Assembly (NCBI GenBank): GCA_017999645.1
Contig: JAGNLJ010000004.1
Coordinates: 62,001-126,000 of the forward strand
Length of the DNA: 64,000 bases
Direction of reading: 5' to 3'
Source: Alphaproteobacteria bacterium
GTDB taxonomy: Bacteria; Pseudomonadota; Alphaproteobacteria; Micavibrionales; Micavibrionaceae
A program made the position numbers and the translations under genes. Below are positions 1-64,000 of the stretch, in pieces. The stretch's first letter is position 1. Every line of letters begins with the position of its first letter. The notes under the pieces are model-generated. The model saw only the letters and a list, made by a program, of their open reading frames with translations. It did no database searches and was not told the origin of the DNA.

Positions 1-120
1 CTGGATAAAGGAACACGTACCAGTGACATCATGGCGAAAGGATCGCGCGAGGTTTCAACATCCCAAATGGGCGATGCGTTGATTACGGAACTCAAAACCG
101 CCGAAAGTAAAGCAGCTTAA
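1..120 (+). CDS. leuB: 3-isopropylmalate dehydrogenase, C-terminal end (partial)
   Basis: Thirty-nine codons of an open frame enter from the left edge and end in TAA at 118-120. The peptide contains RTSDIMAKGS and VSTSQMGDAL, which fit the C-terminal helix region of LeuB (usually GYRTADIM...V.T.EMGDA). LeuB carries out the oxidative decarboxylation of 3-isopropylmalate in leucine synthesis. Only the tail is visible, so the related isocitrate dehydrogenase family cannot be fully excluded. Confidence 0.7.
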   Translation: MDKGTRTSDIMAKGSREVSTSQMGDALITELKTAESKAA

Positions 121-121
121 C

Positions 122-196
122 CGTCATTGCGAGGAGGCTTTTGCCGACGAAGCAATCCATTCTTTTCTGGATTGCTTCGCTGCGCTCGCAATGACG
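122..196. repeat. Dispersed palindromic (REP-like) element, copy A
   Basis: The 75-bp element starts with CGTCATTGCGAG and ends with its reverse complement CTCGCAATGACG. An inner pair GAAGCAATCCA / TGGATTGCTTC closes a short loop, so the whole folds into one long imperfect hairpin. A near-full second copy is at 51756-51841 and a right-half copy at 50433-50472. It sits between the leuB stop and the terminator of the convergent pilin gene. Confidence 0.85.
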
Positions 197-209
197 ATGG
201 ATAATAAAA

Positions 210-233
210 AAAGGGCCCCCGAAGGGGCCCTTT
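210..233 (-). terminator. Rho-independent terminator of the pilin gene
   Basis: A perfect 10-bp stem AAAGGGCCCC / GGGGCCCTTT encloses the tetraloop CGAA. Read on the minus strand it follows the pilin stop codon (256-258) and runs into a T tract (complement of the A run at 204-212). It may also stop leftover transcription from leuB. Confidence 0.85.
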
Positions 234-255
234 CAAATCCGGTTAGCTCAGATAA

Positions 256-981
256 TTAGTTCTGGAAGCGGATGGCGAGGTCGCACTTTTCAGTTGTGCT
301 GTCCTGGTCATAGTCGCCTGCGGCTGAACACGCGTTGCCGTTGTCAAATACGGAACCGGTATTACCACGTCCGTCATCCAACTTGGTGTCAATACGCGCA
401 GCTTCGTTCGCAGTAAGCGTGTTGTTAGCGCTGCCCGCGTTCCATGTGCTGACAAGCCCTAAATAATGCCCAGGAGGAGCGGCTCCATTGCTTCCAAGCG
501 CTGCGCCGTTTGAATAGCCCGCATGAAAGCCCCCTGCAACTTTAGCTTCAGGATATATATCACCCCATTCGTTAGTCCCCGTATTAGTAATGCCTCCTAA
601 AAGATCGGATGCTGACAACATGCGGAAAAAGTTTTGTCCTTCACCTGCAGGAGCTCCTAATGGGTTAACGTTAGCATTGCCTGTAGCGAGCCTTCCGTTA
701 CCATCGCCGTTTACGCAACCCGTGCAGGAACCGGCCGGAAGACGGTTGGCAAAATTGTTCATATCGCCCGGAAGTGAGTCATATTTGTCCCGGAAGGTCG
801 TGGTTGCAGCATCAATCGCCTTAACCTGCGAGACCGTTGCACCGACCTGCGCGTTGGCGATCAGTTCCTGGCCTTTCAGAATACCGCCGATCAGCAGACC
901 GATGATAATCATCACGATCGCCAATTCGACGAGGGTAAAGCCTCGTTCCGAGCGGCGATTTTTCAATTCCATAGTATCCAT
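256..981 (-). CDS. Type IV prepilin-like protein (GFTLVE class III signal)
   Basis: The 241-residue protein has a short basic leader ending in RSERG, then the cleavage/methylation motif G|FTLVE with the conserved Glu at +5 and about 20 hydrophobic residues, the hallmark of type IV pilins processed by prepilin peptidase. Residues about 65-75 carry the FRDKYDSLPGDM segment common to this pilin-like group. Four cysteines (a CxxC pair in the middle and two near the C-terminus) could form disulfides. ATG at 981 is chosen because AAGGAG lies 9 nt upstream; a second ATG at 972 is possible. It is the last gene of the minus-strand pilus cluster but is separated from it by 215 bp, so it probably has its own promoter. 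It could be the major subunit or a pseudopilin. Confidence 0.85.
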   Translation of the reverse strand: MDTMELKNRRSERGFTLVELAIVMIIIGLLIGGILKGQELIANAQVGATVSQVKAIDAATTTFRDKYDSLPGDMNNFANRLPAGSCTGCVNGDGNGRLATGNANVNPLGAPAGEGQNFFRMLSASDLLGGITNTGTNEWGDIYPEAKVAGGFHAGYSNGAALGSNGAAPPGHYLGLVSTWNAGSANNTLTANEAARIDTKLDDGRGNTGSVFDNGNACSAAGDYDQDSTTEKCDLAIRFQN

Positions 982-1141
982 ATACTGGTTCTCCTTAGTT
1001 GGTTAAAATCAAGAGTTGTTAGGAAGGGGGTGGTAGAGAGGGGTAGTTCAAACCCCTAAAACTATACACAGATTTATCCCCTCGAAATAGCCCCTATTGT
1101 TCCATTTTTGGCTGATTCTCTAAATAAAACCTTAAAAATCA

Positions 1142-1156
1142 GACACGTACAGTGTC
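1142..1156. promoter_or_regulatory. Small dyad upstream of the pilin gene
   Basis: GACAC-GTACA-GTGTC is a perfect 5-bp inverted repeat in the 215-bp gap between the AraC-type regulator and the pilin gene, about 160 bp upstream of the pilin ATG. It could be an operator for the neighbouring membrane AraC regulator, but this is a guess from position alone. I see no clear sigma-54 or sigma-70 promoter in the gap. Confidence 0.25.
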
Positions 1157-1196
1157 AGTTTGACAAGGTGATACACCATAAAAACAGGATCGTAAC

Positions 1197-2231
1197 TTAG
1201 GCGGCTATATCCTGCCGGAACTGTCCCGGCGAGCTGCCTGTGAGTTCCTTAAAGACCCGGTTAAAAGTCGCAAGGGAGTTGAAACCCACCTCCCCGGCCA
1301 CGGTCCGGACGCTGGCATCGGTCTCTTTAAGCATCCTTTTGGCGTCCTCTATACGGTGCTCGTTCATGAGTTGGGGGAAGGTCTTGCTAAAATGAAGGTT
1401 AATGATCCGGGACAGGGCCGCCTCGGAAACCTCGCACTCCCGGGCCAGGTCAGCCCTGGAATAGGCCGGTTCATGGTAGACCTTCTCGAGGGCCATCAGG
1501 CTTTCGATCCTGCGGGCGGTTTCCATGTCCCGGGCCGTAAGCGTATCGGGACCAATATCGGACAGCATGACCGCCTGCGGATATATCCGGAACAGGCTGG
1601 TGCCAACCAGGTAAACAAAGCCAAGCCCGAGAACCGTCCGCACAAGCAGCGCATTTTCCGCATAGGCAGGGTTGAGACTGAGCATCATGACGCCCAGCAT
1701 GAAGATATTGGTGAAAACTAGTGCGAGGATAAGCCAGTAACGCGCCTTGCCGGTTTTTTCGGAGGTTATGGCGGCGAAAACGTCGCGCTGGAGCCAGATT
1801 GCCAGCAGGCTTATACAGCCGGCGATGATGCCGAATATTATCAGGGCCGACTGCATTTCAGGGGCGCCTTCAGAGGGCACCATCAAACGGGTAATGAGAA
1901 AGGCCGCCGGGATCAGGGCCAGCACCCAGAAATGTTTCAGTTCGGGCGTGCGGCTGATCTGCGCGACCTGGATCACAAGCAAAACACTGAGCGGCGGGCC
2001 CAGAAACCATGTCGCCCATTGCAGGTAAAAATAATTATCGATGCTGGTGCCGAGCGAACGCTCCGCGGCGTCCGACAGAAACGCGAGCGCGAGAACCAAG
2101 AAATATAAAATCGGCAGGCCGGCGCGCGAGAGGCGCCCCGCCCTCATGACCATATAGACAAGGAAATAAACGCATTGCGTTACGCCGATGAGCGAGAGGA
2201 TTTCGGGGATCGTGAACTGAAGCTGTTCCAT
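1197..2231 (-). CDS. Membrane-embedded AraC-family transcriptional regulator
   Basis: The 344-residue protein has about seven hydrophobic helices in residues 1-225. The C-terminal AraC/XylS double helix-turn-helix covers about residues 255-340, with the family pattern SRADLARECEVSEAALSRII and the second-helix core VAGEVGFNSLATFNRVFKE. Such architecture suggests a regulator that senses a membrane or periplasmic signal and binds DNA while membrane-bound. It starts 3 nt after the stop of the upstream membrane protein and is the last gene of the run from the secretin. The pilin gene downstream is an obvious possible target, which is inference. Confidence 0.85.
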   Translation of the reverse strand: MEQLQFTIPEILSLIGVTQCVYFLVYMVMRAGRLSRAGLPILYFLVLALAFLSDAAERSLGTSIDNYFYLQWATWFLGPPLSVLLVIQVAQISRTPELKHFWVLALIPAAFLITRLMVPSEGAPEMQSALIIFGIIAGCISLLAIWLQRDVFAAITSEKTGKARYWLILALVFTNIFMLGVMMLSLNPAYAENALLVRTVLGLGFVYLVGTSLFRIYPQAVMLSDIGPDTLTARDMETARRIESLMALEKVYHEPAYSRADLARECEVSEAALSRIINLHFSKTFPQLMNEHRIEDAKRMLKETDASVRTVAGEVGFNSLATFNRVFKELTGSSPGQFRQDIAA

Positions 2232-2234
2232 TGA

Positions 2235-2969
2235 CTATCCGTCCCAATCATCCTGGCAGATCGGATCGTTTTTGGCCTGCGCCTCGTCCAGAATGCGCTT
2301 GCAGATATAATATTGCATGGCGTTCATTTCCTCACGCGGCAAAGTGTTCTGTCCGCTGCGCATGATTTCTATCATTATATCATAGGCACCTTGCTTGTCG
2401 CCTTGCCCGTTGCGCACAAAAGCTGGCATTTGTTTGGTCCACATCGGCATATCGTCACGCGGAATGGACGCAAGTTCCTGCGCCCAGAGATAGGCCTTAT
2501 CGAAATCCTTAAGTTTGTAATGCGCGAGATAGACCGCCTGGGCAAGCCAGCGCCATCTCTGTCCTTCAGGGCTGTTGCCTGCATGATGCAGATATTCAGC
2601 AAGCGGCGCGAGCTGTGCCGGATTATCGGTAGCGCTGAAATAGAAAGCCGCCAGCGTCGGCACAAATCTGGCATGAGGATCCATCTTGTCAGCGAGTTTA
2701 AACCATTCCGTCAGGCGGTTATAATCGTAATCCCTGAATGCTGTCGTCCGCCCGCCGGTGTCGCCCAGATTTTGAAGCATTACCCCCATTGTACGGTAAG
2801 CGAATTGCCGGTCGCCAAGCGCGAATGCGACGGCGCCGTTTTCACCCGGAACCTGCGGTACGTTCAGCCAGCGCGCCTGATCGGTGCGGACCTGCAGCCA
2901 TGCGAGAACCTGCAGCGCGATCACGAGAGCAAAAAAGGAATATAAAATATATTGCCGCGCGACGGGCAT
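2235..2969 (-). CDS. Membrane-anchored TPR-like protein of the pilus/ABC module
   Basis: The 244-residue protein has one N-terminal membrane anchor (about residues 5-25, ILYSFFALVIALQVLAW) followed by helix pairs of TPR-like character, for example FKLADKMDPHARFVPTLAAFYF. The chosen start ATG at 2967-2969 overlaps the stop of the ABC permease by one base (TGATG), implying translational coupling; a longer in-frame start at 3083 would run deep into the permease gene. Tight coupling to the permease suggests an accessory subunit of that exporter, comparable in position to PilG of the myxobacterial PilGHI system. I do not recognise a named family. Confidence 0.7.
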   Translation of the reverse strand: MPVARQYILYSFFALVIALQVLAWLQVRTDQARWLNVPQVPGENGAVAFALGDRQFAYRTMGVMLQNLGDTGGRTTAFRDYDYNRLTEWFKLADKMDPHARFVPTLAAFYFSATDNPAQLAPLAEYLHHAGNSPEGQRWRWLAQAVYLAHYKLKDFDKAYLWAQELASIPRDDMPMWTKQMPAFVRNGQGDKQGAYDIMIEIMRSGQNTLPREEMNAMQYYICKRILDEAQAKNDPICQDDWDG

Positions 2970-3727
2970 CAGAACTGCCTTCGGACAAGATCGATCAAGG
3001 CGGCGGTGATGATGAGAATGGTGAATATCGCGCCCTGCAATAAAATCGAACTGATTTCGACTGCCTCGCCGTAAATCAGCCATGATGTCTGGGCCATGAG
3101 ATCAAGACGCGGCATGACCGCCGAAATGGCCTGCAGGATATATTCCATGAGATTATAAATGAAAGTGCCCTTGCCGGTGGAATCTATTATGCCGAGCAAC
3201 TGGCCCATCAGCCGCGCAAGAATATAAAATCCGGCGGTTGCCGTGGCGGCGGTGGCAGCGCTGGAGAGGATCATGGAAAAAAACAGCGCGGCGTTCACCA
3301 TGATGATGTTTTCAAAGGCGATGCTGACCGCCCATGATATATGGCTGGGGCCAAATAAATTGCCACCGATAATGTAAAGGCAAAGGGTTTGCGCGGCCGC
3401 CATGCCTAATGCGAGTAATGAAAGCCCGGCGGCATAAGAGAGCAGAAATTCCACGCGGCTGACGGGACGCGAGAGGATGAAATCGACATCGCGGGCATCG
3501 AACGAGCGGCGGATGAAGAAAACGGTAAAAAGAACAAGGCCGAGAACACCTGCCAGACGCAGGCCCGCCCCCGCAAACACGAGCGCGAATTGTTGTTTTT
3601 CAGCAATGGCGGCTGAGCCAAGAAAAACGGCAAGGCTGGTGCCGACAACAAGCGTGATGATCATCGCCATCACAAGCCTGTCCCTGAGAGCTGCTGTCAG
3701 GACATAGAGGACGAGAGGCCGGGACAT
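2969..3727 (-). CDS. ABC-2 type transporter permease
   Basis: The 252-residue integral membrane protein has about six hydrophobic segments and no ATPase motifs. It carries the short cytoplasmic motif DFILSRPVSRVEFLLSY typical of ABC-2 exporter permeases. No ATPase is adjacent; the natural partner is the ABC ATPase at 10240-10971 in the same gene cluster. It follows the secretin gene by 15 nt. In Myxococcus xanthus an ABC exporter (PilH ATPase, PilI permease) is needed for pilus formation, so a comparable role is plausible here. The substrate is unknown. Confidence 0.75.
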   Translation of the reverse strand: MSRPLVLYVLTAALRDRLVMAMIITLVVGTSLAVFLGSAAIAEKQQFALVFAGAGLRLAGVLGLVLFTVFFIRRSFDARDVDFILSRPVSRVEFLLSYAAGLSLLALGMAAAQTLCLYIIGGNLFGPSHISWAVSIAFENIIMVNAALFFSMILSSAATAATATAGFYILARLMGQLLGIIDSTGKGTFIYNLMEYILQAISAVMPRLDLMAQTSWLIYGEAVEISSILLQGAIFTILIITAALIDLVRRQF

Positions 3728-3742
3728 GGATCAGTCCATCGG

Positions 3743-5725
3743 TTAGAGCTTGAAGGGGCGGCGATCTCCTGAGAACCCACGATAGAGGTCGCGGTCGGTA
3801 TCGTGAATCGAGTCTTCCGGCGAAGCCAGAATGGTTGCCTTGAGGAAGATCACCAGTTCTGTTTTCCGCACGAGGTCGGTGTGCTGGCGGAACAAAGCTC
3901 CGACAATAGGTAGCTCGCTCGCGACCGGAACGCCTTCCTGAACACCTTCAGTACGGTCCTGTAACAATCCGCCCATGACAATCGCCTGGCCGGAACGTGC
4001 CTGGATGACAGAGTCGATCTCCTGTACGTTCAGTTCGGGAACCAGCGATTCAACGCCTTCAATACCGTTGGCAGCCGTTACGTACTGAACTGCCGGGTCC
4101 GGTCTCTGGGCGATAACGCGCGTAATCGTGGGACGAACCGCCATCGAAACCGTTCCCTTATCAAGATTGATCGAAGGCTGGACATTGATGATGACGCCCT
4201 CGGGAACGTTTCTGATATCGCTGTCGATATCGACTTGCGACACGCCTTCATCCGTAGTGACATCGATATCGATATCGAAGAAGACGCGGTTGTTGGAAAC
4301 GTTCAGGACCGCTGACTGGTTGTTCAGCACTGTCAGGCGCGGGCTGGCCAGTGCGCGTACGTTACCGAATGCCGATATAGCCTGGATAAGTGCCTGCGCA
4401 TCGTTGCCGATGTAGCCAAGGGCGAAGTTCGACAGCTGATCGCTGGTGGTGAGGTCAGCGCGCGTCGGGATGTTGCGCAGGGAAAGCGCACTATTTGTTG
4501 ATCCGATAGCAGGAATAGTATCCAAACCTAATGCGCCGGTACCAGCCTCGAACAAGTTGGACGTACCGTACTGGAGAAGGCCTTCGCCGCCTTCATCCAA
4601 CAAACGCCAGTCAATGCCCGTGGCATGTTCGTCGGTCAGCGCCACTTCCAGCACTTTCGCCTCGATCAAAACCTGGGCGGTGACGGCACGGCGAACCAGC
4701 TTGAGGTATTCTTCGACCTCTTTCTGGGCGCGCTGCGGCGCATAAACGTTGATCAAGCCTGCCTGTCTGTTAAGCGTGAAGGTCGGCAACATAGGATCAT
4801 TCTCAGGTGCCGGGGCTCCGCCATTGGCAGCAGCCTCTTCCTCTTCGGTCGGCAAAGACTGGACGTTCAGCACGGCCTGCGGTGCCTGCGCCTGAACATT
4901 GACGCCTTCGCTGCCGGAAACAGGATTGCCCTGCTCGTCCGTCGCCGCAACGGCCTGAACGTTCGGGTTTTGCTCGGTCGCAGTTATGCGTGGATCACGC
5001 CTCGTGCGCAGAACGGCACCCTCGGCAGAACCAAGAATTTGCTGGATGTTGACTTCAAGCTCGCCCCAGAAGTCGGCTTCGCTGGAGGTGCTGGCTTCAA
5101 AGCTGGAGCCGGTGTCTGCGCCCTCGCCCTGAACAACGCCGATATCGTTGCGGATGTTACCGGTATTGCTACGGATATAGCTCAGGTAGTCAACTTTATA
5201 GACCTTGTTGTACGGCGTATCGAGCTCGACGCGCAGGCGGTCGTTCTCGAATTTGAAACGAAGACCGGCAATGTCGGCGATACGCTCGACAACCTGGTCG
5301 AATGGCCGCTCACGCGCCGTGAAGATGATCGAGCCCGTGATTCGCGGGTCAAGCTCAAGATCGTAATCGGCCTGCTGGGCGAGTTCGAACAGAACATCGC
5401 GGACAGGCACGGACTGGTTCACTGAAATCGAAACCAGAGGCATAGGCTTCATATTGCTGTCGGTGGCAGAAATGTAGGGCTGCAGCGTCGGGATTCCGGC
5501 ACCTGCGAATGAATCGGCACCTTCGTCTTCAACATCAGGCAGGCGGGGTGCAAGACCATCGCGGAAGTCCTGGGTTTCCATGTCCGCGGCGCGATCGGCT
5601 TTCAACTGATTCCGTGCCATATCGCAGCTGGCGGTTGCGAAGCCAACCATAAGCAACGCTGGTAAAACCAAAGCAAGCCTTTGAGTTTTAATCTTTTTTT
5701 GCTGTGTCATTAGACAGGAACCCAT
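3743..5725 (-). CDS. pilQ: Type IV pilus / MSHA-type secretin (PilQ/MshL family)
   Basis: This 660-residue outer-membrane pore subunit has an export signal at about residues 15-34; FATASC resembles a lipobox, with an unusual Thr at -3. An STN-like N0 domain follows (about 105-165, SVNQSVPVRDVLFELAQQAD), then an N1-like domain (about 315-365), and a C-terminal secretin domain ending in VPVASELPIVGALFR and ELVIFLKATI. A Glu/Ala/Gln-rich linker (about 245-310) is longer than in PilQ of Pseudomonas. It would form the channel for pilus extrusion, with the PilO/PilP-like proteins encoded upstream as inner-membrane partners. The start is uncertain: ATG at 5725 or the internal ATG (MTQQKK) five codons later; neither has a strong ribosome binding site. 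Confidence 0.85.
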   Translation of the reverse strand: MGSCLMTQQKKIKTQRLALVLPALLMVGFATASCDMARNQLKADRAADMETQDFRDGLAPRLPDVEDEGADSFAGAGIPTLQPYISATDSNMKPMPLVSISVNQSVPVRDVLFELAQQADYDLELDPRITGSIIFTARERPFDQVVERIADIAGLRFKFENDRLRVELDTPYNKVYKVDYLSYIRSNTGNIRNDIGVVQGEGADTGSSFEASTSSEADFWGELEVNIQQILGSAEGAVLRTRRDPRITATEQNPNVQAVAATDEQGNPVSGSEGVNVQAQAPQAVLNVQSLPTEEEEAAANGGAPAPENDPMLPTFTLNRQAGLINVYAPQRAQKEVEEYLKLVRRAVTAQVLIEAKVLEVALTDEHATGIDWRLLDEGGEGLLQYGTSNLFEAGTGALGLDTIPAIGSTNSALSLRNIPTRADLTTSDQLSNFALGYIGNDAQALIQAISAFGNVRALASPRLTVLNNQSAVLNVSNNRVFFDIDIDVTTDEGVSQVDIDSDIRNVPEGVIINVQPSINLDKGTVSMAVRPTITRVIAQRPDPAVQYVTAANGIEGVESLVPELNVQEIDSVIQARSGQAIVMGGLLQDRTEGVQEGVPVASELPIVGALFRQHTDLVRKTELVIFLKATILASPEDSIHDTDRDLYRGFSGDRRPFKL

Positions 5726-5838
5726 TCAGGATGAAATAAGAAAACGAGGACGCGCCGTTACAGGCGACTTTCAATATTAGAACATATCGGTGATGACCAG
5801 ACAATAGCCATAGTGGGCACTACCCATATGATAAACAC

Positions 5839-6978
5839 TTAATCCTTAAGAGATATGACGGATGTATCGAAGGATTTAAGAGCTTCGCGGCTGCCGCCCT
5901 TTTTGCCGGACAGTTTGATCTGCTGCAGCTTGACCTTGAGGTCGGCCTGTTTGTCGGAGTTGAGCATGGCGACATCTTCGGTGATGAGGCCCTGCTGATA
6001 AAGCTGGAGGAAGGACTGGTCGAAGCTGCACATGCCAAGAGTGCTGTTCTGCTCCATGACATCCTTGATCTTGTTGATTTCGCCTTTGAGGATCAGTTCG
6101 CGCACATGGCCCTGGTTCAGCATGACCTCGATTGCCGGCACCATGCCGCCTTCGATGGACGGCACGAGGCGCTGCGAAACAATGGCTTTCAGGTTAACGG
6201 ACAAATTAAGGCGGATCTGCGAGGCGTAGTCCTCAGGGAAGAAGTTCACGATGCGCTCGATCGCCTGATAGGAGTTCGCCGTGTGAATCGTGGCAAGGCA
6301 GAGATGTCCCGTTTCGGCCGAGGTCAAAGCCTGTTCCATAACCTCGCGGTCGCGGATCTCGCCGACCAGAATAACATCGGGGCGCTGACGCAGGGCGTTC
6401 TTGAGGGCGATTGCATAGGATTCCGTATCGACGCCGACTTCACGCTGCGTGACGACCGATTTTTTATGCTCGTGATAATATTCGATCGGGTCTTCAATCG
6501 TAATGATGTGCCCCTCTTCCAGCGCATTGCGGTAGTCGACCATGGCTGCGAGCGTTGTCGATTTGCCCGAGCCGGTCATACCCGTGAGCAGGACGAGGCC
6601 GCGCTTGTCCATGGAAAGTTTTTCCAGGATCTTCGGCAGGCGCAAATCCGCGAAGGTCGGGATTTTAGAAATAATACGGCGAATGACAAGAGCGGGAAAC
6701 TGACGCTGACGCAGCGCGTTCAGACGGAAACGCCCGTAACGTCCCATGTCGAGAGACGTGTTCAGTTCCATCTGACTTTCGTAATCGCGTTTCTGGCGCG
6801 CGGTCAGGACCGTATTGAGAATATTGTTAATGTCATCATGCGTCAGAGGTTTTTTTTCGAGCGTGACAAAACCCTTTTCCGTCCGAAGAGTCGGCGGATG
6901 ATTGACGGTCAGATACAGATCACTGGCTTTGTGATCGTTCATCGCGTTGAGATAGTTGAATATGACGGGTGCGTTCAA
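5839..6978 (-). CDS. pilU: Pilus retraction ATPase, PilU-like
   Basis: The 379-residue PilT-family hexameric ATPase has a Walker A GMTGSGKS at about 133-140, an Asp box TIEDPIEY, Walker B VILVGEIRD at about 202-210 and a His box TGHLCLATIHTAN. It would drive pilus retraction together with the PilT encoded just upstream. The start codon is TTG at 6978, overlapping the pilT stop as TTGA. The Met instead of Pro in Walker A (GMTGSGKS) and divergence from PilT support calling it the second, PilU-type ATPase. Confidence 0.85.
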   Translation of the reverse strand: MNAPVIFNYLNAMNDHKASDLYLTVNHPPTLRTEKGFVTLEKKPLTHDDINNILNTVLTARQKRDYESQMELNTSLDMGRYGRFRLNALRQRQFPALVIRRIISKIPTFADLRLPKILEKLSMDKRGLVLLTGMTGSGKSTTLAAMVDYRNALEEGHIITIEDPIEYYHEHKKSVVTQREVGVDTESYAIALKNALRQRPDVILVGEIRDREVMEQALTSAETGHLCLATIHTANSYQAIERIVNFFPEDYASQIRLNLSVNLKAIVSQRLVPSIEGGMVPAIEVMLNQGHVRELILKGEINKIKDVMEQNSTLGMCSFDQSFLQLYQQGLITEDVAMLNSDKQADLKVKLQQIKLSGKKGGSREALKSFDTSVISLKD

Positions 6979-8147
6979 AATGAATACCCTTCAGCCGAGC
7001 CTTCGGCTTTTTTACCGCTGCTGCCGCTCTCGGAACCGGTGATAAGCGTTTCACCGCCTATTTTGCCGCCGCCAAGTGCGCCGTCAGCATATTCTTCGTC
7101 GCGATCCTCATCGCCGCCGCCAACACGGAGCAACGCTTCGCGCGCCTCGTCCTTGTCGATGATACCGGCCTCAAGCATGCTGGTGACTGAATCTTCCATC
7201 GTGACCATGCCGTAACGCGAGCCGGTCTGCATCATGGAGTAAATCTGCGGAATCTGGTTTTCGCGGATCAGATTTCGCACGGCGTTGGTGCCGACAAGAA
7301 TTTCGAACGCGCCGACCCGGCCCGTACCATCGGCACGGCGGAGCAGCGTCTGCGCCACGACGCCCTGCAATGAAGAGGCAAGCATCGCGCGGACCATTTC
7401 CTTGTCGCCCGTCGGGAAGACGTCGATGACGCGGTCGATGGTTTTCGCGGCCGAAGATGAGTGCAGGGTTGCAAACACCAGGTGGCCCGTTTCAGCGGCA
7501 GTCAACGCCAGAGAGATCGTTTCGTAATCGCGCATCTCGCCGACGAGGATGACGTCGGGGTCTTCGCGGAGCGATGATTTCAGAGCGCGCGCAAACGTGC
7601 TGGTGTCCGTCCCTACTTCGCGGTGATTGATCAGCGCCTTTTTCGATTGATGGAAGAATTCAACCGGGTCCTCGATGGTGAGGATATGTTTCGGCTGATG
7701 CAAATTGATGTGGTTAATCATCGAGGCAAGCGTCGTCGATTTACCGGAGCCTGTCGGACCAGTGACAAGGATGATGCCCTTTTCGAGATCGGCGAAGCGG
7801 CGCATGACGGGCGGCAGATCAAGCTGCGCCATCGTCGGCACTTCGGTCGGAATTGTTCTGAAGACAGCGCACGAGCCGAGACGGCTGGTGAATCCGTTGA
7901 CGCGGAAACGCGCTTTTTCCCCGAGCGCGATTGCGAAGTCTAGTTCCATGTCCTTTTCGTAGACGGCGCGCTGGTCTTCGGTCATGACCGAATAGAGCAT
8001 CGTGCGGATGTCATCGCTCGATAGCGCGTCGCCTTTGACGCGCTTGAGGATGCCGTGGACCCGGATGACAGGCGGGCTGCCCGAGCTGAGGTGCAGGTCG
8101 GAAGCCTTGTTTTGCATCGTAAATGCCAGAAGTTGCGTCAGGTCCAA
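6975..8147 (-). CDS. pilT: Pilus retraction ATPase PilT
   Basis: The 390-residue protein has the standard PilT order: N-terminal PAS-like domain starting NKASDLHLSSGSPP, Walker A GPTGSGKS (130-137), Walker B VILVGEMRD (about 199-207), His box GHLVFATLHS (221-230), and the PilT-specific AVRNLIRE segment near the C-terminus. The C-terminal tail is about 40 residues longer than usual, Gly/Glu/Asp-rich and probably disordered. The start is a rare TTG at 8147, chosen because AGGAG lies 7 nt upstream and the next residues match the PilT N-terminus. Confidence 0.9.
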   Translation of the reverse strand: MDLTQLLAFTMQNKASDLHLSSGSPPVIRVHGILKRVKGDALSSDDIRTMLYSVMTEDQRAVYEKDMELDFAIALGEKARFRVNGFTSRLGSCAVFRTIPTEVPTMAQLDLPPVMRRFADLEKGIILVTGPTGSGKSTTLASMINHINLHQPKHILTIEDPVEFFHQSKKALINHREVGTDTSTFARALKSSLREDPDVILVGEMRDYETISLALTAAETGHLVFATLHSSSAAKTIDRVIDVFPTGDKEMVRAMLASSLQGVVAQTLLRRADGTGRVGAFEILVGTNAVRNLIRENQIPQIYSMMQTGSRYGMVTMEDSVTSMLEAGIIDKDEAREALLRVGGGDEDRDEEYADGALGGGKIGGETLITGSESGSSGKKAEGSAEGYSF

Positions 8148-8260
8148 GGGAGGTCTCCTTAAGATTGGGACGGCCGGACAGAGTGGCCGTACTATAGTTT
8201 TAGCTTAACTTTATGAACGGAAAGTAAAATTTTACCTGTTTTTCATTTTAAATGAATTCG

Positions 8261-9037
8261 TTAAAAAAGAGAACCATCTGTCAAAACAAGCAGGAAAAGC
8301 GCGGCAATCAGGGCCGGACCGAAGGGGAACTGCCCTTCCTTTGTAAAGTTACGGAAAACAGCTGCGAACAGGATCCCGAAGAAGCCTGAGAGGCCGCAGA
8401 ACCAGCCTAATTTCGATAATCCCAGCCAGACCCCCGCTACGGCGAAAAACTTCACATCCCCCATCCCGAGGGATTCCTTTTTCATGATTTTTTCCATGAT
8501 GAAGCCGATGGTCCACGAGATCGCGGCGAACATTGCGATCTCGATGCAGAAGGTCAGGAGCATTCCCATGTCGGGTGAATCGCTCAGGAAAACCGCTTTG
8601 TAAATCATCCGCGCGATGCCGATCAAGGCGATGATGATGAGCAAACCATCGGGCAAAATCATGTGCCGCAGATCGATGACAAGCAGCGCGGCAAGAAAAG
8701 GTATTGCGGCGATGATGAACGCGGCTTCCGGCGTCCAGCCTTTTACCCAGTATGTCACGAGGCATGCCATCAGCACCCCGAGCTCCATGAGCGGATAGCT
8801 CATGCTGATGGCTTTGCGGCAGTAACGGCATTTGCCTGCGCTCATGACCCATGACGCAACGGGAATGAGATCAGCGGCGCCGAGGGTGTGATTACAATGC
8901 GGACAGGCCGAGCGCGTCTTGCTCATGGATTTACGTACGGGCACGCGGTGCGCCAGGGCCGTCGCAAAGCTGCCGAGCGACAGCCCGACAACGATTAGTA
9001 TGATGTTGATGATGAGAGGCGGCAGTTCGGCGCCCAT
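8261..9037 (-). CDS. pilD: Prepilin peptidase / N-methyltransferase
   Basis: The 258-residue bitopic A24 aspartic peptidase cleaves prepilin leaders and methylates the new N-terminus. The N-terminal methyltransferase-type domain has paired zinc cysteines CPHC (45-48) and CRYC (70-73). The peptidase part has the two expected aspartate motifs: IDLRHMILPD (Asp 122 region) and GMGD (Asp194). About eight membrane segments are visible. The pilin at 256-981 is the obvious substrate. The gene lies 6 nt after the TPR gene stop. The last codons share a 22-bp exact match with an intergenic site at 48920-48941. Confidence 0.92.
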   Translation of the reverse strand: MGAELPPLIINIILIVVGLSLGSFATALAHRVPVRKSMSKTRSACPHCNHTLGAADLIPVASWVMSAGKCRYCRKAISMSYPLMELGVLMACLVTYWVKGWTPEAAFIIAAIPFLAALLVIDLRHMILPDGLLIIIALIGIARMIYKAVFLSDSPDMGMLLTFCIEIAMFAAISWTIGFIMEKIMKKESLGMGDVKFFAVAGVWLGLSKLGWFCGLSGFFGILFAAVFRNFTKEGQFPFGPALIAALFLLVLTDGSLF

Positions 9038-9043
9038 GCGGGT

Positions 9044-10171
9044 CTAGCGCAACCGCGACAGGCGTTCGAACACGGCTTCGCGCGGTATGGATCTGTTGCC
9101 GCCGTAAATGCTGTCGACCTCAAGCGCCTGCTCGTAGAATTGCACAGCGGAATCTTTCTGGCCCGCGAGATCGGCGACCACGGCCATGTTGTAGACATGG
9201 TTGGCGTTGTTCGGCTCGATGCTTGCCGCCATGCCGAGATATTTCATGGCGTCTTCATACTGGCCCATATTGGCCTGGAGGACCGCCATCTGGCCGACAA
9301 TCGCGACATTCTGCGGCTCTTTCTCGCGCAGTTCGCCAAGGCGTTGCAGCGCGACGGCCGGGTATTTCTGGCCCATCAGGCCGAGCATATTGATTTCCGC
9401 CTGCGTATTGCCGGGACGAAGATCAAGCAGTTCCTCATAGGCAGCAACGGCTTCTTCCTGCTGGCCGAGATGCTGGAGCGCGATGGCGCGGCCCATGACG
9501 ATGTTCGGGTCGCGGCTGTTTTTCGCGTACATCTCGTTGTAAATCTCGAGCGCGGAATCGTAACGGCCCAGAGCAATAGCACGCTCCGCCGAAACAAGTT
9601 GCGCCTCGCGGCTGCCGCCGCTGTAATCTTTTTTGACGACGATCAGTTTCGATGCGGGCTGGAGCGCCGGGTTGACCTTGCGCGGCGCGTTTGAGCCCAT
9701 TTCGCCAGTGGGAACCAGCGTGTCGGCATCGAAGAAGAGATTTTCATCGGGGGTCTGATCCGCCGGCAAAGCCGGAACGACAGATACATTGCTTTCTGCC
9801 GTCGCGGAAGGCTCGGGCGTCAGGCCTGCATCGGCGGGCGGTGCGCCCTCGACAACCTGAGGCGCGGTTTCAGGAACAGCGGGCGCGGCTTCGGTGCCAG
9901 ACTTGTTACCTTCGTTGATATTTTCCAGCAAATTCTGCATGGCGTCTTCGGCCTGCGCTTCTGCGCCAGGCTCAACCGGCGCACTCAGCACCGAAGGATC
10001 CTGCAAGGGTTCTTCCGGTACGCCGTCTTCGATCAGCGGCGCGGCTTCGTCGGCGGGCAATAGAATATCGTCCTGCGCGAATGCAGGCGCAGCTATCATA
10101 AACGCACATGCGCCTAGCACGAGAATGGCGGGCCTGGAGGATGTGAAAAGATGATCAAGAAGAATACGCAT
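9044..10171 (-). CDS. Exported TPR-repeat protein of the pilus cluster
   Basis: The 375-residue protein has a cleavable signal ending about AFA|QDD (residue 33), a long Glu/Ala/Pro-rich low-complexity stretch (about 35-165), then about five TPR units (about 185-365, for example ALEIYNEMYAKNSRDPNIVMGRAIAL and YEQALEV). Position inside the pilus operon suggests a periplasmic scaffold for pilus assembly, in the manner of other TPR pilotins or MshN-like proteins; the exact family is not recognised. It lies between the ABC ATPase and prepilin peptidase genes. Confidence 0.75.
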   Translation of the reverse strand: MRILLDHLFTSSRPAILVLGACAFMIAAPAFAQDDILLPADEAAPLIEDGVPEEPLQDPSVLSAPVEPGAEAQAEDAMQNLLENINEGNKSGTEAAPAVPETAPQVVEGAPPADAGLTPEPSATAESNVSVVPALPADQTPDENLFFDADTLVPTGEMGSNAPRKVNPALQPASKLIVVKKDYSGGSREAQLVSAERAIALGRYDSALEIYNEMYAKNSRDPNIVMGRAIALQHLGQQEEAVAAYEELLDLRPGNTQAEINMLGLMGQKYPAVALQRLGELREKEPQNVAIVGQMAVLQANMGQYEDAMKYLGMAASIEPNNANHVYNMAVVADLAGQKDSAVQFYEQALEVDSIYGGNRSIPREAVFERLSRLR

Positions 10172-10239
10172 TTTGAAGCCTTATGGTTGCAGAAGGCCGG
10201 GACTTATAAAGATTCCCTTCCCCCCTATTGTTAAACTTA

Positions 10240-10971
10240 TCACGCAGCGGCCTTTTTCTCAATGGATTGTAAAAAGGCCCTTTCAAGATTCTCGGCATTC
10301 ATGGTTTTCCGCAGCTCGGCGGGCGAACCGTCGAATTGCATGCTTCCTTCGTGCAAAACCGCCACGCGGCTGCAGATTTCGTCCATATCCACCAGAATAT
10401 GGGATGTCAGGAAAATCGTGCGTCCCTGCCCGCGGCATTCGACCAGCAGATCCTTGACCAGCGCGCGGGCCAGCGGATCGAGGCCGCTCATGGGCTCGTC
10501 CAGAATCATGAGCTTGGAGCCCGTCAGGATCGTAGCGATCAAGCCAAGCTTCTGGCGCATGCCCTTGGAATAAGTCTGGACCCTGCGGCGCAGGGCGCCC
10601 GGATCGAGGGCGAGCCTGCGGGCATAATCGATGACCTTTTGCTCATCGAACGGCTCGCGGTAAAGCGCCAGTGAAAATTTCACGAACTCCATGCCGCTCA
10701 GGAACCAGGGCGGCTCGAAACGCTCGGGCAGAAACACGAGCAATTCCCGCCCGGCCTTTGATTGAGGCGGTTTGCCGAATACGGTGATGCGCCCGCCACT
10801 GGCGGTGCGAAGACCGAGGATGCATTTGATGAGACTCGTTTTACCAGCGCCGTTCAGGCCGATCAGGCCGAATGTTTCACCGGCCTTGAGACGAAGCGAT
10901 ACGTTCCGCACGGCGGTTAGTTTACCGTACGTAATGTTGACATTATCCAGAACGAGTATGTCTTCAGCCAT
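10240..10971 (-). CDS. ABC transporter ATP-binding protein
   Basis: The 243-residue single nucleotide-binding domain has Walker A GLNGAGKT (about 38-45), signature YSKGMRQK (about 133-140), Walker B LMILDEP and the switch His in TSHI. It is of the CcmA/NatA exporter type, which partners with ABC-2 permeases. The only permease in the window is at 2969-3727, about 7 kb away at the far end of the same minus-strand cluster. Its placement between the PilP-like and TPR genes suggests that the exporter serves pilus biogenesis, like PilH in Myxococcus. Confidence 0.88.
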   Translation of the reverse strand: MAEDILVLDNVNITYGKLTAVRNVSLRLKAGETFGLIGLNGAGKTSLIKCILGLRTASGGRITVFGKPPQSKAGRELLVFLPERFEPPWFLSGMEFVKFSLALYREPFDEQKVIDYARRLALDPGALRRRVQTYSKGMRQKLGLIATILTGSKLMILDEPMSGLDPLARALVKDLLVECRGQGRTIFLTSHILVDMDEICSRVAVLHEGSMQFDGSPAELRKTMNAENLERAFLQSIEKKAAA

Positions 10972-10987
10972 GAACTTTTAAATCTGA

Positions 10988-11632
10988 TCAGCCGGGAAGG
11001 AAAATCCGGGTATCGATGTTGAAACGTTGATGAGCACGCATACGCAACGGGAAGATCTGGTTCGTGTAATCGTCGTACCATTTCATCTCGATATATTCCT
11101 TGTACACCTTCAAGTCGGTGACTTCGCGCGGGATGGCCTTGGGCGTCACACGCTTGCCGTTCAGCCAGATGGTCCAGTCAGCGGTCGTTACATAAACGAT
11201 TCCGCCCAGCGTGATATCGCGCTCCTCAGGCGGCGGCTTGACGCCCAGCGGCTCGTCCTTGATATTCTGCCATTCTTCCTGGGTGACTTCGCGCGTGCTG
11301 CCGACCGCTCTTTTGGCGTCGGTGATGGCGGTGTGCTCCCAGTATGTGAACAGCACGGATGGAATGTCATTAGGATTGATGGCCTCTTCGCCAACCGCAA
11401 CGGTGGCGGCTTGTTCCGGCGCTTGCGCGGCGGGCGTTTCAGCCGGTGCCGCAGCCGGATCCGTTACTGCTACAGTCGGATCAGTTGGCGCGGGTTCCCC
11501 TGTCGCGGCGGGCGATGAAATGCCCATCGGTATGGGGTCGACAGCGTCCTGCGCCAGTGAATAGCCAGCGGCAACCAGCAAGGCGCCACCGAAAATCATC
11601 ATCGAAAAAGCTGAGCGGATGCGACGTGTCAT
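10988..11632 (-). CDS. PilP/MshK/GspB-like pilus alignment protein
   Basis: The 214-residue protein has one N-terminal hydrophobic segment (about residues 8-24, ending SLAQ), a Pro/Ala/Thr-rich linker (about 30-75), and a C-terminal beta domain with the pattern ITLGGIVYVTTADWTIWLNGKRVTP. The string 'GIVY...W.IWLNG' is the recurring feature of PilP/GspC/GspB/MshK periplasmic domains that contact the secretin. The chosen ATG at 11632 overlaps the stop of the PilO-like gene as ATGA. It would link the inner-membrane PilMNO platform to the secretin. Confidence 0.7.
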   Translation of the reverse strand: MTRRIRSAFSMMIFGGALLVAAGYSLAQDAVDPIPMGISSPAATGEPAPTDPTVAVTDPAAAPAETPAAQAPEQAATVAVGEEAINPNDIPSVLFTYWEHTAITDAKRAVGSTREVTQEEWQNIKDEPLGVKPPPEERDITLGGIVYVTTADWTIWLNGKRVTPKAIPREVTDLKVYKEYIEMKWYDDYTNQIFPLRMRAHQRFNIDTRIFLPG

Positions 11633-12288
11633 TGAGGCGCCCCCTCCTGCTGAACGGGCGCGCCGATTACATCCTTCTGCGGGATCATCGTGCGCCATTC
11701 GGCCTGAATGTCAGCGGTAACGAGTTGCGGTTTGCCGCCGGTGGCGATAGCACGCAACACAGTGTTGTTTATGTTTGTCTTGCGCTCAAGCATGATTTTC
11801 TGGAACGAGATGTGGCCGGGGAAAAAGCGCTCGACCAGATACAGATATTTATACACGTCGACGTCATCGACAGCCGAGAGCTTGATCGTGACGGGGCTGA
11901 CGAGAATTTTATGTTCGGCCTTCTGGGCCTCCTCGCTGTCCTCGATCTTGCCGGGCTGGATACTGGCAACCGCCGAAACAACGCCGGCCTCCTGTTGTAT
12001 TCTCTGGAAAACTTTTTCCGCGTCGCGGCGCCCCTGCGTACCGAAGAAACCGCGTTTTTGTAATTTTTCGAACTGGGCCTGCTGGACGGCGAGCTGATCG
12101 AATTCAATCTGCATGCGGCCGATATCATTCTGCACCGTTCCAATCTGTCCGCGCAAGCTTGAGAGCTCGCGATTCTTTTTAATTTTTTCGGGCATAAGAT
12201 AGAAATAAACGGTCGTCCCCATCAGCACATTGAGCGCGATAAGAGCAACGATAGTCAGAATGCGCTTTGCGCCGAGAACCCGGATCAT
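11629..12288 (-). CDS. PilO-like inner-membrane pilus assembly protein
   Basis: The 219-residue protein has one transmembrane helix (about residues 10-30), a coiled coil (about 35-80) and a C-terminal alpha/beta domain, the layout of PilO/GspM. Sequence similarity to named PilO proteins is not obvious; the call rests on architecture and on its place directly after the PilM/PilN-like gene, with ATGA overlaps on both sides (12285-12288 and 11629-11632). Confidence 0.65.
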   Translation of the reverse strand: MIRVLGAKRILTIVALIALNVLMGTTVYFYLMPEKIKKNRELSSLRGQIGTVQNDIGRMQIEFDQLAVQQAQFEKLQKRGFFGTQGRRDAEKVFQRIQQEAGVVSAVASIQPGKIEDSEEAQKAEHKILVSPVTIKLSAVDDVDVYKYLYLVERFFPGHISFQKIMLERKTNINNTVLRAIATGGKPQLVTADIQAEWRTMIPQKDVIGAPVQQEGAPQ

Positions 12289-13913
12289 TGCGACACCTCC
12301 GCGACCGGCTCAAGCGGCGGCCCCTTGATTTTTATTTCCGCGACGAAGTCCTGGCTTACGTCTTTTTTCTCGAGGTCGCCCGTTTCAACGACTATTTCCT
12401 CGACATATTCATAGTCCTTCAGGAGCTTCGTAACCTCGACCGTATGGTCAGGCAGCAGGCTTTGCAGACGCCCCTTTAAATCGTTCACTTCCTTGTTGCC
12501 CTTGTCGATATTCGTGGTGCTTGGATAGGTCATCTGCAATGTAACTTCGAAAACAGGCGGCGACGTTTGCGGTGTTGCGGCATCAATGAGCGAATTCACC
12601 AGATTGTCAGCCGGTCTCGTCATGATAACGCGATCGAAACGCAAATCCCTGCCCAGCGCACGGCCGATATTCTGGAACAGGCTGAGCGGCTTGATATTAA
12701 CCTTCTCCAGCGCATCCTGCACGGCAATAGAGCTCTGGACGAGACGAACGTCAAAACCGAGCTCCTCCTTGCGCTGCACTTCCTTTTCATACTGAACGCT
12801 CAGCATGGAAAGCCTGCTTCTAGATTCATCGATATCACCGGACAGAGTGGCCATCGAGGCAATCTGGCTGAGCATCTGGTAGCCGAGGACGCCAAGGCCG
12901 AGAATTAAAACAACCGAGGCCGCCATCGCGGTTTTTCTCGGCTTGGAAACATTGTCGATCTGCGCGGCGCGCATCGGCAGGATGAATTTCGCCTTGCGGC
13001 CCACCCATGCGGCATGGAGCGGATCGGCGTAACGGAAATCGTCCTGCGAACCGAGCGCAACGTTCAGCACGCGCGCGGCTTCGGATGATGTCAGTGCCGT
13101 ATATTTGCACGGCTCCTCGATCTTCGCCTCGATTGCCTCGCCGGCGGATTCATTCGCCATGACGATGACATGCAGGCCGTCTTCGGACTGGAATCCGAAG
13201 CGCGTGAGGTAGCTCATGGTGGCCTTGAATTCCTGGTGAACTTCGTTGGCCCACGCCTCGACATCATTGTCGCTTTCGACAATGGGCGTCATGCGGGTCA
13301 GGGCCAGCTCGCCGTTCTTGGTGACGATCTGGCGGAGCGAGCCGTTTTTATGCTGACCAATGAAAAGGACCCAGCGGCATTTGGGCTCGCCTTTTTTCGT
13401 GAGCTTCGCCGACAGAGTCTGGACCATGTCGGACGATTCCACGGGCAGCAGGCAGAAACCAGAAACCGGAACCAGCGACTTGCTCGTGGCGCCGATGGTC
13501 AGCGCGAGCTGCTTGGTGTCGGGAACGGCGGCGAAAATATAAATATCTGCCGGGATTTTTCTCTCGGATTTGGGCGGCTTTTCCTTGAGCGGATACGCGG
13601 CCTTGACCGGGTAATTCGGAAACGCGACATTCAGCTTGCGCCTCAGCATTCCCGATTTGTCCATGACGCTGACACCCGCTTTCAGGACTTTTTCCTTACG
13701 GTAGTGTTGCTCGACCATGTCGTTGAGAATCAGGACAGGCTTGTTGCCGCAATCTTTTTTCAAGATGCCCGCGACATTGCCTTCGAAGTTTTCAGCTTCC
13801 CACGGCACGGTCTCGACCAGGCGCACGCCACGGGCACTCGTGGAATAAATATAGGCGGCCTCGTCGCTGACGAGCATTACTGTGCGGTTAGGGGCGAGAA
13901 ACGAAAGAGACAT
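12285..13913 (-). CDS. PilM-PilN-like (GspL-like) fusion protein
   Basis: The 542-residue protein has a cytoplasmic N-terminal region of about 320 residues compatible with the actin-like PilM/GspL fold, then one transmembrane helix (about 327-347, MAASVVLILGLGVLGYQML), a coiled coil (about 355-390) and a C-terminal domain resembling the PilN ferredoxin-like domain. In most type IV pilus operons PilM and PilN are separate genes; here a single protein occupies both positions, as GspL does in type II secretion. Strict actin-fold ATP-binding motifs are not obvious. It overlaps the PilO-like gene as ATGA and would couple the assembly ATPase to the periplasmic complex. Confidence 0.65.
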   Translation of the reverse strand: MSLSFLAPNRTVMLVSDEAAYIYSTSARGVRLVETVPWEAENFEGNVAGILKKDCGNKPVLILNDMVEQHYRKEKVLKAGVSVMDKSGMLRRKLNVAFPNYPVKAAYPLKEKPPKSERKIPADIYIFAAVPDTKQLALTIGATSKSLVPVSGFCLLPVESSDMVQTLSAKLTKKGEPKCRWVLFIGQHKNGSLRQIVTKNGELALTRMTPIVESDNDVEAWANEVHQEFKATMSYLTRFGFQSEDGLHVIVMANESAGEAIEAKIEEPCKYTALTSSEAARVLNVALGSQDDFRYADPLHAAWVGRKAKFILPMRAAQIDNVSKPRKTAMAASVVLILGLGVLGYQMLSQIASMATLSGDIDESRSRLSMLSVQYEKEVQRKEELGFDVRLVQSSIAVQDALEKVNIKPLSLFQNIGRALGRDLRFDRVIMTRPADNLVNSLIDAATPQTSPPVFEVTLQMTYPSTTNIDKGNKEVNDLKGRLQSLLPDHTVEVTKLLKDYEYVEEIVVETGDLEKKDVSQDFVAEIKIKGPPLEPVAEVSQ

Positions 13914-13963
13914 GAAAACCTTGAAATCAGAAAGTTAACCGGCGTAAGCAGAACAGAGCAGAG

Positions 13964-15211
13964 TTACATCTCCAGCTCTCCTATCATTGCATAAATCGGG
14001 CCGAACACGCCAGCCGCAATCCATAATATCATAAGACCGAGGATCCCCGTAAGGGTCGGCTCAACCGTGGCAATCAAACTGGTGACTGTTTCATCGACGT
14101 CCTTGGTATAGAATTCCGACACCTGCTCAAGCACCACCGTGAGGTTACCCGATTCCTCGCCGATCTTCAGCATCCGCACCACCATGCTCGGGAATTCCCC
14201 GGAATAATTGAACGCTTCGGACAGCGGGCTACCGGTCTCGACATAGTTTTCAATCATTTCCATCGCTTCCAGCAGCACCCGGTTATTCACCGTCTGGCGC
14301 GCCGATTTCAATGCGCTGATAACATCGATGCCGCTTGCAAACAGCGCGCCGAAGGTCTGCGCGTAACGCGCGATGCTGGTCTTGCGGATCAGATTGCCGA
14401 GAATGGGCGTCCTTAGCATCATATCATGCACATGGTACTCAAAACTCTCCGACGTGCGGCAAAGCGCCTTGATGATGGCAAACAAAACCACCGGCGTCAG
14501 CAACACGACCACCCCGCCCGGCACCGGTATGCCGAACAAGTGGAAAAGCGGGTTCTTGAAGAAATCTGATGTATTGATCAGCGAGGTCGTAATCCAGCCG
14601 AGCTCACGATCCATATTGCGGATAAAGTCGACAATCTGGGGGACGACGACACCCATCATCACGCAGATCGTCACTAGGACAACCACCATGACAATAATCG
14701 GGTACGTCATGGCCTTTTTGACTTTGGACTGCATCTCGGCAACCCATTTCAGGTATTTCACAAGCTGCCGGTAAACTGCGGTCAAATCGCCCGTGTCTTC
14801 GCCAGCCTTGATGAGGGACAGGTAAAGATTTGTAAAAACCTTCGGATGTTTCGCCATCGCCTCGGACAGCGACGCGCCGTCGGAGACGTCGCGGTAGATT
14901 TCCGTCATGATGTCGCGCATGCGGCTGTTGTCGGTGGTGTCGCGGATGTCGGCCAGCGCATCGAGCAGCGGCACGCCCGCGCTCTGCATCTGCTCCATGT
15001 GCATGAAAAACTGGATGAGGTCGCGGATTTTCACGCGCTTCATCGAGGTGCCGAAAGACAAGCCCTTTTTCTCGTGAAGGGATTTGCAATCGACAAGCTC
15101 GAGGCCCGCGGACTGGAGCTGGTTATAAAGGTCGGTTTCACTGGCAGCAGAAATCACGCCCCGGATCGGCCTGCCGTTTTCGTTTACAGCTCTGTATTTG
15201 TAACGTTCCAT
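13964..15211 (-). CDS. pilC: Pilus platform protein PilC/GspF family
   Basis: This 415-residue inner-membrane platform protein has two T2SSF domains (about 75-200 and 280-400), each with the SGVPLLDAL / SGIDVISAL type start and the helix pair around MTYPIIVMVVVLVTICVMMG. The second domain ends with a membrane helix near the C-terminus (ILGLMILWIAAGVFGPIYAM). It binds the assembly and retraction ATPases from the cytoplasmic side. It lies between pilB (36 nt gap) and the PilM/N-like gene. Confidence 0.9.
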   Translation of the reverse strand: MERYKYRAVNENGRPIRGVISAASETDLYNQLQSAGLELVDCKSLHEKKGLSFGTSMKRVKIRDLIQFFMHMEQMQSAGVPLLDALADIRDTTDNSRMRDIMTEIYRDVSDGASLSEAMAKHPKVFTNLYLSLIKAGEDTGDLTAVYRQLVKYLKWVAEMQSKVKKAMTYPIIVMVVVLVTICVMMGVVVPQIVDFIRNMDRELGWITTSLINTSDFFKNPLFHLFGIPVPGGVVVLLTPVVLFAIIKALCRTSESFEYHVHDMMLRTPILGNLIRKTSIARYAQTFGALFASGIDVISALKSARQTVNNRVLLEAMEMIENYVETGSPLSEAFNYSGEFPSMVVRMLKIGEESGNLTVVLEQVSEFYTKDVDETVTSLIATVEPTLTGILGLMILWIAAGVFGPIYAMIGELEM

Positions 15212-15247
15212 GAACTCTTGATCAGAAGGACGGGCGGAGATTTAAGG

Positions 15248-17197
15248 TTATTTATGAATATCGACAACCTTGGAAAGCGCCTGGAGGTCGGTGATTCCCT
15301 CAAGCACCTTAAGAATGCCATCGTCTTTCATGCTTTTAAAGCCTTTTTTCACAGCCAGCGCCTTCAGGTCGGCCTTTGATTCGCCGCGCGCCAGCAAAAG
15401 ATCGAGATCGTCATCGAAAAACAGAATTTCGGCGACAGCAATACGTCCTTTATATCCCTGACCGGCGCACATATCGCAGCCGCCCTGCTTGGCTTTGTAA
15501 ATCTGCGGTGCCTTTGAAGGCTCTACACCTAAAATCTTGCATTCATGCTCGTCCGGCTTATAGGCCGTTTTGCAATTGTGGCAGAGAACCCGCGTCAGAC
15601 GCTGAGCGAATACGGAAATAATAGAGCCTGCGATCATGCCCGGCTTCATGCCAAGGTCGATAAGACGCGGAATGGCGCCGAACGAGTCATTGGTGTGAAG
15701 CGTCGTATAAACCTGGTGACCGGTCATGGCGGCCTTAAGGGCCATGTTCGCCGTTTCGCCATCGCGGATTTCGCCGATGAAGATGATATCCGGGTCCTGA
15801 CGGAGCAAGGCCTTGATCCCCTCCGCGAATTCCAGCACGCCTTCGCGGACGTGGGTCTGGCGGATCATGCCGAGTGAATATTCGACCGGGTCTTCAAGCG
15901 TCTGGATGTTGACGTCGACCGTGTTGATTTCGTTCAGCATCGAGTAAAGCGATGTCGTTTTACCGGAACCCGTCGGACCGGTGACGATGATGATGCCTTC
16001 GGGTTTTTCCTGCGAGCGTCTGATCAGGTTCGTATTGTGCTCGCTGAAGCCAAGCTTGCTGAGCGGCATGATGCTGGCGCTCTTGTCGAGAACGCGGAGA
16101 ACAATGTTTTCGCCATGAACCGTCGGCAGCGATGAAACCCTGAAATCGGCGACGCGGCCCGCGACGTCGAGGCCGAAGCGTCCGTCCTGCGCGCTCATTT
16201 TGTCGGCGATGTTCATCTGCGACATGATCTTGATACGCTGACTGATACCGCTCCAGTGCTGCTTATGCAGGATCTGCGCGGTAAACATTTCGCCGTCGAG
16301 ACGATAACGAAGGCGCACGAAATTTTCCTCGGGTTCGAAGTGAAGGTCGGATGCGCCCATCTTCACCGCTTCGAACAGCAATCCATTCACAAGCCGCACG
16401 ATCGGGTGTGAATAGGCTTCGTGTTCGCTCAGCGTGGCAATGTCTTTTTCGTCTTTATATTCTTCGAGCTCTTTCAGAATTGCGTTGATCGAACTGGCGT
16501 ATCCGTAGGCGGCATCAATTGCCTCGGCCAGCACCTTTGCCGTCGTCACGAGCGGCTTGATCTGTGCGCCTTTGGGCAAAAATCTGCGAAGCGTGTCCAG
16601 CGCAACGACGTCATACGGGTCGGCCATCGCGACGCGCACGTCGTTGCCGCTTTTTGAAATCGGCAGCATGTTGTATTTCAGCGCGACTTTTTTCTCGAGC
16701 AGCGACAGCGCATCGCCATCGACGATCGTGTGCTTGGGATCGAACAGTTCAAAGCCGGACGATTCAGCAAGGAAGCGCGTCAGGACATCTTCGGTGATGA
16801 AGCCGAGTTCGACGAGAATTTCGCCGAGCATCTTGCCGCTGATTTTCTTTTCCTGGAGCGCGACGTTCAATTGCGATTCAGTTATGAGACCCTGCGTGAC
16901 CATGCGGTCGCCCATGCGGCCTTTTTTACGAACTTCGCTGTCGGATTCTTCAGCCTTTTGCAGGTTGGATGAATAGGTTTTCAGCGCGCGGTTATCCCCG
17001 CCCTGCTGGCGATACTGGACGGGCAGATTGGCGTCCGTTCCAGACATCGTTTCTGATTTTTTAGTTGTGGAATCGGCAGCAGCCTTCGACGCAGCGGCTT
17101 TTTTCGCCTTGCTGTCCGGGTCCATGAGCTCCATTTCAAGACTTTCAATCGTCAGGTTGAGCTTGTTCTTTTTTGTGTCTTTGTTGTCAGGCGTCAT
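15248..17197 (-). CDS. pilB: Pilus assembly ATPase PilB/GspE/MshE family
   Basis: The 649-residue protein has a Lys/Ala-rich head (1-55), an MshEN-type N-terminal domain (about 93-235; this domain binds c-di-GMP in some members, but the motif is not verified here), Walker A GPTGSGKT (407-414), Asp box TLEDPVEY, Walker B IIFIGEIRD (471-479), His box TGHQVYTTLHTND and a tetracysteine zinc site CHNC (539/542) with CDMC (574/577). It powers pilus extension. It is the first gene of the pilus run; the AT-rich 17198-17386 gap upstream probably holds the operon promoter, though no convincing -35/-10 pair was picked out. Confidence 0.92.
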   Translation of the reverse strand: MTPDNKDTKKNKLNLTIESLEMELMDPDSKAKKAAASKAAADSTTKKSETMSGTDANLPVQYRQQGGDNRALKTYSSNLQKAEESDSEVRKKGRMGDRMVTQGLITESQLNVALQEKKISGKMLGEILVELGFITEDVLTRFLAESSGFELFDPKHTIVDGDALSLLEKKVALKYNMLPISKSGNDVRVAMADPYDVVALDTLRRFLPKGAQIKPLVTTAKVLAEAIDAAYGYASSINAILKELEEYKDEKDIATLSEHEAYSHPIVRLVNGLLFEAVKMGASDLHFEPEENFVRLRYRLDGEMFTAQILHKQHWSGISQRIKIMSQMNIADKMSAQDGRFGLDVAGRVADFRVSSLPTVHGENIVLRVLDKSASIMPLSKLGFSEHNTNLIRRSQEKPEGIIIVTGPTGSGKTTSLYSMLNEINTVDVNIQTLEDPVEYSLGMIRQTHVREGVLEFAEGIKALLRQDPDIIFIGEIRDGETANMALKAAMTGHQVYTTLHTNDSFGAIPRLIDLGMKPGMIAGSIISVFAQRLTRVLCHNCKTAYKPDEHECKILGVEPSKAPQIYKAKQGGCDMCAGQGYKGRIAVAEILFFDDDLDLLLARGESKADLKALAVKKGFKSMKDDGILKVLEGITDLQALSKVVDIHK

Positions 17198-17386
17198 TTT
17201 AAGGCGTTTTGGGAGTTTGAATCAGAATTAATCCAATAATGTCATTTCAGCCTAAGCCTAAAAGGTTAACAAATTGAATATGTTAGGTTTTCATAACGCA
17301 GGAAGACCTTATTTAATTTTATCTTTTAAGAGACTGGAACAAAAGAGAATAAGGCGGTTGCAGAAATGCAAGATTCACACCAAACA

Positions 17387-17412
17387 AAAAGAGCGCCCTA
17401 AGGCGCTCTTTT
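17387..17412 (-). terminator. Rho-independent terminator of glnII
   Basis: The stem AAAAGAGCGCC / GGCGCTCTTTT encloses the tetraloop CTAA. On the minus strand it follows the glutamine synthetase stop (17434-17436) and ends in a T run (complement of the A-rich 17381-17390). Confidence 0.88.
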
Positions 17413-17433
17413 CATTGAATTGTTTATTTATGA

Positions 17434-18543
17434 CTACTCGGCTGCGACAGCGATCTTGCTGTCCTGGCGAGGCCAGCTCGAGAATTTCATAACGGACTCC
17501 GGAATGCCGCATACCGTGGTGCACAGACGCGCCGTGACCAGATACGGGTCGGCGTTTGCGCCGGGGCGACGGTCTTCGAAGTAACCATAGCCTTTCAGGG
17601 CGACGGGCTTCGGGATACGGATCGAGCAACCACGATCTGCATCGCCAACACGGAACGTGTTGATGTCGCAGGTCTCGTGACGACCGGTCAGACGCTCGTG
17701 GTTGTTCGCGCCATAGAGTTTGATGTGCTCCTGGTGCTTTTTCGAGAGCGCATCCGTGGCAGCTTTGATGGCGGCCTTCCCCTTTGCAGGGTCGCGGGTG
17801 TCGTTGGTCGAGAAGTTCGTGTGCATACCGGTACCGTTCCAGTCGCCTTTGACAGGCTTAACATCGAACGAGACAGTAACGCCGAAATCTTCTGCCACGC
17901 GGCAGAGGAGCCAGCGCGTCAGCCATGTTTCGTCGCACATCTTCAGCGCGCCCGCGTCTTCCTTGTTGTCGCCGCGGTAGCCGATCTGGAATTCCCACTG
18001 ACCGGGCATAACTTCGGCGTTGATGCCGTAGAACAACATGCCGGTTTGCAGCGCGAGCTTCGCGTGCTTTTCGACAACGTCACGGCCGAACACTTCATCC
18101 GCGCCAACGCCGCAGTAGAATGGGCCTTGTGGGCGCGGGAAGCCATGTTCAGGCCAACCCAGGGGAGTACGGCCTTTAAAAAATGTGTATTCCTGTTCGA
18201 AACCGCACCAGGGATCCTGCTTGGCTGCGCCTGCATCGAGAACGGCGCGAAGTTGCGCGCGCGAATTCGATTCATGGGGCGTGCCGTCGGGATTCATGAC
18301 TTCGCACATCACCAGCCAGCTGCCCTCGCCGCGAACCGGGTCCGCAATGAAGTGCGCGGGTTGCAGGATGCAGTCTGAGTCGTGGCCTACGGCTTGTTCT
18401 GTCGAGGAGCCGTCAAAGCTCCACTCAGGGAAATCTTCTATTTTGGGATTTTTTCCAACTTTTACGGCTTTCGCTTTTGAGCGCATAAAACGGGTAGGCT
18501 TCGCCCCGTCCAGCCAAATATATTCAGCTAATCCAAACGACAT
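17434..18543 (-). CDS. glnII: Glutamine synthetase, eukaryote-type (GSII)
   Basis: The 369-residue enzyme makes glutamine from glutamate, ammonia and ATP. Family landmarks are WSFDGSST (beta-grasp loop), GPFYCGVGAD, the metal/Glu motif EVMPGQWEFQIG, GDWNGTGMHTNFST, NNHERLTGRHET and RGCSIRIP. The length of about 370 and these strings fit the eukaryote-like GSII found in many alphaproteobacteria, not the 470-residue GSI. The start at 18543 (MSFGLAEY) is preceded by TAGGAGG about 6 nt upstream; a longer frame to 18645 has no family match. I looked for a sigma-54 promoter in 18544-18721 and found none. It is monocistronic, with its own terminator. Confidence 0.93.
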   Translation of the reverse strand: MSFGLAEYIWLDGAKPTRFMRSKAKAVKVGKNPKIEDFPEWSFDGSSTEQAVGHDSDCILQPAHFIADPVRGEGSWLVMCEVMNPDGTPHESNSRAQLRAVLDAGAAKQDPWCGFEQEYTFFKGRTPLGWPEHGFPRPQGPFYCGVGADEVFGRDVVEKHAKLALQTGMLFYGINAEVMPGQWEFQIGYRGDNKEDAGALKMCDETWLTRWLLCRVAEDFGVTVSFDVKPVKGDWNGTGMHTNFSTNDTRDPAKGKAAIKAATDALSKKHQEHIKLYGANNHERLTGRHETCDINTFRVGDADRGCSIRIPKPVALKGYGYFEDRRPGANADPYLVTARLCTTVCGIPESVMKFSSWPRQDSKIAVAAE

Positions 18544-18721
18544 TCCTGTCCTCCTAAAAGGGTTAAGGTGAATTTGTGATAATACGAGCACGCTAAAGCT
18601 TTTAGCGGCTTTTGCAAGGGAAAAAACGCCCGTTATTGCTGCCATGCGGGAATGATTGAAGTCAAAAAAAATGTCAAAGTATTTTCTTGAATCACACCAA
18701 CATTAATGTTAGATAATATGT

Positions 18722-19782
18722 GTGCTTTATTTCATAAGCCTTACGTTCCTAATCATTCTCGCGCTTTTTTACACGGCCCCGGCGTTCGCCGCCTGCACCT
18801 CGCCTGCCGGGGTGGCCGGAACACTCGAATGGTTTTCCGGCACATCGGAATACAAAATCTGTGACGGGACGAACTGGGATGTGATCGAGCTCGACAGCGT
18901 TAGCCTCGGCGCATGCTCTCCGATTGCAAACCGCGAATGGGATGCCACCCTGAAAGCCTACAAGATCTGCGATGCCTCCGGAGACTATAAAAGGATTAAT
19001 TGCATCGAGGACGGCCTTGTCGGTCACTGGAAGTTCAATGAAGCCAGCGGCCCGACAGCCGTGGATCATCACCGAGCGGCAATGACGGCACCTATGCCAA
19101 CAGCCCGACGCCGACGACCGGGCAGTATAACAACGCGCTCGAATTCAGCGGCGAACTGGGGTCGGACCCGACGCACGACCGCGTGGCCATAGGCGACCCT
19201 GCGGACGGCAGTCTTGATTTCGGCAGCGGGTCGTTCAGCTACGGCCTATGGCTTTATGCCACAGGGTCGGCAGGAAGTTATGACATGCCATGGACCAAGG
19301 GAGGGGGATGTGTAGGCTGCAGAGGTTACGACATGGAATTTGGCACCGGCAGCTGGACCACCTATATCGGCGATGGCGATGAGGTCAATACGTCACTCGT
19401 CAGCGCCAGCCCGATTCTGAATGCCTGGACGCATGTCATGGTGGTTGTCGACCGCCCGGCAAGCAAGCATAACACGTATGTCAACGGTGCCCTGGTTACA
19501 TCCGACAACATCTCCGCGACATTCGGCTCTGTCGACACAACGACACATGCAAACATCGGTGCCGCCACCACCGGCAATCACCCTTTCCTCGGGCTAATCG
19601 ACGACGTTCGCGTTTATAACCGCGCCTTGACCGCCGACGAGGTCGCTTTACTCTACAATGGCGGGCAGTCTTGCGGCGTCAGTTACGGCGCATGCTCTAC
19701 AGCCGGGCAAAAGGAATATGATCCGACCGACGGCATGCTCTGGTGCGACGGCACCGACCTGCGCGCGGTGAAAGCGCAGTAG
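18722..19782 (+). pseudogene. Secreted LamG/concanavalin-like domain protein, split by a frameshift
   Basis: Two frames make one protein of about 353 residues. The first (18722-19192, GTG start) has a signal peptide ending AFAACTS, two short cysteine-bearing repeats (EYKICDGTNWD, AYKICDASGDY) and the start of a LamG domain, LVGHWKFNEASGPTAVD. After codon GTG GAT near 19060-19068 the frame is lost. In the next frame the sequence continues as a proper LamG domain (GNDGTYANSP, NALEFSGELGS, FSYGLWLY, LIDDVRVYNRALTADEVALLYNGG) to a stop at 19782. One missing base near 19065 explains it: inserting one base gives VDSSPSGNDGTYAN. It is therefore a pseudogene, a phase-variable gene or a sequencing error. 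The C-terminal GACSTAGQKEYDPTDGMLWC resembles the N-terminal repeats. Confidence 0.75.
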
Positions 19783-19784
19783 GA

Positions 19785-20546
19785 TCAGATTTTGAATGGC
19801 TGCCCGGGTTTCGCCAGCGGCGCAACCTCTTCAGCATCCAGCCCCTGCAGGCCTAGTGCCTTTCCGTACTGATCGGTCAAATCGCCCTTTGCCTGCGAAC
19901 CCACATCATAGGAAATCGGTATCGCGCCCGATGGTGTTGATGGTGCGCCATCATAAGATTGAGGCCTAGCTTTCGGCATGTATCTTTCCTGCTCCGCTTC
20001 CGCATCCAGTTCCGCTTTGCTTTTACCAGGAGGATTCTTTTTTCGCTCTTCTTTTTCCGCTTCAAGTTTTTTTGTCAGCGCTTCCTGCTCCGCGAGCTCT
20101 TTCTTATAGAGTTCGCTTGGCCCGCGAGGTTCGGCCAGAGTCTTTTGACGCTTCTCTTCCTCCAGCCTTTGGGCCTCCTCGTCTTTCTTCAGCGCGTTGG
20201 GGTCTGACCCGCCGCCATTGAAACCTAAACCGCCTAAAATTCCCTGTTTTGTTTTTCCGGTCGTCTCATCGACCTTATTTCCGACGCCGCGCTGGGCATT
20301 TCCCAGGCCTTGGTCCACTGCCTGTCCCGCCTTTTGCTGACCTTTGCGCAGTTGCTCTTCCGCCTTACGTCTTGCCGCCCCTGCCGGATCCTGTGCATCG
20401 CGCAAATCCTGCTCGTTAAGGCCGGTTGTGCCTTTGAGTTTTTCCTTTGCAGCGTCTTGTGACCTGCGTGTTATACCGTCTACAGCACTATCTTTTAACT
20501 GCTCAAGTTTACGGCCTAAGCCCAAAAAATCATTACCGTCAGCCAT
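19785..20546 (-). CDS. Hypothetical low-complexity Lys/Glu/Gln-rich protein
   Basis: The 253-residue protein has no signal peptide or membrane segment. Residues 40-200 are rich in Ala, Lys, Glu and Gln, with predicted coiled coil (AEEQLRKGQQKAGQAVDQ, LEEEKRQKTLAEP, LTKKLEAEKEERKKN). AAGGAG lies 8 nt before the ATG, supporting expression. It converges with the LamG gene, stop codons 2 nt apart. No family recognised. Confidence 0.65.
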   Translation of the reverse strand: MADGNDFLGLGRKLEQLKDSAVDGITRRSQDAAKEKLKGTTGLNEQDLRDAQDPAGAARRKAEEQLRKGQQKAGQAVDQGLGNAQRGVGNKVDETTGKTKQGILGGLGFNGGGSDPNALKKDEEAQRLEEEKRQKTLAEPRGPSELYKKELAEQEALTKKLEAEKEERKKNPPGKSKAELDAEAEQERYMPKARPQSYDGAPSTPSGAIPISYDVGSQAKGDLTDQYGKALGLQGLDAEEVAPLAKPGQPFKI

Positions 20547-20629
20547 AATTTTATCTCCTTACGATTACCGCCAAGAGATTCATGCTTTCACAAAATCATT
20601 AAGGTAATATTAAGCAACGGTGATGGTCG

Positions 20630-20872
20630 TTAAGGATTGAGAGCCGCCGCGACCTGCTTCTCTAACATATGATTGAGCGCCCCAACCTCCTCCGCCATCA
20701 GATTAAGAATATGCGCCAGGTTGTCGAACAGCGGATCGTCTTCGGTTTCTTCATCCCGGGACAGGTTCAAAATTGCCCGCGCGGCGCTGATGTAATTTTC
20801 GTGACGTTCATAAGCCAGCTTGATCAAAATCGCTTTCTGAACGGCTGGATTGTTTTCCTGGTCTGAATTCAT
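20630..20872 (-). CDS. Hypothetical small acidic protein (80 aa)
   Basis: The 80-residue, mostly helical acidic protein starts at ATG 20872 after GGGGGACTAC, a usable ribosome site. Its amphipathic helices (KAILIKLAYERHENYISAAR, LFDNLAHILNLMAEEVGAL) suggest a small dimerising or adaptor protein. It is divergent from the XRE regulator across a 145-bp gap. No family recognised. Confidence 0.55.
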   Translation of the reverse strand: MNSDQENNPAVQKAILIKLAYERHENYISAARAILNLSRDEETEDDPLFDNLAHILNLMAEEVGALNHMLEKQVAAALNP

Positions 20873-20960
20873 GTAGTCCCCCTTTTTTGAAATCCCACCC
20901 CTGAATTATTCTCGAAATGCCATCGTATGCAACTAAAAGTGATATCAATTGAGGTTAAAC

Positions 20961-20974
20961 TTGCTATATATAAA
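20961..20974 (+). promoter_or_regulatory. Putative extended -10 promoter upstream of the XRE gene
   Basis: TTGCTATATATAA contains an extended -10 (TG-C-TATATA) about 45 nt before the XRE start codon. The same 13-mer occurs upstream of aroG at 33783-33795. The -35 is weak. A TGCAACT half-site lies just upstream at 20928-20934. Confidence 0.35.
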
Positions 20975-21017
20975 GTTATCCCCTTTGGCTTGATAACAAA
21001 CGCATTTCAGGTGAATC

Positions 21018-21665
21018 ATGATTACGAAAGAGCAATGCCGCGCCGCCCGCAACTTCCTGGGCCTTAAACAATCTGAGCTTGCAAGTGATTGCGGCCTTTC
21101 AAAAACGGCGATCACGCATTTCGAAAGCGGGCTGTTTCATCCGCGCGCCGAAAACATGGCGAATATCCGCGCGGCGCTGGAGAAACGCGGCATCGAATTC
21201 GTCGGCACTTACGGCATTCAGAAACGCCAGACGCTTTTTCAATTGCTAGAGGGCGAGATGGTTCATCTCGATCTGTGGGATGACATTTTCAACACGCTCA
21301 AAAGAAAAGGCGGCGAAGTTCTGATCTCGCATCTCGATGAGCGCAGTGTTTTTCAAAGGCATCCTGAAGAGCTGATGTCGCATCTGAAACGCTTGAAAGA
21401 CCATAAAATCACGGAGCGCCTGCTTCTCTGTGAAGGTGATACGTTCTTTGTCCAGGACCCGTCCTGTTACCGCTGGCTGCCGAAAGAAATTTACAAGAGC
21501 GGCATGGCATCGTTCCTCTACGGCAATAAGCTGGTCCTGAAATTCTGGAACAACTCGCTGTGCCTGATCATCGAGAACAAGGAAATCTTCGCGCAGGAGA
21601 GGCAGCGTTTTGAATATCTCTGGGCAAATGCGCTGATCCCGAAGCTCCCGGCGACCGCCGCTTAA
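21018..21665 (+). CDS. XRE-type regulator with a TrmB-like C-terminal effector region
   Basis: The 215-residue protein has an N-terminal XRE/HTH domain (about 1-60: GLKQSELASDCGLSKTAITHFESG). The C-terminal part (about 75-210) ends with the pattern LYGNKLVLKFWNNSLCLIIENKEIFAQERQRFEYLWANA, reminiscent of the PLD-like effector region at the end of TrmB-type regulators ('...I...LI..N...A...R..FE.LW..A'). An XRE head on such a tail is unusual. The adjacent gene starts 111 bp downstream behind a 17-bp perfect palindrome that could be its operator. Ligand unknown; the effector assignment is tentative. Confidence 0.75.
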   Translation: MITKEQCRAARNFLGLKQSELASDCGLSKTAITHFESGLFHPRAENMANIRAALEKRGIEFVGTYGIQKRQTLFQLLEGEMVHLDLWDDIFNTLKRKGGEVLISHLDERSVFQRHPEELMSHLKRLKDHKITERLLLCEGDTFFVQDPSCYRWLPKEIYKSGMASFLYGNKLVLKFWNNSLCLIIENKEIFAQERQRFEYLWANALIPKLPATAA

Positions 21666-21744
21666 GATACAAAGTTACATACACCGATATTCATCTTCAA
21701 AATAACTTGCACGGTAGCAACTGTTCATGCTTTGTTTTCTCTAA

Positions 21745-21761
21745 TGCAACTTTAAGTTGCA
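21745..21761. promoter_or_regulatory. 17-bp perfect palindrome, candidate operator
   Basis: TGCAACTT-T-AAGTTGCA has 8-bp arms around one central base, ending 15 nt before the ATG of the acyltransferase-like gene. A looser dyad TTGC-N6-GCAA lies upstream at 21707-21720, and a single TGCAACT is at 20928-20934 ahead of the XRE gene. The shared core makes the XRE protein a natural candidate binder; this is inference. Confidence 0.5.
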
Positions 21762-21776
21762 CTTGTGGGACTTCAA

Positions 21777-22742
21777 ATGAACAAACTGACTTATGAGTTT
21801 CTGCGAAGCGTGCTGTCAGGCGATGAAAACGCCCGTGACGACAGCTATGTCAATTCCCCGCTCTATTACATGCTGACCGGCCGCAAGGGTGCCCAGCTTT
21901 ACAGGAATGATGATTCTGCGCTGGTCACCTGTGCTCATCCCCATACCGACCACCGCCTGCTGGTCTTTCCCGAGATCGGCCATGGCGATTACAGCCTGAC
22001 TGCGGCGGTTCTGAACATGATCACGCCGCCCGCGAACGGCGTGCAACTCGCGCGCTACCATGAGGACGATCTGAAGAAGCTTAAAAAGCAGATCGATGGC
22101 CCGAACGATTCCAATGTCAGCACGATCACGGTCACCGAGGAGAATGTGCTCGACTGGCGTTATCCGGTCCGCGTTCTGGATACGGCCCTCGTCGCCGCGC
22201 TTGAGGGGCATGATTTTCAATCGATCCGCAGCAAGTTCAAACAGGCCGCCAGCCATATCACGCATGTCCCGCTCAATCGCGGCACGGCGCTGCGCCTGAT
22301 GAAAGCGTGCCTGAAATACTGGGAAGGCAGCATGATCTATAATTCCAAGGACAGCGAGAATATGTCGGAATTTTACGTCGAGCTTTTTAAAGTGATGGAG
22401 GACTATCCCGAAATGCTCCAGGGACTTTTGTTCATGGAGGGGAAAAAGCCGCTGGGTTTTTCAATCTGGGACCAGCCGACGGATCACACATCCAACCTGC
22501 TCGCGAATTTGTCCGATGGTTCGGTCACGGGGCTTGCGGATTACCAGACCATTACGGTCTGCCGGACGCTCCGTGATCAGGGCATCCAGTATCTTAACCG
22601 CGGCGGATCGGAGACCCAGAATCTCGATGCCTTCAAGGCCAAGTTCAAACCGGCGAAGACGATCAATATCCTGTCTGCCGATGTGATTTATAAAAAGCCG
22701 AAGCACCACAATATCGAGGTTCACACCCTCGTGGCGGGGTAA
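21777..22742 (+). CDS. GNAT-fold acyltransferase-like protein (DUF2156/LPG-synthase-C type)
   Basis: The protein has 321 residues from ATG 21777, which follows GTGGGA at suitable spacing; a GTG at 21765 is an alternative. The pattern DWRYPVRVLDTALVAALEGHDFQSIRSKFKQA, then GFSIWDQP and QGIQYLNRGGSETQNLDAFKAKFKP, fits the tandem-GNAT family that includes the C-terminal domain of phosphatidylglycerol lysyltransferase (DUF2156). No membrane segments are visible, so it would be a soluble acyl- or aminoacyl-transferase. Substrate unknown. It is probably controlled by the upstream XRE protein. Confidence 0.55.
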   Translation: MNKLTYEFLRSVLSGDENARDDSYVNSPLYYMLTGRKGAQLYRNDDSALVTCAHPHTDHRLLVFPEIGHGDYSLTAAVLNMITPPANGVQLARYHEDDLKKLKKQIDGPNDSNVSTITVTEENVLDWRYPVRVLDTALVAALEGHDFQSIRSKFKQAASHITHVPLNRGTALRLMKACLKYWEGSMIYNSKDSENMSEFYVELFKVMEDYPEMLQGLLFMEGKKPLGFSIWDQPTDHTSNLLANLSDGSVTGLADYQTITVCRTLRDQGIQYLNRGGSETQNLDAFKAKFKPAKTINILSADVIYKKPKHHNIEVHTLVAG

Positions 22743-22762
22743 TCTGGTTTGATTAAGGGAAA

Positions 22763-22838
22763 TGGCGCGCCCGAAGAGATTCGAACTCCTAACCTTCTGA
22801 TCCGTAGTCAGATGCTCTATCCGTTGAGCTACGGGCGC
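22763..22838 (-). tRNA. tRNA-Arg (anticodon ACG)
   Basis: On the minus strand the cloverleaf runs from GCGCCCG (22838) to its pairing partner CGGGCGC, discriminator G, and an encoded CCA (22763-22765). The D loop is AGCTCAACGGATAGAGC. The anticodon stem TCTGA/TCAGA encloses CTACGGA, giving anticodon ACG, read as ICG. The T arm is GGTTCGAATC-like (AGGAGTTCGAATCTCTT). Confidence 0.95.
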
Positions 22839-23086
22839 ATGGTGCTTTGTAAATAAGGCTTAAAGCGGAGCAGACCATACTTGAAAGAAAAAACGAATGC
22901 AAGCAATCCGGCAGGGCCTTATTTGGGCTCAAACTTTTGAAGATTCACACAAATCTATGCACAACCATACTCACGGCGCTTGACTCCGCCTTTTACAGAG
23001 GCGATGCTGGCAGGGGTTGACTTTTATGACGAGTAGCTTTCAAATCCCCTGCATTATATAAAACCCTTACGTATTGAATTTTTAGG

Positions 23087-24286
23087 ATGTCCAGAAACAT
23101 GACCTTCCGGAACGTTTTCGCCCTGACGCTGGGCCTCGTGGCCTGCTCGGGCCTGACGGCCTCTTTGGCGCACGCGCAGCAGCCTGTCTCCAGGCCTATC
23201 GAGATCAACGCCTACCCGATGAACGAGCAGCTTAAATCGCAGATTTACAGCAAGCCTTCGCAGATGCAGGACATCTCGCCCGAACAGGTTCGCGGCAAAA
23301 CATATTTCGAACCGACATCAACCATCGTCACGCAAAAGGTCAACGACCTCTCGACCGATCTCGACACACTGCAGGGCAAAGTCGCCATGCTCTCCGCCAA
23401 CCTCAACGCGCTCCAGCGCGAAGGCGAAGGCAAGGCCGCTGAATATTACGCAGCCGTCGCCACTATCAACACGCAATTACAAGCCGGCACCACGCCCGGC
23501 AACCCGCGCCTGCTGAAGCGCGTCAGCCTTGCTGAAAGCAGCCTCGAGAATCTCGGCTCGTCCGTTGCAACGCTGAACCAGCTCGCCGCCGAAGCTGCAA
23601 CGACATCCTCTGAAGCCTCTTACCTGTTAGAGGCCGTTCGCGCCGCTTACGGTCTCTCGGGCGCGATCGAGGAAGACCATGTCCGTCTCTCCGAACTTGA
23701 AGACGGCGTCAACAACACGATGGTGATTATCGAGCGCCTGCTGAACAACGTGAACGACGACATCACGCGCACGACGACATACCTGAGCTCCGAGCGTAAC
23801 AACCTCCGCACACTTGCCCTTGCCGTTTCGAACGGCGACCTGTACGGCAAATCGCTTTCCAACCGTCCGTTCTCTTCGGTTGCGACAGAAGCTTCGGCTG
23901 ATGCCTCGATGCCTGTCACCGCTGGTTCGCCCGGTCTGGTGGGCGGCAATGGCAGCTACGGTCGCCAGGCTGCGCCGCTGTCGGGTCCGCGCCCACTGGT
24001 CAAAATCAAATTCGACCAGGCCAACGTAAATTATGAAGAGCCCGTCTATGTCGCCGTCAACGAGGCGCTGCAGCGTTACCCCGATGCGCGTTTTGATCTC
24101 GTCGCCGTGCACCCTGCGAATGGAAATGCCGCCGAGGTCGCGATCGAAAGCACCAAGGCGCGCCGCAACGCCGAGAAAGTCCTGCGCACCCTCACCCAGA
24201 TGGGGCTGCCACTCGACCGTATCGACCTCTCGCACAAGCAGAGCCCGGATGCGTCTTCGAACGAAGTTCACCTCTATATCCATTGA
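23087..24286 (+). CDS. OmpA-family periplasmic/outer-membrane protein
   Basis: The 399-residue protein has a signal peptide cleaved about AHA|QQP. The middle part (about 80-250) is helical and coiled-coil-like (LSTDLDTLQGKVAMLSANLNALQ; ERLLNNVNDDITRTTTYL). The C-terminal 100 residues form an OmpA-like domain (LVKIKFDQANVNYEEPV...ARFDLVAVHPANG...ARRNAEKVLRTLTQMGLPLDRI), normally binding peptidoglycan; the usual G-x-TD-x-G is changed to HPANGNA, so binding may be altered. The start is ATG 23087 or ATG 23099, the latter better spaced from TTTAGGA. No close named relative recognised. Confidence 0.75.
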   Translation: MSRNMTFRNVFALTLGLVACSGLTASLAHAQQPVSRPIEINAYPMNEQLKSQIYSKPSQMQDISPEQVRGKTYFEPTSTIVTQKVNDLSTDLDTLQGKVAMLSANLNALQREGEGKAAEYYAAVATINTQLQAGTTPGNPRLLKRVSLAESSLENLGSSVATLNQLAAEAATTSSEASYLLEAVRAAYGLSGAIEEDHVRLSELEDGVNNTMVIIERLLNNVNDDITRTTTYLSSERNNLRTLALAVSNGDLYGKSLSNRPFSSVATEASADASMPVTAGSPGLVGGNGSYGRQAAPLSGPRPLVKIKFDQANVNYEEPVYVAVNEALQRYPDARFDLVAVHPANGNAAEVAIESTKARRNAEKVLRTLTQMGLPLDRIDLSHKQSPDASSNEVHLYIH

Positions 24287-24328
24287 GTTTGCTTATTTTT
24301 CCCTGTCCTCTTATAGAAGGGCTGCGGT

Positions 24329-24405
24329 GTCCCCGTAGCTCAGCTGGATAGAGCACAGGTTTCCTAAACCTGGGGCCGGAGGTTCAAATCCTCTCGGGGA
24401 CGCCA
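24329..24405 (+). tRNA. tRNA-Arg (anticodon CCT)
   Basis: GTCCCCG pairs with CGGGGAC; discriminator G and encoded CCA end at 24405. The anticodon stem CAGGT/ACCTG encloses TTCCTAA, giving CCT. The T arm is GGAGGTTCAAATCCTCT. The last 25 nt plus 4 nt of flank are repeated exactly at 24471-24499. Confidence 0.95.
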
Positions 24406-24470
24406 ATTAATATAAGGTATCGGCAATTTGAACCTCCTTTTTTAAAAGATAGCGCGGCAAAGCCGCGCGG

Positions 24471-24499
24471 GGTTCAAATCCTCTCGGGGACGCCAATTA
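24471..24499 (+). repeat. Duplicated tRNA-Arg 3' end (attachment-site-like scar)
   Basis: GGTTCAAATCCTCTCGGGGA followed by CGCCAATTA is a 29-bp exact copy of 24381-24409, the T arm and acceptor 3' end of the tRNA-Arg(CCT) gene plus 4 nt of flank. Tyrosine integrases commonly use this part of tRNA genes as attB, so the pair looks like attL/attR with almost nothing between (61 bp). The interval also holds ATTTGAACCTCC (24426-24437), an inverted copy of 24378-24389, and a 7-bp hairpin GCGCGGC-AAA-GCCGCGC (24452-24468). No integrase gene is present. Confidence 0.75.
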
Positions 24500-24549
24500 G
24501 CCTTGATTTATGCACTCAAAAGCTTAGGATGCCCGGCACGGAATAATAT

Positions 24550-25425
24550 ATGCAAAACGATACACCCGATAACATGGAACAGACCGGCTCCGATCAGAAC
24601 GTGATCGTGCGCCTCGCCCGCGATGAGCGCGAGATCGAAGAAGCGCAGCGCCTGCGTTACCGCGTCTTCTATGAAGAGCTGGCGGCGACAGCGGACAAGG
24701 AAATGGCGCTGGTGCGCCTCGACCGCGACGACTTCGATAAATACGCCGACCATCTTGTGGTCACCGACGAACGCCGTCCTGCCGGCGACCGCATCGTCGG
24801 CACGTACCGCCTGCTACGCCGCGAACTCGCGATGAAATTCGGCGGGTTCTACAGCAGCACCGAATTCGACATTGCACCGCTTCTGAATTCAGGTCACTCG
24901 CTGCTGGAGCTTGGACGCTCCTGCGTTATGCCGGAATACCGGACGCGCCCGGTTCTGCAATTGCTCTGGCAAGGCATCGCCGATTACATGACCGATCACA
25001 AAATTGACCTGCTGTTCGGCTGCGCATCGCTGCACGGCACAGACATCAAGAACATCTCGACGCCGCTGTCATACCTGCATCACTATCACCTCGCGCCTGA
25101 ATATCTGCGCCCGCGCGCGCTGAAGGGCCGCTATATCAACATGAACATCATCCCGAAAGAAGATATCGACCGCAAGCGCGCCTTCGCCAAGCTGCCGCCG
25201 CTGATCAAGGGATACCTCCGTGTCGGCGCGACAATCGGCGACGGCGCCGTGATCGATGAACAATTCAACACCACGGACGTCTGCATCCTAATGCAGACCA
25301 ACATGGTGAGCAGCCGTTACCGCAAACATTACGAACGCAAGATTCAAAAATCGCTTTCGGGCGAGAGTAATGTCGAACAGTTTTCACCGCTGCCTAAAGA
25401 GCGCGGCGACGATGAGCTCATTTAA
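24550..25425 (+). CDS. olsB: L-ornithine N-alpha-acyltransferase
   Basis: The 291-residue GNAT-type enzyme transfers a 3-hydroxyacyl chain to ornithine, the first step of ornithine lipid synthesis. Family features are RLRYRVFYEEL near the N-terminus, DHLVVTDE, IVGTYRLL, ELGRSCVMPEYR and FGCASLHGTD. It overlaps olsA by 14 nt, so the pair is translationally coupled. Cytoplasmic, acting at the membrane surface. Confidence 0.88.
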   Translation: MQNDTPDNMEQTGSDQNVIVRLARDEREIEEAQRLRYRVFYEELAATADKEMALVRLDRDDFDKYADHLVVTDERRPAGDRIVGTYRLLRRELAMKFGGFYSSTEFDIAPLLNSGHSLLELGRSCVMPEYRTRPVLQLLWQGIADYMTDHKIDLLFGCASLHGTDIKNISTPLSYLHHYHLAPEYLRPRALKGRYINMNIIPKEDIDRKRAFAKLPPLIKGYLRVGATIGDGAVIDEQFNTTDVCILMQTNMVSSRYRKHYERKIQKSLSGESNVEQFSPLPKERGDDELI

Positions 25426-26182
25426 AGCTTCCCTAAAAATGCTGGCCTTTGTTTTGTGGTCGCTGGTGCTCGTGCCGCCGCAAATGCTGATCCTCGCGTT
25501 TCACCAAGGCAGGCACGCTTACGCCATTCCGTTCCTCTGGGAGAACGGCGTGCGCACGATTTTTCAAATCCGCTACACCATCGAAGGCGTCCCGCTACGC
25601 GGGCACCAGGTTTTCTACATGTCGAACCACCTTTCCTATCTCGACGTGCCACTACTCGGCAGTATCCTGCGTGCGTCCTTCGTCGCCAAAAGCGAAGTCG
25701 GAAAATGGCCTGTCTTCGGTTTTCTCTCGAAGCTTCAGCAGACGGAATTCATCGAGAGAAAAAGAACTTCGATTGGCCGCGAAACCGGAAAACTCGCTGA
25801 AAAAATCGCGAACGGCCGCAGCCTGGTCCTTTTCCCGGAAGGCACATCGACCAGCGGCTATGAAGTTTTTCCATTCAAATCGAGCCTGTTCACGCTCGCA
25901 TTGGGAAACGGCAACGAAGATATTTTTCTGCAGCCCGTCACGATCAGTCTTCTGAAAGTGAACGGCGAGGCGCCGCAGACAAAAGACGAGCGCGATCTGT
26001 ACGCATGGCCACTTGATCTCGACATGGAACTGCCGCCGCACCTGTTCCGTTTCGCCAAAACATCGGGCGCAGATTTACGCGTAACATTCCATCCGCCTGT
26101 GCGTGCCCGCGATTTCACCGACAGAAAAGTGCTTGCCAAAACCTGTCATGACAGCGTAAGCAATGGGCTGAAAGCCGCCTAG
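25412..26182 (+). CDS. olsA: 1-acylglycerol-3-phosphate-type O-acyltransferase, OlsA-like
   Basis: The 256-residue PlsC-family enzyme has an N-terminal membrane helix (LAFVLWSLVLVPPQMLILAF), the catalytic box NHLSYLD (H-x4-D) and the second box FPEGTSTSG. Directly coupled to olsB, it would acylate lyso-ornithine lipid to ornithine lipid. ATG 25412 is preferred because it begins the conserved part; an ATG at 25370 (14 codons longer, after GAGAG) is possible. Confidence 0.87.
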   Translation: MSSFKASLKMLAFVLWSLVLVPPQMLILAFHQGRHAYAIPFLWENGVRTIFQIRYTIEGVPLRGHQVFYMSNHLSYLDVPLLGSILRASFVAKSEVGKWPVFGFLSKLQQTEFIERKRTSIGRETGKLAEKIANGRSLVLFPEGTSTSGYEVFPFKSSLFTLALGNGNEDIFLQPVTISLLKVNGEAPQTKDERDLYAWPLDLDMELPPHLFRFAKTSGADLRVTFHPPVRARDFTDRKVLAKTCHDSVSNGLKAA

Positions 26183-26209
26183 AGCGGACGAGATAAAGGG
26201 AAGAAGACC

Positions 26210-26440
26210 ATGGCTAATTTCACACAGCAAGAAATCACCCGCCTGCAGGCCTATATGCAGACGACCTTCAACAACCCCAATATCTACCTGAAACCGCGTA
26301 AAAACGGCGATTCCGTCGAAGTCGACATCAACGGCGAATTCATCGGCACGATCTACAAGGACGAGGAAGACGGCGAAACGTCCTATGATTTCAATATGGC
26401 GATTCTCGATATCGACCTGCCCGGGTCAAAAGCGGCCTGA
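26210..26440 (+). CDS. DUF3126-family small protein
   Basis: The 76-residue soluble protein is recognisable from IYLKPRKNGDSVEVDINGEFIGTIYKDEEDGETSYDFNMAILDIDL, the whole-length pattern of DUF3126, a family I know only from alphaproteobacteria and without assigned function. GGGAAGAAGACC precedes the ATG. It lies 27 nt downstream of olsA and may be cotranscribed with it. Confidence 0.85.
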   Translation: MANFTQQEITRLQAYMQTTFNNPNIYLKPRKNGDSVEVDINGEFIGTIYKDEEDGETSYDFNMAILDIDLPGSKAA

Positions 26441-26487
26441 TTTAACTCAAAAAACCCTTATTTTCCAAACTCTTTGCCAGCAATGGC

Positions 26488-26507
26488 TGTAATTTGCTAA
26501 AATTACA
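26488..26507. promoter_or_regulatory. Perfect inverted repeat upstream of the secreted-protein operon
   Basis: TGTAATTT-GCTA-AAATTACA, an 8-bp dyad with a 4-nt centre, lies 35 nt before the TTG start at 26542. It is too AT-rich and lacks a T tract for a normal terminator, so an operator is more likely. Confidence 0.4.
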
Positions 26508-26541
26508 GGAGCGGTCATCTTGACCATCGACGGGGCGGCTT

Positions 26542-26994
26542 TTGAGAATTTTCGCAGTTTTATTCCTGTTTTCAGGGGTTTTTGCAGTCATGGCGCCTGC
26601 CGCCCCTGCCCATGCCGCCGAGCGGCTCGGCTTCGGGGGTAAAATCGGCGAAAGCTCGCGCCTTGCCCTCAGCCATTACCTCCAGCGTGACATTTCTGGC
26701 GATCTGTTGATCGCGCCCGTGGACCTCAACGAAGACGGGCTTGATGAGTTCATCGTCCATGACAAAAACTGCGGCAAGATATCTTCGCCCTGCAGCTTCA
26801 TCGTTCTCTCGGAAAACGAGAGCGGCATTCAAAAACTGGGCGATATCCCTGCCCGCGCGCTCGCACTCGGCAATGACAATACGAAGGGTGTCCGCAGCCT
26901 GCTGGCCTATCAAAGCACAGTGAATGATTACAATTACACGGTTTATGTATGGGAACCCAATCAGGGCCAGTATATAATGGCAGGGCAAAAATGA
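26542..26994 (+). CDS. Hypothetical secreted protein (FG-GAP/VCBS-like)
   Basis: The 150-residue protein starts at TTG, because an in-frame TGA at 26521 excludes longer forms and no ATG precedes the signal peptide. The signal is cleaved about AHA|AER. The segment LLIAPVDLNEDGLDEFIVHD is an acidic DxNxDGxxE motif of the calcium-binding FG-GAP/VCBS repeat kind. One cysteine pair (NCGKISSPC). It overlaps the next gene as ATGA, so the three secreted proteins probably form one operon. Confidence 0.65.
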   Translation: MRIFAVLFLFSGVFAVMAPAAPAHAAERLGFGGKIGESSRLALSHYLQRDISGDLLIAPVDLNEDGLDEFIVHDKNCGKISSPCSFIVLSENESGIQKLGDIPARALALGNDNTKGVRSLLAYQSTVNDYNYTVYVWEPNQGQYIMAGQK

Positions 26995-28298
26995 TTACGA
27001 TGCCGCGCCATTCCCGCCCCTCTGTTTCCAGCCTGAAAATTATTCTCGGCGTTGTTTTCTGTTTCATGGTTTTTGCCGTAAACCATGCGCAGGCCGGGTG
27101 TTTCGCAGGCGTTCCCTGTATCGTTCCCGCAACGCCGAACCTTCCGCTCGTCCGGGGCGATGGTCCGACCGCTCCTGGAATGCCCAACCAACCCAAGGCC
27201 ACAGGCGGCGGCGTCTGCTTACCCACCAACACCCCTGCGCCCGGCTGCACCTGCGATGCCGATTTCATGAACCAGATTTACGCCCGCGCGTGGCTGGAAT
27301 CCCAGCGTGACATGATCAAGGCGCAAGTCCTGATCCGCAAACCGGATTCAATTCTGGAATATACGTGCTTCAACCAGTTTAACGACCTGGCCGTTGAACG
27401 CGCGGCGCCGCTTTTCTCGGAAACCGAGCGCTGGACCGGCAGCGGCAGCACCCCTCCCAGCCTCGGCCTTAACCCAGCCGAACTTTTCGGAGATGCATAC
27501 AATATTCTCCCTGAGGATCTCCAGGCGTTCGCCGACGCAGGCTCAGGTGAGATCGATGTCTCAGCCCTTCTCACCGAGCTTCTTCAAAAATTTACAACGC
27601 CTCAGGGCTTTATCGGCCTGACAGGACCCGGTTTCCTTGGCGGCATGCTGTGCATGCCCCACCACGTGCCGATCACCAGCAACTGGCTCATCGGCTGGAT
27701 CAACTGGTTCCCGGTTCCGTGCGTGGGCATAAATGTTTATATGGGACCCGACAAGCTCGCCACTTCGCTTGAGGGTCTCGTGCGGGCGAGTCTCAGAAAT
27801 TACATCGACCAGAATTTCAGCCACAGGTTTCTGGGCGGGGCGGCCACATCCCTGGATTATATAGAGATCAGCGGCGCGGGCGGCTACAACTGCAATTTCA
27901 TGGACCAGGTTTATTTCCTGTCGAAATGTACAGACATCGTGACGGACGACCGCTTCTGGAAGTTTTCGGAACTTATCGATATCGACCCGCGGGTTTTGCC
28001 GGAGATGTGCCCGGACGGAACGAAGATCACCCAGGACATGATCGATCTTTCAGAGAACACGGATTACGAATATGTACTTTTCGACAGGGTTTTCAGCAAC
28101 AACTGGCTTCTGGAGCATGACGGCGGCACGGCGGGATGTACCCCGCCCATTCCTACGGGCCTGATTACCGTTTTGAAAACATATGATGTGGATTCCCGGG
28201 GCAATGTCTCTGTCACATCAACCGAGGAAATACTCGACAAGTTCTGTGTGGCGCCTAACTGCCATTACGAGGGGGGTGCTACATGCGTTGCGCCCTGA
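26991..28298 (+). CDS. Secreted cysteine-containing protein, paralogue 1
   Basis: The 435-residue protein has a signal peptide ending about AQA|GCF. It shares an order of motifs with the next gene product: RAWLESQRDM, KPDSILEYTCFNQF, LFSETERW, LRNYIDQNFSHRF, LDY, a cysteine pair (YNCNFMDQVYFLSKC), RVLPEMC, and C-terminal FCVAPNCHYEGGATC. Relative to its paralogue it has an insert of about 95 residues after SETERW, with its own cysteines and aromatic residues (WLIGWINWFPVPC). ATG 26991 overlaps the upstream stop (ATGA). No family recognised; roughly a dozen conserved cysteines imply a disulfide-bonded periplasmic or surface protein. Confidence 0.7.
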   Translation: MITMPRHSRPSVSSLKIILGVVFCFMVFAVNHAQAGCFAGVPCIVPATPNLPLVRGDGPTAPGMPNQPKATGGGVCLPTNTPAPGCTCDADFMNQIYARAWLESQRDMIKAQVLIRKPDSILEYTCFNQFNDLAVERAAPLFSETERWTGSGSTPPSLGLNPAELFGDAYNILPEDLQAFADAGSGEIDVSALLTELLQKFTTPQGFIGLTGPGFLGGMLCMPHHVPITSNWLIGWINWFPVPCVGINVYMGPDKLATSLEGLVRASLRNYIDQNFSHRFLGGAATSLDYIEISGAGGYNCNFMDQVYFLSKCTDIVTDDRFWKFSELIDIDPRVLPEMCPDGTKITQDMIDLSENTDYEYVLFDRVFSNNWLLEHDGGTAGCTPPIPTGLITVLKTYDVDSRGNVSVTSTEEILDKFCVAPNCHYEGGATCVAP

Positions 28299-28381
28299 TA
28301 AAAGCCATTTGCGCCAAGGCCCTGTTTTCCTGTAAAATTTTACTTAGGAGCTGTGTTTTATACGTTTCCCCAGGGGCAAGC

Positions 28382-29233
28382 ATGAACTTTTATAGTTCAA
28401 AAAGAACGGTTTATGTCGTTTTGACGGCACTTGTTCTTTTTGTATCAGGTATTTCGCCCGCCATGGCCGGTGCAGCCCCCACCCCCTGCGACCCGCTGTA
28501 TTACGAGTCGCTTCGCTCCCGCGCCTGGCTCGAAGCCCAGCGTGAAATCACCCAGAATCAGAACCTTATCGTCAAGCCGGACAGCGTCCTGGAATATACC
28601 TGCTTTGACCAGTTCATGAATATTCTCGCCTACGAAGCGTTTAATATGTTCAGCGAAACCCCGCGCTGGGGGATCGTTCTGCCCCCTAATAGTATGGATA
28701 TGGCGCTGGAATACCTGGTCGGCGGTGCAATGCGTTCCTACCTGGCGGCTAATTTCCCGCACAGGTTCCGCGGCCATCGCTCCCTTACGCTCGACTACGA
28801 AGCAGGGCCTATTCAGGGCATGCCTGGCACAGACTATCTCTGCACCAGCATGCGTGATGTGTGGCTGGAATCCAAATGCGTCGATTTCATCGAAATTCCT
28901 GACGCCGATGGCTTTTTCACGTTTGAAAACTATCGTGACACGCCGGACAAACGCATCCTTCCTGAAGCCTGCCTCGGCGTACCGGCTCGCTGGGCGGAGA
29001 ACTTTGATGTTGCCACCGTCAATCCTTTCACACCCTGGGAGGAGGACAACCAACTCGTTTTTTTCGGCCTTCTCGATCCGGCTAATTGCGGCGGCGCGAC
29101 CCTCCAGATCGAAACCGGTGTGATTATCCGACGCTCGAAGCTCGACCCCATCGAGTATCAGGAAAAGGCCTGCCTGCCGCCCGGATGCCATTACGTGCCC
29201 AGCGGTTTCAGCGGCGGCAGCTGCCAGAACTAA
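28382..29233 (+). CDS. Secreted cysteine-containing protein, paralogue 2
   Basis: The 283-residue protein has a signal peptide ending about AMA|GAAP. It is the shorter paralogue of the 26991-28298 product: RAWLEAQREI, KPDSVLEYTCFDQF, MFSETPRW, MRSYLAANFPHRFRG, LDYE, CTSMRDVWLESKCVDF, KRILPEAC, and ACLPPGCHYVPSG. ATG 28382 is preferred; an in-frame start at 28283 would put 33 non-signal residues in front of the signal peptide. Function unknown. Confidence 0.7.
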   Translation: MNFYSSKRTVYVVLTALVLFVSGISPAMAGAAPTPCDPLYYESLRSRAWLEAQREITQNQNLIVKPDSVLEYTCFDQFMNILAYEAFNMFSETPRWGIVLPPNSMDMALEYLVGGAMRSYLAANFPHRFRGHRSLTLDYEAGPIQGMPGTDYLCTSMRDVWLESKCVDFIEIPDADGFFTFENYRDTPDKRILPEACLGVPARWAENFDVATVNPFTPWEEDNQLVFFGLLDPANCGGATLQIETGVIIRRSKLDPIEYQEKACLPPGCHYVPSGFSGGSCQN

Positions 29234-29322
29234 GCCTTTGAGCCCTTAATCATTGCCAAATCCTGCTTTATAGCCTTATATCTACTGCGGAAAACAAGGC
29301 TTTAGAGGCTTTTTGGCATAAA

Positions 29323-30624
29323 ATGCTCCAGCTTTATAAATCGGTATCCGGGGCCAGCGGCCCCCTGCTGCGCGCCCTGCTGCGCGCCCGCTCGAGGAAG
29401 GGCAAGGAGCTGCCTGCCCATCTGGGCGAGCGGCTGGGCCGGGCCAGCCTTGCCCGGGGCAATTCGTCGCTGATCTGGGTCCATGCCGCCAGCATCGGCG
29501 AGGCGCAATCGGCCCTGATCCTGGTCGAGCGGCTGCAAAGGCTGGTTCCGGGCACGCAGATCCTCATGACCACCGGCACGGTTTCCTCTGCCAATATGAT
29601 GCGCAAAAACTTGCCCGCCGGGGCGGTGCACCAATTTTACCCGGTCGATCACCCGGCATGGGCGAAGCAGTTTCTTGATCACTGGAAGCCCGACCTTGTC
29701 CTCTGGATGGAGTCTGAGCTCTGGCCGAACATGCTCACCGATATCAAGGCGCGCGGTATCCCCGCCATTCTCGTCAACGCCCGCCTTTCGGAAAAATCCT
29801 TCCGCCGCTGGTCGTGGTTCGGCAGCGCGGCGAAAGAAATTCTCAGCGCCTTTTCGTTGATCCTCGCACAGGGTGAGAAAGAAGCTGCGCGTTTTCGAGC
29901 GCTCGGCGCAAAAAATGTCACGGCCACAGGCAACATCAAATACAGCGCCAAACCGCTTTCCTTCAGCGAGAACGATTTAAAAACGGTGGGCGGTGCCATC
30001 GGCCAACGTCCGCTGTGGCTATACGCAAGCTCGCACAAGGGCGAGGAATCGTTGGCTTGCCACGTGCACCAGAAACTGAAACTGAAATTTCCCGATCTCC
30101 TGACGATCATCGTTCCCCGCCACCCGGAGCGCAGGCAGGACATTATCGCCACCTGCGAGCAGGCCAATCTGAAATTCGTCCTGCGCGGTGAAATCAGAAT
30201 ACCGCCTTCTTACGATACCGACATTTACATCGCCGATACGTTCGGTGAGCTCGGGCTTTTCTACCGCCTGGCGCCGCTGGCCTGTATCGGGCGTTCCTTC
30301 AGCGATGACGGCGGCGGCGGTCACAACCCGATCGAGGCCGCGCAGCTTAACTGCGCTGTGCTTTATGGACCGAATGTCCAGTTCCAGAAAGAGCTGTTCG
30401 AGGAAATGAGCAACGCAAGCGGCGCGCTCGGCGTTAATAACGAATCCGAACTCGAAGAAGCCGTCGGCGCTTTTCTTTCCGACCCGCAGAAACTGGCAGC
30501 CATGCAGCAGAGTGGCCTGGAATTCACACGTGTAAAATCTAAAATTGTGGACATCGTGATTGAATCCATTTCGCCGTGGCTTGATTTTTCTGCTGAAAAA
30601 ACCGGGACGCAACCATGGCACTGA
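29323..30624 (+). CDS. waaA: 3-deoxy-D-manno-octulosonic acid transferase
   Basis: The 433-residue GT30 enzyme adds Kdo to lipid IVA on the cytoplasmic face of the inner membrane. Landmarks are WVHAASIGEAQSA (catalytic Glu), LVLWMESELWPNML, NARLSEKSF, TGNIKY, IVPRHPER and GGGGHNPIEAAQ. It overlaps lpxK by 10 nt, starting a three-gene LPS operon. Confidence 0.93.
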   Translation: MLQLYKSVSGASGPLLRALLRARSRKGKELPAHLGERLGRASLARGNSSLIWVHAASIGEAQSALILVERLQRLVPGTQILMTTGTVSSANMMRKNLPAGAVHQFYPVDHPAWAKQFLDHWKPDLVLWMESELWPNMLTDIKARGIPAILVNARLSEKSFRRWSWFGSAAKEILSAFSLILAQGEKEAARFRALGAKNVTATGNIKYSAKPLSFSENDLKTVGGAIGQRPLWLYASSHKGEESLACHVHQKLKLKFPDLLTIIVPRHPERRQDIIATCEQANLKFVLRGEIRIPPSYDTDIYIADTFGELGLFYRLAPLACIGRSFSDDGGGGHNPIEAAQLNCAVLYGPNVQFQKELFEEMSNASGALGVNNESELEEAVGAFLSDPQKLAAMQQSGLEFTRVKSKIVDIVIESISPWLDFSAEKTGTQPWH

Positions 30625-31613
30625 AAACGCCTGCATTCTGGTATAGAAAAGGCGGCGATATCTCGCTGAGGGAAAAAATCCTGACGCCTTTTTCCCTTCT
30701 CTACCGGATCGGTTATGAATTCCATCAGCATTCCGTGACGCCGGAGAAACTGGATATCCCTGTCGTATGCATCGGCAATATCAATGCGGGCGGTACCGGC
30801 AAAACGCCCACCGCCATCGCTGTGATGAATGCCATCACGAAAAACAATCTTGCGAAAAAACCGTTTTTCCTGCTGCGCGGTTATGGCGGCGGGGAACGCG
30901 GGCCTTTGCTGGTCGATACATCAAAACATAATTCATGGGCGACGGGCGACGAGGCCCTCATCCTCGCGCAGCATGCGCCCACAATCATCGCCGTCGACCG
31001 TGTGCAGGGCGCGTTGCTGGCGGCAAAGCACAATGCGGATCTTGTCCTGATGGATGACGGCCTTCAGAACCCTGGCATCCATAAGGATGTGAAAATTGTC
31101 GTCATTAACGGCGAGATGGGTTTCGGCAACGGCAAGATGCTGCCTGCGGGACCCTTGCGCGAACCTTTGAAAAAAGGAATCGCGAGGGCCGATATCTTTA
31201 TCCTTATCGGCGAGGATACGCGCGGCGTTACCGCCCTGCTCCCCGCTGACAAGCCGCTGATCCGTGCAAAACTTGAGCCCGAACTTTGTGCACCGCTGTC
31301 CAGTGATAAAAAATACGTCGCTTTCGCAGGACTTGGATACCCGGAGAAATTCTTCTCCTTCATGCGCGAGCGTTTAAATCTCGACATCGTCAAGACCATC
31401 AGCTTCCCCGATCATTACCCCTACACGGAGAAAGATGTTCAGAACCTGCAGGAGCGCGCCAGGGAATGGAACGCCGAGCTTTTGACCACGAAAAAAGATT
31501 CCTTGCGCCTGCCGGGCGTGCCGGATGTCACGGTACATGTGGCGGATATAAAAATGGCATGGGACAATGAATCCACCCTGACGGATTTCCTGAAAACGCG
31601 GCTGGCCCGGTAA
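30615..31613 (+). CDS. lpxK: Tetraacyldisaccharide 4'-kinase
   Basis: The 332-residue kinase phosphorylates the 4'-position of the lipid A disaccharide. It has the LpxK P-loop GNINAGGTGKTPTAI (about 53-67), LLRGYGGGERGP, the DEALILA motif, LVLMDDGLQNP and the C-terminal FPDHYPYTEKDV. Its stop is directly followed by the ATG of the acyltransferase gene (TAAATG). Confidence 0.93.
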   Translation: MALKTPAFWYRKGGDISLREKILTPFSLLYRIGYEFHQHSVTPEKLDIPVVCIGNINAGGTGKTPTAIAVMNAITKNNLAKKPFFLLRGYGGGERGPLLVDTSKHNSWATGDEALILAQHAPTIIAVDRVQGALLAAKHNADLVLMDDGLQNPGIHKDVKIVVINGEMGFGNGKMLPAGPLREPLKKGIARADIFILIGEDTRGVTALLPADKPLIRAKLEPELCAPLSSDKKYVAFAGLGYPEKFFSFMRERLNLDIVKTISFPDHYPYTEKDVQNLQERAREWNAELLTTKKDSLRLPGVPDVTVHVADIKMAWDNESTLTDFLKTRLAR

Positions 31614-32483
31614 ATGAAACAGCTCCGCTATATTCTCGAAGCCGTCGTTCTTTATGTTTTTTTCGGCATCTGTTTTTTACTGACTCCCGTTCCCGCTTCC
31701 AATCTCGGCGGGTTCATAGGGCGCACGGTTGGGCCCCGCCTCGCCGCGTCGCGCAAGGCACGAAGAAATCTCGATCTCGCCTTGCCGGGCCTGCCTGACG
31801 CCGAGAAATCGAGAATCATTACGGATATGTGGGATAATCTAGGCCGCGTCATTGCTGAATACGCGCACCTCGAAAAAATTGCCAGGACGCGCGTCACTGT
31901 TATTAATGAAAGCATCATCACAAAGACAATCGATGCCGGCCAGGGCGCCGTTTTCATCGCCGCGCACCAGGCGAACTGGGAAATCGACATGACAACCCTG
32001 CATGTGCGTTTCAATGTCGTGCCCAGCCTCACCTACCGCGCGCCCAACAATCCGATGACGGATTATCTTCTTGAACATGCGCGCACGCTTGGCGGACGCA
32101 TCAAGGCCATTCCAAAGGCGCGCTCCAGCGGCCGCGATCTGATGAATGTGATGAAGAACAAGGAATATCTCGGCATCCTGATCGACCAGAAATATCACGA
32201 AGGTATCGCCGTCGATTTCTTCGGATATCCGGCGATGACAAATCCAATCGCCGTTGTTCTGTGCCAGAAATACAACACGCCTTTGATCCCCGTGCAGAAC
32301 CGCCGCACCGGCCCCGCGCAGTTCGAGCTGACAGCCTATCCGCCCATGCGGCTGTTTGATGACAGCGGCGAACCGCTGCCTGTTGCCGATGTTCTCAGAG
32401 AAGCAAACGGCATGATCCAGAACTGGATTGTGCTGGACCCCGGCCAATGGCTGTGGCTGCACCGGCGCTGGGATTTAAAGTAA
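31614..32483 (+). CDS. Lauroyl/myristoyl-type lipid A acyltransferase (LpxL/HtrB family)
   Basis: The 289-residue membrane-associated acyltransferase has an N-terminal helix (VVLYVFFGICFLLTPVP) and the catalytic motif HQANWEID (H-x4-E/D), then IPKARSSGRDLM, GILIDQKYHEGIAVDFFG and C-terminal QWLWLHRRW, all typical of the LpxL/LpxM group. Coupled to lpxK, it probably adds a secondary acyl chain to lipid A. Confidence 0.88.
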   Translation: MKQLRYILEAVVLYVFFGICFLLTPVPASNLGGFIGRTVGPRLAASRKARRNLDLALPGLPDAEKSRIITDMWDNLGRVIAEYAHLEKIARTRVTVINESIITKTIDAGQGAVFIAAHQANWEIDMTTLHVRFNVVPSLTYRAPNNPMTDYLLEHARTLGGRIKAIPKARSSGRDLMNVMKNKEYLGILIDQKYHEGIAVDFFGYPAMTNPIAVVLCQKYNTPLIPVQNRRTGPAQFELTAYPPMRLFDDSGEPLPVADVLREANGMIQNWIVLDPGQWLWLHRRWDLK

Positions 32484-32484
32484 A

Positions 32485-33654
32485 TTAGTTGATGGTTTTG
32501 CCTGGGCCGTCCGCGCCGCCGCTGTGAAGCAGCAGGAAGTCGGAATATTCAGGCTGCGGGAAGGCATGATTGCCGTCGGCAATTTCTCTTTCCGCCAACG
32601 CAAAAATCCGGGCCATGTTGGCGGCGAATAAACGCTGACCCGCGTCGGTCAGCATCTGCCGCTGGCAGATATCGTTCAGGAAATCCACGATGTCCTTGGG
32701 GAAGGCCTGCTCCTCGCCCATTTCACGCTTATACAAACCCGTCTCATACGTCGTGACATTGTAATCAAGTCCCGCCGACGTGCCGATATCGGCCTCGTGC
32801 AGGATTGCGCACATCATGGTGAGATCGGCGTCCCTTTGCAACGGCTCGAGGTCTTCATCAAGATTAAGCGGCCCGGTCTTTCTCTTCTGGCCGAGGAAGT
32901 GATAGCGGTAGGCCGATTTCATCTGGTTCACCGGATTGGCCGGATCGCCGAGCGGCGCGACATCTGTGCACAGAAGCATAACGCGCAGTTTTTCCAGATC
33001 GGCATAATCGAGGCCGCAGGCCTCGAGATACGGGAAGGCCAGTTTGAACGCGCGGCGTTCTAACCTGCCCGGTTCGAAGACGCCCTTGATCGTGTTGCCC
33101 CTGCCGTCATGGCCGAGATCGTGGATGCAGGCGGCGATCATCAGCATGCCGATTTTTTTGCAATTGAATGTCTGATCGGTGCCTTCATAAATATTATTAT
33201 GCATGGCGATCAGGCGCGCGGTCTGGAATAAAACTTTCTTATAATGAAGATTGTTGTGATACGGGAGATTATTTTCAACCTCGCCCAGAACGCTCGCGGC
33301 CAGAACGGCGCGCGCTATTTCCGGCGGCATATTGGTGCCCAGATATTTTGCCACGAAGATCGCCAGCGCCGAAAGGCTGGGCGCGCGCTCGGCAATGTGC
33401 CAGCGCAAAAGCATCGCGACGCTCTGCTGCGTCAGTCCTTCCGCTCCGGCAGACAGCGAGAAAATGAATTTCGCCTCGCCTTCCAGCGTTTCGATATCCC
33501 GATCAAGTGTCTGGAGGGTTTTTTTGGTGGTCTGGTGGACGGCGTCGCGCGTGGCCCATGACGGATCCGGGCGAATACCATCAAAGGCAGGGCTCATAGC
33601 CCGCAGGATGGCAGCCCAGTCCATGTTATTACTATCGTCTGCAAATTCGACCAT
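32485..33654 (-). CDS. Class I cyclic-nucleotide-phosphodiesterase-like HD phosphohydrolase
   Basis: The protein has 389 residues from ATG 33654 (GGGG 11 nt upstream; a TTG start 24 codons earlier is less likely). The catalytic core matches the eukaryotic-type PDEase I pattern: YHNNLHYKKVL, ACIHDLGHDGRGN, LRVMLLCTDVAP and MMCAILHEADIGTSAG, giving metal ligands of the H...HD...D type. The N-terminal 120 residues have no recognised sensor. Class I PDEs hydrolyse cAMP or cGMP and are uncommon in bacteria; a different nucleotide substrate is possible. It stands alone on the minus strand, convergent with the LPS operon (stop codons 1 nt apart). Confidence 0.72.
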   Translation of the reverse strand: MVEFADDSNNMDWAAILRAMSPAFDGIRPDPSWATRDAVHQTTKKTLQTLDRDIETLEGEAKFIFSLSAGAEGLTQQSVAMLLRWHIAERAPSLSALAIFVAKYLGTNMPPEIARAVLAASVLGEVENNLPYHNNLHYKKVLFQTARLIAMHNNIYEGTDQTFNCKKIGMLMIAACIHDLGHDGRGNTIKGVFEPGRLERRAFKLAFPYLEACGLDYADLEKLRVMLLCTDVAPLGDPANPVNQMKSAYRYHFLGQKRKTGPLNLDEDLEPLQRDADLTMMCAILHEADIGTSAGLDYNVTTYETGLYKREMGEEQAFPKDIVDFLNDICQRQMLTDAGQRLFAANMARIFALAEREIADGNHAFPQPEYSDFLLLHSGGADGPGKTIN

Positions 33655-33764
33655 AGGCTTTATTACCCCGTTTCCCCTCAATCTTAATAACGCAGCCCTC
33701 GCCCTGACAAGCGGGAAGGTGCTCAAAACCGGAAAATTACTGGATTATCAGAGGCCTTATTCGC

Positions 33765-33792
33765 TTGGCTAAACCCCTTGAATTGCTATATA
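33765..33792 (+). promoter_or_regulatory. Putative sigma-70-type promoter of aroG
   Basis: -35 TTGGCT (33765-33770), 16-nt spacer, -10 TATATA (33787-33792) with an extended TG two bases ahead. The expected start is near 33799, about 34 nt before the aroG ATG. The 13-mer TTGCTATATATAA is shared with the XRE gene upstream region (20961-20973). Confidence 0.45.
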
Positions 33793-33832
33793 TAAGGATA
33801 ATTTTAAAGCTAAAAGGTTAACGGATTATTTT

Positions 33833-35221
33833 ATGTCCCGGAACTGGTCCCCCTCATCCTGGCGCACGAAACCGGTCTTACAGATGCCGGTTTATGACGA
33901 TCAGGCAGCCCTGAAACGCATCGAAACCGAGATTTCGAGGATGCCCCCGCTTGTCTTTGCAGGCGAGGCACGCAACCTCCAGGCCAGGCTGGCGAAGGTT
34001 GCCGAGGGACAGGCTTTCCTGCTTCAGGGCGGCGATTGCGCCGAGAGCTTCTCTGAATTCGGCGCCAATAAAATCCGCGACACGTTCCGCGTCATCCTGC
34101 AGATGGCCGTGGTCTTGACCTATGCCGGTTCGCTCCCGGTCGTGAAGCTTGGTCGCATCGCCGGGCAGTTCGCCAAGCCTCGCTCGAGCGGCGAGGAAAC
34201 GCAGGACGGCGTTACCCTGCCCGCTTACCGTGGTGACAACATCAACGGTTTTGAATTCTCGAAAGAGTCGCGCCGTCATGATCCTGAGAGGATGCTGAAA
34301 TCATACAACCAGTCCGCCGCGACGCTGAACCTTCTCCGCGCTTTTGCGGATGGCGGTTATGCGGATCTGCACCGCGTACATGGCTGGAACCTCGAATTCG
34401 TCAAGGACAGTCCCCTCATCAAGAGATATGAGGAGATGGCGGGCCGGATCAGTGAGGCTCTGGGCTTCATGGGCGCCTGCGGGATCAATAGCGAAACTGT
34501 CCCTGCGATCAAACAGACTGAATTCTACACCTCACACGAAGCGCTGCTCCTTAATTACGAGGAAGCCATGACCCGCGTCGATTCCACATCGGGCGAATGG
34601 TACGACACTTCGGCGCACTTCCTGTGGATCGGCGCGAGAACGCATCAACTAGATAACGCGCAGGTCGAATTCATGCGCGGTATCAAAAACCCGATCGGTT
34701 TGAAATGCTCGCCCGATATGAAGACGGATGAATTGCTGAAGCTTATCGATGCGCTGAACCCTGACAATATTCCAGGCCGCCTGACCTTGATCGCCCGTAT
34801 GGGTCACGAAAAGGCCGAGGCAAGCCTGCCGCCGATTATCCGCGCAGTGAAAAAAGAAGGTCGCTCCGTCGTCTGGTCCTGCGATCCGATGCATGGCAAT
34901 ACGATCAAATCGACGACGGGTTACAAGACCCGCCGCTTTGAACATATTTTGTCCGAAGTGAAGACATTCTTCGAAGTGCATAAAGCAGAGGGAACACATC
35001 CCGGCGGCGTTCATTTCGAGATGACCGGCCAGAACGTGACAGAATGCGTCGGCGGCGCCGAGAAAATCACGGACGAGGATTTATCGAGCCGTTACCACAC
35101 GGCGTGCGATCCGCGCTTGAATGCGAACCAGGCATTGGAGCTCGCGTTCCTTCTCGCGGATGAATTAAAGGGCCTCCGTCAGGGTGGCTATCTTCCAACG
35201 GCGGCTGCAGCGGCGGAATAA
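33833..35221 (+). CDS. aroG: Class II 3-deoxy-7-phosphoheptulonate (DAHP) synthase
   Basis: The 462-residue class II (plant-type) enzyme is the first step of the shikimate pathway, condensing phosphoenolpyruvate and erythrose 4-phosphate. Diagnostic strings are [10 protein letters not shown] at the N-terminus, [11 protein letters not shown] (metal Cys), [12 protein letters not shown], the [13 protein letters not shown] segment, [36 protein letters not shown] and [17 protein letters not shown]. The stop overlaps the nadE start by one base (TAATG). Confidence 0.93.
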
Positions 35222-36885
35222 TGACATCAAAATTTCATATTTCCCTCGCCCAGATGAACCCCATCGTGGGCGGCCTCGACTATAATTTTAAAAAGATTTG
35301 CACCGTCTGGGATTCCGTTCCGAAGAACACAGACCTTGTCGTGTTCCCTGAAATGGCGGTGTGCGGTTACCCGCCCGAGGACCTGGTTCTCAATCAATCC
35401 TTCCTCGACGAGGTTAAAAAATGCGTCGAGAAGCTCGTGGCTTTCAGCAAGAATAAGGCGGCGGCCATTATCCCCGCACCATGGGTGATTGACGGGCAGA
35501 TCCACAATGTCATGCATATGATTGAGAACGGCAAGATTACCGTGACGCAATCCAAGCATCATCTGCCGAATTACGGCGTCTTCGACGAGGCCCGCGTCTT
35601 CACCGCCGGACCGCTGCCGGACCCGATAAAATTCCGGGGGTTTTCGCTCGGCCTGATGCTGTGCGAGGATATGTGGTATCCGAAAATCGCGAAGCACCTG
35701 AAAAAAGGCGGCGCGGAGATTCTCGTGGTGCCGAATGCTTCCCCTTTTGAAAGCGGCAAGAAAGCCGTGCGCCACAAGTTAGCCGCCGACCGCGTCAAGG
35801 AAACAGGCCTGCCCTTGATTTACGTGCACCAGGTCGGCGGACAGGACGAACTGATTTTCGATGGCGGCTCGTTCGTTATGAATGAAAAAGGTCATATCCT
35901 GCTCGAGGGCGACCAGTTCGCCGAACAGACCTATCACGTGCTGCTTGAGAAAAACGACAAGGGCATCATTTTCGGCGGTGTTGAAAATTCCGCCGTGCCG
36001 TTCTCACCGCAGGAAGAAATTTACCAGGCGCTGATGCTGGGCCTTCGCGATTACATCGGCAAAAATAATTTTCCCGGCATTATTATCGGTCTTTCGGGCG
36101 GCATCGACAGCGCATTATCCGCCGCGATTGCCGTCGATGCGCTGGGGCCGGAACGCGTTCATGGCATCATGATGCCTTCTATTTTCACTTCAAGCGTCAG
36201 CCTTGCGGATGCGCAAGCGCTTGCAAAAAACCTTGGCATACAGATCGATGAAATCTCCATCGAAAAAACCGTTGATGCGTTGCAGGGTGTTTTAAGCCCG
36301 CATCTTAAAAACGCCCCGCCTACCACCTTTGAAAATATCCAGCCACGCGCGCGGGGCATTATTCTGATGGCTCTCTCTAACGCGTCCGGGAAAATGGTTC
36401 TCTCCACCGGCAACAAATCCGAAATGGCGGTGGGATACGCGACGCTTTACGGCGATATGTGCGGCGGTTTCAATGTTTTGAAAGATGTTTACAAGACGCA
36501 GGTCTATGAGCTTTCGAACTGGCGCAACAAACACAGACCGCGCGGCGCATTCGGTCCTACCGGCGCGGCCATCCCGCAGAATTCCATCAACCGCGCCCCG
36601 ACGGCGGAATTGCGCGAGAACCAGACGGATCAGGACACGCTGCCGCCCTATGAAACGCTGGATGCGATCTTAAAACTGCTGGTCGAGGAGGAACTGAGCG
36701 TCAACGAGATCGTTATCCTCGGCCATGACCGCGCCACCGTTCTTAAAGTCTGGGCCCTCGTCGACCGGGCCGAATATAAACGCCGGCAGGCCTCGCCCGG
36801 CATCAAGATCACCCGCCGCGCCTTTGGCCGCGACCGCCGCTACCCGATCACGAACCATTTCGTGAAAATCATTGAAAAAGGCTGA
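35221..36885 (+). CDS. nadE: Glutamine-dependent NAD+ synthase
   Basis: This 554-residue two-domain enzyme has an N-terminal nitrilase-type glutaminase (Glu in FPEMAVCGYPPEDL, Lys in KHHLPNYGVFDE, Cys in LMLCEDMWYP) that releases ammonia. The C-terminal synthetase has the PP-loop GLSGGIDSALSAA and STGNKSEMAVGY, and amidates deamido-NAD. Coupled to aroG by a one-base overlap. Confidence 0.94.
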   Translation: MTSKFHISLAQMNPIVGGLDYNFKKICTVWDSVPKNTDLVVFPEMAVCGYPPEDLVLNQSFLDEVKKCVEKLVAFSKNKAAAIIPAPWVIDGQIHNVMHMIENGKITVTQSKHHLPNYGVFDEARVFTAGPLPDPIKFRGFSLGLMLCEDMWYPKIAKHLKKGGAEILVVPNASPFESGKKAVRHKLAADRVKETGLPLIYVHQVGGQDELIFDGGSFVMNEKGHILLEGDQFAEQTYHVLLEKNDKGIIFGGVENSAVPFSPQEEIYQALMLGLRDYIGKNNFPGIIIGLSGGIDSALSAAIAVDALGPERVHGIMMPSIFTSSVSLADAQALAKNLGIQIDEISIEKTVDALQGVLSPHLKNAPPTTFENIQPRARGIILMALSNASGKMVLSTGNKSEMAVGYATLYGDMCGGFNVLKDVYKTQVYELSNWRNKHRPRGAFGPTGAAIPQNSINRAPTAELRENQTDQDTLPPYETLDAILKLLVEEELSVNEIVILGHDRATVLKVWALVDRAEYKRRQASPGIKITRRAFGRDRRYPITNHFVKIIEKG

Positions 36886-36919
36886 TCCAGCCGCTATTTA
36901 GAGACCTCAAAGGAGTTTC

Positions 36920-38254
36920 ATGACCGTTCGCGTTCGTTTCGCCCCCTCGCCCACCGGGATGCTGCATATCGGCAATGCCCGCACGGCGCTTATTACCTGG
37001 CTGTTCGCCCGGCATAATAACGGTTATTTCCTGCTGCGCATCGACGACACGGACCTGGAGCGTTCAAAGGTCGAATACGAACAGGCGATTGAAGAGAGCC
37101 TCACATGGCTCGGCCTGCCATGGGATGAAAAAACCAACCAGAAGCTGCGTTTAGAGCGCTACAAAGACCATATACAGAAGCTGAAGGATTCCGGGCGCCT
37201 GTATCCCTGCTATGAAACGGCAGAGGAACTGGCGCTGAAGCGTAAATCGTTATTGGGTCGCGGCCTGCCGCCGATTTACGATCGTGGCGCGCTGAACATC
37301 ACCGAAGCGCAGAAAAAACAATATGAAACCGAAGGGCGCAAACCTCACTGGCGCTTCAAGCTGGATCATAAACCCATCGAGTGGAATGACCTTATACGCG
37401 GGCCGGTGAAATTCGACGGCGCGCAGCTTTCCGATACGGTCGCCATCCGCGAAGACGGCAGCCCGCTTTATCACCTCTGCTCTGTTATCGATGACATTGA
37501 TTTCAAAATCACGCATGTCGTGCGCGGCGAAGACCACGTTTCAAACACAGCGACGCATATCCAGATGTTCGAAGCGCTCGGTGCGAAGCCGCCGGAATTC
37601 GTTCACTTGCCGCTTATCTCTGACACCGAGGGCGGCAAGCTTTCGAAACGCCTTGGAAGCCTGAGCATGAAGGAAATCAAGGAAAATGAAGGGCTGGAGC
37701 CAATGGCAGTCAATAGCCTGCTGGCACGTCTCGGCACGTCGGACCCCATCGATGCTTTCGCTGATCTGAAACCGTTGATCGAGAATTTCGATTTCTCAAA
37801 ATTCTCACGCGGCACGCCGAAATTCGATCCGGACGAGTTGCTACGCCTCAATTCCAAAATCATTCATGAAACGAAATTCAGCGACGTGAAGGCGCGTCTC
37901 GCCAGTTTAGGTCTCGACGGAATTGATGAAGGGTTCTGGAATGCCGTACGCGCGAACCTTGGCAAGCTGGCTGACATCAAGGAATGGTGGCATGTCGCCA
38001 AGGGCCCCGTGCAGCCGAAAATCGAGGAGCCGGATTTCATCAAGGAAGCCGCAACATTACTGCCCGCTGCGCCATGGGACAACAACACATGGACTGTCTG
38101 GACGAATGCGGTGAAAGACAAAACCGGCCGCAAGGGCAAGCAGTTGTTCATGCCCCTGCGCCAGGCAATTACGGGCATGGATCACGGGCCGGAGCTTGCG
38201 GGATTACTCCCGCTTATCGGTCCTGAAATTGTGAAGAAGCGTCTTGCCGCTTAA
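36920..38254 (+). CDS. gltX: Glutamyl-tRNA synthetase
   Basis: The 444-residue class I synthetase has FAPSPTGMLHIGNARTAL (HIGH-type motif), RIDDTDLERS, VVRGEDHVSNT and KLSKRLGS (KMSKS-type). It is slightly shorter than the usual 470. Many alphaproteobacteria have two GltX copies, one acting on tRNA-Gln; which type this is cannot be told here. AAAGGAG precedes the ATG. Confidence 0.93.
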   Translation: MTVRVRFAPSPTGMLHIGNARTALITWLFARHNNGYFLLRIDDTDLERSKVEYEQAIEESLTWLGLPWDEKTNQKLRLERYKDHIQKLKDSGRLYPCYETAEELALKRKSLLGRGLPPIYDRGALNITEAQKKQYETEGRKPHWRFKLDHKPIEWNDLIRGPVKFDGAQLSDTVAIREDGSPLYHLCSVIDDIDFKITHVVRGEDHVSNTATHIQMFEALGAKPPEFVHLPLISDTEGGKLSKRLGSLSMKEIKENEGLEPMAVNSLLARLGTSDPIDAFADLKPLIENFDFSKFSRGTPKFDPDELLRLNSKIIHETKFSDVKARLASLGLDGIDEGFWNAVRANLGKLADIKEWWHVAKGPVQPKIEEPDFIKEAATLLPAAPWDNNTWTVWTNAVKDKTGRKGKQLFMPLRQAITGMDHGPELAGLLPLIGPEIVKKRLAA

Positions 38255-38490
38255 GTGCGCGCGGTTTTGCGCAGAAGAACCAGGAAGCTTTCGAGTTTTT
38301 TTACGTCGAGCAAAGTCGCTTCGGGCCATAGCAGTTTAACGGTGTTCTGGAACGTTTCAAACCCTTCGATGAAAAGATGATCGCAGAGCAGGACCTTGCG
38401 CTTGGCGCTCAGGGTCGCGAATTCCTCGATAATGCTGAAAGGCTGCTGGGCCTGCTTCAGAAGATCGTCGCCGCCCTCATACCGTGCCAT
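38251..38490 (-). CDS. Hypothetical small protein (79 aa)
   Basis: The 79-residue protein converges on gltX and overlaps its stop by 4 nt. AAGGACAGG lies upstream of the ATG. Protein-like composition (FSIIEEFATLSAKRKVLLCDHLF, LWPEATLLDVKKLESFLVLL); no family recognised. Confidence 0.55.
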   Translation of the reverse strand: MARYEGGDDLLKQAQQPFSIIEEFATLSAKRKVLLCDHLFIEGFETFQNTVKLLWPEATLLDVKKLESFLVLLRKTART

Positions 38491-38631
38491 GGCTTTACCC
38501 CTGTCCTTAATCTCAATAGATTATCAATCCAATCTACCCTATTTTTGGCAATAAGAGAACTTAAACGCATTTTATTATTTTAAATCAATAACTTACTATC
38601 TTAACGTTATGTAAACCATTTTGGCGAAATT

Positions 38632-39369
38632 GTGACGAAGGCAATAAAATCAGGCTCTCCCGCCATCATTCTGGTCCGGCCCCAGATGGGTGAAAATATC
38701 GGCGCGGCGGCGCGCGCGATGCTGAATTTCGGCCTCACGGACCTGCGGATTGTGGCGCCGCGCGACGGCTGGCCGAGCCAGGCGGCAATCGATATGTCCG
38801 CCGGCGCGCTGGAGATCATGCCTGAGGTGAAGGTTTTTGAAACGCTCGCGGATGCCGTAAAGGATTTGCATTTCCTCTTCGCCACCACCGCCCGCCCCCG
38901 CGACATGGTCAAGCCGGTCTATACGCCCGCCGCCGCGATTGAGGAAGCGTTCAAAAAGCAAAGCCAGAAAATCGGTTTTGTGTTTGGGCCGGAACGGTCG
39001 GGCCTTGAGAATGATGACGTTGCGCTGTGCCACGCGATTTTGACCATGAAAACCAATCCTGATTTTTCATCGATCAATATCGCGGCGTCGGTGATGGTGA
39101 TCTGTTACGAATGGATGGCGCGGCAATCGGACAACGAGATCGTCACACCGACCAACTCCAGCTTTCCTGCTGAACATGAAAAGCTTGAGGAATTACTCGT
39201 GCGGCTTGAAGCCGATCTCGATACAGGCGGTTTTTTTCGCGCGCCGGACCAGAAACCGACCATGGTCCGCAACATCCGCAATCTGTTTACCCGCACGGGC
39301 ATAACCGACCAGGAAGTGCGCACTTTTCACGGCATGCTCTCGGCTCTGACGGGCAAGAATAAAAGCTGA
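38632..39369 (+). CDS. trmJ: tRNA (cytidine/uridine-2'-O)-methyltransferase TrmJ
   Basis: The 245-residue SPOUT-family methyltransferase has VRPQMGENIGAAARAMLNFGL (motif 1), FVFGPERSGLENDDVALC (motif 2) and DFSSINIAASVMVICYEW (motif 3), the TrmJ/TrmH trefoil-knot signature, with the C-terminal helical tail typical of TrmJ. GTG start at 38632. It would modify position 32 of the tRNA anticodon loop. Confidence 0.9.
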   Translation: MTKAIKSGSPAIILVRPQMGENIGAAARAMLNFGLTDLRIVAPRDGWPSQAAIDMSAGALEIMPEVKVFETLADAVKDLHFLFATTARPRDMVKPVYTPAAAIEEAFKKQSQKIGFVFGPERSGLENDDVALCHAILTMKTNPDFSSINIAASVMVICYEWMARQSDNEIVTPTNSSFPAEHEKLEELLVRLEADLDTGGFFRAPDQKPTMVRNIRNLFTRTGITDQEVRTFHGMLSALTGKNKS

Positions 39370-39720
39370 TTAAAATCCGGGAGCTTTCGGTCCGCGCTCG
39401 ATCTCGCCGGAATCGTTGCAATCGTCGATGAGGAGCTGAAGCTGTTCCTGCACTTCCGTGCCGTACTTCCTCATATGCTCTTTTAAAACCTCCACCGGCA
39501 CCGCGACATAGCGGCCCTCGTTGCTGCAGGTCCATATAAGAGCGCCGGTTTCCTTGTCGATCCCGTCCTTAATATCGTTAGCCGAATTCAACAGATCCAT
39601 CAGGACATACCATTTGCCTTCTCTCTTATAGGATCCGAGTTCGCTTAAGGTCTGCAGTTGCATCCAGTTAATTCTTATGCGGGTGATTACACTTTCGGGT
39701 TGTTGCAAGGCTTTACTCAT
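39370..39720 (-). CDS. Hypothetical protein (116 aa)
   Basis: The 116-residue soluble protein has its ATG after AGGAAGAG at good spacing. It converges with trmJ, stop codons back to back. Features: ELGSYKREGKWYVLMDLLNSANDI and RYVAVPVEVLKEHMRKYG. No family recognised. Confidence 0.6.
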   Translation of the reverse strand: MSKALQQPESVITRIRINWMQLQTLSELGSYKREGKWYVLMDLLNSANDIKDGIDKETGALIWTCSNEGRYVAVPVEVLKEHMRKYGTEVQEQLQLLIDDCNDSGEIERGPKAPGF

Positions 39721-39738
39721 AGTGACTCTTCCTTTTTT

Positions 39739-39942
39739 TTATAAACGTGGCGTATCGGGAGCGGATTCAACAGTTATCGCCATAAATTCATTTTCACGGT
39801 CCGGATCAGCCACTACAGTATTCCTGTTAAGCCGCATCAGCATGCCGTTAATATTCATGTGACAGGAACCGGTTTTGATCAGACGCATTTCATCTGCGAG
39901 CTGTTTTTCTGTTAGTGGCACATGAATATTTATGTCGTTCAT
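39739..39942 (-). CDS. Hypothetical small protein (67 aa)
   Basis: The 67-residue protein (MNDINIHVPLTEKQLADEM...) lies 18 nt upstream of the 116-aa gene and is probably in its operon. A start 10 codons earlier (39972) is possible. Content suggests a small mixed alpha/beta protein with paired Asn/Arg and Asp-rich C-terminus. No family recognised. Confidence 0.5.
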   Translation of the reverse strand: MNDINIHVPLTEKQLADEMRLIKTGSCHMNINGMLMRLNRNTVVADPDRENEFMAITVESAPDTPRL

Positions 39943-40162
39943 AGGCTGCTTTTTTAATAACGAGCAAATCATAATCCAGAGATTAAATTATGTAAACGTT
40001 TATCATGGGCATATATACCCAGCAATAATATTATTTATTTCGGGCTATTTCGGTTGTGAAATCTTAGATTATTCACGCAATAGAAACCCTGGGCGTACTA
40101 GTTGCGATCGCATCCGTCTTCGAACTCCCCCGACGGATTCACATGAGGGTTTGGAATTATTC

Positions 40163-40342
40163 ATGAAAGGCCATATCAGGAGTTACTTGAGCGCGGAGGA
40201 ATCCGGGCTAATTAAATGCGTTAACGGAAAAGAGTTTAGATTTTTGCTCATGGACTGGCTGGATACGAAGCCGCCTCATGCCTCTCAATGTGTTATCTTC
40301 CGGCAAAACGGCAAAAGCGCCGTGGACATAACCGAAGAATAA
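40163..40342 (+). CDS. Small cold-shock-domain-like protein (59 aa)
   Basis: The 59-residue protein shows the spacing of an OB-fold cold-shock-like domain: MKGHIRSYLSAEESGLIKCVNGKEFRFLLMDW then CVIFRQNGKSAVDI ('KG.I..Y....G.I....GK...F....W...V.F...G..A..I'). The RNP aromatic motifs of true CspA are missing, so nucleic-acid binding is uncertain. The upstream frame extends to 39932 but that part looks non-coding. It ends at the bidirectional terminator shared with rpsD. Confidence 0.5.
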   Translation: MKGHIRSYLSAEESGLIKCVNGKEFRFLLMDWLDTKPPHASQCVIFRQNGKSAVDITEE

Positions 40343-40343
40343 A

Positions 40344-40372
40344 AAAAAGCCGCCAGAATATGGCGGCTTTTT
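40344..40372. terminator. Bidirectional rho-independent terminator
   Basis: AAAAAGCCGCCA / TGGCGGCTTTTT with loop GAATA lies between the convergent 59-aa gene and rpsD. A and T tracts on both sides allow it to act in both directions. Confidence 0.88.
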
Positions 40373-40387
40373 GAAAACTGATTTCGA

Positions 40388-41005
40388 TTAACGCGAATAG
40401 AATTCGACGACCAGGTGCGGTTCCATCTGAACGGCATAGGGTACTTCGTCGAGCTTCGGAACGCGCAGGTACGTCGCCTTGAACGCAGCGACATCAACCG
40501 ATACGTATTCAGGAATTTCGCGCTCGGCCAGTTGCACGGCGGCGATAACCATCGGCAGCTGACGGGATTTTTCCTTCACTTCAACAACGTCGCCCTCTTT
40601 CACGAGGTAAGACGGGATGTTAACGCGCTTGCCGTTCACCGTAACGTGGTTGTGGTTGATGAACTGACGCGCTGCGAAAACGGTGGGTACGAACTTGGCG
40701 CGATAAACAACCGCATCCAGGCGGCGCTCGAGCAGGCCGATCAGGTTCTGACCGGTGTCGCCTTTCATGCGCGATGCTTCATGATAGTAACCGCGGAACT
40801 GACGCTCGCCGATATTGCCGTAATAGCCGCGCAGTTTCTGCTTAGCGCGGAGCTGCGTGCCGTAATCGGTCGGCTTGCCGCGACGGGCGCCGTGCATGCC
40901 GGGGCCGGTCTGGCGTGTGTTGACGGGGGATTTCGGACGGCCCCAGAGGTTTTCACCCAGGCGGCGGTCGATCTTGTGTTTGGATTGTAAACGCTTACCA
41001 CTCAT
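40388..41005 (-). CDS. rpsD: 30S ribosomal protein S4
   Basis: The 205-residue primary 16S rRNA-binding protein starts [27 protein letters not shown], then GQHGA-like [14 protein letters not shown], and the S4 RNA-binding domain [44 protein letters not shown] 41005 has AAGGAAGA upstream; an in-frame extension to 41071 is not needed. Monocistronic. Confidence 0.96.
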
Positions 41006-41156
41006 AGCTTTTCTTCCTTTTCTTGTCCCGGCGGACCAATTCGGTTTGAAGGTGCGGACAATTCCGCTCAATCAACGGGAGGTCAAAAGACCCCCTCTTT
41101 CCCGGGAATGCGGGGAATATAAGGATTTGGCCGAAAATGTCAATTATTCCGGGTTT

Positions 41157-42563
41157 TCAGGGGTATTCCGGGTTCAGGACGATAACCGAGAGCTTCTTGG
41201 CGCTGGAATAATCCATTGTATACAAGGCTTTATAGGGCCTTATGTCGTCCTCGGTGCGGTAGCGGACAACGGCCATCCCGTCCGGGTGCCTGATGAACCA
41301 GTCGTGTAACAGGCTGAGGTCGTGCAACCCCTCGACGGGCTTTTCGCGCTTCGCCAGGAACCCGACCTCGCCGTGATAATTACGGACATAGGCCCAGTCG
41401 GTGTCAGGATGCGCGGCGACGATTTCAGCAATCTTGCTTATATCGTGGCGGGGGAAAACCGTGAAGGACGCAATGCCCTGCCCGATCACCATAAGGCTAA
41501 CGGCAGCAACCGCGACGCGCTTCAGCGTTTTCATCTGGACGCTTTCAAGGCCATGCGCGGTCAGGATGGCGACGAACGGCAGAAGCGGTATGAGGTAATG
41601 CGCCTGCTTGCCGCTCATGATCATAAAAACCGCGAGCGTGGGAACGATGGTGAAAAAGCAAAAGCGTATGACCGGGTCGGCGCGGCGTGCGAGTTTCAGT
41701 TTTCTCCAGAAGGCTGGAAACACGATCCATGGCACGAACAGGCCAAGGAAGAACGGCAGGTAGAAATAAAACGGGCGGGAATGCGCGCCGCCGAAGCTGC
41801 CGGTCATGCGGCCCTTCGTTTGCTCGACCACCAGCCAGTGGAAAAATTCCTTGTCCGTGCCCTGGGCTACTTCATAAAGCCAGACCGATACCGGCGCGAG
41901 TGCGACGAGGATCATGATCAGTAATCCGGTGTAGAATTTCTTTTTCTGCACGCCGTCATGCCAAAGTGGCGCAAGAAGCCATGGCAACAGTGTGAACAGC
42001 AAAACCACCGGGCCTTTCGCAAGCACGCCGAAGCCGAGCGCAAGGCCTGCGGGAACAGTGAAAATAAACTTCCCGCCTTTCAGAAATTTCGCCGCGAAAA
42101 TCCACGCCGTCAGCACGCAGAAGGTCAGAAGGAAATCGAACATGATGGCCGTGCCCATCGCGAGGAACGGCGCGCTGGCGACCATGATCCACGGGACGCG
42201 GCGAGCGAGTTCCCCACGCTCAGGAAACAAAATAGCGACCAGTTTATAGGCGAGGAAAATCGTTCCCGCACTGATGAGCGAAACCATCAGCACAGCGGGC
42301 CATCTGTGCGCCCCGAAAATCTCCCATGACAGGTTGATCAGCCAGAAGAGCAGCGGCGGCTTGTGATGGTACGGCGCGAAATTCAGCGTCGGCAGGAAAT
42401 AATTATGATTTAAAAACATTTCCCACGCGGCGGTGAGATAGCGCGTCTCATCAATAGGCAATGCGGGGCGGAAAATAATTGCCGCAACAGTCAACGCGCC
42501 GCAAAGCGCCGCGACGGTTGCGAGATCTTTCCTTAAGGATATCAAATTATACCGCCTCTTCAC
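41157..42563 (-). CDS. GT39/ArnT-like membrane glycosyltransferase
   Basis: The 468-residue protein has about ten membrane helices. It has the N-terminal periplasmic DE motif (LPIDETRYLTAAWEM) and YHHKPPLLFWLI, both typical of ArnT/PMT-like GT39 enzymes that transfer a sugar from a polyprenyl-phosphate donor to a lipid A or protein acceptor. GTG start, overlapping the LAB_N gene by 17 nt. The adjacent GT2 would make the polyprenyl-phosphate sugar. Confidence 0.85.
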   Translation of the reverse strand: MKRRYNLISLRKDLATVAALCGALTVAAIIFRPALPIDETRYLTAAWEMFLNHNYFLPTLNFAPYHHKPPLLFWLINLSWEIFGAHRWPAVLMVSLISAGTIFLAYKLVAILFPERGELARRVPWIMVASAPFLAMGTAIMFDFLLTFCVLTAWIFAAKFLKGGKFIFTVPAGLALGFGVLAKGPVVLLFTLLPWLLAPLWHDGVQKKKFYTGLLIMILVALAPVSVWLYEVAQGTDKEFFHWLVVEQTKGRMTGSFGGAHSRPFYFYLPFFLGLFVPWIVFPAFWRKLKLARRADPVIRFCFFTIVPTLAVFMIMSGKQAHYLIPLLPFVAILTAHGLESVQMKTLKRVAVAAVSLMVIGQGIASFTVFPRHDISKIAEIVAAHPDTDWAYVRNYHGEVGFLAKREKPVEGLHDLSLLHDWFIRHPDGMAVVRYRTEDDIRPYKALYTMDYSSAKKLSVIVLNPEYP

Positions 42564-42879
42564 GGTCGGCGGCCGGATCTGCTGCCGGATTCAGATCGCG
42601 CAAATGCTGCGTCTTGATCAGATAAATATTCCGCATATAAATCAGGAGGCCTGCACCCTGCCCGACGATAAAAACCCATTCGTCCTTGTAAATCGCGTAG
42701 ACCAGCAAGATTGCACCACCAGCGATGCTGAAATACCAGAACGCGTCGGGTACGGTGCTGCGTTTATATTTTTCGGAAGCCAGCCACTGCACGAAAAAGC
42801 GCATGAAGAACATGACCTGTCCCAGCATGCCAATAGCAAACCAAAGGGTATCTAGCTCATCGGCTGTTAATACTATCAC
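42547..42879 (-). CDS. Lipid A biosynthesis N-terminal (LAB_N) domain membrane protein
   Basis: The 110-residue protein has three membrane helices and the LAB_N pattern LWFAIGMLGQVMFFMRFFVQWLASEK, PDAFWYFSIAGGAILLVYAIY, FIVGQGAGLLIYMRNIYLI. Small LAB_N proteins commonly sit between GT2 and GT39 genes, as here. GTG start; overlaps the GT2 gene by 23 nt. Confidence 0.85.
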   Translation of the reverse strand: MIVLTADELDTLWFAIGMLGQVMFFMRFFVQWLASEKYKRSTVPDAFWYFSIAGGAILLVYAIYKDEWVFIVGQGAGLLIYMRNIYLIKTQHLRDLNPAADPAADREEAV

Positions 42880-43618
42880 GGCGCTTTTCCCTCATTGGTG
42901 TCAGGTCTGTTACATTAATGTCAGGCCGCGCCCTTTTCAACAGCCACCGTACGCCGAATAAATCATGGACCCCGGCCCAGAGCCGGTCGAAAAACCCGTA
43001 TTTCGAGACGCCGCGCCCGCGCGGGCGGTGCGAGACGTCGACATGGCAGACCTCGACATAATGGCCCTTCATGAGCGCGGGCAGGTAACGGTGCATGTGG
43101 TTGAAGTATGGCAGTGCCATGTAATCCTCCCGTCTGAACAGCTTCAAACTGCAGCCGGTGTCCCTGGTTCCATCTTTCAGGAAATAAGAGCGGATGGCGT
43201 TGGCGGCGCGGGAGGATAAACGGCGCACAAGGTTGTCATTCCGCTTCAACCGCTGGCCTGCAATCATAACGCGAGGATTTTTTGCGGCCTCCATTTGATA
43301 AAGCTCCAAGAGTAACGGGATATCGGCGGGGTTGTTCTGCCCGTCACCGTCCAGCGTGACGATTAATGGCCCGCTCGCATGGCTGACGCCCGACCACAGG
43401 CCGCGCGACTGGCCGGAGCGTTTTGAATGCTGGATGATGCGCACGAACGGGTACGTGACTGACAGTTCCTGAAGATGCAGATGCGTGCCGTCGTCGCTGC
43501 CGTCATCGACATACAAAACTTCCGTGATCGGCACCGCGCGCGCAACCGCGCTGATCTCCTCCAGCAGCGGCCGAATATTTTCTTTTTCGTTATAAACGGG
43601 GATGACGATGCTGAGCAC
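42857..43618 (-). CDS. Family 2 glycosyltransferase (polyprenyl-phosphate glycosyltransferase type)
   Basis: This 253-residue DPM1/ArnC-like GT2 protein has IVIPVYNEKENIRPLL, VDDGSDDGT, VTLDGDGQNNPADIP (the DxD nucleotide-sugar site) and DTGCSLKLFRRE. It would transfer a sugar from a nucleotide donor to undecaprenyl phosphate. GTG start at 43618 overlaps the upstream stop (TAGTG). It lacks the C-terminal membrane helices of ArnC, with the LAB_N protein next door possibly supplying membrane attachment. Confidence 0.86.
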   Translation of the reverse strand: MLSIVIPVYNEKENIRPLLEEISAVARAVPITEVLYVDDGSDDGTHLHLQELSVTYPFVRIIQHSKRSGQSRGLWSGVSHASGPLIVTLDGDGQNNPADIPLLLELYQMEAAKNPRVMIAGQRLKRNDNLVRRLSSRAANAIRSYFLKDGTRDTGCSLKLFRREDYMALPYFNHMHRYLPALMKGHYVEVCHVDVSHRPRGRGVSKYGFFDRLWAGVHDLFGVRWLLKRARPDINVTDLTPMREKRRDSINSR

Positions 43619-44118
43619 TACAAACCTTTGGCTTTATATTCTTTAGCCTGCATATAAAGTTTTGAAGGATTTTTTTCATCCACTTTTTCCCAATCGCATC
43701 TGTAGGAATAGTAATTATCGTGGAATTCTTTATTTCTCTTTGTATAAATTAGATAACTTTCGCCATCAACGTAATCCATCCCAAATATAGAATGTGATGC
43801 ATGATATATCTCTGCTTCACTTATAGGATCGCCTTTATATAACTCTTCTATTTTGAATGTTGTGAACTGGAATTTTCCAAACCAGCCATTGATACTTTCG
43901 TCTGTCCAAGTCCCATCCTCATCTTTTGACTTTACTTCTTCATGAATTTTTCTTGTTTCCTCTTCTAACGTAACAGTAGAAAGAGCCTTCCCCTTGAAAA
44001 CCAAAGTATAGTTTTTGTCGGCGATATCCGGATCATCGCACTTCTGCATTGCATGTGCGGAACCTGAGAGAACAAAAAATAAGATTAAAAGAATAGCGAA
44101 GCGCATCGGTATGATCAT
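43618..44118 (-). CDS. Hypothetical AT-rich secreted protein, possibly NTR/TIMP-like
   Basis: The 166-residue protein (start ATG 44118 or 44106) has a signal peptide ending about AHA|MQK. The pattern FTTFKIEELYKGDPISEAEIYHA...DGESYLIYTKR recalls the netrin/TIMP-like beta-barrel of small bacterial exported proteins, but the usual cysteines are mostly absent. The gene is clearly richer in A+T than its neighbours, suggesting recent acquisition. It is joined by a TAGTG overlap to the GT2 gene. Confidence 0.6.
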   Translation of the reverse strand: MIIPMRFAILLILFFVLSGSAHAMQKCDDPDIADKNYTLVFKGKALSTVTLEEETRKIHEEVKSKDEDGTWTDESINGWFGKFQFTTFKIEELYKGDPISEAEIYHASHSIFGMDYVDGESYLIYTKRNKEFHDNYYSYRCDWEKVDEKNPSKLYMQAKEYKAKGL

Positions 44119-44129
44119 ATTTCAAAAAT

Positions 44130-44206
44130 TGGTGGGCCCACCAGGACTTGAACCTGGGACCAATCCGTTATGAGCGGACTGCTCTAACCAACTGAGCTAT
44201 AGGCCC
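44130..44206 (-). tRNA. tRNA with CAT anticodon (Ile2 or elongator Met)
   Basis: On the minus strand GGGCCTA (from 44206) pairs with TGGGCCC; discriminator A, encoded CCA at 44130-44132. D arm AGCTCAGTTGGTTAGAGC, anticodon loop CTCATAA (CAT), T arm CCAGGTTCAAGTCCTGG. The G-C-rich acceptor and TTCAAGT T loop resemble lysidine-modified tRNA-Ile2, but an elongator tRNA-Met cannot be excluded by eye. Confidence 0.93.
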
Positions 44207-44218
44207 TTAGGGTTAAAT

Positions 44219-44836
44219 CTATTCTGCCGGCTTTTTCGCGGGCTCAGCGGGCGCTTCTTTATTTTCCTTCGACTTCGAGCGCTCGAGCCACGCCGCGATC
44301 TCATTCATGTGCGGCTTCACCGCTTCCCTGTCTTCCTTGGGAGCGCTGGTGAAAATTTCCATCATGCGGATGCTCTGATCGAGCTGGGCCTGTTGCGCGG
44401 GCGGCATTTTCGCCTTGCTCGCCTCGGGTATGTCGCGGAGCTGTTTCAGCGCGTTCGGGTTTTCCTGGTCGATCTTGATCGCCATATAAGCCAGCATCAC
44501 GCCGTCGCCCGTATTCGCCCAGTCTTCCTGTGATTGAAAATCATGCTTCTTCACGATATCGCCCAACTTGGCGTAATCGGAGGGAAGCTTTTCCTTCATG
44601 ATCTCGATGCCCATCAGATAGGGCGCATAGCTTTTTTCGCCGAGCTTGGGCTGCAGCGCGACGTTGAGTTCCTTGTCCTTGCCTTCTTTATGAAGACCTT
44701 CGGAGAAAACCTCGACATCGGGCAGCGCTTTAACGAATTTCGAAACATTATCGCTCGAGAGTTTTTCGGCGAAGGCTGGCGCGGCAAAAAATCCAAGCGC
44801 GCAGATCATTACAAAGGCGTTCAATACGTACTTCAT
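44219..44836 (-). CDS. Hypothetical periplasmic helical protein
   Basis: The 205-residue protein has a signal peptide cleaved about AFA|EKL, an all-helical mature part (VSKFVKALPDVEVFSEGL, KLGDIVKKHDFQSQEDWANTGDGVMLAYMAIKI) and a Lys/Glu/Pro/Ala tail. GGAAA precedes the ATG. It sits between rpoD and the tRNA on the same strand. No family recognised. Confidence 0.65.
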   Translation of the reverse strand: MKYVLNAFVMICALGFFAAPAFAEKLSSDNVSKFVKALPDVEVFSEGLHKEGKDKELNVALQPKLGEKSYAPYLMGIEIMKEKLPSDYAKLGDIVKKHDFQSQEDWANTGDGVMLAYMAIKIDQENPNALKQLRDIPEASKAKMPPAQQAQLDQSIRMMEIFTSAPKEDREAVKPHMNEIAAWLERSKSKENKEAPAEPAKKPAE

Positions 44837-44862
44837 GGAAGTTTCCTTTCGGGTTCTATAAA

Positions 44863-46905
44863 TCAGGTATCGAGGAAGCTGCGGAGCTTGCGTGAGCGGC
44901 TCGGGTGCTTCAGTTTGCGCAGCGCTTTCGCTTCAATCTGGCGGATACGCTCGCGTGTAACATTGAACTGCTGGCCGACTTCTTCCAGCGTGTGGTCGGT
45001 GTTCATGCCGATACCGAAACGCATGCGGAGCACGCGCTCCTCCCTCGGCGTGAGGCTTGCGAGAACGCGTGTCGTCGTTTCGCGCAAATTCGAGTGAATG
45101 GCGCTGTCGATAGGCTGCAGCGCGTTCTTGTCCTCGATGAAATCGCCCAGCGATGAATCTTCCTCGTCGCCAATCGGGGTCTCGAGCGATACCGGTTCTT
45201 TCGCGATCTTCAAAACCTTGCGCACCTTGTCGAGCGGCATATGCAGGCGCACAGCCAGCTCTTCCGGCGTCGGCTCGCGGCCGATTTCGTGCATCATCTG
45301 GCGCGATGTGCGGACCAGCTTGTTAATCGTCTCGATCATGTGGACCGGGATACGGATCGTTCTTGCCTGATCGGCAATCGAGCGCGTGATCGCCTGGCGG
45401 ATCCACCATGTCGCGTAAGTCGAGAATTTATAACCACGGCGGTATTCGAATTTATCAACCGCTTTCATAAGGCCGATATTCCCTTCCTGAATGAGATCGA
45501 GGAATTGCAGGCCGCGGTTGGTGTATTTTTTGGCAATCGAGATCACGAGACGAAGGTTGGCCTCGACCATTTCCTTTTTCGCGCGCCCGGCTTCCTTCTC
45601 GCCCTTCTGGACGGTGCCGACGATGCGGCGGAATTCCTTGATCGGCAGCATCGCCTCTTCGGAGATCGCGCCGATATTGTCGCGAATGGTTTTAACTTCG
45701 TCCTTGTGCTTCTCGGCGAACTTGGCCCAGCCCTTGCCCTTAAGAACTTTGACTTTCGTCAGCCAGCGCGGGTCGAGTTCGGCATCATAGTAACGCTCAA
45801 GGAATTCCTCGCGCTTTACGCCGCAGCTGGTGGCGAGGCGGAGCATTTTTCCTTCGAGCTGCACGAGCTCTTTGTTCATTGTGTAAAGGCGGTCGATGAG
45901 CTGCTCGATGCGCGGGTTCGACAGGCGAACCTCGTTCATCAAATTGACCATCTCCTCTTTTACTTTTTGATATTTCTTGTTGCTGGCCTCGTCGGGCTTC
46001 TTGCCCTTGTTCAGCAAATCCAGGCGTTCCTCCTGAATTTTGCGCATCTTCTTGTAGGTCTTTTGAATCTGGCCGAAGATTTCAAAAACCTGCGGCGCGA
46101 GCTGCTCTTCCATCGCGGAGAGAGAAATATTGTTCTCATCATCCTCTTCACCTTCGCCGCCCTCGCCGCCTTCAGCGCCGGGCACGCCGGGCTCACCACT
46201 TTTTGCGGGTGCGGGTTTGGGCATCGGTTTGCCCGGAATTTTTCCGGCTGCCGCGTTTGCAACCGCCAGCGCCGAGGCCGTGGCCGCAGCAGCTGCAGCG
46301 GCAATACCTTCCGGTCCGCCGCTGTATGTTGCATCAAGGTCGATGACTTCACGGAGTAAAATGTCGCCCTTCTGGAGCGCCGTGTACCACGCGATCATGG
46401 ATTCAATCGCGAGCGGTGACTCACAAATTCCGCCGATCATCAGTTCACGACCGGCTTCAATTCTTTTGGCAATAGCGATTTCGCCTTCGCGGGAGAGCAG
46501 TTCAACCGCGCCCATCTCGCGCAGGTACATGCGGACCGGGTCGTCGGTGCGGCCTGTGTCGTCGTCGGCGATGTTACCGCCGGCTTCGTAGTCGCCGTCT
46601 TTGTCCTTATCCTTGTCTTTTTCGTCGCCGTCTTTTTCCTCGACGTCGTCTTCGCTCTCGACGAGTTGCACCCCGATATCAGAGAATGTCGCCATCGCGT
46701 CCTCGATCTGCTCCGAGGAGAATTCAGCGGCAGGAAGCGCCTTGTTGATTTCGTCATAGGTCAGGAACCCGGCGGCCTTGCCTTTTTTGACCAGCTTTTT
46801 GACAACAGTCTCCAGCGAGCCACTGGCGGTTTTTGTTTCCGCCGTCTCTTCGCTATCCTCTTTTTCAGTCACTGCCAGATTTTTGGTCTTCTTATTAGAC
46901 GCCAT
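44863..46905 (-). CDS. rpoD: RNA polymerase primary sigma factor (sigma-70)
   Basis: The 680-residue protein has region 1.1 at the N-terminus ([21 protein letters not shown]), a long acidic linker (about 100-135), region 1.2 ([22 protein letters not shown]), then a large non-conserved insert with an Ala run and a Gly/Pro/Glu stretch (about 225-285). Regions 2 ([37 protein letters not shown]), 3 and 4 ([13 protein letters not shown]...[26 protein letters not shown]) follow. The start at 46905 has GGAG 9 nt upstream; the frame continues to 46980 without a better start. Next to dnaG, as in most proteobacteria. Confidence 0.96.
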
Positions 46906-46984
46906 TAATACTCCAACCCGATTCGTTGATTTAATCCCAATTCCTATGAAATCCAAAGCCTTAAGATGATTGTTCCCCAACCTG

Positions 46985-48808
46985 TCAGCTTCTTTCGCCA
47001 GCCTTCAGTTCCACCATGGTTCTCAGTCTTTGCTCGTCATCCTCGCTCGACATCTGAAAGGCCTGTTTCCAGCCGCTCCGCACTTCCTGTTTCAGAGCTT
47101 CGCCTTCGTAATCCCGGTACAGGGCCAGCCATGTCTGGGCCACAGACCCCGGATCTGCGCGCGGACCCGCGAAAGTCGCGAGACGATAGACAGATTCGTT
47201 AAGGATGTCACTTAATTCTTTCGCAAGCCCTTGTGATTCCAGATGGTTCCTGAGGCCCTCGCCGTCAAGGTCCGGATTATGGGAAAAAGCGCCTAAAAGC
47301 ACCTGCCGGACCCGGTCGCAGGCGGGGTTCCGGAAATCGAATTGCCCGAGCGGCTGCTCCACCGTTTCGAAGATATGGGGGTGGTTGATGATGGCGGCCA
47401 GCAGACTGCGCTCGTCTTTTTGCCGGACGGCACCGGGTGCCTGCGGGCGCATGCCGGGCCGGACGGGTTTGGTGAAATCGCGCGGACCGGCGGCGCGGGA
47501 GCGGTTGAAGAATACCTCGCCGACTTTCCGGCGCAGATGTTCCTGGTAGTGGCGCTGGACCTCGCCGTCGGAAATTGTCCTGATGGAATTCTCCAGCGCC
47601 TTGACCACGCCGGCGCGGCTTTCGGGCGAGTCAAAATTCCTGCCGCCCGTATGCGCGAGCCAGAGGAAATCAAAAAGCGGGATGGCGGTGTCCAAAATAT
47701 TCTGGAACGCTTTCGCGCCGCCTGCCTTGATCAAGGTGTCGGGGTCTTCCCCTTCCGGCATGAATGCGAAGCGTGCGGAGTGATAGGGTTTCAAGAGTGG
47801 CAGAATTCTTTCGCACGCACGCACCGCCGCGCCGCGCCCGGCATTGTCGCCGTCGAAACACAGGACCGGGATTTTTTCTTCGGCGACGATCATGGACCAG
47901 AGCATAACGATCTGGTCTTCCGTGAGTGCTGTACCCATCGGTGCGACAGCACCTTTGAACCCGGCCTGATGGCAGGCGATGACATCCATGTAGCCTTCCG
48001 TCACCAGCACAGTTGCGCCATCCCGCGCGGCCTGACGCGCAAAGCTCTGGCCGTAAAGCGTGCGGGATTTATCGAACAGCGGCGTGTCGGACGAGTTCAT
48101 ATATTTCGCCGGTTTGTAATCGCCCTTGTCGGGTTCGCGCATGTGATCGGGAAGAATTCTGCCGCCGAACGCGACGATACGTCCTCTTCTGTCCCCGACC
48201 GGGAACATGACGCGCTCGCGGAAAAAGGCGTATGGCGGCTCGCTGTCTTTTTTTCTGACGAGGCCGGCTTCGAAAATTTGTTCGTCGGTGAATTTTTCAG
48301 CGATCAGAAATTTCCTGAGCGCCTGCCTGTCCGGCGGCGCATAGCCGATGCGGAAAGACTGAATGGTTTCTTTAGAGAGGCCCCTGCCCGTCAGGTAATT
48401 CAGAATTTCCTTATTGGCGGGCGCGAAGAGTTGTTCCTCCATCCAGCGCGTCGCGGAATCGATCAGGGCATGGAGGTCGCGGGCCTTTTCGGCCTTCTGG
48501 ATGTCCTGCGGGCTGGGTTTGGGAACCTGCAGGCCCGCCTGCCCGGCCAGACTCTCCACCGCCTCGATGAAAGAAAGATTTTCGTAGCGCATCACGAATC
48601 CGATGACATCGCCGTGCGCGCCGCAGCCGAAACAATGGAAAAACTGCTTGTCGTCATTGACGGTGAAGGATGGGCTTTTTTCCTTGTGGAACGGACAGCA
48701 TCCTTTATATTCCCGCCCGGCCCGGGTCAGGCGCACGCGTTTTCCGATGACATCGGAAAGCGACAGCCGGGAGCGGATATCGTCGAGAAAACGCGGGGGA
48801 ATCGTCAT
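46985..48808 (-). CDS. dnaG: DNA primase
   Basis: The 607-residue protein has the N-terminal zinc-binding domain [30 protein letters not shown] (about 38-66). The TOPRIM catalytic core has [15 protein letters not shown] and [11 protein letters not shown] (acidic metal ligands). The C-terminal DnaB-binding helices are less conserved. It makes replication primers. It lies 79 bp upstream of rpoD on the same strand; a parS-like site is 37 bp upstream of its ATG. Confidence 0.95.
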
Positions 48809-48844
48809 AGGGAATTCATAGCACGGCGATTACCCTACGGAAAA

Positions 48845-48860
48845 TGTTTCACGTGGAACA
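48845..48860. promoter_or_regulatory. parS-like ParB-binding site
   Basis: TGTTTCACGTGGAACA differs at one base from the bacterial parS consensus TGTTTCACGTGAAACA, and is a palindrome apart from one pair. It lies in the dnaG upstream region. parS sites normally cluster near the chromosome origin and are bound by ParB-CTP. I saw no second copy in this window. Confidence 0.8.
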
Positions 48861-48956
48861 TTAAGGGAACGGCCAAAAAACTTGCAAAGTGCACAAAAAA
48901 AGTATATATATCTATTAATAATTCGTTAAAAAAGAGAACCAAACGGCGACCAAAAC

Positions 48957-49088
48957 ATGCCCAAGATCTTTACACAGAACAAAAAATTCAACGTTATCGT
49001 GTACGGAGAACAATGCACAGCTTCCTCCTGGCAGGAGATGATGCAGGCCTGTTTCGGCTATATGAGGAAAGTCCTTAAATCGTCCTGA
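48957..49088 (+). CDS. Possible small protein (43 aa)
   Basis: An ATG at 48957 opens 43 codons (MPKIFTQNKKFNVIVYGEQC...) to TGA at 49086. The ribosome site is poor (AAAGAGAACC, 17 nt away), so expression is uncertain. It lies within the 386-bp gap between dnaG and the next small ORF; this gap also holds parS and an A+T-rich run (48893-48930). Confidence 0.3.
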   Translation: MPKIFTQNKKFNVIVYGEQCTASSWQEMMQACFGYMRKVLKSS

Positions 49089-49194
49089 GAAATCAGCGAC
49101 GATTTTGTGTATTAAAGGCCAGAACAAAGCCGCCATTTGGCATAATACTTGCAACTTTAGCCCCTAAGAAACGTTAGTGGCGGAAAGGCAAAAA

Positions 49195-49311
49195 ATGACA
49201 AACGCTTATGATAAAGACTTGAACTCAAATATGATGAACGACGAGGATCGCTGCTTCAAGCCGATCACGTTTAAGTCCCTTATTTGCGCCTTCAAAAGCC
49301 TTTTTAAGTAA
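49195..49311 (+). CDS. Small protein with amphipathic C-terminus (38 aa)
   Basis: The 38-residue ORF has GGAAAGG 7 nt before the ATG, and a strong terminator 27 nt after the stop. An acidic N-terminal half (DKDLNSNMMNDEDRC) is followed by a basic amphipathic segment (FKSLICAFKSLFK) that could lie on a membrane. A compact unit of ribosome site, ORF and terminator suggests a real small gene. No relative recognised. Confidence 0.5.
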   Translation: MTNAYDKDLNSNMMNDEDRCFKPITFKSLICAFKSLFK

Positions 49312-49337
49312 ACATCGCTGACGCGTGATAAAAAAGC

Positions 49338-49364
49338 CCGCCCCTTCATCAGGGGCGGTTTTTT
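49338..49364 (+). terminator. Rho-independent terminator
   Basis: CCGCCCCT / AGGGGCGG with loop TCATC is followed by TTTTTT. It terminates the 38-aa small ORF; the A run at 49331-49335 lets it also serve the minus-strand gene ending at 49386. Confidence 0.88.
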
Positions 49365-49385
49365 ATTCAGGCACTTCAAAGATGA

Positions 49386-50354
49386 TTACGACAGCGGGTT
49401 GAATTCCAATGTGCTTGCATTGGGTAAAGCACATTCCCCAGATTTCAAAATAGTTCTTTCGTCATTTTGCAAACGCGCGTTCATGATTTTTTGTTTTTGT
49501 TCGGGTGAAGACGCCCCCCTTACATAGGGACTCCAGAAGAACACGCCCGTACGCCTGACTTTAAAATGACCCCGAACAAGAGCTGCCGCCATGGACTCGG
49601 AAGCTTCTTTTTCCGACATTGCCGGGCTTTCTTTTAAAAGCCTCGATACATCAAACTGAATGTTATGCATTGATAGAATATCAGGCTGACCGTTTTTTCT
49701 TCTTTTTATATTCAACCTGGAATAATTTTCTTCTGGCTCCATAGGCTGAATAATGTTCGATCTGCTATTCAATAAAAGCAAAACACTCATCACGATACGG
49801 CACATGGAATTCCTAGTATCTTCAGCTGCGTGCACAAATTCCACAGGTCCTTTCAACGGTGTAAAAAATTTAAAACCTTCTTCTGATATTAAATAATGGT
49901 TTTTGCCTTTCATATACATCGGCAGGTGATTAAGATTGCTGATAGATCCTACATTTTTTAAAGAAATTCCCCCCGAAACTGTTTCAAGAAGCCAGCCAAA
50001 CCTGTCCATATCACCCGGAGTAGAATATTCAATCCATGTTTTGGGAAAAGGAAGTTTGGCAAATTTGTAAGCCCGCAAAAGAGTTTCCGTCGGCGTGCGA
50101 TCCATTTTAGCAACAGCAGCCCCTACACGATGATCAAGCGCGAACCGCATTGAGGAAGACAAATGAGACGAAATATCTGTGATGTCCTGATATAACGGTG
50201 TAACCTGAGCTGCAAACATAAGTGCAACCTCCGGGTTGATCTGCGCAGCAGGGCTTTGAAAAATAGATTTTGCCCTGCCGCGAAAAAAATCCGCACGATT
50301 TTTATTCATGGCATGGGCTGTATTCAAAATATTTTGAGCAAGTGACTGATACAT
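49386..50354 (-). CDS. Hypothetical AT-rich protein (322 aa)
   Basis: The protein has 322 residues from ATG 50354, which follows GGAGTTATTA; a start 12 codons earlier is less well supported. No signal peptide. The C-terminal GVFFWSPYVRGASSPEQKQKIMNARL resembles a motif I associate loosely with phage- or plasmid-linked hypotheticals, but no family is assigned. A+T content is visibly higher than in dnaG or the lipase, pointing to horizontal acquisition. It interrupts the usual yqeY-dnaG neighbourhood. Confidence 0.65.
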   Translation of the reverse strand: MYQSLAQNILNTAHAMNKNRADFFRGRAKSIFQSPAAQINPEVALMFAAQVTPLYQDITDISSHLSSSMRFALDHRVGAAVAKMDRTPTETLLRAYKFAKLPFPKTWIEYSTPGDMDRFGWLLETVSGGISLKNVGSISNLNHLPMYMKGKNHYLISEEGFKFFTPLKGPVEFVHAAEDTRNSMCRIVMSVLLLLNSRSNIIQPMEPEENYSRLNIKRRKNGQPDILSMHNIQFDVSRLLKESPAMSEKEASESMAAALVRGHFKVRRTGVFFWSPYVRGASSPEQKQKIMNARLQNDERTILKSGECALPNASTLEFNPLS

Positions 50355-50432
50355 TAATAACTCCAGTAATACTGAACCGGTTTTACACATATCCAGTTTT
50401 TATGTCAACTTAATGTGCGAAAATGACAGGAA

Positions 50433-50472
50433 TGGATTGCTTCGTCAGCCTACCGGCTTCCTCGTAATGACG
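50433..50472. repeat. Dispersed palindromic element, half copy C
   Basis: TGGATTGCTTCGTCAGCCTA then CCGGCTTCCTCGTAATGACG matches the right arm of the element at 51756-51841 with few changes. The left arm is missing, so this is a decayed or partial copy. Confidence 0.7.
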
Positions 50473-50495
50473 ATGGCGTCATCCCTGCCCTTGCG

Positions 50496-51716
50496 TCAGG
50501 CCTGTGAGGTGGACCACATGGCGATGTAGAACAGGCCTGTAAGGAATCCGCCGAGAAGAACGGCGCCGAGAACGAGGCGCACAACAAACGAGAAATATTT
50601 CTGGAATTTCGTTTTCTGGTACGGCGTGTATTTCCATGAAGAAGATGGGGACGGGGACGGCTCCATGAACACGTCCATATATTTGTCGCCGAGATGCGCG
50701 AGGCCGGAGCGCATGAAATACATCGAGAATAAAATATACATGAGTGATGGCAGGATGATGTTTTTGAGCGGCGGCATGTTCTTGCCGATCCAGGCAAATG
50801 TGCGGCGCATGTTGTAGTAGAATTTCTCGGTGGAGTCGCTGTGGGGGCCGAGGGCCTGGATTTTTTCCTCCTCCATGAAGTTCAAAAGAAAATCCATGTC
50901 CATGTTGGAATTTTTTTCGCGTATTTCGCGCGCGCCTTCGCCGTGATGGACGGCGCCGGTGTAATCGATGTAGATCAGTTTTCCGACAGTGCGGTATCCG
51001 AGGAAACTGAACGGAACCTTGCAGACGATGTCGCGCTGGTTAACGACGGAATACGTGATGTCGCCGAGCGTTTTGTCTGAGCCTTTGATGGTTGCTTTTG
51101 TATAGCGGTCTGCCGTGCCGAGGAAACAGGCCTTCGGCGCGCCGAAGGTAACGACGGAACCGAGCGGAAAATCGCGGGCAAGACCCAGCGCCGCCATGTG
51201 CGCGATGCCGCCGCCGAGCGAATGGCCGCAGAGCGTCACGGATTCAACATCAGCGGGAAGCGAAGCGAGCCATTTGCGAACCTGTCCACGAACGCTGAAC
51301 CACGCCGTTCCGAAACCGAAATGGCGGATCGGCCAGTAGAACGGGATGAGGAGAAAATCGTAGACCCAGTCGAGCGGACTGGAGGAGCCGCGAAAAGCGA
51401 TGCAGGCGGTTTTGTCTTTAAGGCAGGCGATTGCCTGTGTGCCGGTGAGGCGCCCTTGTATTTTCTGAGCGTGCGTGAATTCCGCGCCCTTGAGTTCTTC
51501 GGCCAGATGATCGAGCGGATCGTAGACGACAAAACTGAACTGCAGCGCCTTGCGGACGATTTCAAGCTCGGCATTGTTAGCGTTGGCAAGCACGTTTGCG
51601 CGGAGGATTTGTTCCGCCGCCGGCGTTTCGGATATCTCGACCGGCGGAACGATGTCGGTGGCCTTCAGCGGGCGGTTCGGGAGTTCCGACAGTGACGGGG
51701 CTTTTAGAATTTTCAT
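50496..51716 (-). CDS. Class 3-type lipase with C-terminal membrane segments
   Basis: The 406-residue alpha/beta hydrolase has the nucleophile elbow GHSLGGGIAH, the upstream IAFRGSSSPLDWVYDFLL (oxyanion strand, typical of lipase_3) and VVTFGAPKACF. A catalytic Asp and His are likely in NQRDIVCKVPF and AVHHGEGAREI. Two hydrophobic stretches near the C-terminus (IILPSLMYILFSMYFMRSG; LVLGAVLLGGFLTGLFYIAMW) suggest membrane anchoring; no signal peptide. It probably hydrolyses acylglycerols or phospholipids. Confidence 0.82.
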   Translation of the reverse strand: MKILKAPSLSELPNRPLKATDIVPPVEISETPAAEQILRANVLANANNAELEIVRKALQFSFVVYDPLDHLAEELKGAEFTHAQKIQGRLTGTQAIACLKDKTACIAFRGSSSPLDWVYDFLLIPFYWPIRHFGFGTAWFSVRGQVRKWLASLPADVESVTLCGHSLGGGIAHMAALGLARDFPLGSVVTFGAPKACFLGTADRYTKATIKGSDKTLGDITYSVVNQRDIVCKVPFSFLGYRTVGKLIYIDYTGAVHHGEGAREIREKNSNMDMDFLLNFMEEEKIQALGPHSDSTEKFYYNMRRTFAWIGKNMPPLKNIILPSLMYILFSMYFMRSGLAHLGDKYMDVFMEPSPSPSSSWKYTPYQKTKFQKYFSFVVRLVLGAVLLGGFLTGLFYIAMWSTSQA

Positions 51717-51755
51717 GAAAAGGAATATATTCGCAGCATATCAGTTTATCAATGC

Positions 51756-51841
51756 CGTCATTGCGAGCGAACAACATGAGCGAAGCAATCCATTTTAAGT
51801 CTGGATTGCTTCGTCAGCCTAACGGCTTCCTCGCAATGACG
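51756..51841. repeat. Dispersed palindromic (REP-like) element, copy B
   Basis: The 86-bp copy is bounded by CGTCATTGCGAG and CTCGCAATGACG, with inner arms GAAGCAATCCA / TGGATTGCTTC. It fills the gap between the lipase start and the yqeY stop. It is the longest of three copies in the window. Confidence 0.85.
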
Positions 51842-51842
51842 A

Positions 51843-52295
51843 TTAACCCAGCTTCTGCTTCACGACCGCACCGGCCTTGCCCATGTCGAGCTGGCCTGCG
51901 TACTGGGCCTTGAGCGCGCCCATGACCTTGCCCATGTCTTTTTGAGATGCGGCGCCAGTTTCGGCGATGAGCTTGACGACGATGGCTTCGACTTCGGCAT
52001 CGCTCTTCTGCGCGGGGAGGAAACGCTCGATGACTTTGACCTCGGCCTCTTCCTTCGTGGCGAGGTCCTCGCGCTTGTTGTCGCGGAAGATGGTGATCGA
52101 CTCTTTACGCTGCTTGATCATGCCCTGGAGCATGGAGAGGATATCAGCGTCTGTGACTTCTTTCCCAGACGGGCGCGCGTCGATGTCCTTTTGCTTGAGG
52201 CCCGCGTTGATGAGGCGGATGGTGCCGACGGCAACCTGGTCTCCGCCTTTCATGGCGGTCTTGAGGGCGTCGTTGAATTCTGTGCGTTTGCTCAC
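51843..52295 (-). CDS. yqeY: GatB/YqeY domain-containing protein
   Basis: The 150-residue protein has the YqeY pattern ALKTAMKGGDQVAVGTIRLINAGLKQKDIDAR, ILSMLQGMIKQRKESI and C-terminal GKVMGALKAQYAGQLDMGKAG, shared with the tail of GatB, the tRNA-dependent amidotransferase subunit. AAGGAAAGAAA precedes the ATG. It is divergent from carA, the common alphaproteobacterial arrangement near dnaG-rpoD. Confidence 0.9.
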   Translation of the reverse strand: MSKRTEFNDALKTAMKGGDQVAVGTIRLINAGLKQKDIDARPSGKEVTDADILSMLQGMIKQRKESITIFRDNKREDLATKEEAEVKVIERFLPAQKSDAEVEAIVVKLIAETGAASQKDMGKVMGALKAQYAGQLDMGKAGAVVKQKLG

Positions 52296-52372
52296 GATTT
52301 TTCTTTCCTTTTAGGTCCAAAGTGATTATTAAATCTTTTTCTAGCGGCATCAAGCTAGAAAGACCAGCAACA

Positions 52373-53545
52373 ATGACAAGTTTAAAGGCCTCAAAACAAC
52401 CCCGAAACGCGACCGGGGTGATTATTCTGGCTGACGGAAAAGTCATATGGGGCAAGGGTTTCGGGGCTCCTTCCAAGGCTGTAGGCGAGATCTGTTTCAA
52501 CACTTCGATCACCGGGTACCAGGAGATTCTCACCGACCCGAGCTACGCCGGCCAGATTATCAATTTTACATTCCCCCATATCGGCAATGTCGGCACCAAC
52601 GATGAAGACATCGAAACCGTGAACCCGGCCAGCCGGGGCCTGATCGTGCGCGAGGACATTACCAACCCCTCAAGCTGGCGCTCGCAGAAGCATTTCGACA
52701 CATGGCTGAAAAGCTACAATTTACCCGGCATCTGCGACGTGGACACACGCGCCCTCACCCGCCTGATCCGCGACGGCGGCGCGCCGGTGGGGATTATCTG
52801 TCATGCGCCGGACGGGAAATTCGACCTCAAGGCCCTGCATGAAGAAGCGAAGAGCTGGCCGGGGCTGGAGGGCATGGATCTCGCCAAGGAGGTTTCCTGC
52901 ACGCAGATGTATAAATGGGACGAGGCGCAATGGGTGCTCGGCCAGGGTTATCAGAAGCAGGACAAGCCGCAATTCAAGGTCGTGGCGGTCGATTACGGCG
53001 CGAAGCGGAATATCCTGAGATGTCTGGCCGCTGCGGGATGCGAGGTTGTCGTAGTGCCCGGCAATTCGAGCGCCGAGGATGTCATGAGCCACAAGCCGGA
53101 CGGGGTTTTCCTGTCGAACGGCCCGGGCGACCCGGCGGCGACGGGCAAATATGCCGTGCCGATGATCAAGGCGCTTTTGACCAGGAACATCCCGATTTTC
53201 GGGATTTGCCTCGGGCACCAGATGCTGGCGCTGGCGCTGGGCGGTGAAACGACGAAGATGAATCTGGGTCACCGCGGCGCGAACCAGCCGGTGAAGGATC
53301 TGACCACCGGCAAGGTCGAAATTACATCCCAGAACCATGGCTTCCACGTGATTTCTGAGTCGCTGCCACAAGATGTGGAAGTGACCCATGTGAGCCTGTT
53401 CGATGGTTCAAATGAAGGTTTAAGAGTTAAAGGCAAGCCCGTGTTCTCAGTGCAATATCACCCTGAGGCGTCACCCGGCCCGCAGGACAGTCATTATCTG
53501 TTCGAGCGTTTCGTCGATAATATCAAGAAAGCGAAGGCGGCATGA
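52373..53545 (+). CDS. carA: Carbamoyl-phosphate synthase small subunit
   Basis: The 390-residue glutaminase subunit feeds ammonia to CarB. The N-terminal domain starts ILADGKVIWGKGFG and has GEICFNTSITGYQEILTDPSYAGQI. The class I amidotransferase domain has GIRCL-type FGICLGHQMLALALGG (nucleophile Cys) and the HPEASPGP His/Glu pair. ATG 52373 is chosen; an in-frame GTG at 52322 lies too far upstream. It overlaps the carbonic anhydrase gene as ATGA. Confidence 0.94.
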   Translation: MTSLKASKQPRNATGVIILADGKVIWGKGFGAPSKAVGEICFNTSITGYQEILTDPSYAGQIINFTFPHIGNVGTNDEDIETVNPASRGLIVREDITNPSSWRSQKHFDTWLKSYNLPGICDVDTRALTRLIRDGGAPVGIICHAPDGKFDLKALHEEAKSWPGLEGMDLAKEVSCTQMYKWDEAQWVLGQGYQKQDKPQFKVVAVDYGAKRNILRCLAAAGCEVVVVPGNSSAEDVMSHKPDGVFLSNGPGDPAATGKYAVPMIKALLTRNIPIFGICLGHQMLALALGGETTKMNLGHRGANQPVKDLTTGKVEITSQNHGFHVISESLPQDVEVTHVSLFDGSNEGLRVKGKPVFSVQYHPEASPGPQDSHYLFERFVDNIKKAKAA

Positions 53546-54198
53546 CGGAAACGCTGCTGAAAGGCTTCAAGGAATTCTGCGCCGACGCTTACGACAGCGA
53601 GTCGAACGTCATGGGCAAGCTGGTCGAGGAAGGCCAGAACCCGGAATATTTCATCATTTCCTGTATCGACTCCCGTTCCAACCCCGGCACGATCTTCCGC
53701 CCCGCCCCCGGCACATTCATGGCCTACAAAGCGATGGGCGCGATTGTCAGGCCTTACACAAAAGGCACGGCGCTGGCGGCGGGCCTGCAATTCGCCCTGC
53801 ATCACTGCAAGGTGCGTAAAATTATCCTGCTCGGGCATACACGATGCGGCGCGGTCCAGGCGCTGGTCGATAAAATCGACGACCCGGAAATTTCGGACTT
53901 CATCGATGTGGCGCAGACCGCCCTTGCGAAGGCGAAGGCACAAGGCGGACCCAGCCTCGATCACGATGCGTTATTGCACAAGATGGAAGAGCAGCTCGTG
54001 ATGCTCAGCGTCAAGAATCTCAAAACCTATCCGAGTGTTAAATCGCTGCTCAAAGACGGATCGCTGGAGATTGTGCCGTGGCTGTTTGAACTGGAGACAG
54101 GAACACTGAAAAAACACGACCCGGAAACGGATACATTCATCCCCGTGCCGGGACAAAGCGAACATAAAAATTACAGACGCAAGAACGTCAGGAACTGA
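53542..54198 (+). CDS. Beta-class carbonic anhydrase
   Basis: The 218-residue zinc enzyme interconverts CO2 and bicarbonate. The three zinc ligands and catalytic dyad are visible: Cys and Asp/Arg in CIDSRSNP, His and Cys in GHTRCGAVQAL. It is encoded between carA (ATGA overlap) and carB (6-nt gap). Bicarbonate is a substrate of carbamoyl-phosphate synthase, so the position suggests local supply. Confidence 0.9.
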   Translation: MTETLLKGFKEFCADAYDSESNVMGKLVEEGQNPEYFIISCIDSRSNPGTIFRPAPGTFMAYKAMGAIVRPYTKGTALAAGLQFALHHCKVRKIILLGHTRCGAVQALVDKIDDPEISDFIDVAQTALAKAKAQGGPSLDHDALLHKMEEQLVMLSVKNLKTYPSVKSLLKDGSLEIVPWLFELETGTLKKHDPETDTFIPVPGQSEHKNYRRKNVRN

Positions 54199-54204
54199 GG
54201 AACA

Positions 54205-57543
<3,339 letters not shown>

Positions 57544-57579
57544 TTGACGAAATGGCCTAACCCCCCTATCTTTAAAGCC

Positions 57580-57599
57580 ATCCCGGCTTGCGCCGGGAT
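57580..57599. repeat. Short palindromic element (intergenic copy)
   Basis: ATCCCGGC-TTGC-GCCGGGAT, a perfect 8-bp hairpin between carB and greA. No T tract follows, so it is not a classical terminator. The core CCCGGCTTNCGCCGGG is shared with the copy inside the ELM1 gene at 59339-59358. Confidence 0.7.
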
Positions 57600-57622
57600 A
57601 TTGCTGTAAAAAGGAAGCATAC

Positions 57623-58096
57623 GTGGAAAAAATCCCGATGACGCCGCAGGGTTTAGTAGACCTTGAGGCCGAACTGAAGAACCTGAAATCGGTCCAGCGC
57701 CCGGCGATCATCGAGGCGATTGCGACGGCGCGCGCGCATGGCGATTTGTCCGAGAACGCGGAATATCACGCGGCCAAGGAGCAGCAGAGCTTCATCGAGG
57801 GCCGCATCAAGGAACTCGAGGCCGTCACCAGCAAGGCGCAGATCATCGACCCGGCGACGATGTCGGGCAACGTGGTGAAGTTCGGCGCGTCGGTGAAAAT
57901 TATCGATGAAGATACGGACGTTGAAGAGACCTACATGATCGTCGGTGAATACGAAGCCAACGCCGAGAAGAAAAAAATTTCCATCACCGCCCCTATCGCG
58001 CGCGCGCTGATCGGAAAAACGGTCGGCGATTCCGTCGAGGTGCGCACACCCGGCGGTAAAAAATGTTATGAAATCGCGGAAGTGAAATACAAGTAA
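57623..58096 (+). CDS. greA: Transcription elongation factor GreA
   Basis: The 157-residue protein has the N-terminal coiled coil with [44 protein letters not shown] (acidic tip that rescues backtracked polymerase) and a C-terminal FKBP-like domain ending [18 protein letters not shown] start at 57623 with AAGGAAG 5 nt upstream. Confidence 0.95.
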
Positions 58097-58102
58097 GGAC
58101 TA

Positions 58103-58576
58103 CTACTCATCAATCGGAACGCCGGGATCTTCCTTGATCGAGCGAATTGCCAGCGACGATTTCACCGACGTGACGTTTGCCATTTTCGTCAGTTCATTTG
58201 TCAGGAAGCTCTGGTAGCTATCCCAATCGCGGGCGACGATACGGAGGATGAAATCAACCTCGCCGGCCAGCATGTGACATTCGCGAACCATCGGCCATTC
58301 ACGGACCTGCTTCTCGAATTTCGAGAGTTCGTTTTCAGCGTGGCTGTTGAGCTTGACCATCGCGAAAACGCTGACGGTATAGCCCAGTGTGGAAGGGCTT
58401 AAATGGGCGTGGTAGCTTTTGATGTAGCCGGCTTCCTCCAGTGCACGCACACGGCGAAGGCATGGCGGCGCGGAGATGCCTACGTTTTTGGCTAATTCGA
58501 CATTGGTGATGCGGCCATTGTCCTGAAGATCGCGGAGGATTTTTTTGTCGATTTTGTCTAGTTTGGAACGGCGCAT
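58103..58576 (-). CDS. Lrp/AsnC-family transcriptional regulator
   Basis: The 157-residue protein has an N-terminal HTH (KILRDLQDNGRITNVELAKNVGISAPPCLRRVRALEEAGYI) and a C-terminal RAM ligand domain (LAGEVDFILRIVARDWDSYQSFL). It is convergent with greA (stop codons 6 nt apart) and divergent from the ELM1-trxB-lsrB operon across 146 bp, which it might regulate. Confidence 0.9.
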   Translation of the reverse strand: MRRSKLDKIDKKILRDLQDNGRITNVELAKNVGISAPPCLRRVRALEEAGYIKSYHAHLSPSTLGYTVSVFAMVKLNSHAENELSKFEKQVREWPMVRECHMLAGEVDFILRIVARDWDSYQSFLTNELTKMANVTSVKSSLAIRSIKEDPGVPIDE

Positions 58577-58722
58577 GAATAATCACTGCCCTTTAAATAA
58601 GGATTTTAGAATTAATACCGGGTTTGATATAAAGTTGCGCGAGGGTTGATGCAAGGCTTTTCTTTTTTAAATATTACGAAACTTATCGCTTGACAGCTCA
58701 TGGTTGAAAGACGACTCGAACA

Positions 58723-59679
58723 ATGAAGTGCTGGATCATTACAGAGGGCATGGCCGGAACGGAAAATCAATGCCTTGGCGTGGCCGAGGCGCTGGGCGTT
58801 TCAGCCGAGGTAAAGCGCATTACACTGCACCAGCCGTGGAAGAGTTTTTCGCCGTGGCTGGGGTTTGAACATGCGGGAATTTTCGAGCCCGCTTTATCGC
58901 CGCCATGGCCGGACCTGGTGATCGCCAGCGGGCGCAAGAGCATTGCCACTTCGCGTTACATTAGAAAAGCCAGTAACGGAAAAACTTTCACGGTACAGAT
59001 TCAGGACCCGCGGGTTTCACCCGCGCAGTTCGATCTTGTCGCCCTCCCCGCACACGACCCGACGCGTGGAAGCAATGTAATCGTGACGGATGCGAGCCCA
59101 AACAGAATCACGCCGGAAAAACTGGCGGCGGCGCGGGAGAAATCCAGCGCGTTAGGAAAACTGAAAGGCCCTCGCGTGGCGGTGCTGGTGGGTGGCGACA
59201 GCAAGTCACATAAGATGACAAAACAAATTACGCAGAATCTGGCCGCGCAGTTGAAAAAACTGGGTGCCGGATTGATGGTGACGACGTCGAGGAGAACCGG
59301 TGAAGAGAATGCGAAGATTTTGCGCGATGGTTTACTGGACCCCGGCTTTCGCCGGGGTTACGGAGAAGAAGATATTTTCTTCTGGGATGGTACAGGCGAG
59401 AATCCGTATTTCGGCATGCTGGCGTGGGCGGATTTTATAATTGTGACGGAAGACAGCGCGTCGATGCTGTCCGATGCCGCGACGACGGGAAAACCGGTTT
59501 ACGTGATTTCGCTCAAGGGCGGATCAAAGCGGCTGGATCAATTGCATGAAAACCTGCGGCAAAAAGGAATCACCCGCCCCTTCGACAGCAGGTTAGAGAG
59601 CTGGAGCTATGAGCCCTTACGGGATTCGCAGAAAATAGCCGATGAAATAAGGGCCCGGATGGCTGGACATCGGGCCTGA
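58723..59679 (+). CDS. ELM1-family (mitochondrial fission-like) protein with in-frame repeat insertion
   Basis: The 318-residue protein is of the DUF1022/ELM1 family, whose members resemble GT-B glycosyltransferases and whose bacterial role is unknown. Landmarks are CWIITEGMAGTENQCLGVAEALG, DLVIASGRKSIATSRYI, VQIQDPRV, ALVGG-type AVLVGGDSKSH, and WDGTGENPYFGMLAWADFIIVTEDSASMLSDAATTGKPVYVI. Residues about 206-217 (LDPGFRRGYGEE) are encoded by a palindromic repeat (59339-59358) and look like an insertion in a normally short loop. First gene of the operon with trxB and lsrB. Confidence 0.82.
   Translation: MKCWIITEGMAGTENQCLGVAEALGVSAEVKRITLHQPWKSFSPWLGFEHAGIFEPALSPPWPDLVIASGRKSIATSRYIRKASNGKTFTVQIQDPRVSPAQFDLVALPAHDPTRGSNVIVTDASPNRITPEKLAAAREKSSALGKLKGPRVAVLVGGDSKSHKMTKQITQNLAAQLKKLGAGLMVTTSRRTGEENAKILRDGLLDPGFRRGYGEEDIFFWDGTGENPYFGMLAWADFIIVTEDSASMLSDAATTGKPVYVISLKGGSKRLDQLHENLRQKGITRPFDSRLESWSYEPLRDSQKIADEIRARMAGHRA
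59339..59358. repeat. Short palindromic element inside the ELM1 gene
   Basis: ACCCCGGC-TTTC-GCCGGGGT, a perfect 8-bp hairpin in coding sequence, translated DPGFRRGY. It shares its core with the intergenic element at 57580-57599. The reading frame is preserved. Confidence 0.75.
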
Positions 59680-59706
59680 GAAATGTAATTTACTACAGGG
59701 GTAAAT

Positions 59707-60672
59707 ATGACCAATTTGCATTCCAAAGTCCTGATTATCGGATCCGGCCCGGCCGGGTACACCGCCGCGATTTACGCGGCGCGCGCGAATCTGAAGCCTA
59801 TTCTTGTGACCGGGCATGAGCCCGGCGGCCAGTTGATGGTGACGACGGATGTCGAAAATTATCCCGGATTCAAAGATGTGATCCAGGGCCCGTGGCTGAT
59901 GGAGCAGATGAAGGCTCAGGCCGAACATGTGGGCACACAACTGGTTACGGATTACATCACCAATGTCGATCTGAATTCCCGCCCCTTCCGTGCGACGGGC
60001 GATGGCGGCACGGTTTATACAGGCGATACGTTGATTATTGCGACGGGCGCGAAGGCCCGATGGCTTGGGTTGCCGAGCGAGGAAAAATTCCGCGGCAAGG
60101 GCGTTTCGGCCTGCGCGACATGCGACGGGTTTTTCTTCAAAGGCAAAGAGGTCGCGATTGTCGGCGGCGGCAACACGGCGGCGGAAGAAGCGATATTCCT
60201 GACGAATTTCTGCTCGAAGGTCACACTCATTCACCGCCGCGATTCACTGAAGGCTGAAAAAATTCTGCAGGACCGATTATTCAAAAATCCGAAGATCAAT
60301 GTTCTCTGGGACACGGTGATCGAGGAAGTTGTCGGTGATGCGAGCGGGATGACGGGCCTTAAGCTGAAAAACATCAAGACCAGCAAGCAAAGCGATTTCA
60401 CCGCACATGGATTGTTTGTTGCGATCGGCCATGACCCGGCGACGGAATTGTTCAAGGGTAAGCTCAAGATGGATGAAAGCGGATACATCATCAAAGCGCC
60501 GGATTCCACGGCGACGGAGATTCCGGGCGTGTTCGCAGCGGGCGACGTGGCCGACCATGTTTACAGACAAGCTGTCACGGCGGCCGGCATGGGATGCATG
60601 GCGGCGCTGGAAGCTGACAGGTTCCTGGCCGCGCACGTAAACGATAAAAAACAGGCGGAAGCCGCGGAATAA
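59707..60672 (+). CDS. trxB: Thioredoxin-disulfide reductase
   Basis: The 321-residue flavoenzyme reduces thioredoxin with NADPH. It has the FAD fold IIGSGPAGYTAAIYAARA, EPGGQLMVTTDVENYPGF, the redox pair CATC, the NADPH fold VAIVGGGNTAAEEAIFL and C-terminal GVFAAGDVADHVYRQAVTAAGMGCMAALEA. It is followed after 1 nt by lsrB, so redox regulator and enzyme are cotranscribed. Confidence 0.95.
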   Translation: MTNLHSKVLIIGSGPAGYTAAIYAARANLKPILVTGHEPGGQLMVTTDVENYPGFKDVIQGPWLMEQMKAQAEHVGTQLVTDYITNVDLNSRPFRATGDGGTVYTGDTLIIATGAKARWLGLPSEEKFRGKGVSACATCDGFFFKGKEVAIVGGGNTAAEEAIFLTNFCSKVTLIHRRDSLKAEKILQDRLFKNPKINVLWDTVIEEVVGDASGMTGLKLKNIKTSKQSDFTAHGLFVAIGHDPATELFKGKLKMDESGYIIKAPDSTATEIPGVFAAGDVADHVYRQAVTAAGMGCMAALEADRFLAAHVNDKKQAEAAE

Positions 60673-60673
60673 T

Positions 60674-61591
60674 ATGGACTGGGACAAGCTCCGCATCTTT
60701 CACGCCGTCGCCGAGTCAGGAAGCCTGACGGGCGCAGGCAAAGCGCTTTCCCTCAGCCAGCCAGCCGTATCGCGCCAGATCGCGACACTTGAAGAAAATC
60801 TTGGAGTCGGATTATTCAGACGTCACGCACGCGGCCTTGTGCTCACCGAGCAAGGCGAAATTCTTTATGAGACGACGAAAGATATTTTTCACCGGCTTTC
60901 GGTGGTCAAGGGACAGCTTGGCGATACGCGCAAGCGCCCGGAAGGGCAATTGACGATCACGGTTTCGGAATTCGTCGCCTCGACATGGCTCGCGCAGAAG
61001 CTCGTGCAGTTCCGGGAAACCTATCCCGATATCCAGTTGACGATTCTCGTCGACGATAAAATTCTCAAAATCAATCTCAAGGAAGCGGATGCGGCCCTGC
61101 GCCTCAGCAAGCCGACGGAATCGGATTTGATTCACCGCCACCTCGCCTCGATTCACTTTCACATCTGCGGCTCGAAATCGTATTTCGAGAAATACGGACG
61201 TCCAAAAATTGTGAACGAGTTGAAAAACCACAGGCTGATCGGCGTGCCGGAAAATATCACCTGGCCGTTCTCAAATCCGAACTGGTTGTTCGAAGTTGCG
61301 GGCGTGAACGAGCGCACGGCCAATAATCTGATGAAAACGAACTCCATGCAGGCGATTCACCAGGCAGTAAAAACCGGCGCGGGGCTCGCGGTGCTGCCCG
61401 ATTACCTGATCGCGAGCGACGAATCCCTGGAGGCCGTATTGCCCCGGCTGGAGCGTCCGCCGGTTGATATGTACTTCATTTATGCCGAGGAGCGGCGCAA
61501 TTCGCGCCGCCTGACGGCATTCCGCGACTTCCTGCTGGAGCACATACAGGCGACTCCTTTCGCGCTTCGGCCTCCGGAATCAAACAGCTAA
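60674..61591 (+). CDS. lsrB: LysR-type regulator, LsrB/VtlR-like
   Basis: The 305-residue protein has the HTH at 1-60 (MDWDKLRIFHAVAESGSLTGAGKALSLSQPAVSRQIATLE) and then RRHARGLVLTEQGE. The opening MDWDKLRIFHA and the effector domain (DADAALRL-type EADAALRLSKPTESDLI, GAGLAVLPDYL) resemble LsrB of Sinorhizobium/Agrobacterium and VtlR of Brucella. As I recall, those regulators lie beside trxB and control AbcR small RNAs encoded next to them. Here trxB is 1 nt upstream and an AbcR-like RNA lies downstream. The symbol is by similarity and context. Confidence 0.82.
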   Translation: MDWDKLRIFHAVAESGSLTGAGKALSLSQPAVSRQIATLEENLGVGLFRRHARGLVLTEQGEILYETTKDIFHRLSVVKGQLGDTRKRPEGQLTITVSEFVASTWLAQKLVQFRETYPDIQLTILVDDKILKINLKEADAALRLSKPTESDLIHRHLASIHFHICGSKSYFEKYGRPKIVNELKNHRLIGVPENITWPFSNPNWLFEVAGVNERTANNLMKTNSMQAIHQAVKTGAGLAVLPDYLIASDESLEAVLPRLERPPVDMYFIYAEERRNSRRLTAFRDFLLEHIQATPFALRPPESNS

Positions 61592-61621
61592 AACATTGAT
61601 TTTAAAGATTATTTTTTTATC

Positions 61622-61640
61622 CCATGCATAAAATGCATGG
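61622..61640. promoter_or_regulatory. 19-bp perfect dyad, candidate LsrB/VtlR binding site
   Basis: CCATGCAT-AAA-ATGCATGG contains an ATGCAT-N3-ATGCAT dyad of LysR-box type. Its centre is about 66 bp before the predicted small-RNA start (61697), matching the usual -65 recognition site of LysR activators. Confidence 0.55.
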
Positions 61641-61684
61641 CTGACATCGCGAATTGGCCGTAGAGCCTTATGGCTGGAAAAGTA

Positions 61685-61690
61685 TATAAA
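61685..61690 (+). promoter_or_regulatory. Putative -10 element of the small RNA gene
   Basis: TATAAA about 7 nt before the first stem of the RNA. No good -35 lies 16-18 nt upstream (AGAGCC region), which fits an activator-dependent promoter. Confidence 0.45.
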
Positions 61691-61696
61691 CTCACG

Positions 61697-61805
61697 CATC
61701 GACGCCACACATTGCGTCGAAAAGGACCCGCAAGGGTTCTTACGTCTCCCAGACGTGAAACCTCCCTGTTCAACTCGCCGGACCTTTATGGTCCGGTTTT
61801 TTTTT
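61697..61805 (+). ncRNA. AbcR-like (alpha-r15-type) trans-acting small RNA
   Basis: Predicted RNA of about 109 nt. Stem 1 is TCGACGC/GCGTCGA (61699-61720). Stem 2 is AGGACCC-GCAA-GGGTTCT (61723-61740, GNRA loop, one G-U). Stem 3 is ACGTC/GACGT (61742-61756) with loop TCCCA. A single-stranded GAAACCTCCCTGTTCAACTC and a terminator follow. The two CUCCC segments are complementary to Shine-Dalgarno sequences, the trait of AbcR1/AbcR2 of Agrobacterium, Brucella and Sinorhizobium, which repress ABC transporter mRNAs with Hfq. The location next to the LsrB-like gene matches. Start and end are inferred. Confidence 0.65.
61778..61805 (+). terminator. Rho-independent terminator of the small RNA
   Basis: CCGGACC / GGTCCGG with loop TTTAT, followed by nine T residues. 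It ends 14 nt before the patatin start codon. Confidence 0.92.
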
Positions 61806-61819
61806 GATATATCTGTTAA

Positions 61820-64000
<2,181 letters not shown>

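Follow-up and report, generated by a model that had tools for sequence, protein, structure and literature searches.

The intergenic stretch behind the LysR-type regulator gene near the end of the window (the whole 64-kb stretch of DNA that was analysed) very probably contains a small RNA gene, whose transcription would be activated by the regulator, an LsrB/VtlR ortholog, from the palindrome ATGC-N7-GCAT upstream of the RNA. Sequence comparison across genomes places the regulator within the LsrB/VtlR clade, links it to the RNA throughout the class, and detects a double-CUCCC core, a covarying terminator, and an operator that is absent from seven LsrB-less relatives. In the proposed mechanism, LsrB would bind the operator, whose position would correspond to that of the published LsrB site of rhizobial abcR1, and recruit RNA polymerase to a promoter whose −35 element is weak. 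The CUCCC sequences of the transcript would then pair with Shine-Dalgarno regions, presumably on Hfq, and this pairing would lower the translation of a set of mRNAs.

The regulator and its neighborhood

The gene order at the end of the window is lrp (reverse strand), an ELM1-type gene, trxB, the LysR gene, the intergenic RNA element, a patatin-like gene, and an aspartate aminotransferase gene (reverse strand). The thioredoxin reductase gene trxB (59,707–60,672, forward strand; TIGR01292 above cut-off) is the conserved upstream neighbor of the LysR gene (60,674–61,591, forward strand), which encodes a protein of 305 aa with Pfam HTH_1 and LysR_substrate matches, one of two HTH_1 LysR-type matches in this genome of 2.06 Mb in 23 contigs. 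trxB also lies upstream of lsrB/vtlR in S. meliloti and R. leguminosarum, and the rhizobial-like neighborhood proposed in the first-pass annotation was recovered, as the order lrp, trxB, lsrB, sRNA was found in rhizobial loci too. Excerpts of PMC7486931 report the trxB-vtlR order as conserved in the class, so that part was already known. The nearest named match seen was Micavibrio sp. UBA7657 (90.6% identity across 2,653 bases), a name filed under Bdellovibrionota in the NCBI taxonomy. Named rows such as Azospirillum nevertheless put the class sampled here, that of the window, within Alphaproteobacteria; L032, from a genome of that class, is almost identical to Azospirillum griseum in the regulator tree. 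Regarding the S. meliloti entry used here, CP090106.1, it is labelled pSymB, and its 3.7 Mb and lsrB-abcR locus make it look like the chromosome. The patatin-like gene (61,820–63,079) begins just 3′ of the terminator of the RNA, shows a likeness to the CBASS phospholipase family below the cut-off (90.7 of 200 bits), and has a match 3′ of the RNA in five of the compared loci (L217, L219, L222, L223, and L224).

In a tree of 59 rows, the LysR protein fell within a clade of 49 rows together with S. meliloti LsrB and the annotated R. leguminosarum VtlR, a clade that also takes in LsrB-like proteins from many families. Its support was 100/100, with a branch length of 3.0 from 10 paralogs, which came from relatives only and make up a small outgroup, in a tree whose bootstrap had not settled. 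A position outside this clade was looked for and did not occur; the LsrB/VtlR assignment suggested earlier thus stands with full support for the common clade. The window protein is 41% identical to S. meliloti LsrB (39/60 in the DNA-binding part).

The cysteine pair conserved in rhizobial LsrB (PMC11975290, excerpts), C144 and C273 of A. tumefaciens, is absent from the window protein, which has A140 and I269 at the columns equated with them by reading the alignment, allowing for two residues missing from the start of the S. meliloti row. With Ala140 and Ile269 in place of the cysteines, a redox signal via that pair is not supported for the window copy. Cys was found at each of the two matching columns in only 4 of the 49 clade rows, and the pair may be characteristic of rhizobia and not of the family as a whole, which suggests that the ancestral LsrB signal differs from the cysteine redox switch described in Agrobacterium. 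Separately, plasmid p2 of Azospirillum brasilense carries an extra LsrB-like gene, next to which neither an annotated trxB nor an operator or RNA match was found.

The RNA element, its distribution, and its relation to described families

The predicted sRNA is about 110 nt long (61,696–61,805, forward strand), its start having been placed 61 nt past GCAT by analogy with S. meliloti PabcR1. Folding of 61,697–61,806 gave −44.2 kcal/mol against −24.6 ± 3.2 for 200 shuffles, none of which was as low (z −6.13). CUCCC occurs twice in the element: once in the hairpin ACGTCTCCCAGACGT (61,742–61,756, forward strand), supported by the fold and the alignments and including a CUCCCA with the letters of AbcR motif M1, and once in the unpaired core GAAACCTCCCTGTTCAACT (61,757–61,775, forward strand), near-invariant in alignments A1 and A2 and predicted to be the anti-Shine-Dalgarno seed. 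Such pairing is inferred because the CUCCC is exposed, and from published work on AbcR and alpha-r8. A Rho-independent terminator follows (61,777–61,805, stem 61,777–61,797, forward strand), with a covarying stem and a T-run. The aligned copies share this order, from hairpins of variable sequence to ACGUCUCCCAGACGU, then GAAACCUCCCUGUUCAACU, and finally the covarying terminator. In 89 aligned copies, 9 of the 12 pairs had changed on both sides, and 0 of 500 shuffles reached any of five measures; 88 of the 93 both-sided changes fell in the terminator stem, and the CUCCC hairpin was nearly invariant. The structured intergenic RNA with two CUCCC segments and a terminator behind trxB-lsrB, as first described from the window, is confirmed by both the fold and the comparison, and lack of covariation in relatives, the refuting outcome tested on these 89 copies, did not occur. 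A coding reading of the element was set aside because the terminator loops vary by lengths not divisible by three.

At the order level, the element was found directly downstream at 27 of 30 LysR loci (a single locus from each genome, including that of the window), and is therefore beyond chance. Among the other three loci (L023, L026, and L029), which had no element downstream of the LysR gene, it was found on another contig in two genomes (G035 for L026 and G032 for L029), and no match was detected in the third (G017 for L023, 84% complete). These matches were obtained with R1, a covariance model built from the 27 order-level sequences, which scored 105.3 bits on the window (61,682–61,805), the sole copy in its own genome at E 1. 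Three further genomes with the LysR gene (G005, G019, and G020) had an R1 match downstream as well. In all, R1 matched 39 of 58 relatives, own genome counted, and 171 of 386 class genomes (E 0.01), the latter being an upper figure because weak, unlinked matches may include alpha-r8 or SorX kin. In the phylum sample, 18 of 299 genomes matched (E 0.001), all 18 from the same class, the number of genomes from other classes among the 299 not being given.

LsrB was detected in 233 of the 386 class genomes (E 1e-45), of which 71 had no R1 match and 162 carried both; 9 genomes had the RNA only, and 144 had neither. Among the 150 R1 matches listed, 82 (in 79 genomes) followed a listed LsrB on its own strand at less than 1 kb and 12 more at 1–10 kb; for 37 no LsrB was listed in the genome, for 12 it was on a different contig, and for 7 it was on the contig but in another position. 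When named genomes were searched with the RNA-core pattern alone, at least 118 stretches were obtained, and in 87 of the 118 listed LsrB was found upstream on the same strand, within 600 bases in 84 of them; for the other 31, ten had more than 1.5 kb of upstream sequence without LsrB, and the rest had shorter upstream sequence. The 80 titled stretches of these 118 (L099–L178) were all from Alphaproteobacteria by title, one Micavibrio among them. With LsrB and the RNA linked across genomes of the class, the circuit appears to extend beyond the families described, as the first-pass annotation had surmised. Two small genomes (G266 and G275; 1.8 and 1.6 Mb) each had multiple LsrB-like matches (5 and 3) as well as multiple RNA matches (5 and 4), which may reflect joint amplification of the pair.

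At the curated Rfam cut-offs, the window yielded three tRNAs and nothing else, so existing models do miss this copy, as had been thought possible; no match at cut-offs was found at 12 related LysR loci either. Membership of AbcR/ar15 (RF02345) was rejected: no match was detected in the window at E 10, and the rhizobial controls matched each their own model, with two ar15 RNAs above cut-off at each of the S. meliloti (110.2 and 106.5 bits), R. leguminosarum, and Shinella loci. Reciprocally, R1 had no match at these three loci at E 10 with default filters, and without filters its scores at the abcR locus of S. meliloti were 5.5 bits (E 0.41) and 4.5 bits; neither did it match at the LsrB-like loci of Azospirillum p2 or Methylobacterium. 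Excerpts of PMC8844928 place ar15 in most Rhizobiaceae and Brucellaceae, and in the 386 class genomes, a sample that may hold no Rhizobiaceae, four weak ar15 matches were found, none above cut-off.

The likeness to the LsrB/VtlR-AbcR1/AbcR2 systems of Rhizobiaceae and Brucellaceae extends to the regulator clade, the upstream trxB, the downstream sRNA, the operator at a corresponding distance, and the hairpin CUCCCA. However, the RNAs do not match each other's model, the window has one copy instead of two, its RNA lacks motif M2 (GUUCCC), and its regulator lacks the conserved cysteines. The M1 letters (61,746–61,751; motif defined in PMC5461406, excerpts) do lie in a hairpin, but not in the first one, and are half paired. 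The label AbcR-like proposed earlier thus fits the locus, the operator, and the CUCCC motif, but not the RNA family, and AbcR is most likely the counterpart of the window sRNA in the rhizobial loci examined. That the window RNA is instead a true AbcR whose sequence has drifted past the models is unlikely: the shared locus, operator position, and hairpin CUCCCA speak for it, but besides the failure of each model on the other's RNA and the missing M2, the core CCUCCCUGUU is retained in most aligned copies, and the divergent L047 (46.0 bits), which sits beside the rhizobial and Methylobacterium rows in the tree (86/65), still has CCTCCCTGTTCAACTT.

At loose settings, the best Rfam match in the window was SorX (RF02784), with 33.5 bits (E 1e-6; cut-off 46.6), and SorX scored at most 39.5 bits at eight loci from other genomes; SorY (RF02651), at 19.7 of 111 bits, and alpha-r8 (suhB/mmgR, RF00519), at 21.7 against a cut-off of 41 bits, were also below threshold in the window. 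SorX and SorY of Rhodobacter share with the window RNA a hairpin, then ACCUCCCUGUU, then a terminator, and at the sequence level the window RNA resembles SorX more than AbcR/ar15. The LsrB homolog of Paracoccus ferrooxidans, which has a long branch in the regulator tree, is followed by a SorX match that exceeds the cut-off (49.3 bits) and to which R1 gives 33.7 bits. Alpha-r8 (mmgR/suhB; SisA-D of Caulobacter) is likewise an sRNA that occurs widely in Alphaproteobacteria and has a terminator and a core, UUUCCUCCCU, that is unpaired, but is mostly linked to an FGase gene and not to lsrB (PMC12559287, excerpts). Taken as a whole, the element is most likely an LsrB-activated anti-Shine-Dalgarno sRNA, spread through the class and scoring below the Rfam cut-offs where scanned.

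Predicted operator and promoter upstream of the RNA

The predicted LsrB site is the palindrome ATGCATAAAATGCAT (61,624–61,638, forward strand), of the form ATGC-N7-GCAT, which is overlapped by an exact VtlR box GCAT-N3-TG-N3-T, GCATggcTGacaT (61,635–61,647, forward strand). The box consensus was taken from PMC7486931 and PMC8844928, where, in the excerpts available, it lies at −61 to −49 of PabcR1; reporter and gel-shift data in those of PMC8844928 contradict a published statement concerning meliloti. The palindrome also matches at every letter the LsrB motif TGCA-N6-GCAT of PnfeR1, from work on NfeR1 in which point changes abolish gel shifts (PMC10746234, excerpts).

One palindrome per 64 kb is the chance level (expected 0.8), and the operator claim therefore rests on the comparison across loci, with patterns that were picked after inspecting them. 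Among the listed LsrB-adjacent named loci, ATGC-N7-GCAT was found upstream of the sRNA in 68 of 84, against a mean of 0.66 and a maximum of 3 in 100 shuffles, and half-site spacings other than N7 (3–12) in 0–3 loci. The strict motif was present in 17 of the 30 listed named loci not counted as adjacent, many of them with short upstream sequence, and in 19 of the 27 order loci, rising to 23 of 27 for the relaxed form. The exact VtlR box was rarer than the palindrome, with 11 of the 27 order loci and 21 of the 84 listed named loci (shuffle mean 2.2; opposite strand 5).

A predicted −10 element, TATATA (61,683–61,688, forward strand), lies 48 nt from the start of the VtlR box, and across loci the spacing between the operator and an A/T-rich −10 is constant; when the loci were aligned on the operator, the −35 region showed a weak TGG. 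The S. meliloti counterpart, GCATGGCTGTCAT, begins 61 nt upstream of the ar15 match; only the 48-nt spacing is independent, because the start of the sRNA was itself set from the 61-nt distance.

In seven relatives that carry the RNA, no LsrB ortholog was detected at E 1e-20 (G003, G013, G018, G033, G037, G042, and G049), G018 being 84% complete and G033 having a 29% match that falls among the paralogs in the tree. They provide a natural experiment, in that genomes lacking the activator also lack its operator but retain the RNA. The strict operator was found in 0 of these 7 against 22 of 32 LsrB-bearing relatives, and the relaxed one in 0 of 7 against 26 of 32 (Fisher 1e-4, shared ancestry ignored). 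Six of the 32 LsrB-bearing relatives thus lack even the relaxed motif, and one of them, G012, has a promoter score of 10 of 12, equal to the best LsrB-less ones. In G003 and G013, the RNA is still flanked by lrp, ELM1, trxB, and the aminotransferase gene, nothing matching lsrB lies between it and trxB, and both genomes carry TTGACG/C-N17-TATAAC hexamers. The −35 scores of LsrB-less and LsrB-bearing loci differed (Mann-Whitney p 0.004), a noisy comparison, since a score of 5 of 6 is also reached at four LsrB-bearing loci, and the LsrB-less G042 and G049 score 4 and 3. In eight further class genomes with the RNA and without LsrB (E 1e-45), the relaxed motif was found in one (G216). At two of the LsrB-less loci (L220 and L221, from G037 and G042), the RNA lies near an aminotransferase gene, with no LsrB or trxB match nearby, and the core is still kept.

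These data also bear on whether the RNA needs a promoter of its own, or arises by processing of the trxB-lsrB transcript at its 3′ end, in the way that SorX is released from RSP_0847. Its place directly behind lsrB on the same strand would suit such processing, as would the absence of a sigma-70 promoter in a consensus scan upstream of the RNA, and SorX of R. sphaeroides, the nearest Rfam match, is derived from the 3′ UTR of an OmpR-type gene, SorY having its own promoter (PMC6238624, excerpts). Nevertheless, this origin seems quite improbable, since operator and −10 are conserved at a fixed spacing, the RNA persists without lsrB, with the consensus-like hexamers of G003 and G013, and in G032, G035, and Tistrella it is separated from lsrB and preceded by the motif, in the last case nearly 5 kb from lsrB with both motifs about 110–120 nt before the model match. 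It is scarcely credible that the stretch amounts to no more than a conserved 3′ UTR and terminator belonging to the lsrB operon: a strong terminator does stand directly behind lsrB, but the most conserved part is the 19-nt unpaired core, dispensable for termination, and the RNA survives where lsrB is absent.

Possible ancestry and predicted targets of the LsrB-linked sRNA

A near-invariant sRNA beside the same regulator in many Alphaproteobacteria implies that the rhizobial circuit is likely much older and likely first worked with a different sRNA. One scenario, to which we give slightly less than an even chance, is that LsrB and the double-CUCCC sRNA are the ancestral alphaproteobacterial pair, that SorX and SorY of Rhodobacterales descend from this sRNA, and that in Rhizobiaceae an unrelated AbcR took over the promoter and operator, with cysteine redox sensing added to LsrB only there. 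If true, a rhizobial, host-interaction circuit becomes class-wide. R1 would then serve as a model for an sRNA matched in many of the sampled class genomes and missed at the Rfam cut-offs, both in the window and at the other loci scanned. In the titles, abstract openings, and passages available from a mostly open-access literature, no description of this lsrB-adjacent RNA family outside rhizobia was found.

Regarding the possible function of the RNA, an Hfq match was found in 53 of 58 genomes, own genome included. In the relatives, AACAGGGAG-N4-13-ATG had matches in 51 of 58 genomes, the 39 genomes with the RNA accounting for 184 sites and the 19 without it for 50, a difference that kinship and completeness may explain. 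A set of 80 chosen sites and 35 loci (115 in all, some sites twice) gave 91 candidate ORFs, most of them without annotation; no transporters were seen among the annotated ones. Only two families, both recognized by eye, recur across genomes, PrkA-like (three) and phenylalanine-hydroxylase-like (two), and are taken as leads only. The 64-kb window itself has one CAGGGAG-N4-13-ATG site, which is the chance level. In the whole own genome, ten sites ACAGGGAG-N4-13-ATG were found, against none for the reversed pattern, and six of them lead into ORFs of at least 40 aa from the ATG; three of these six had no Pfam match, and the others correspond to a MerR-type regulator, a 6-pyruvoyl-tetrahydropterin-synthase-type enzyme, and a FlgA-type chaperone.
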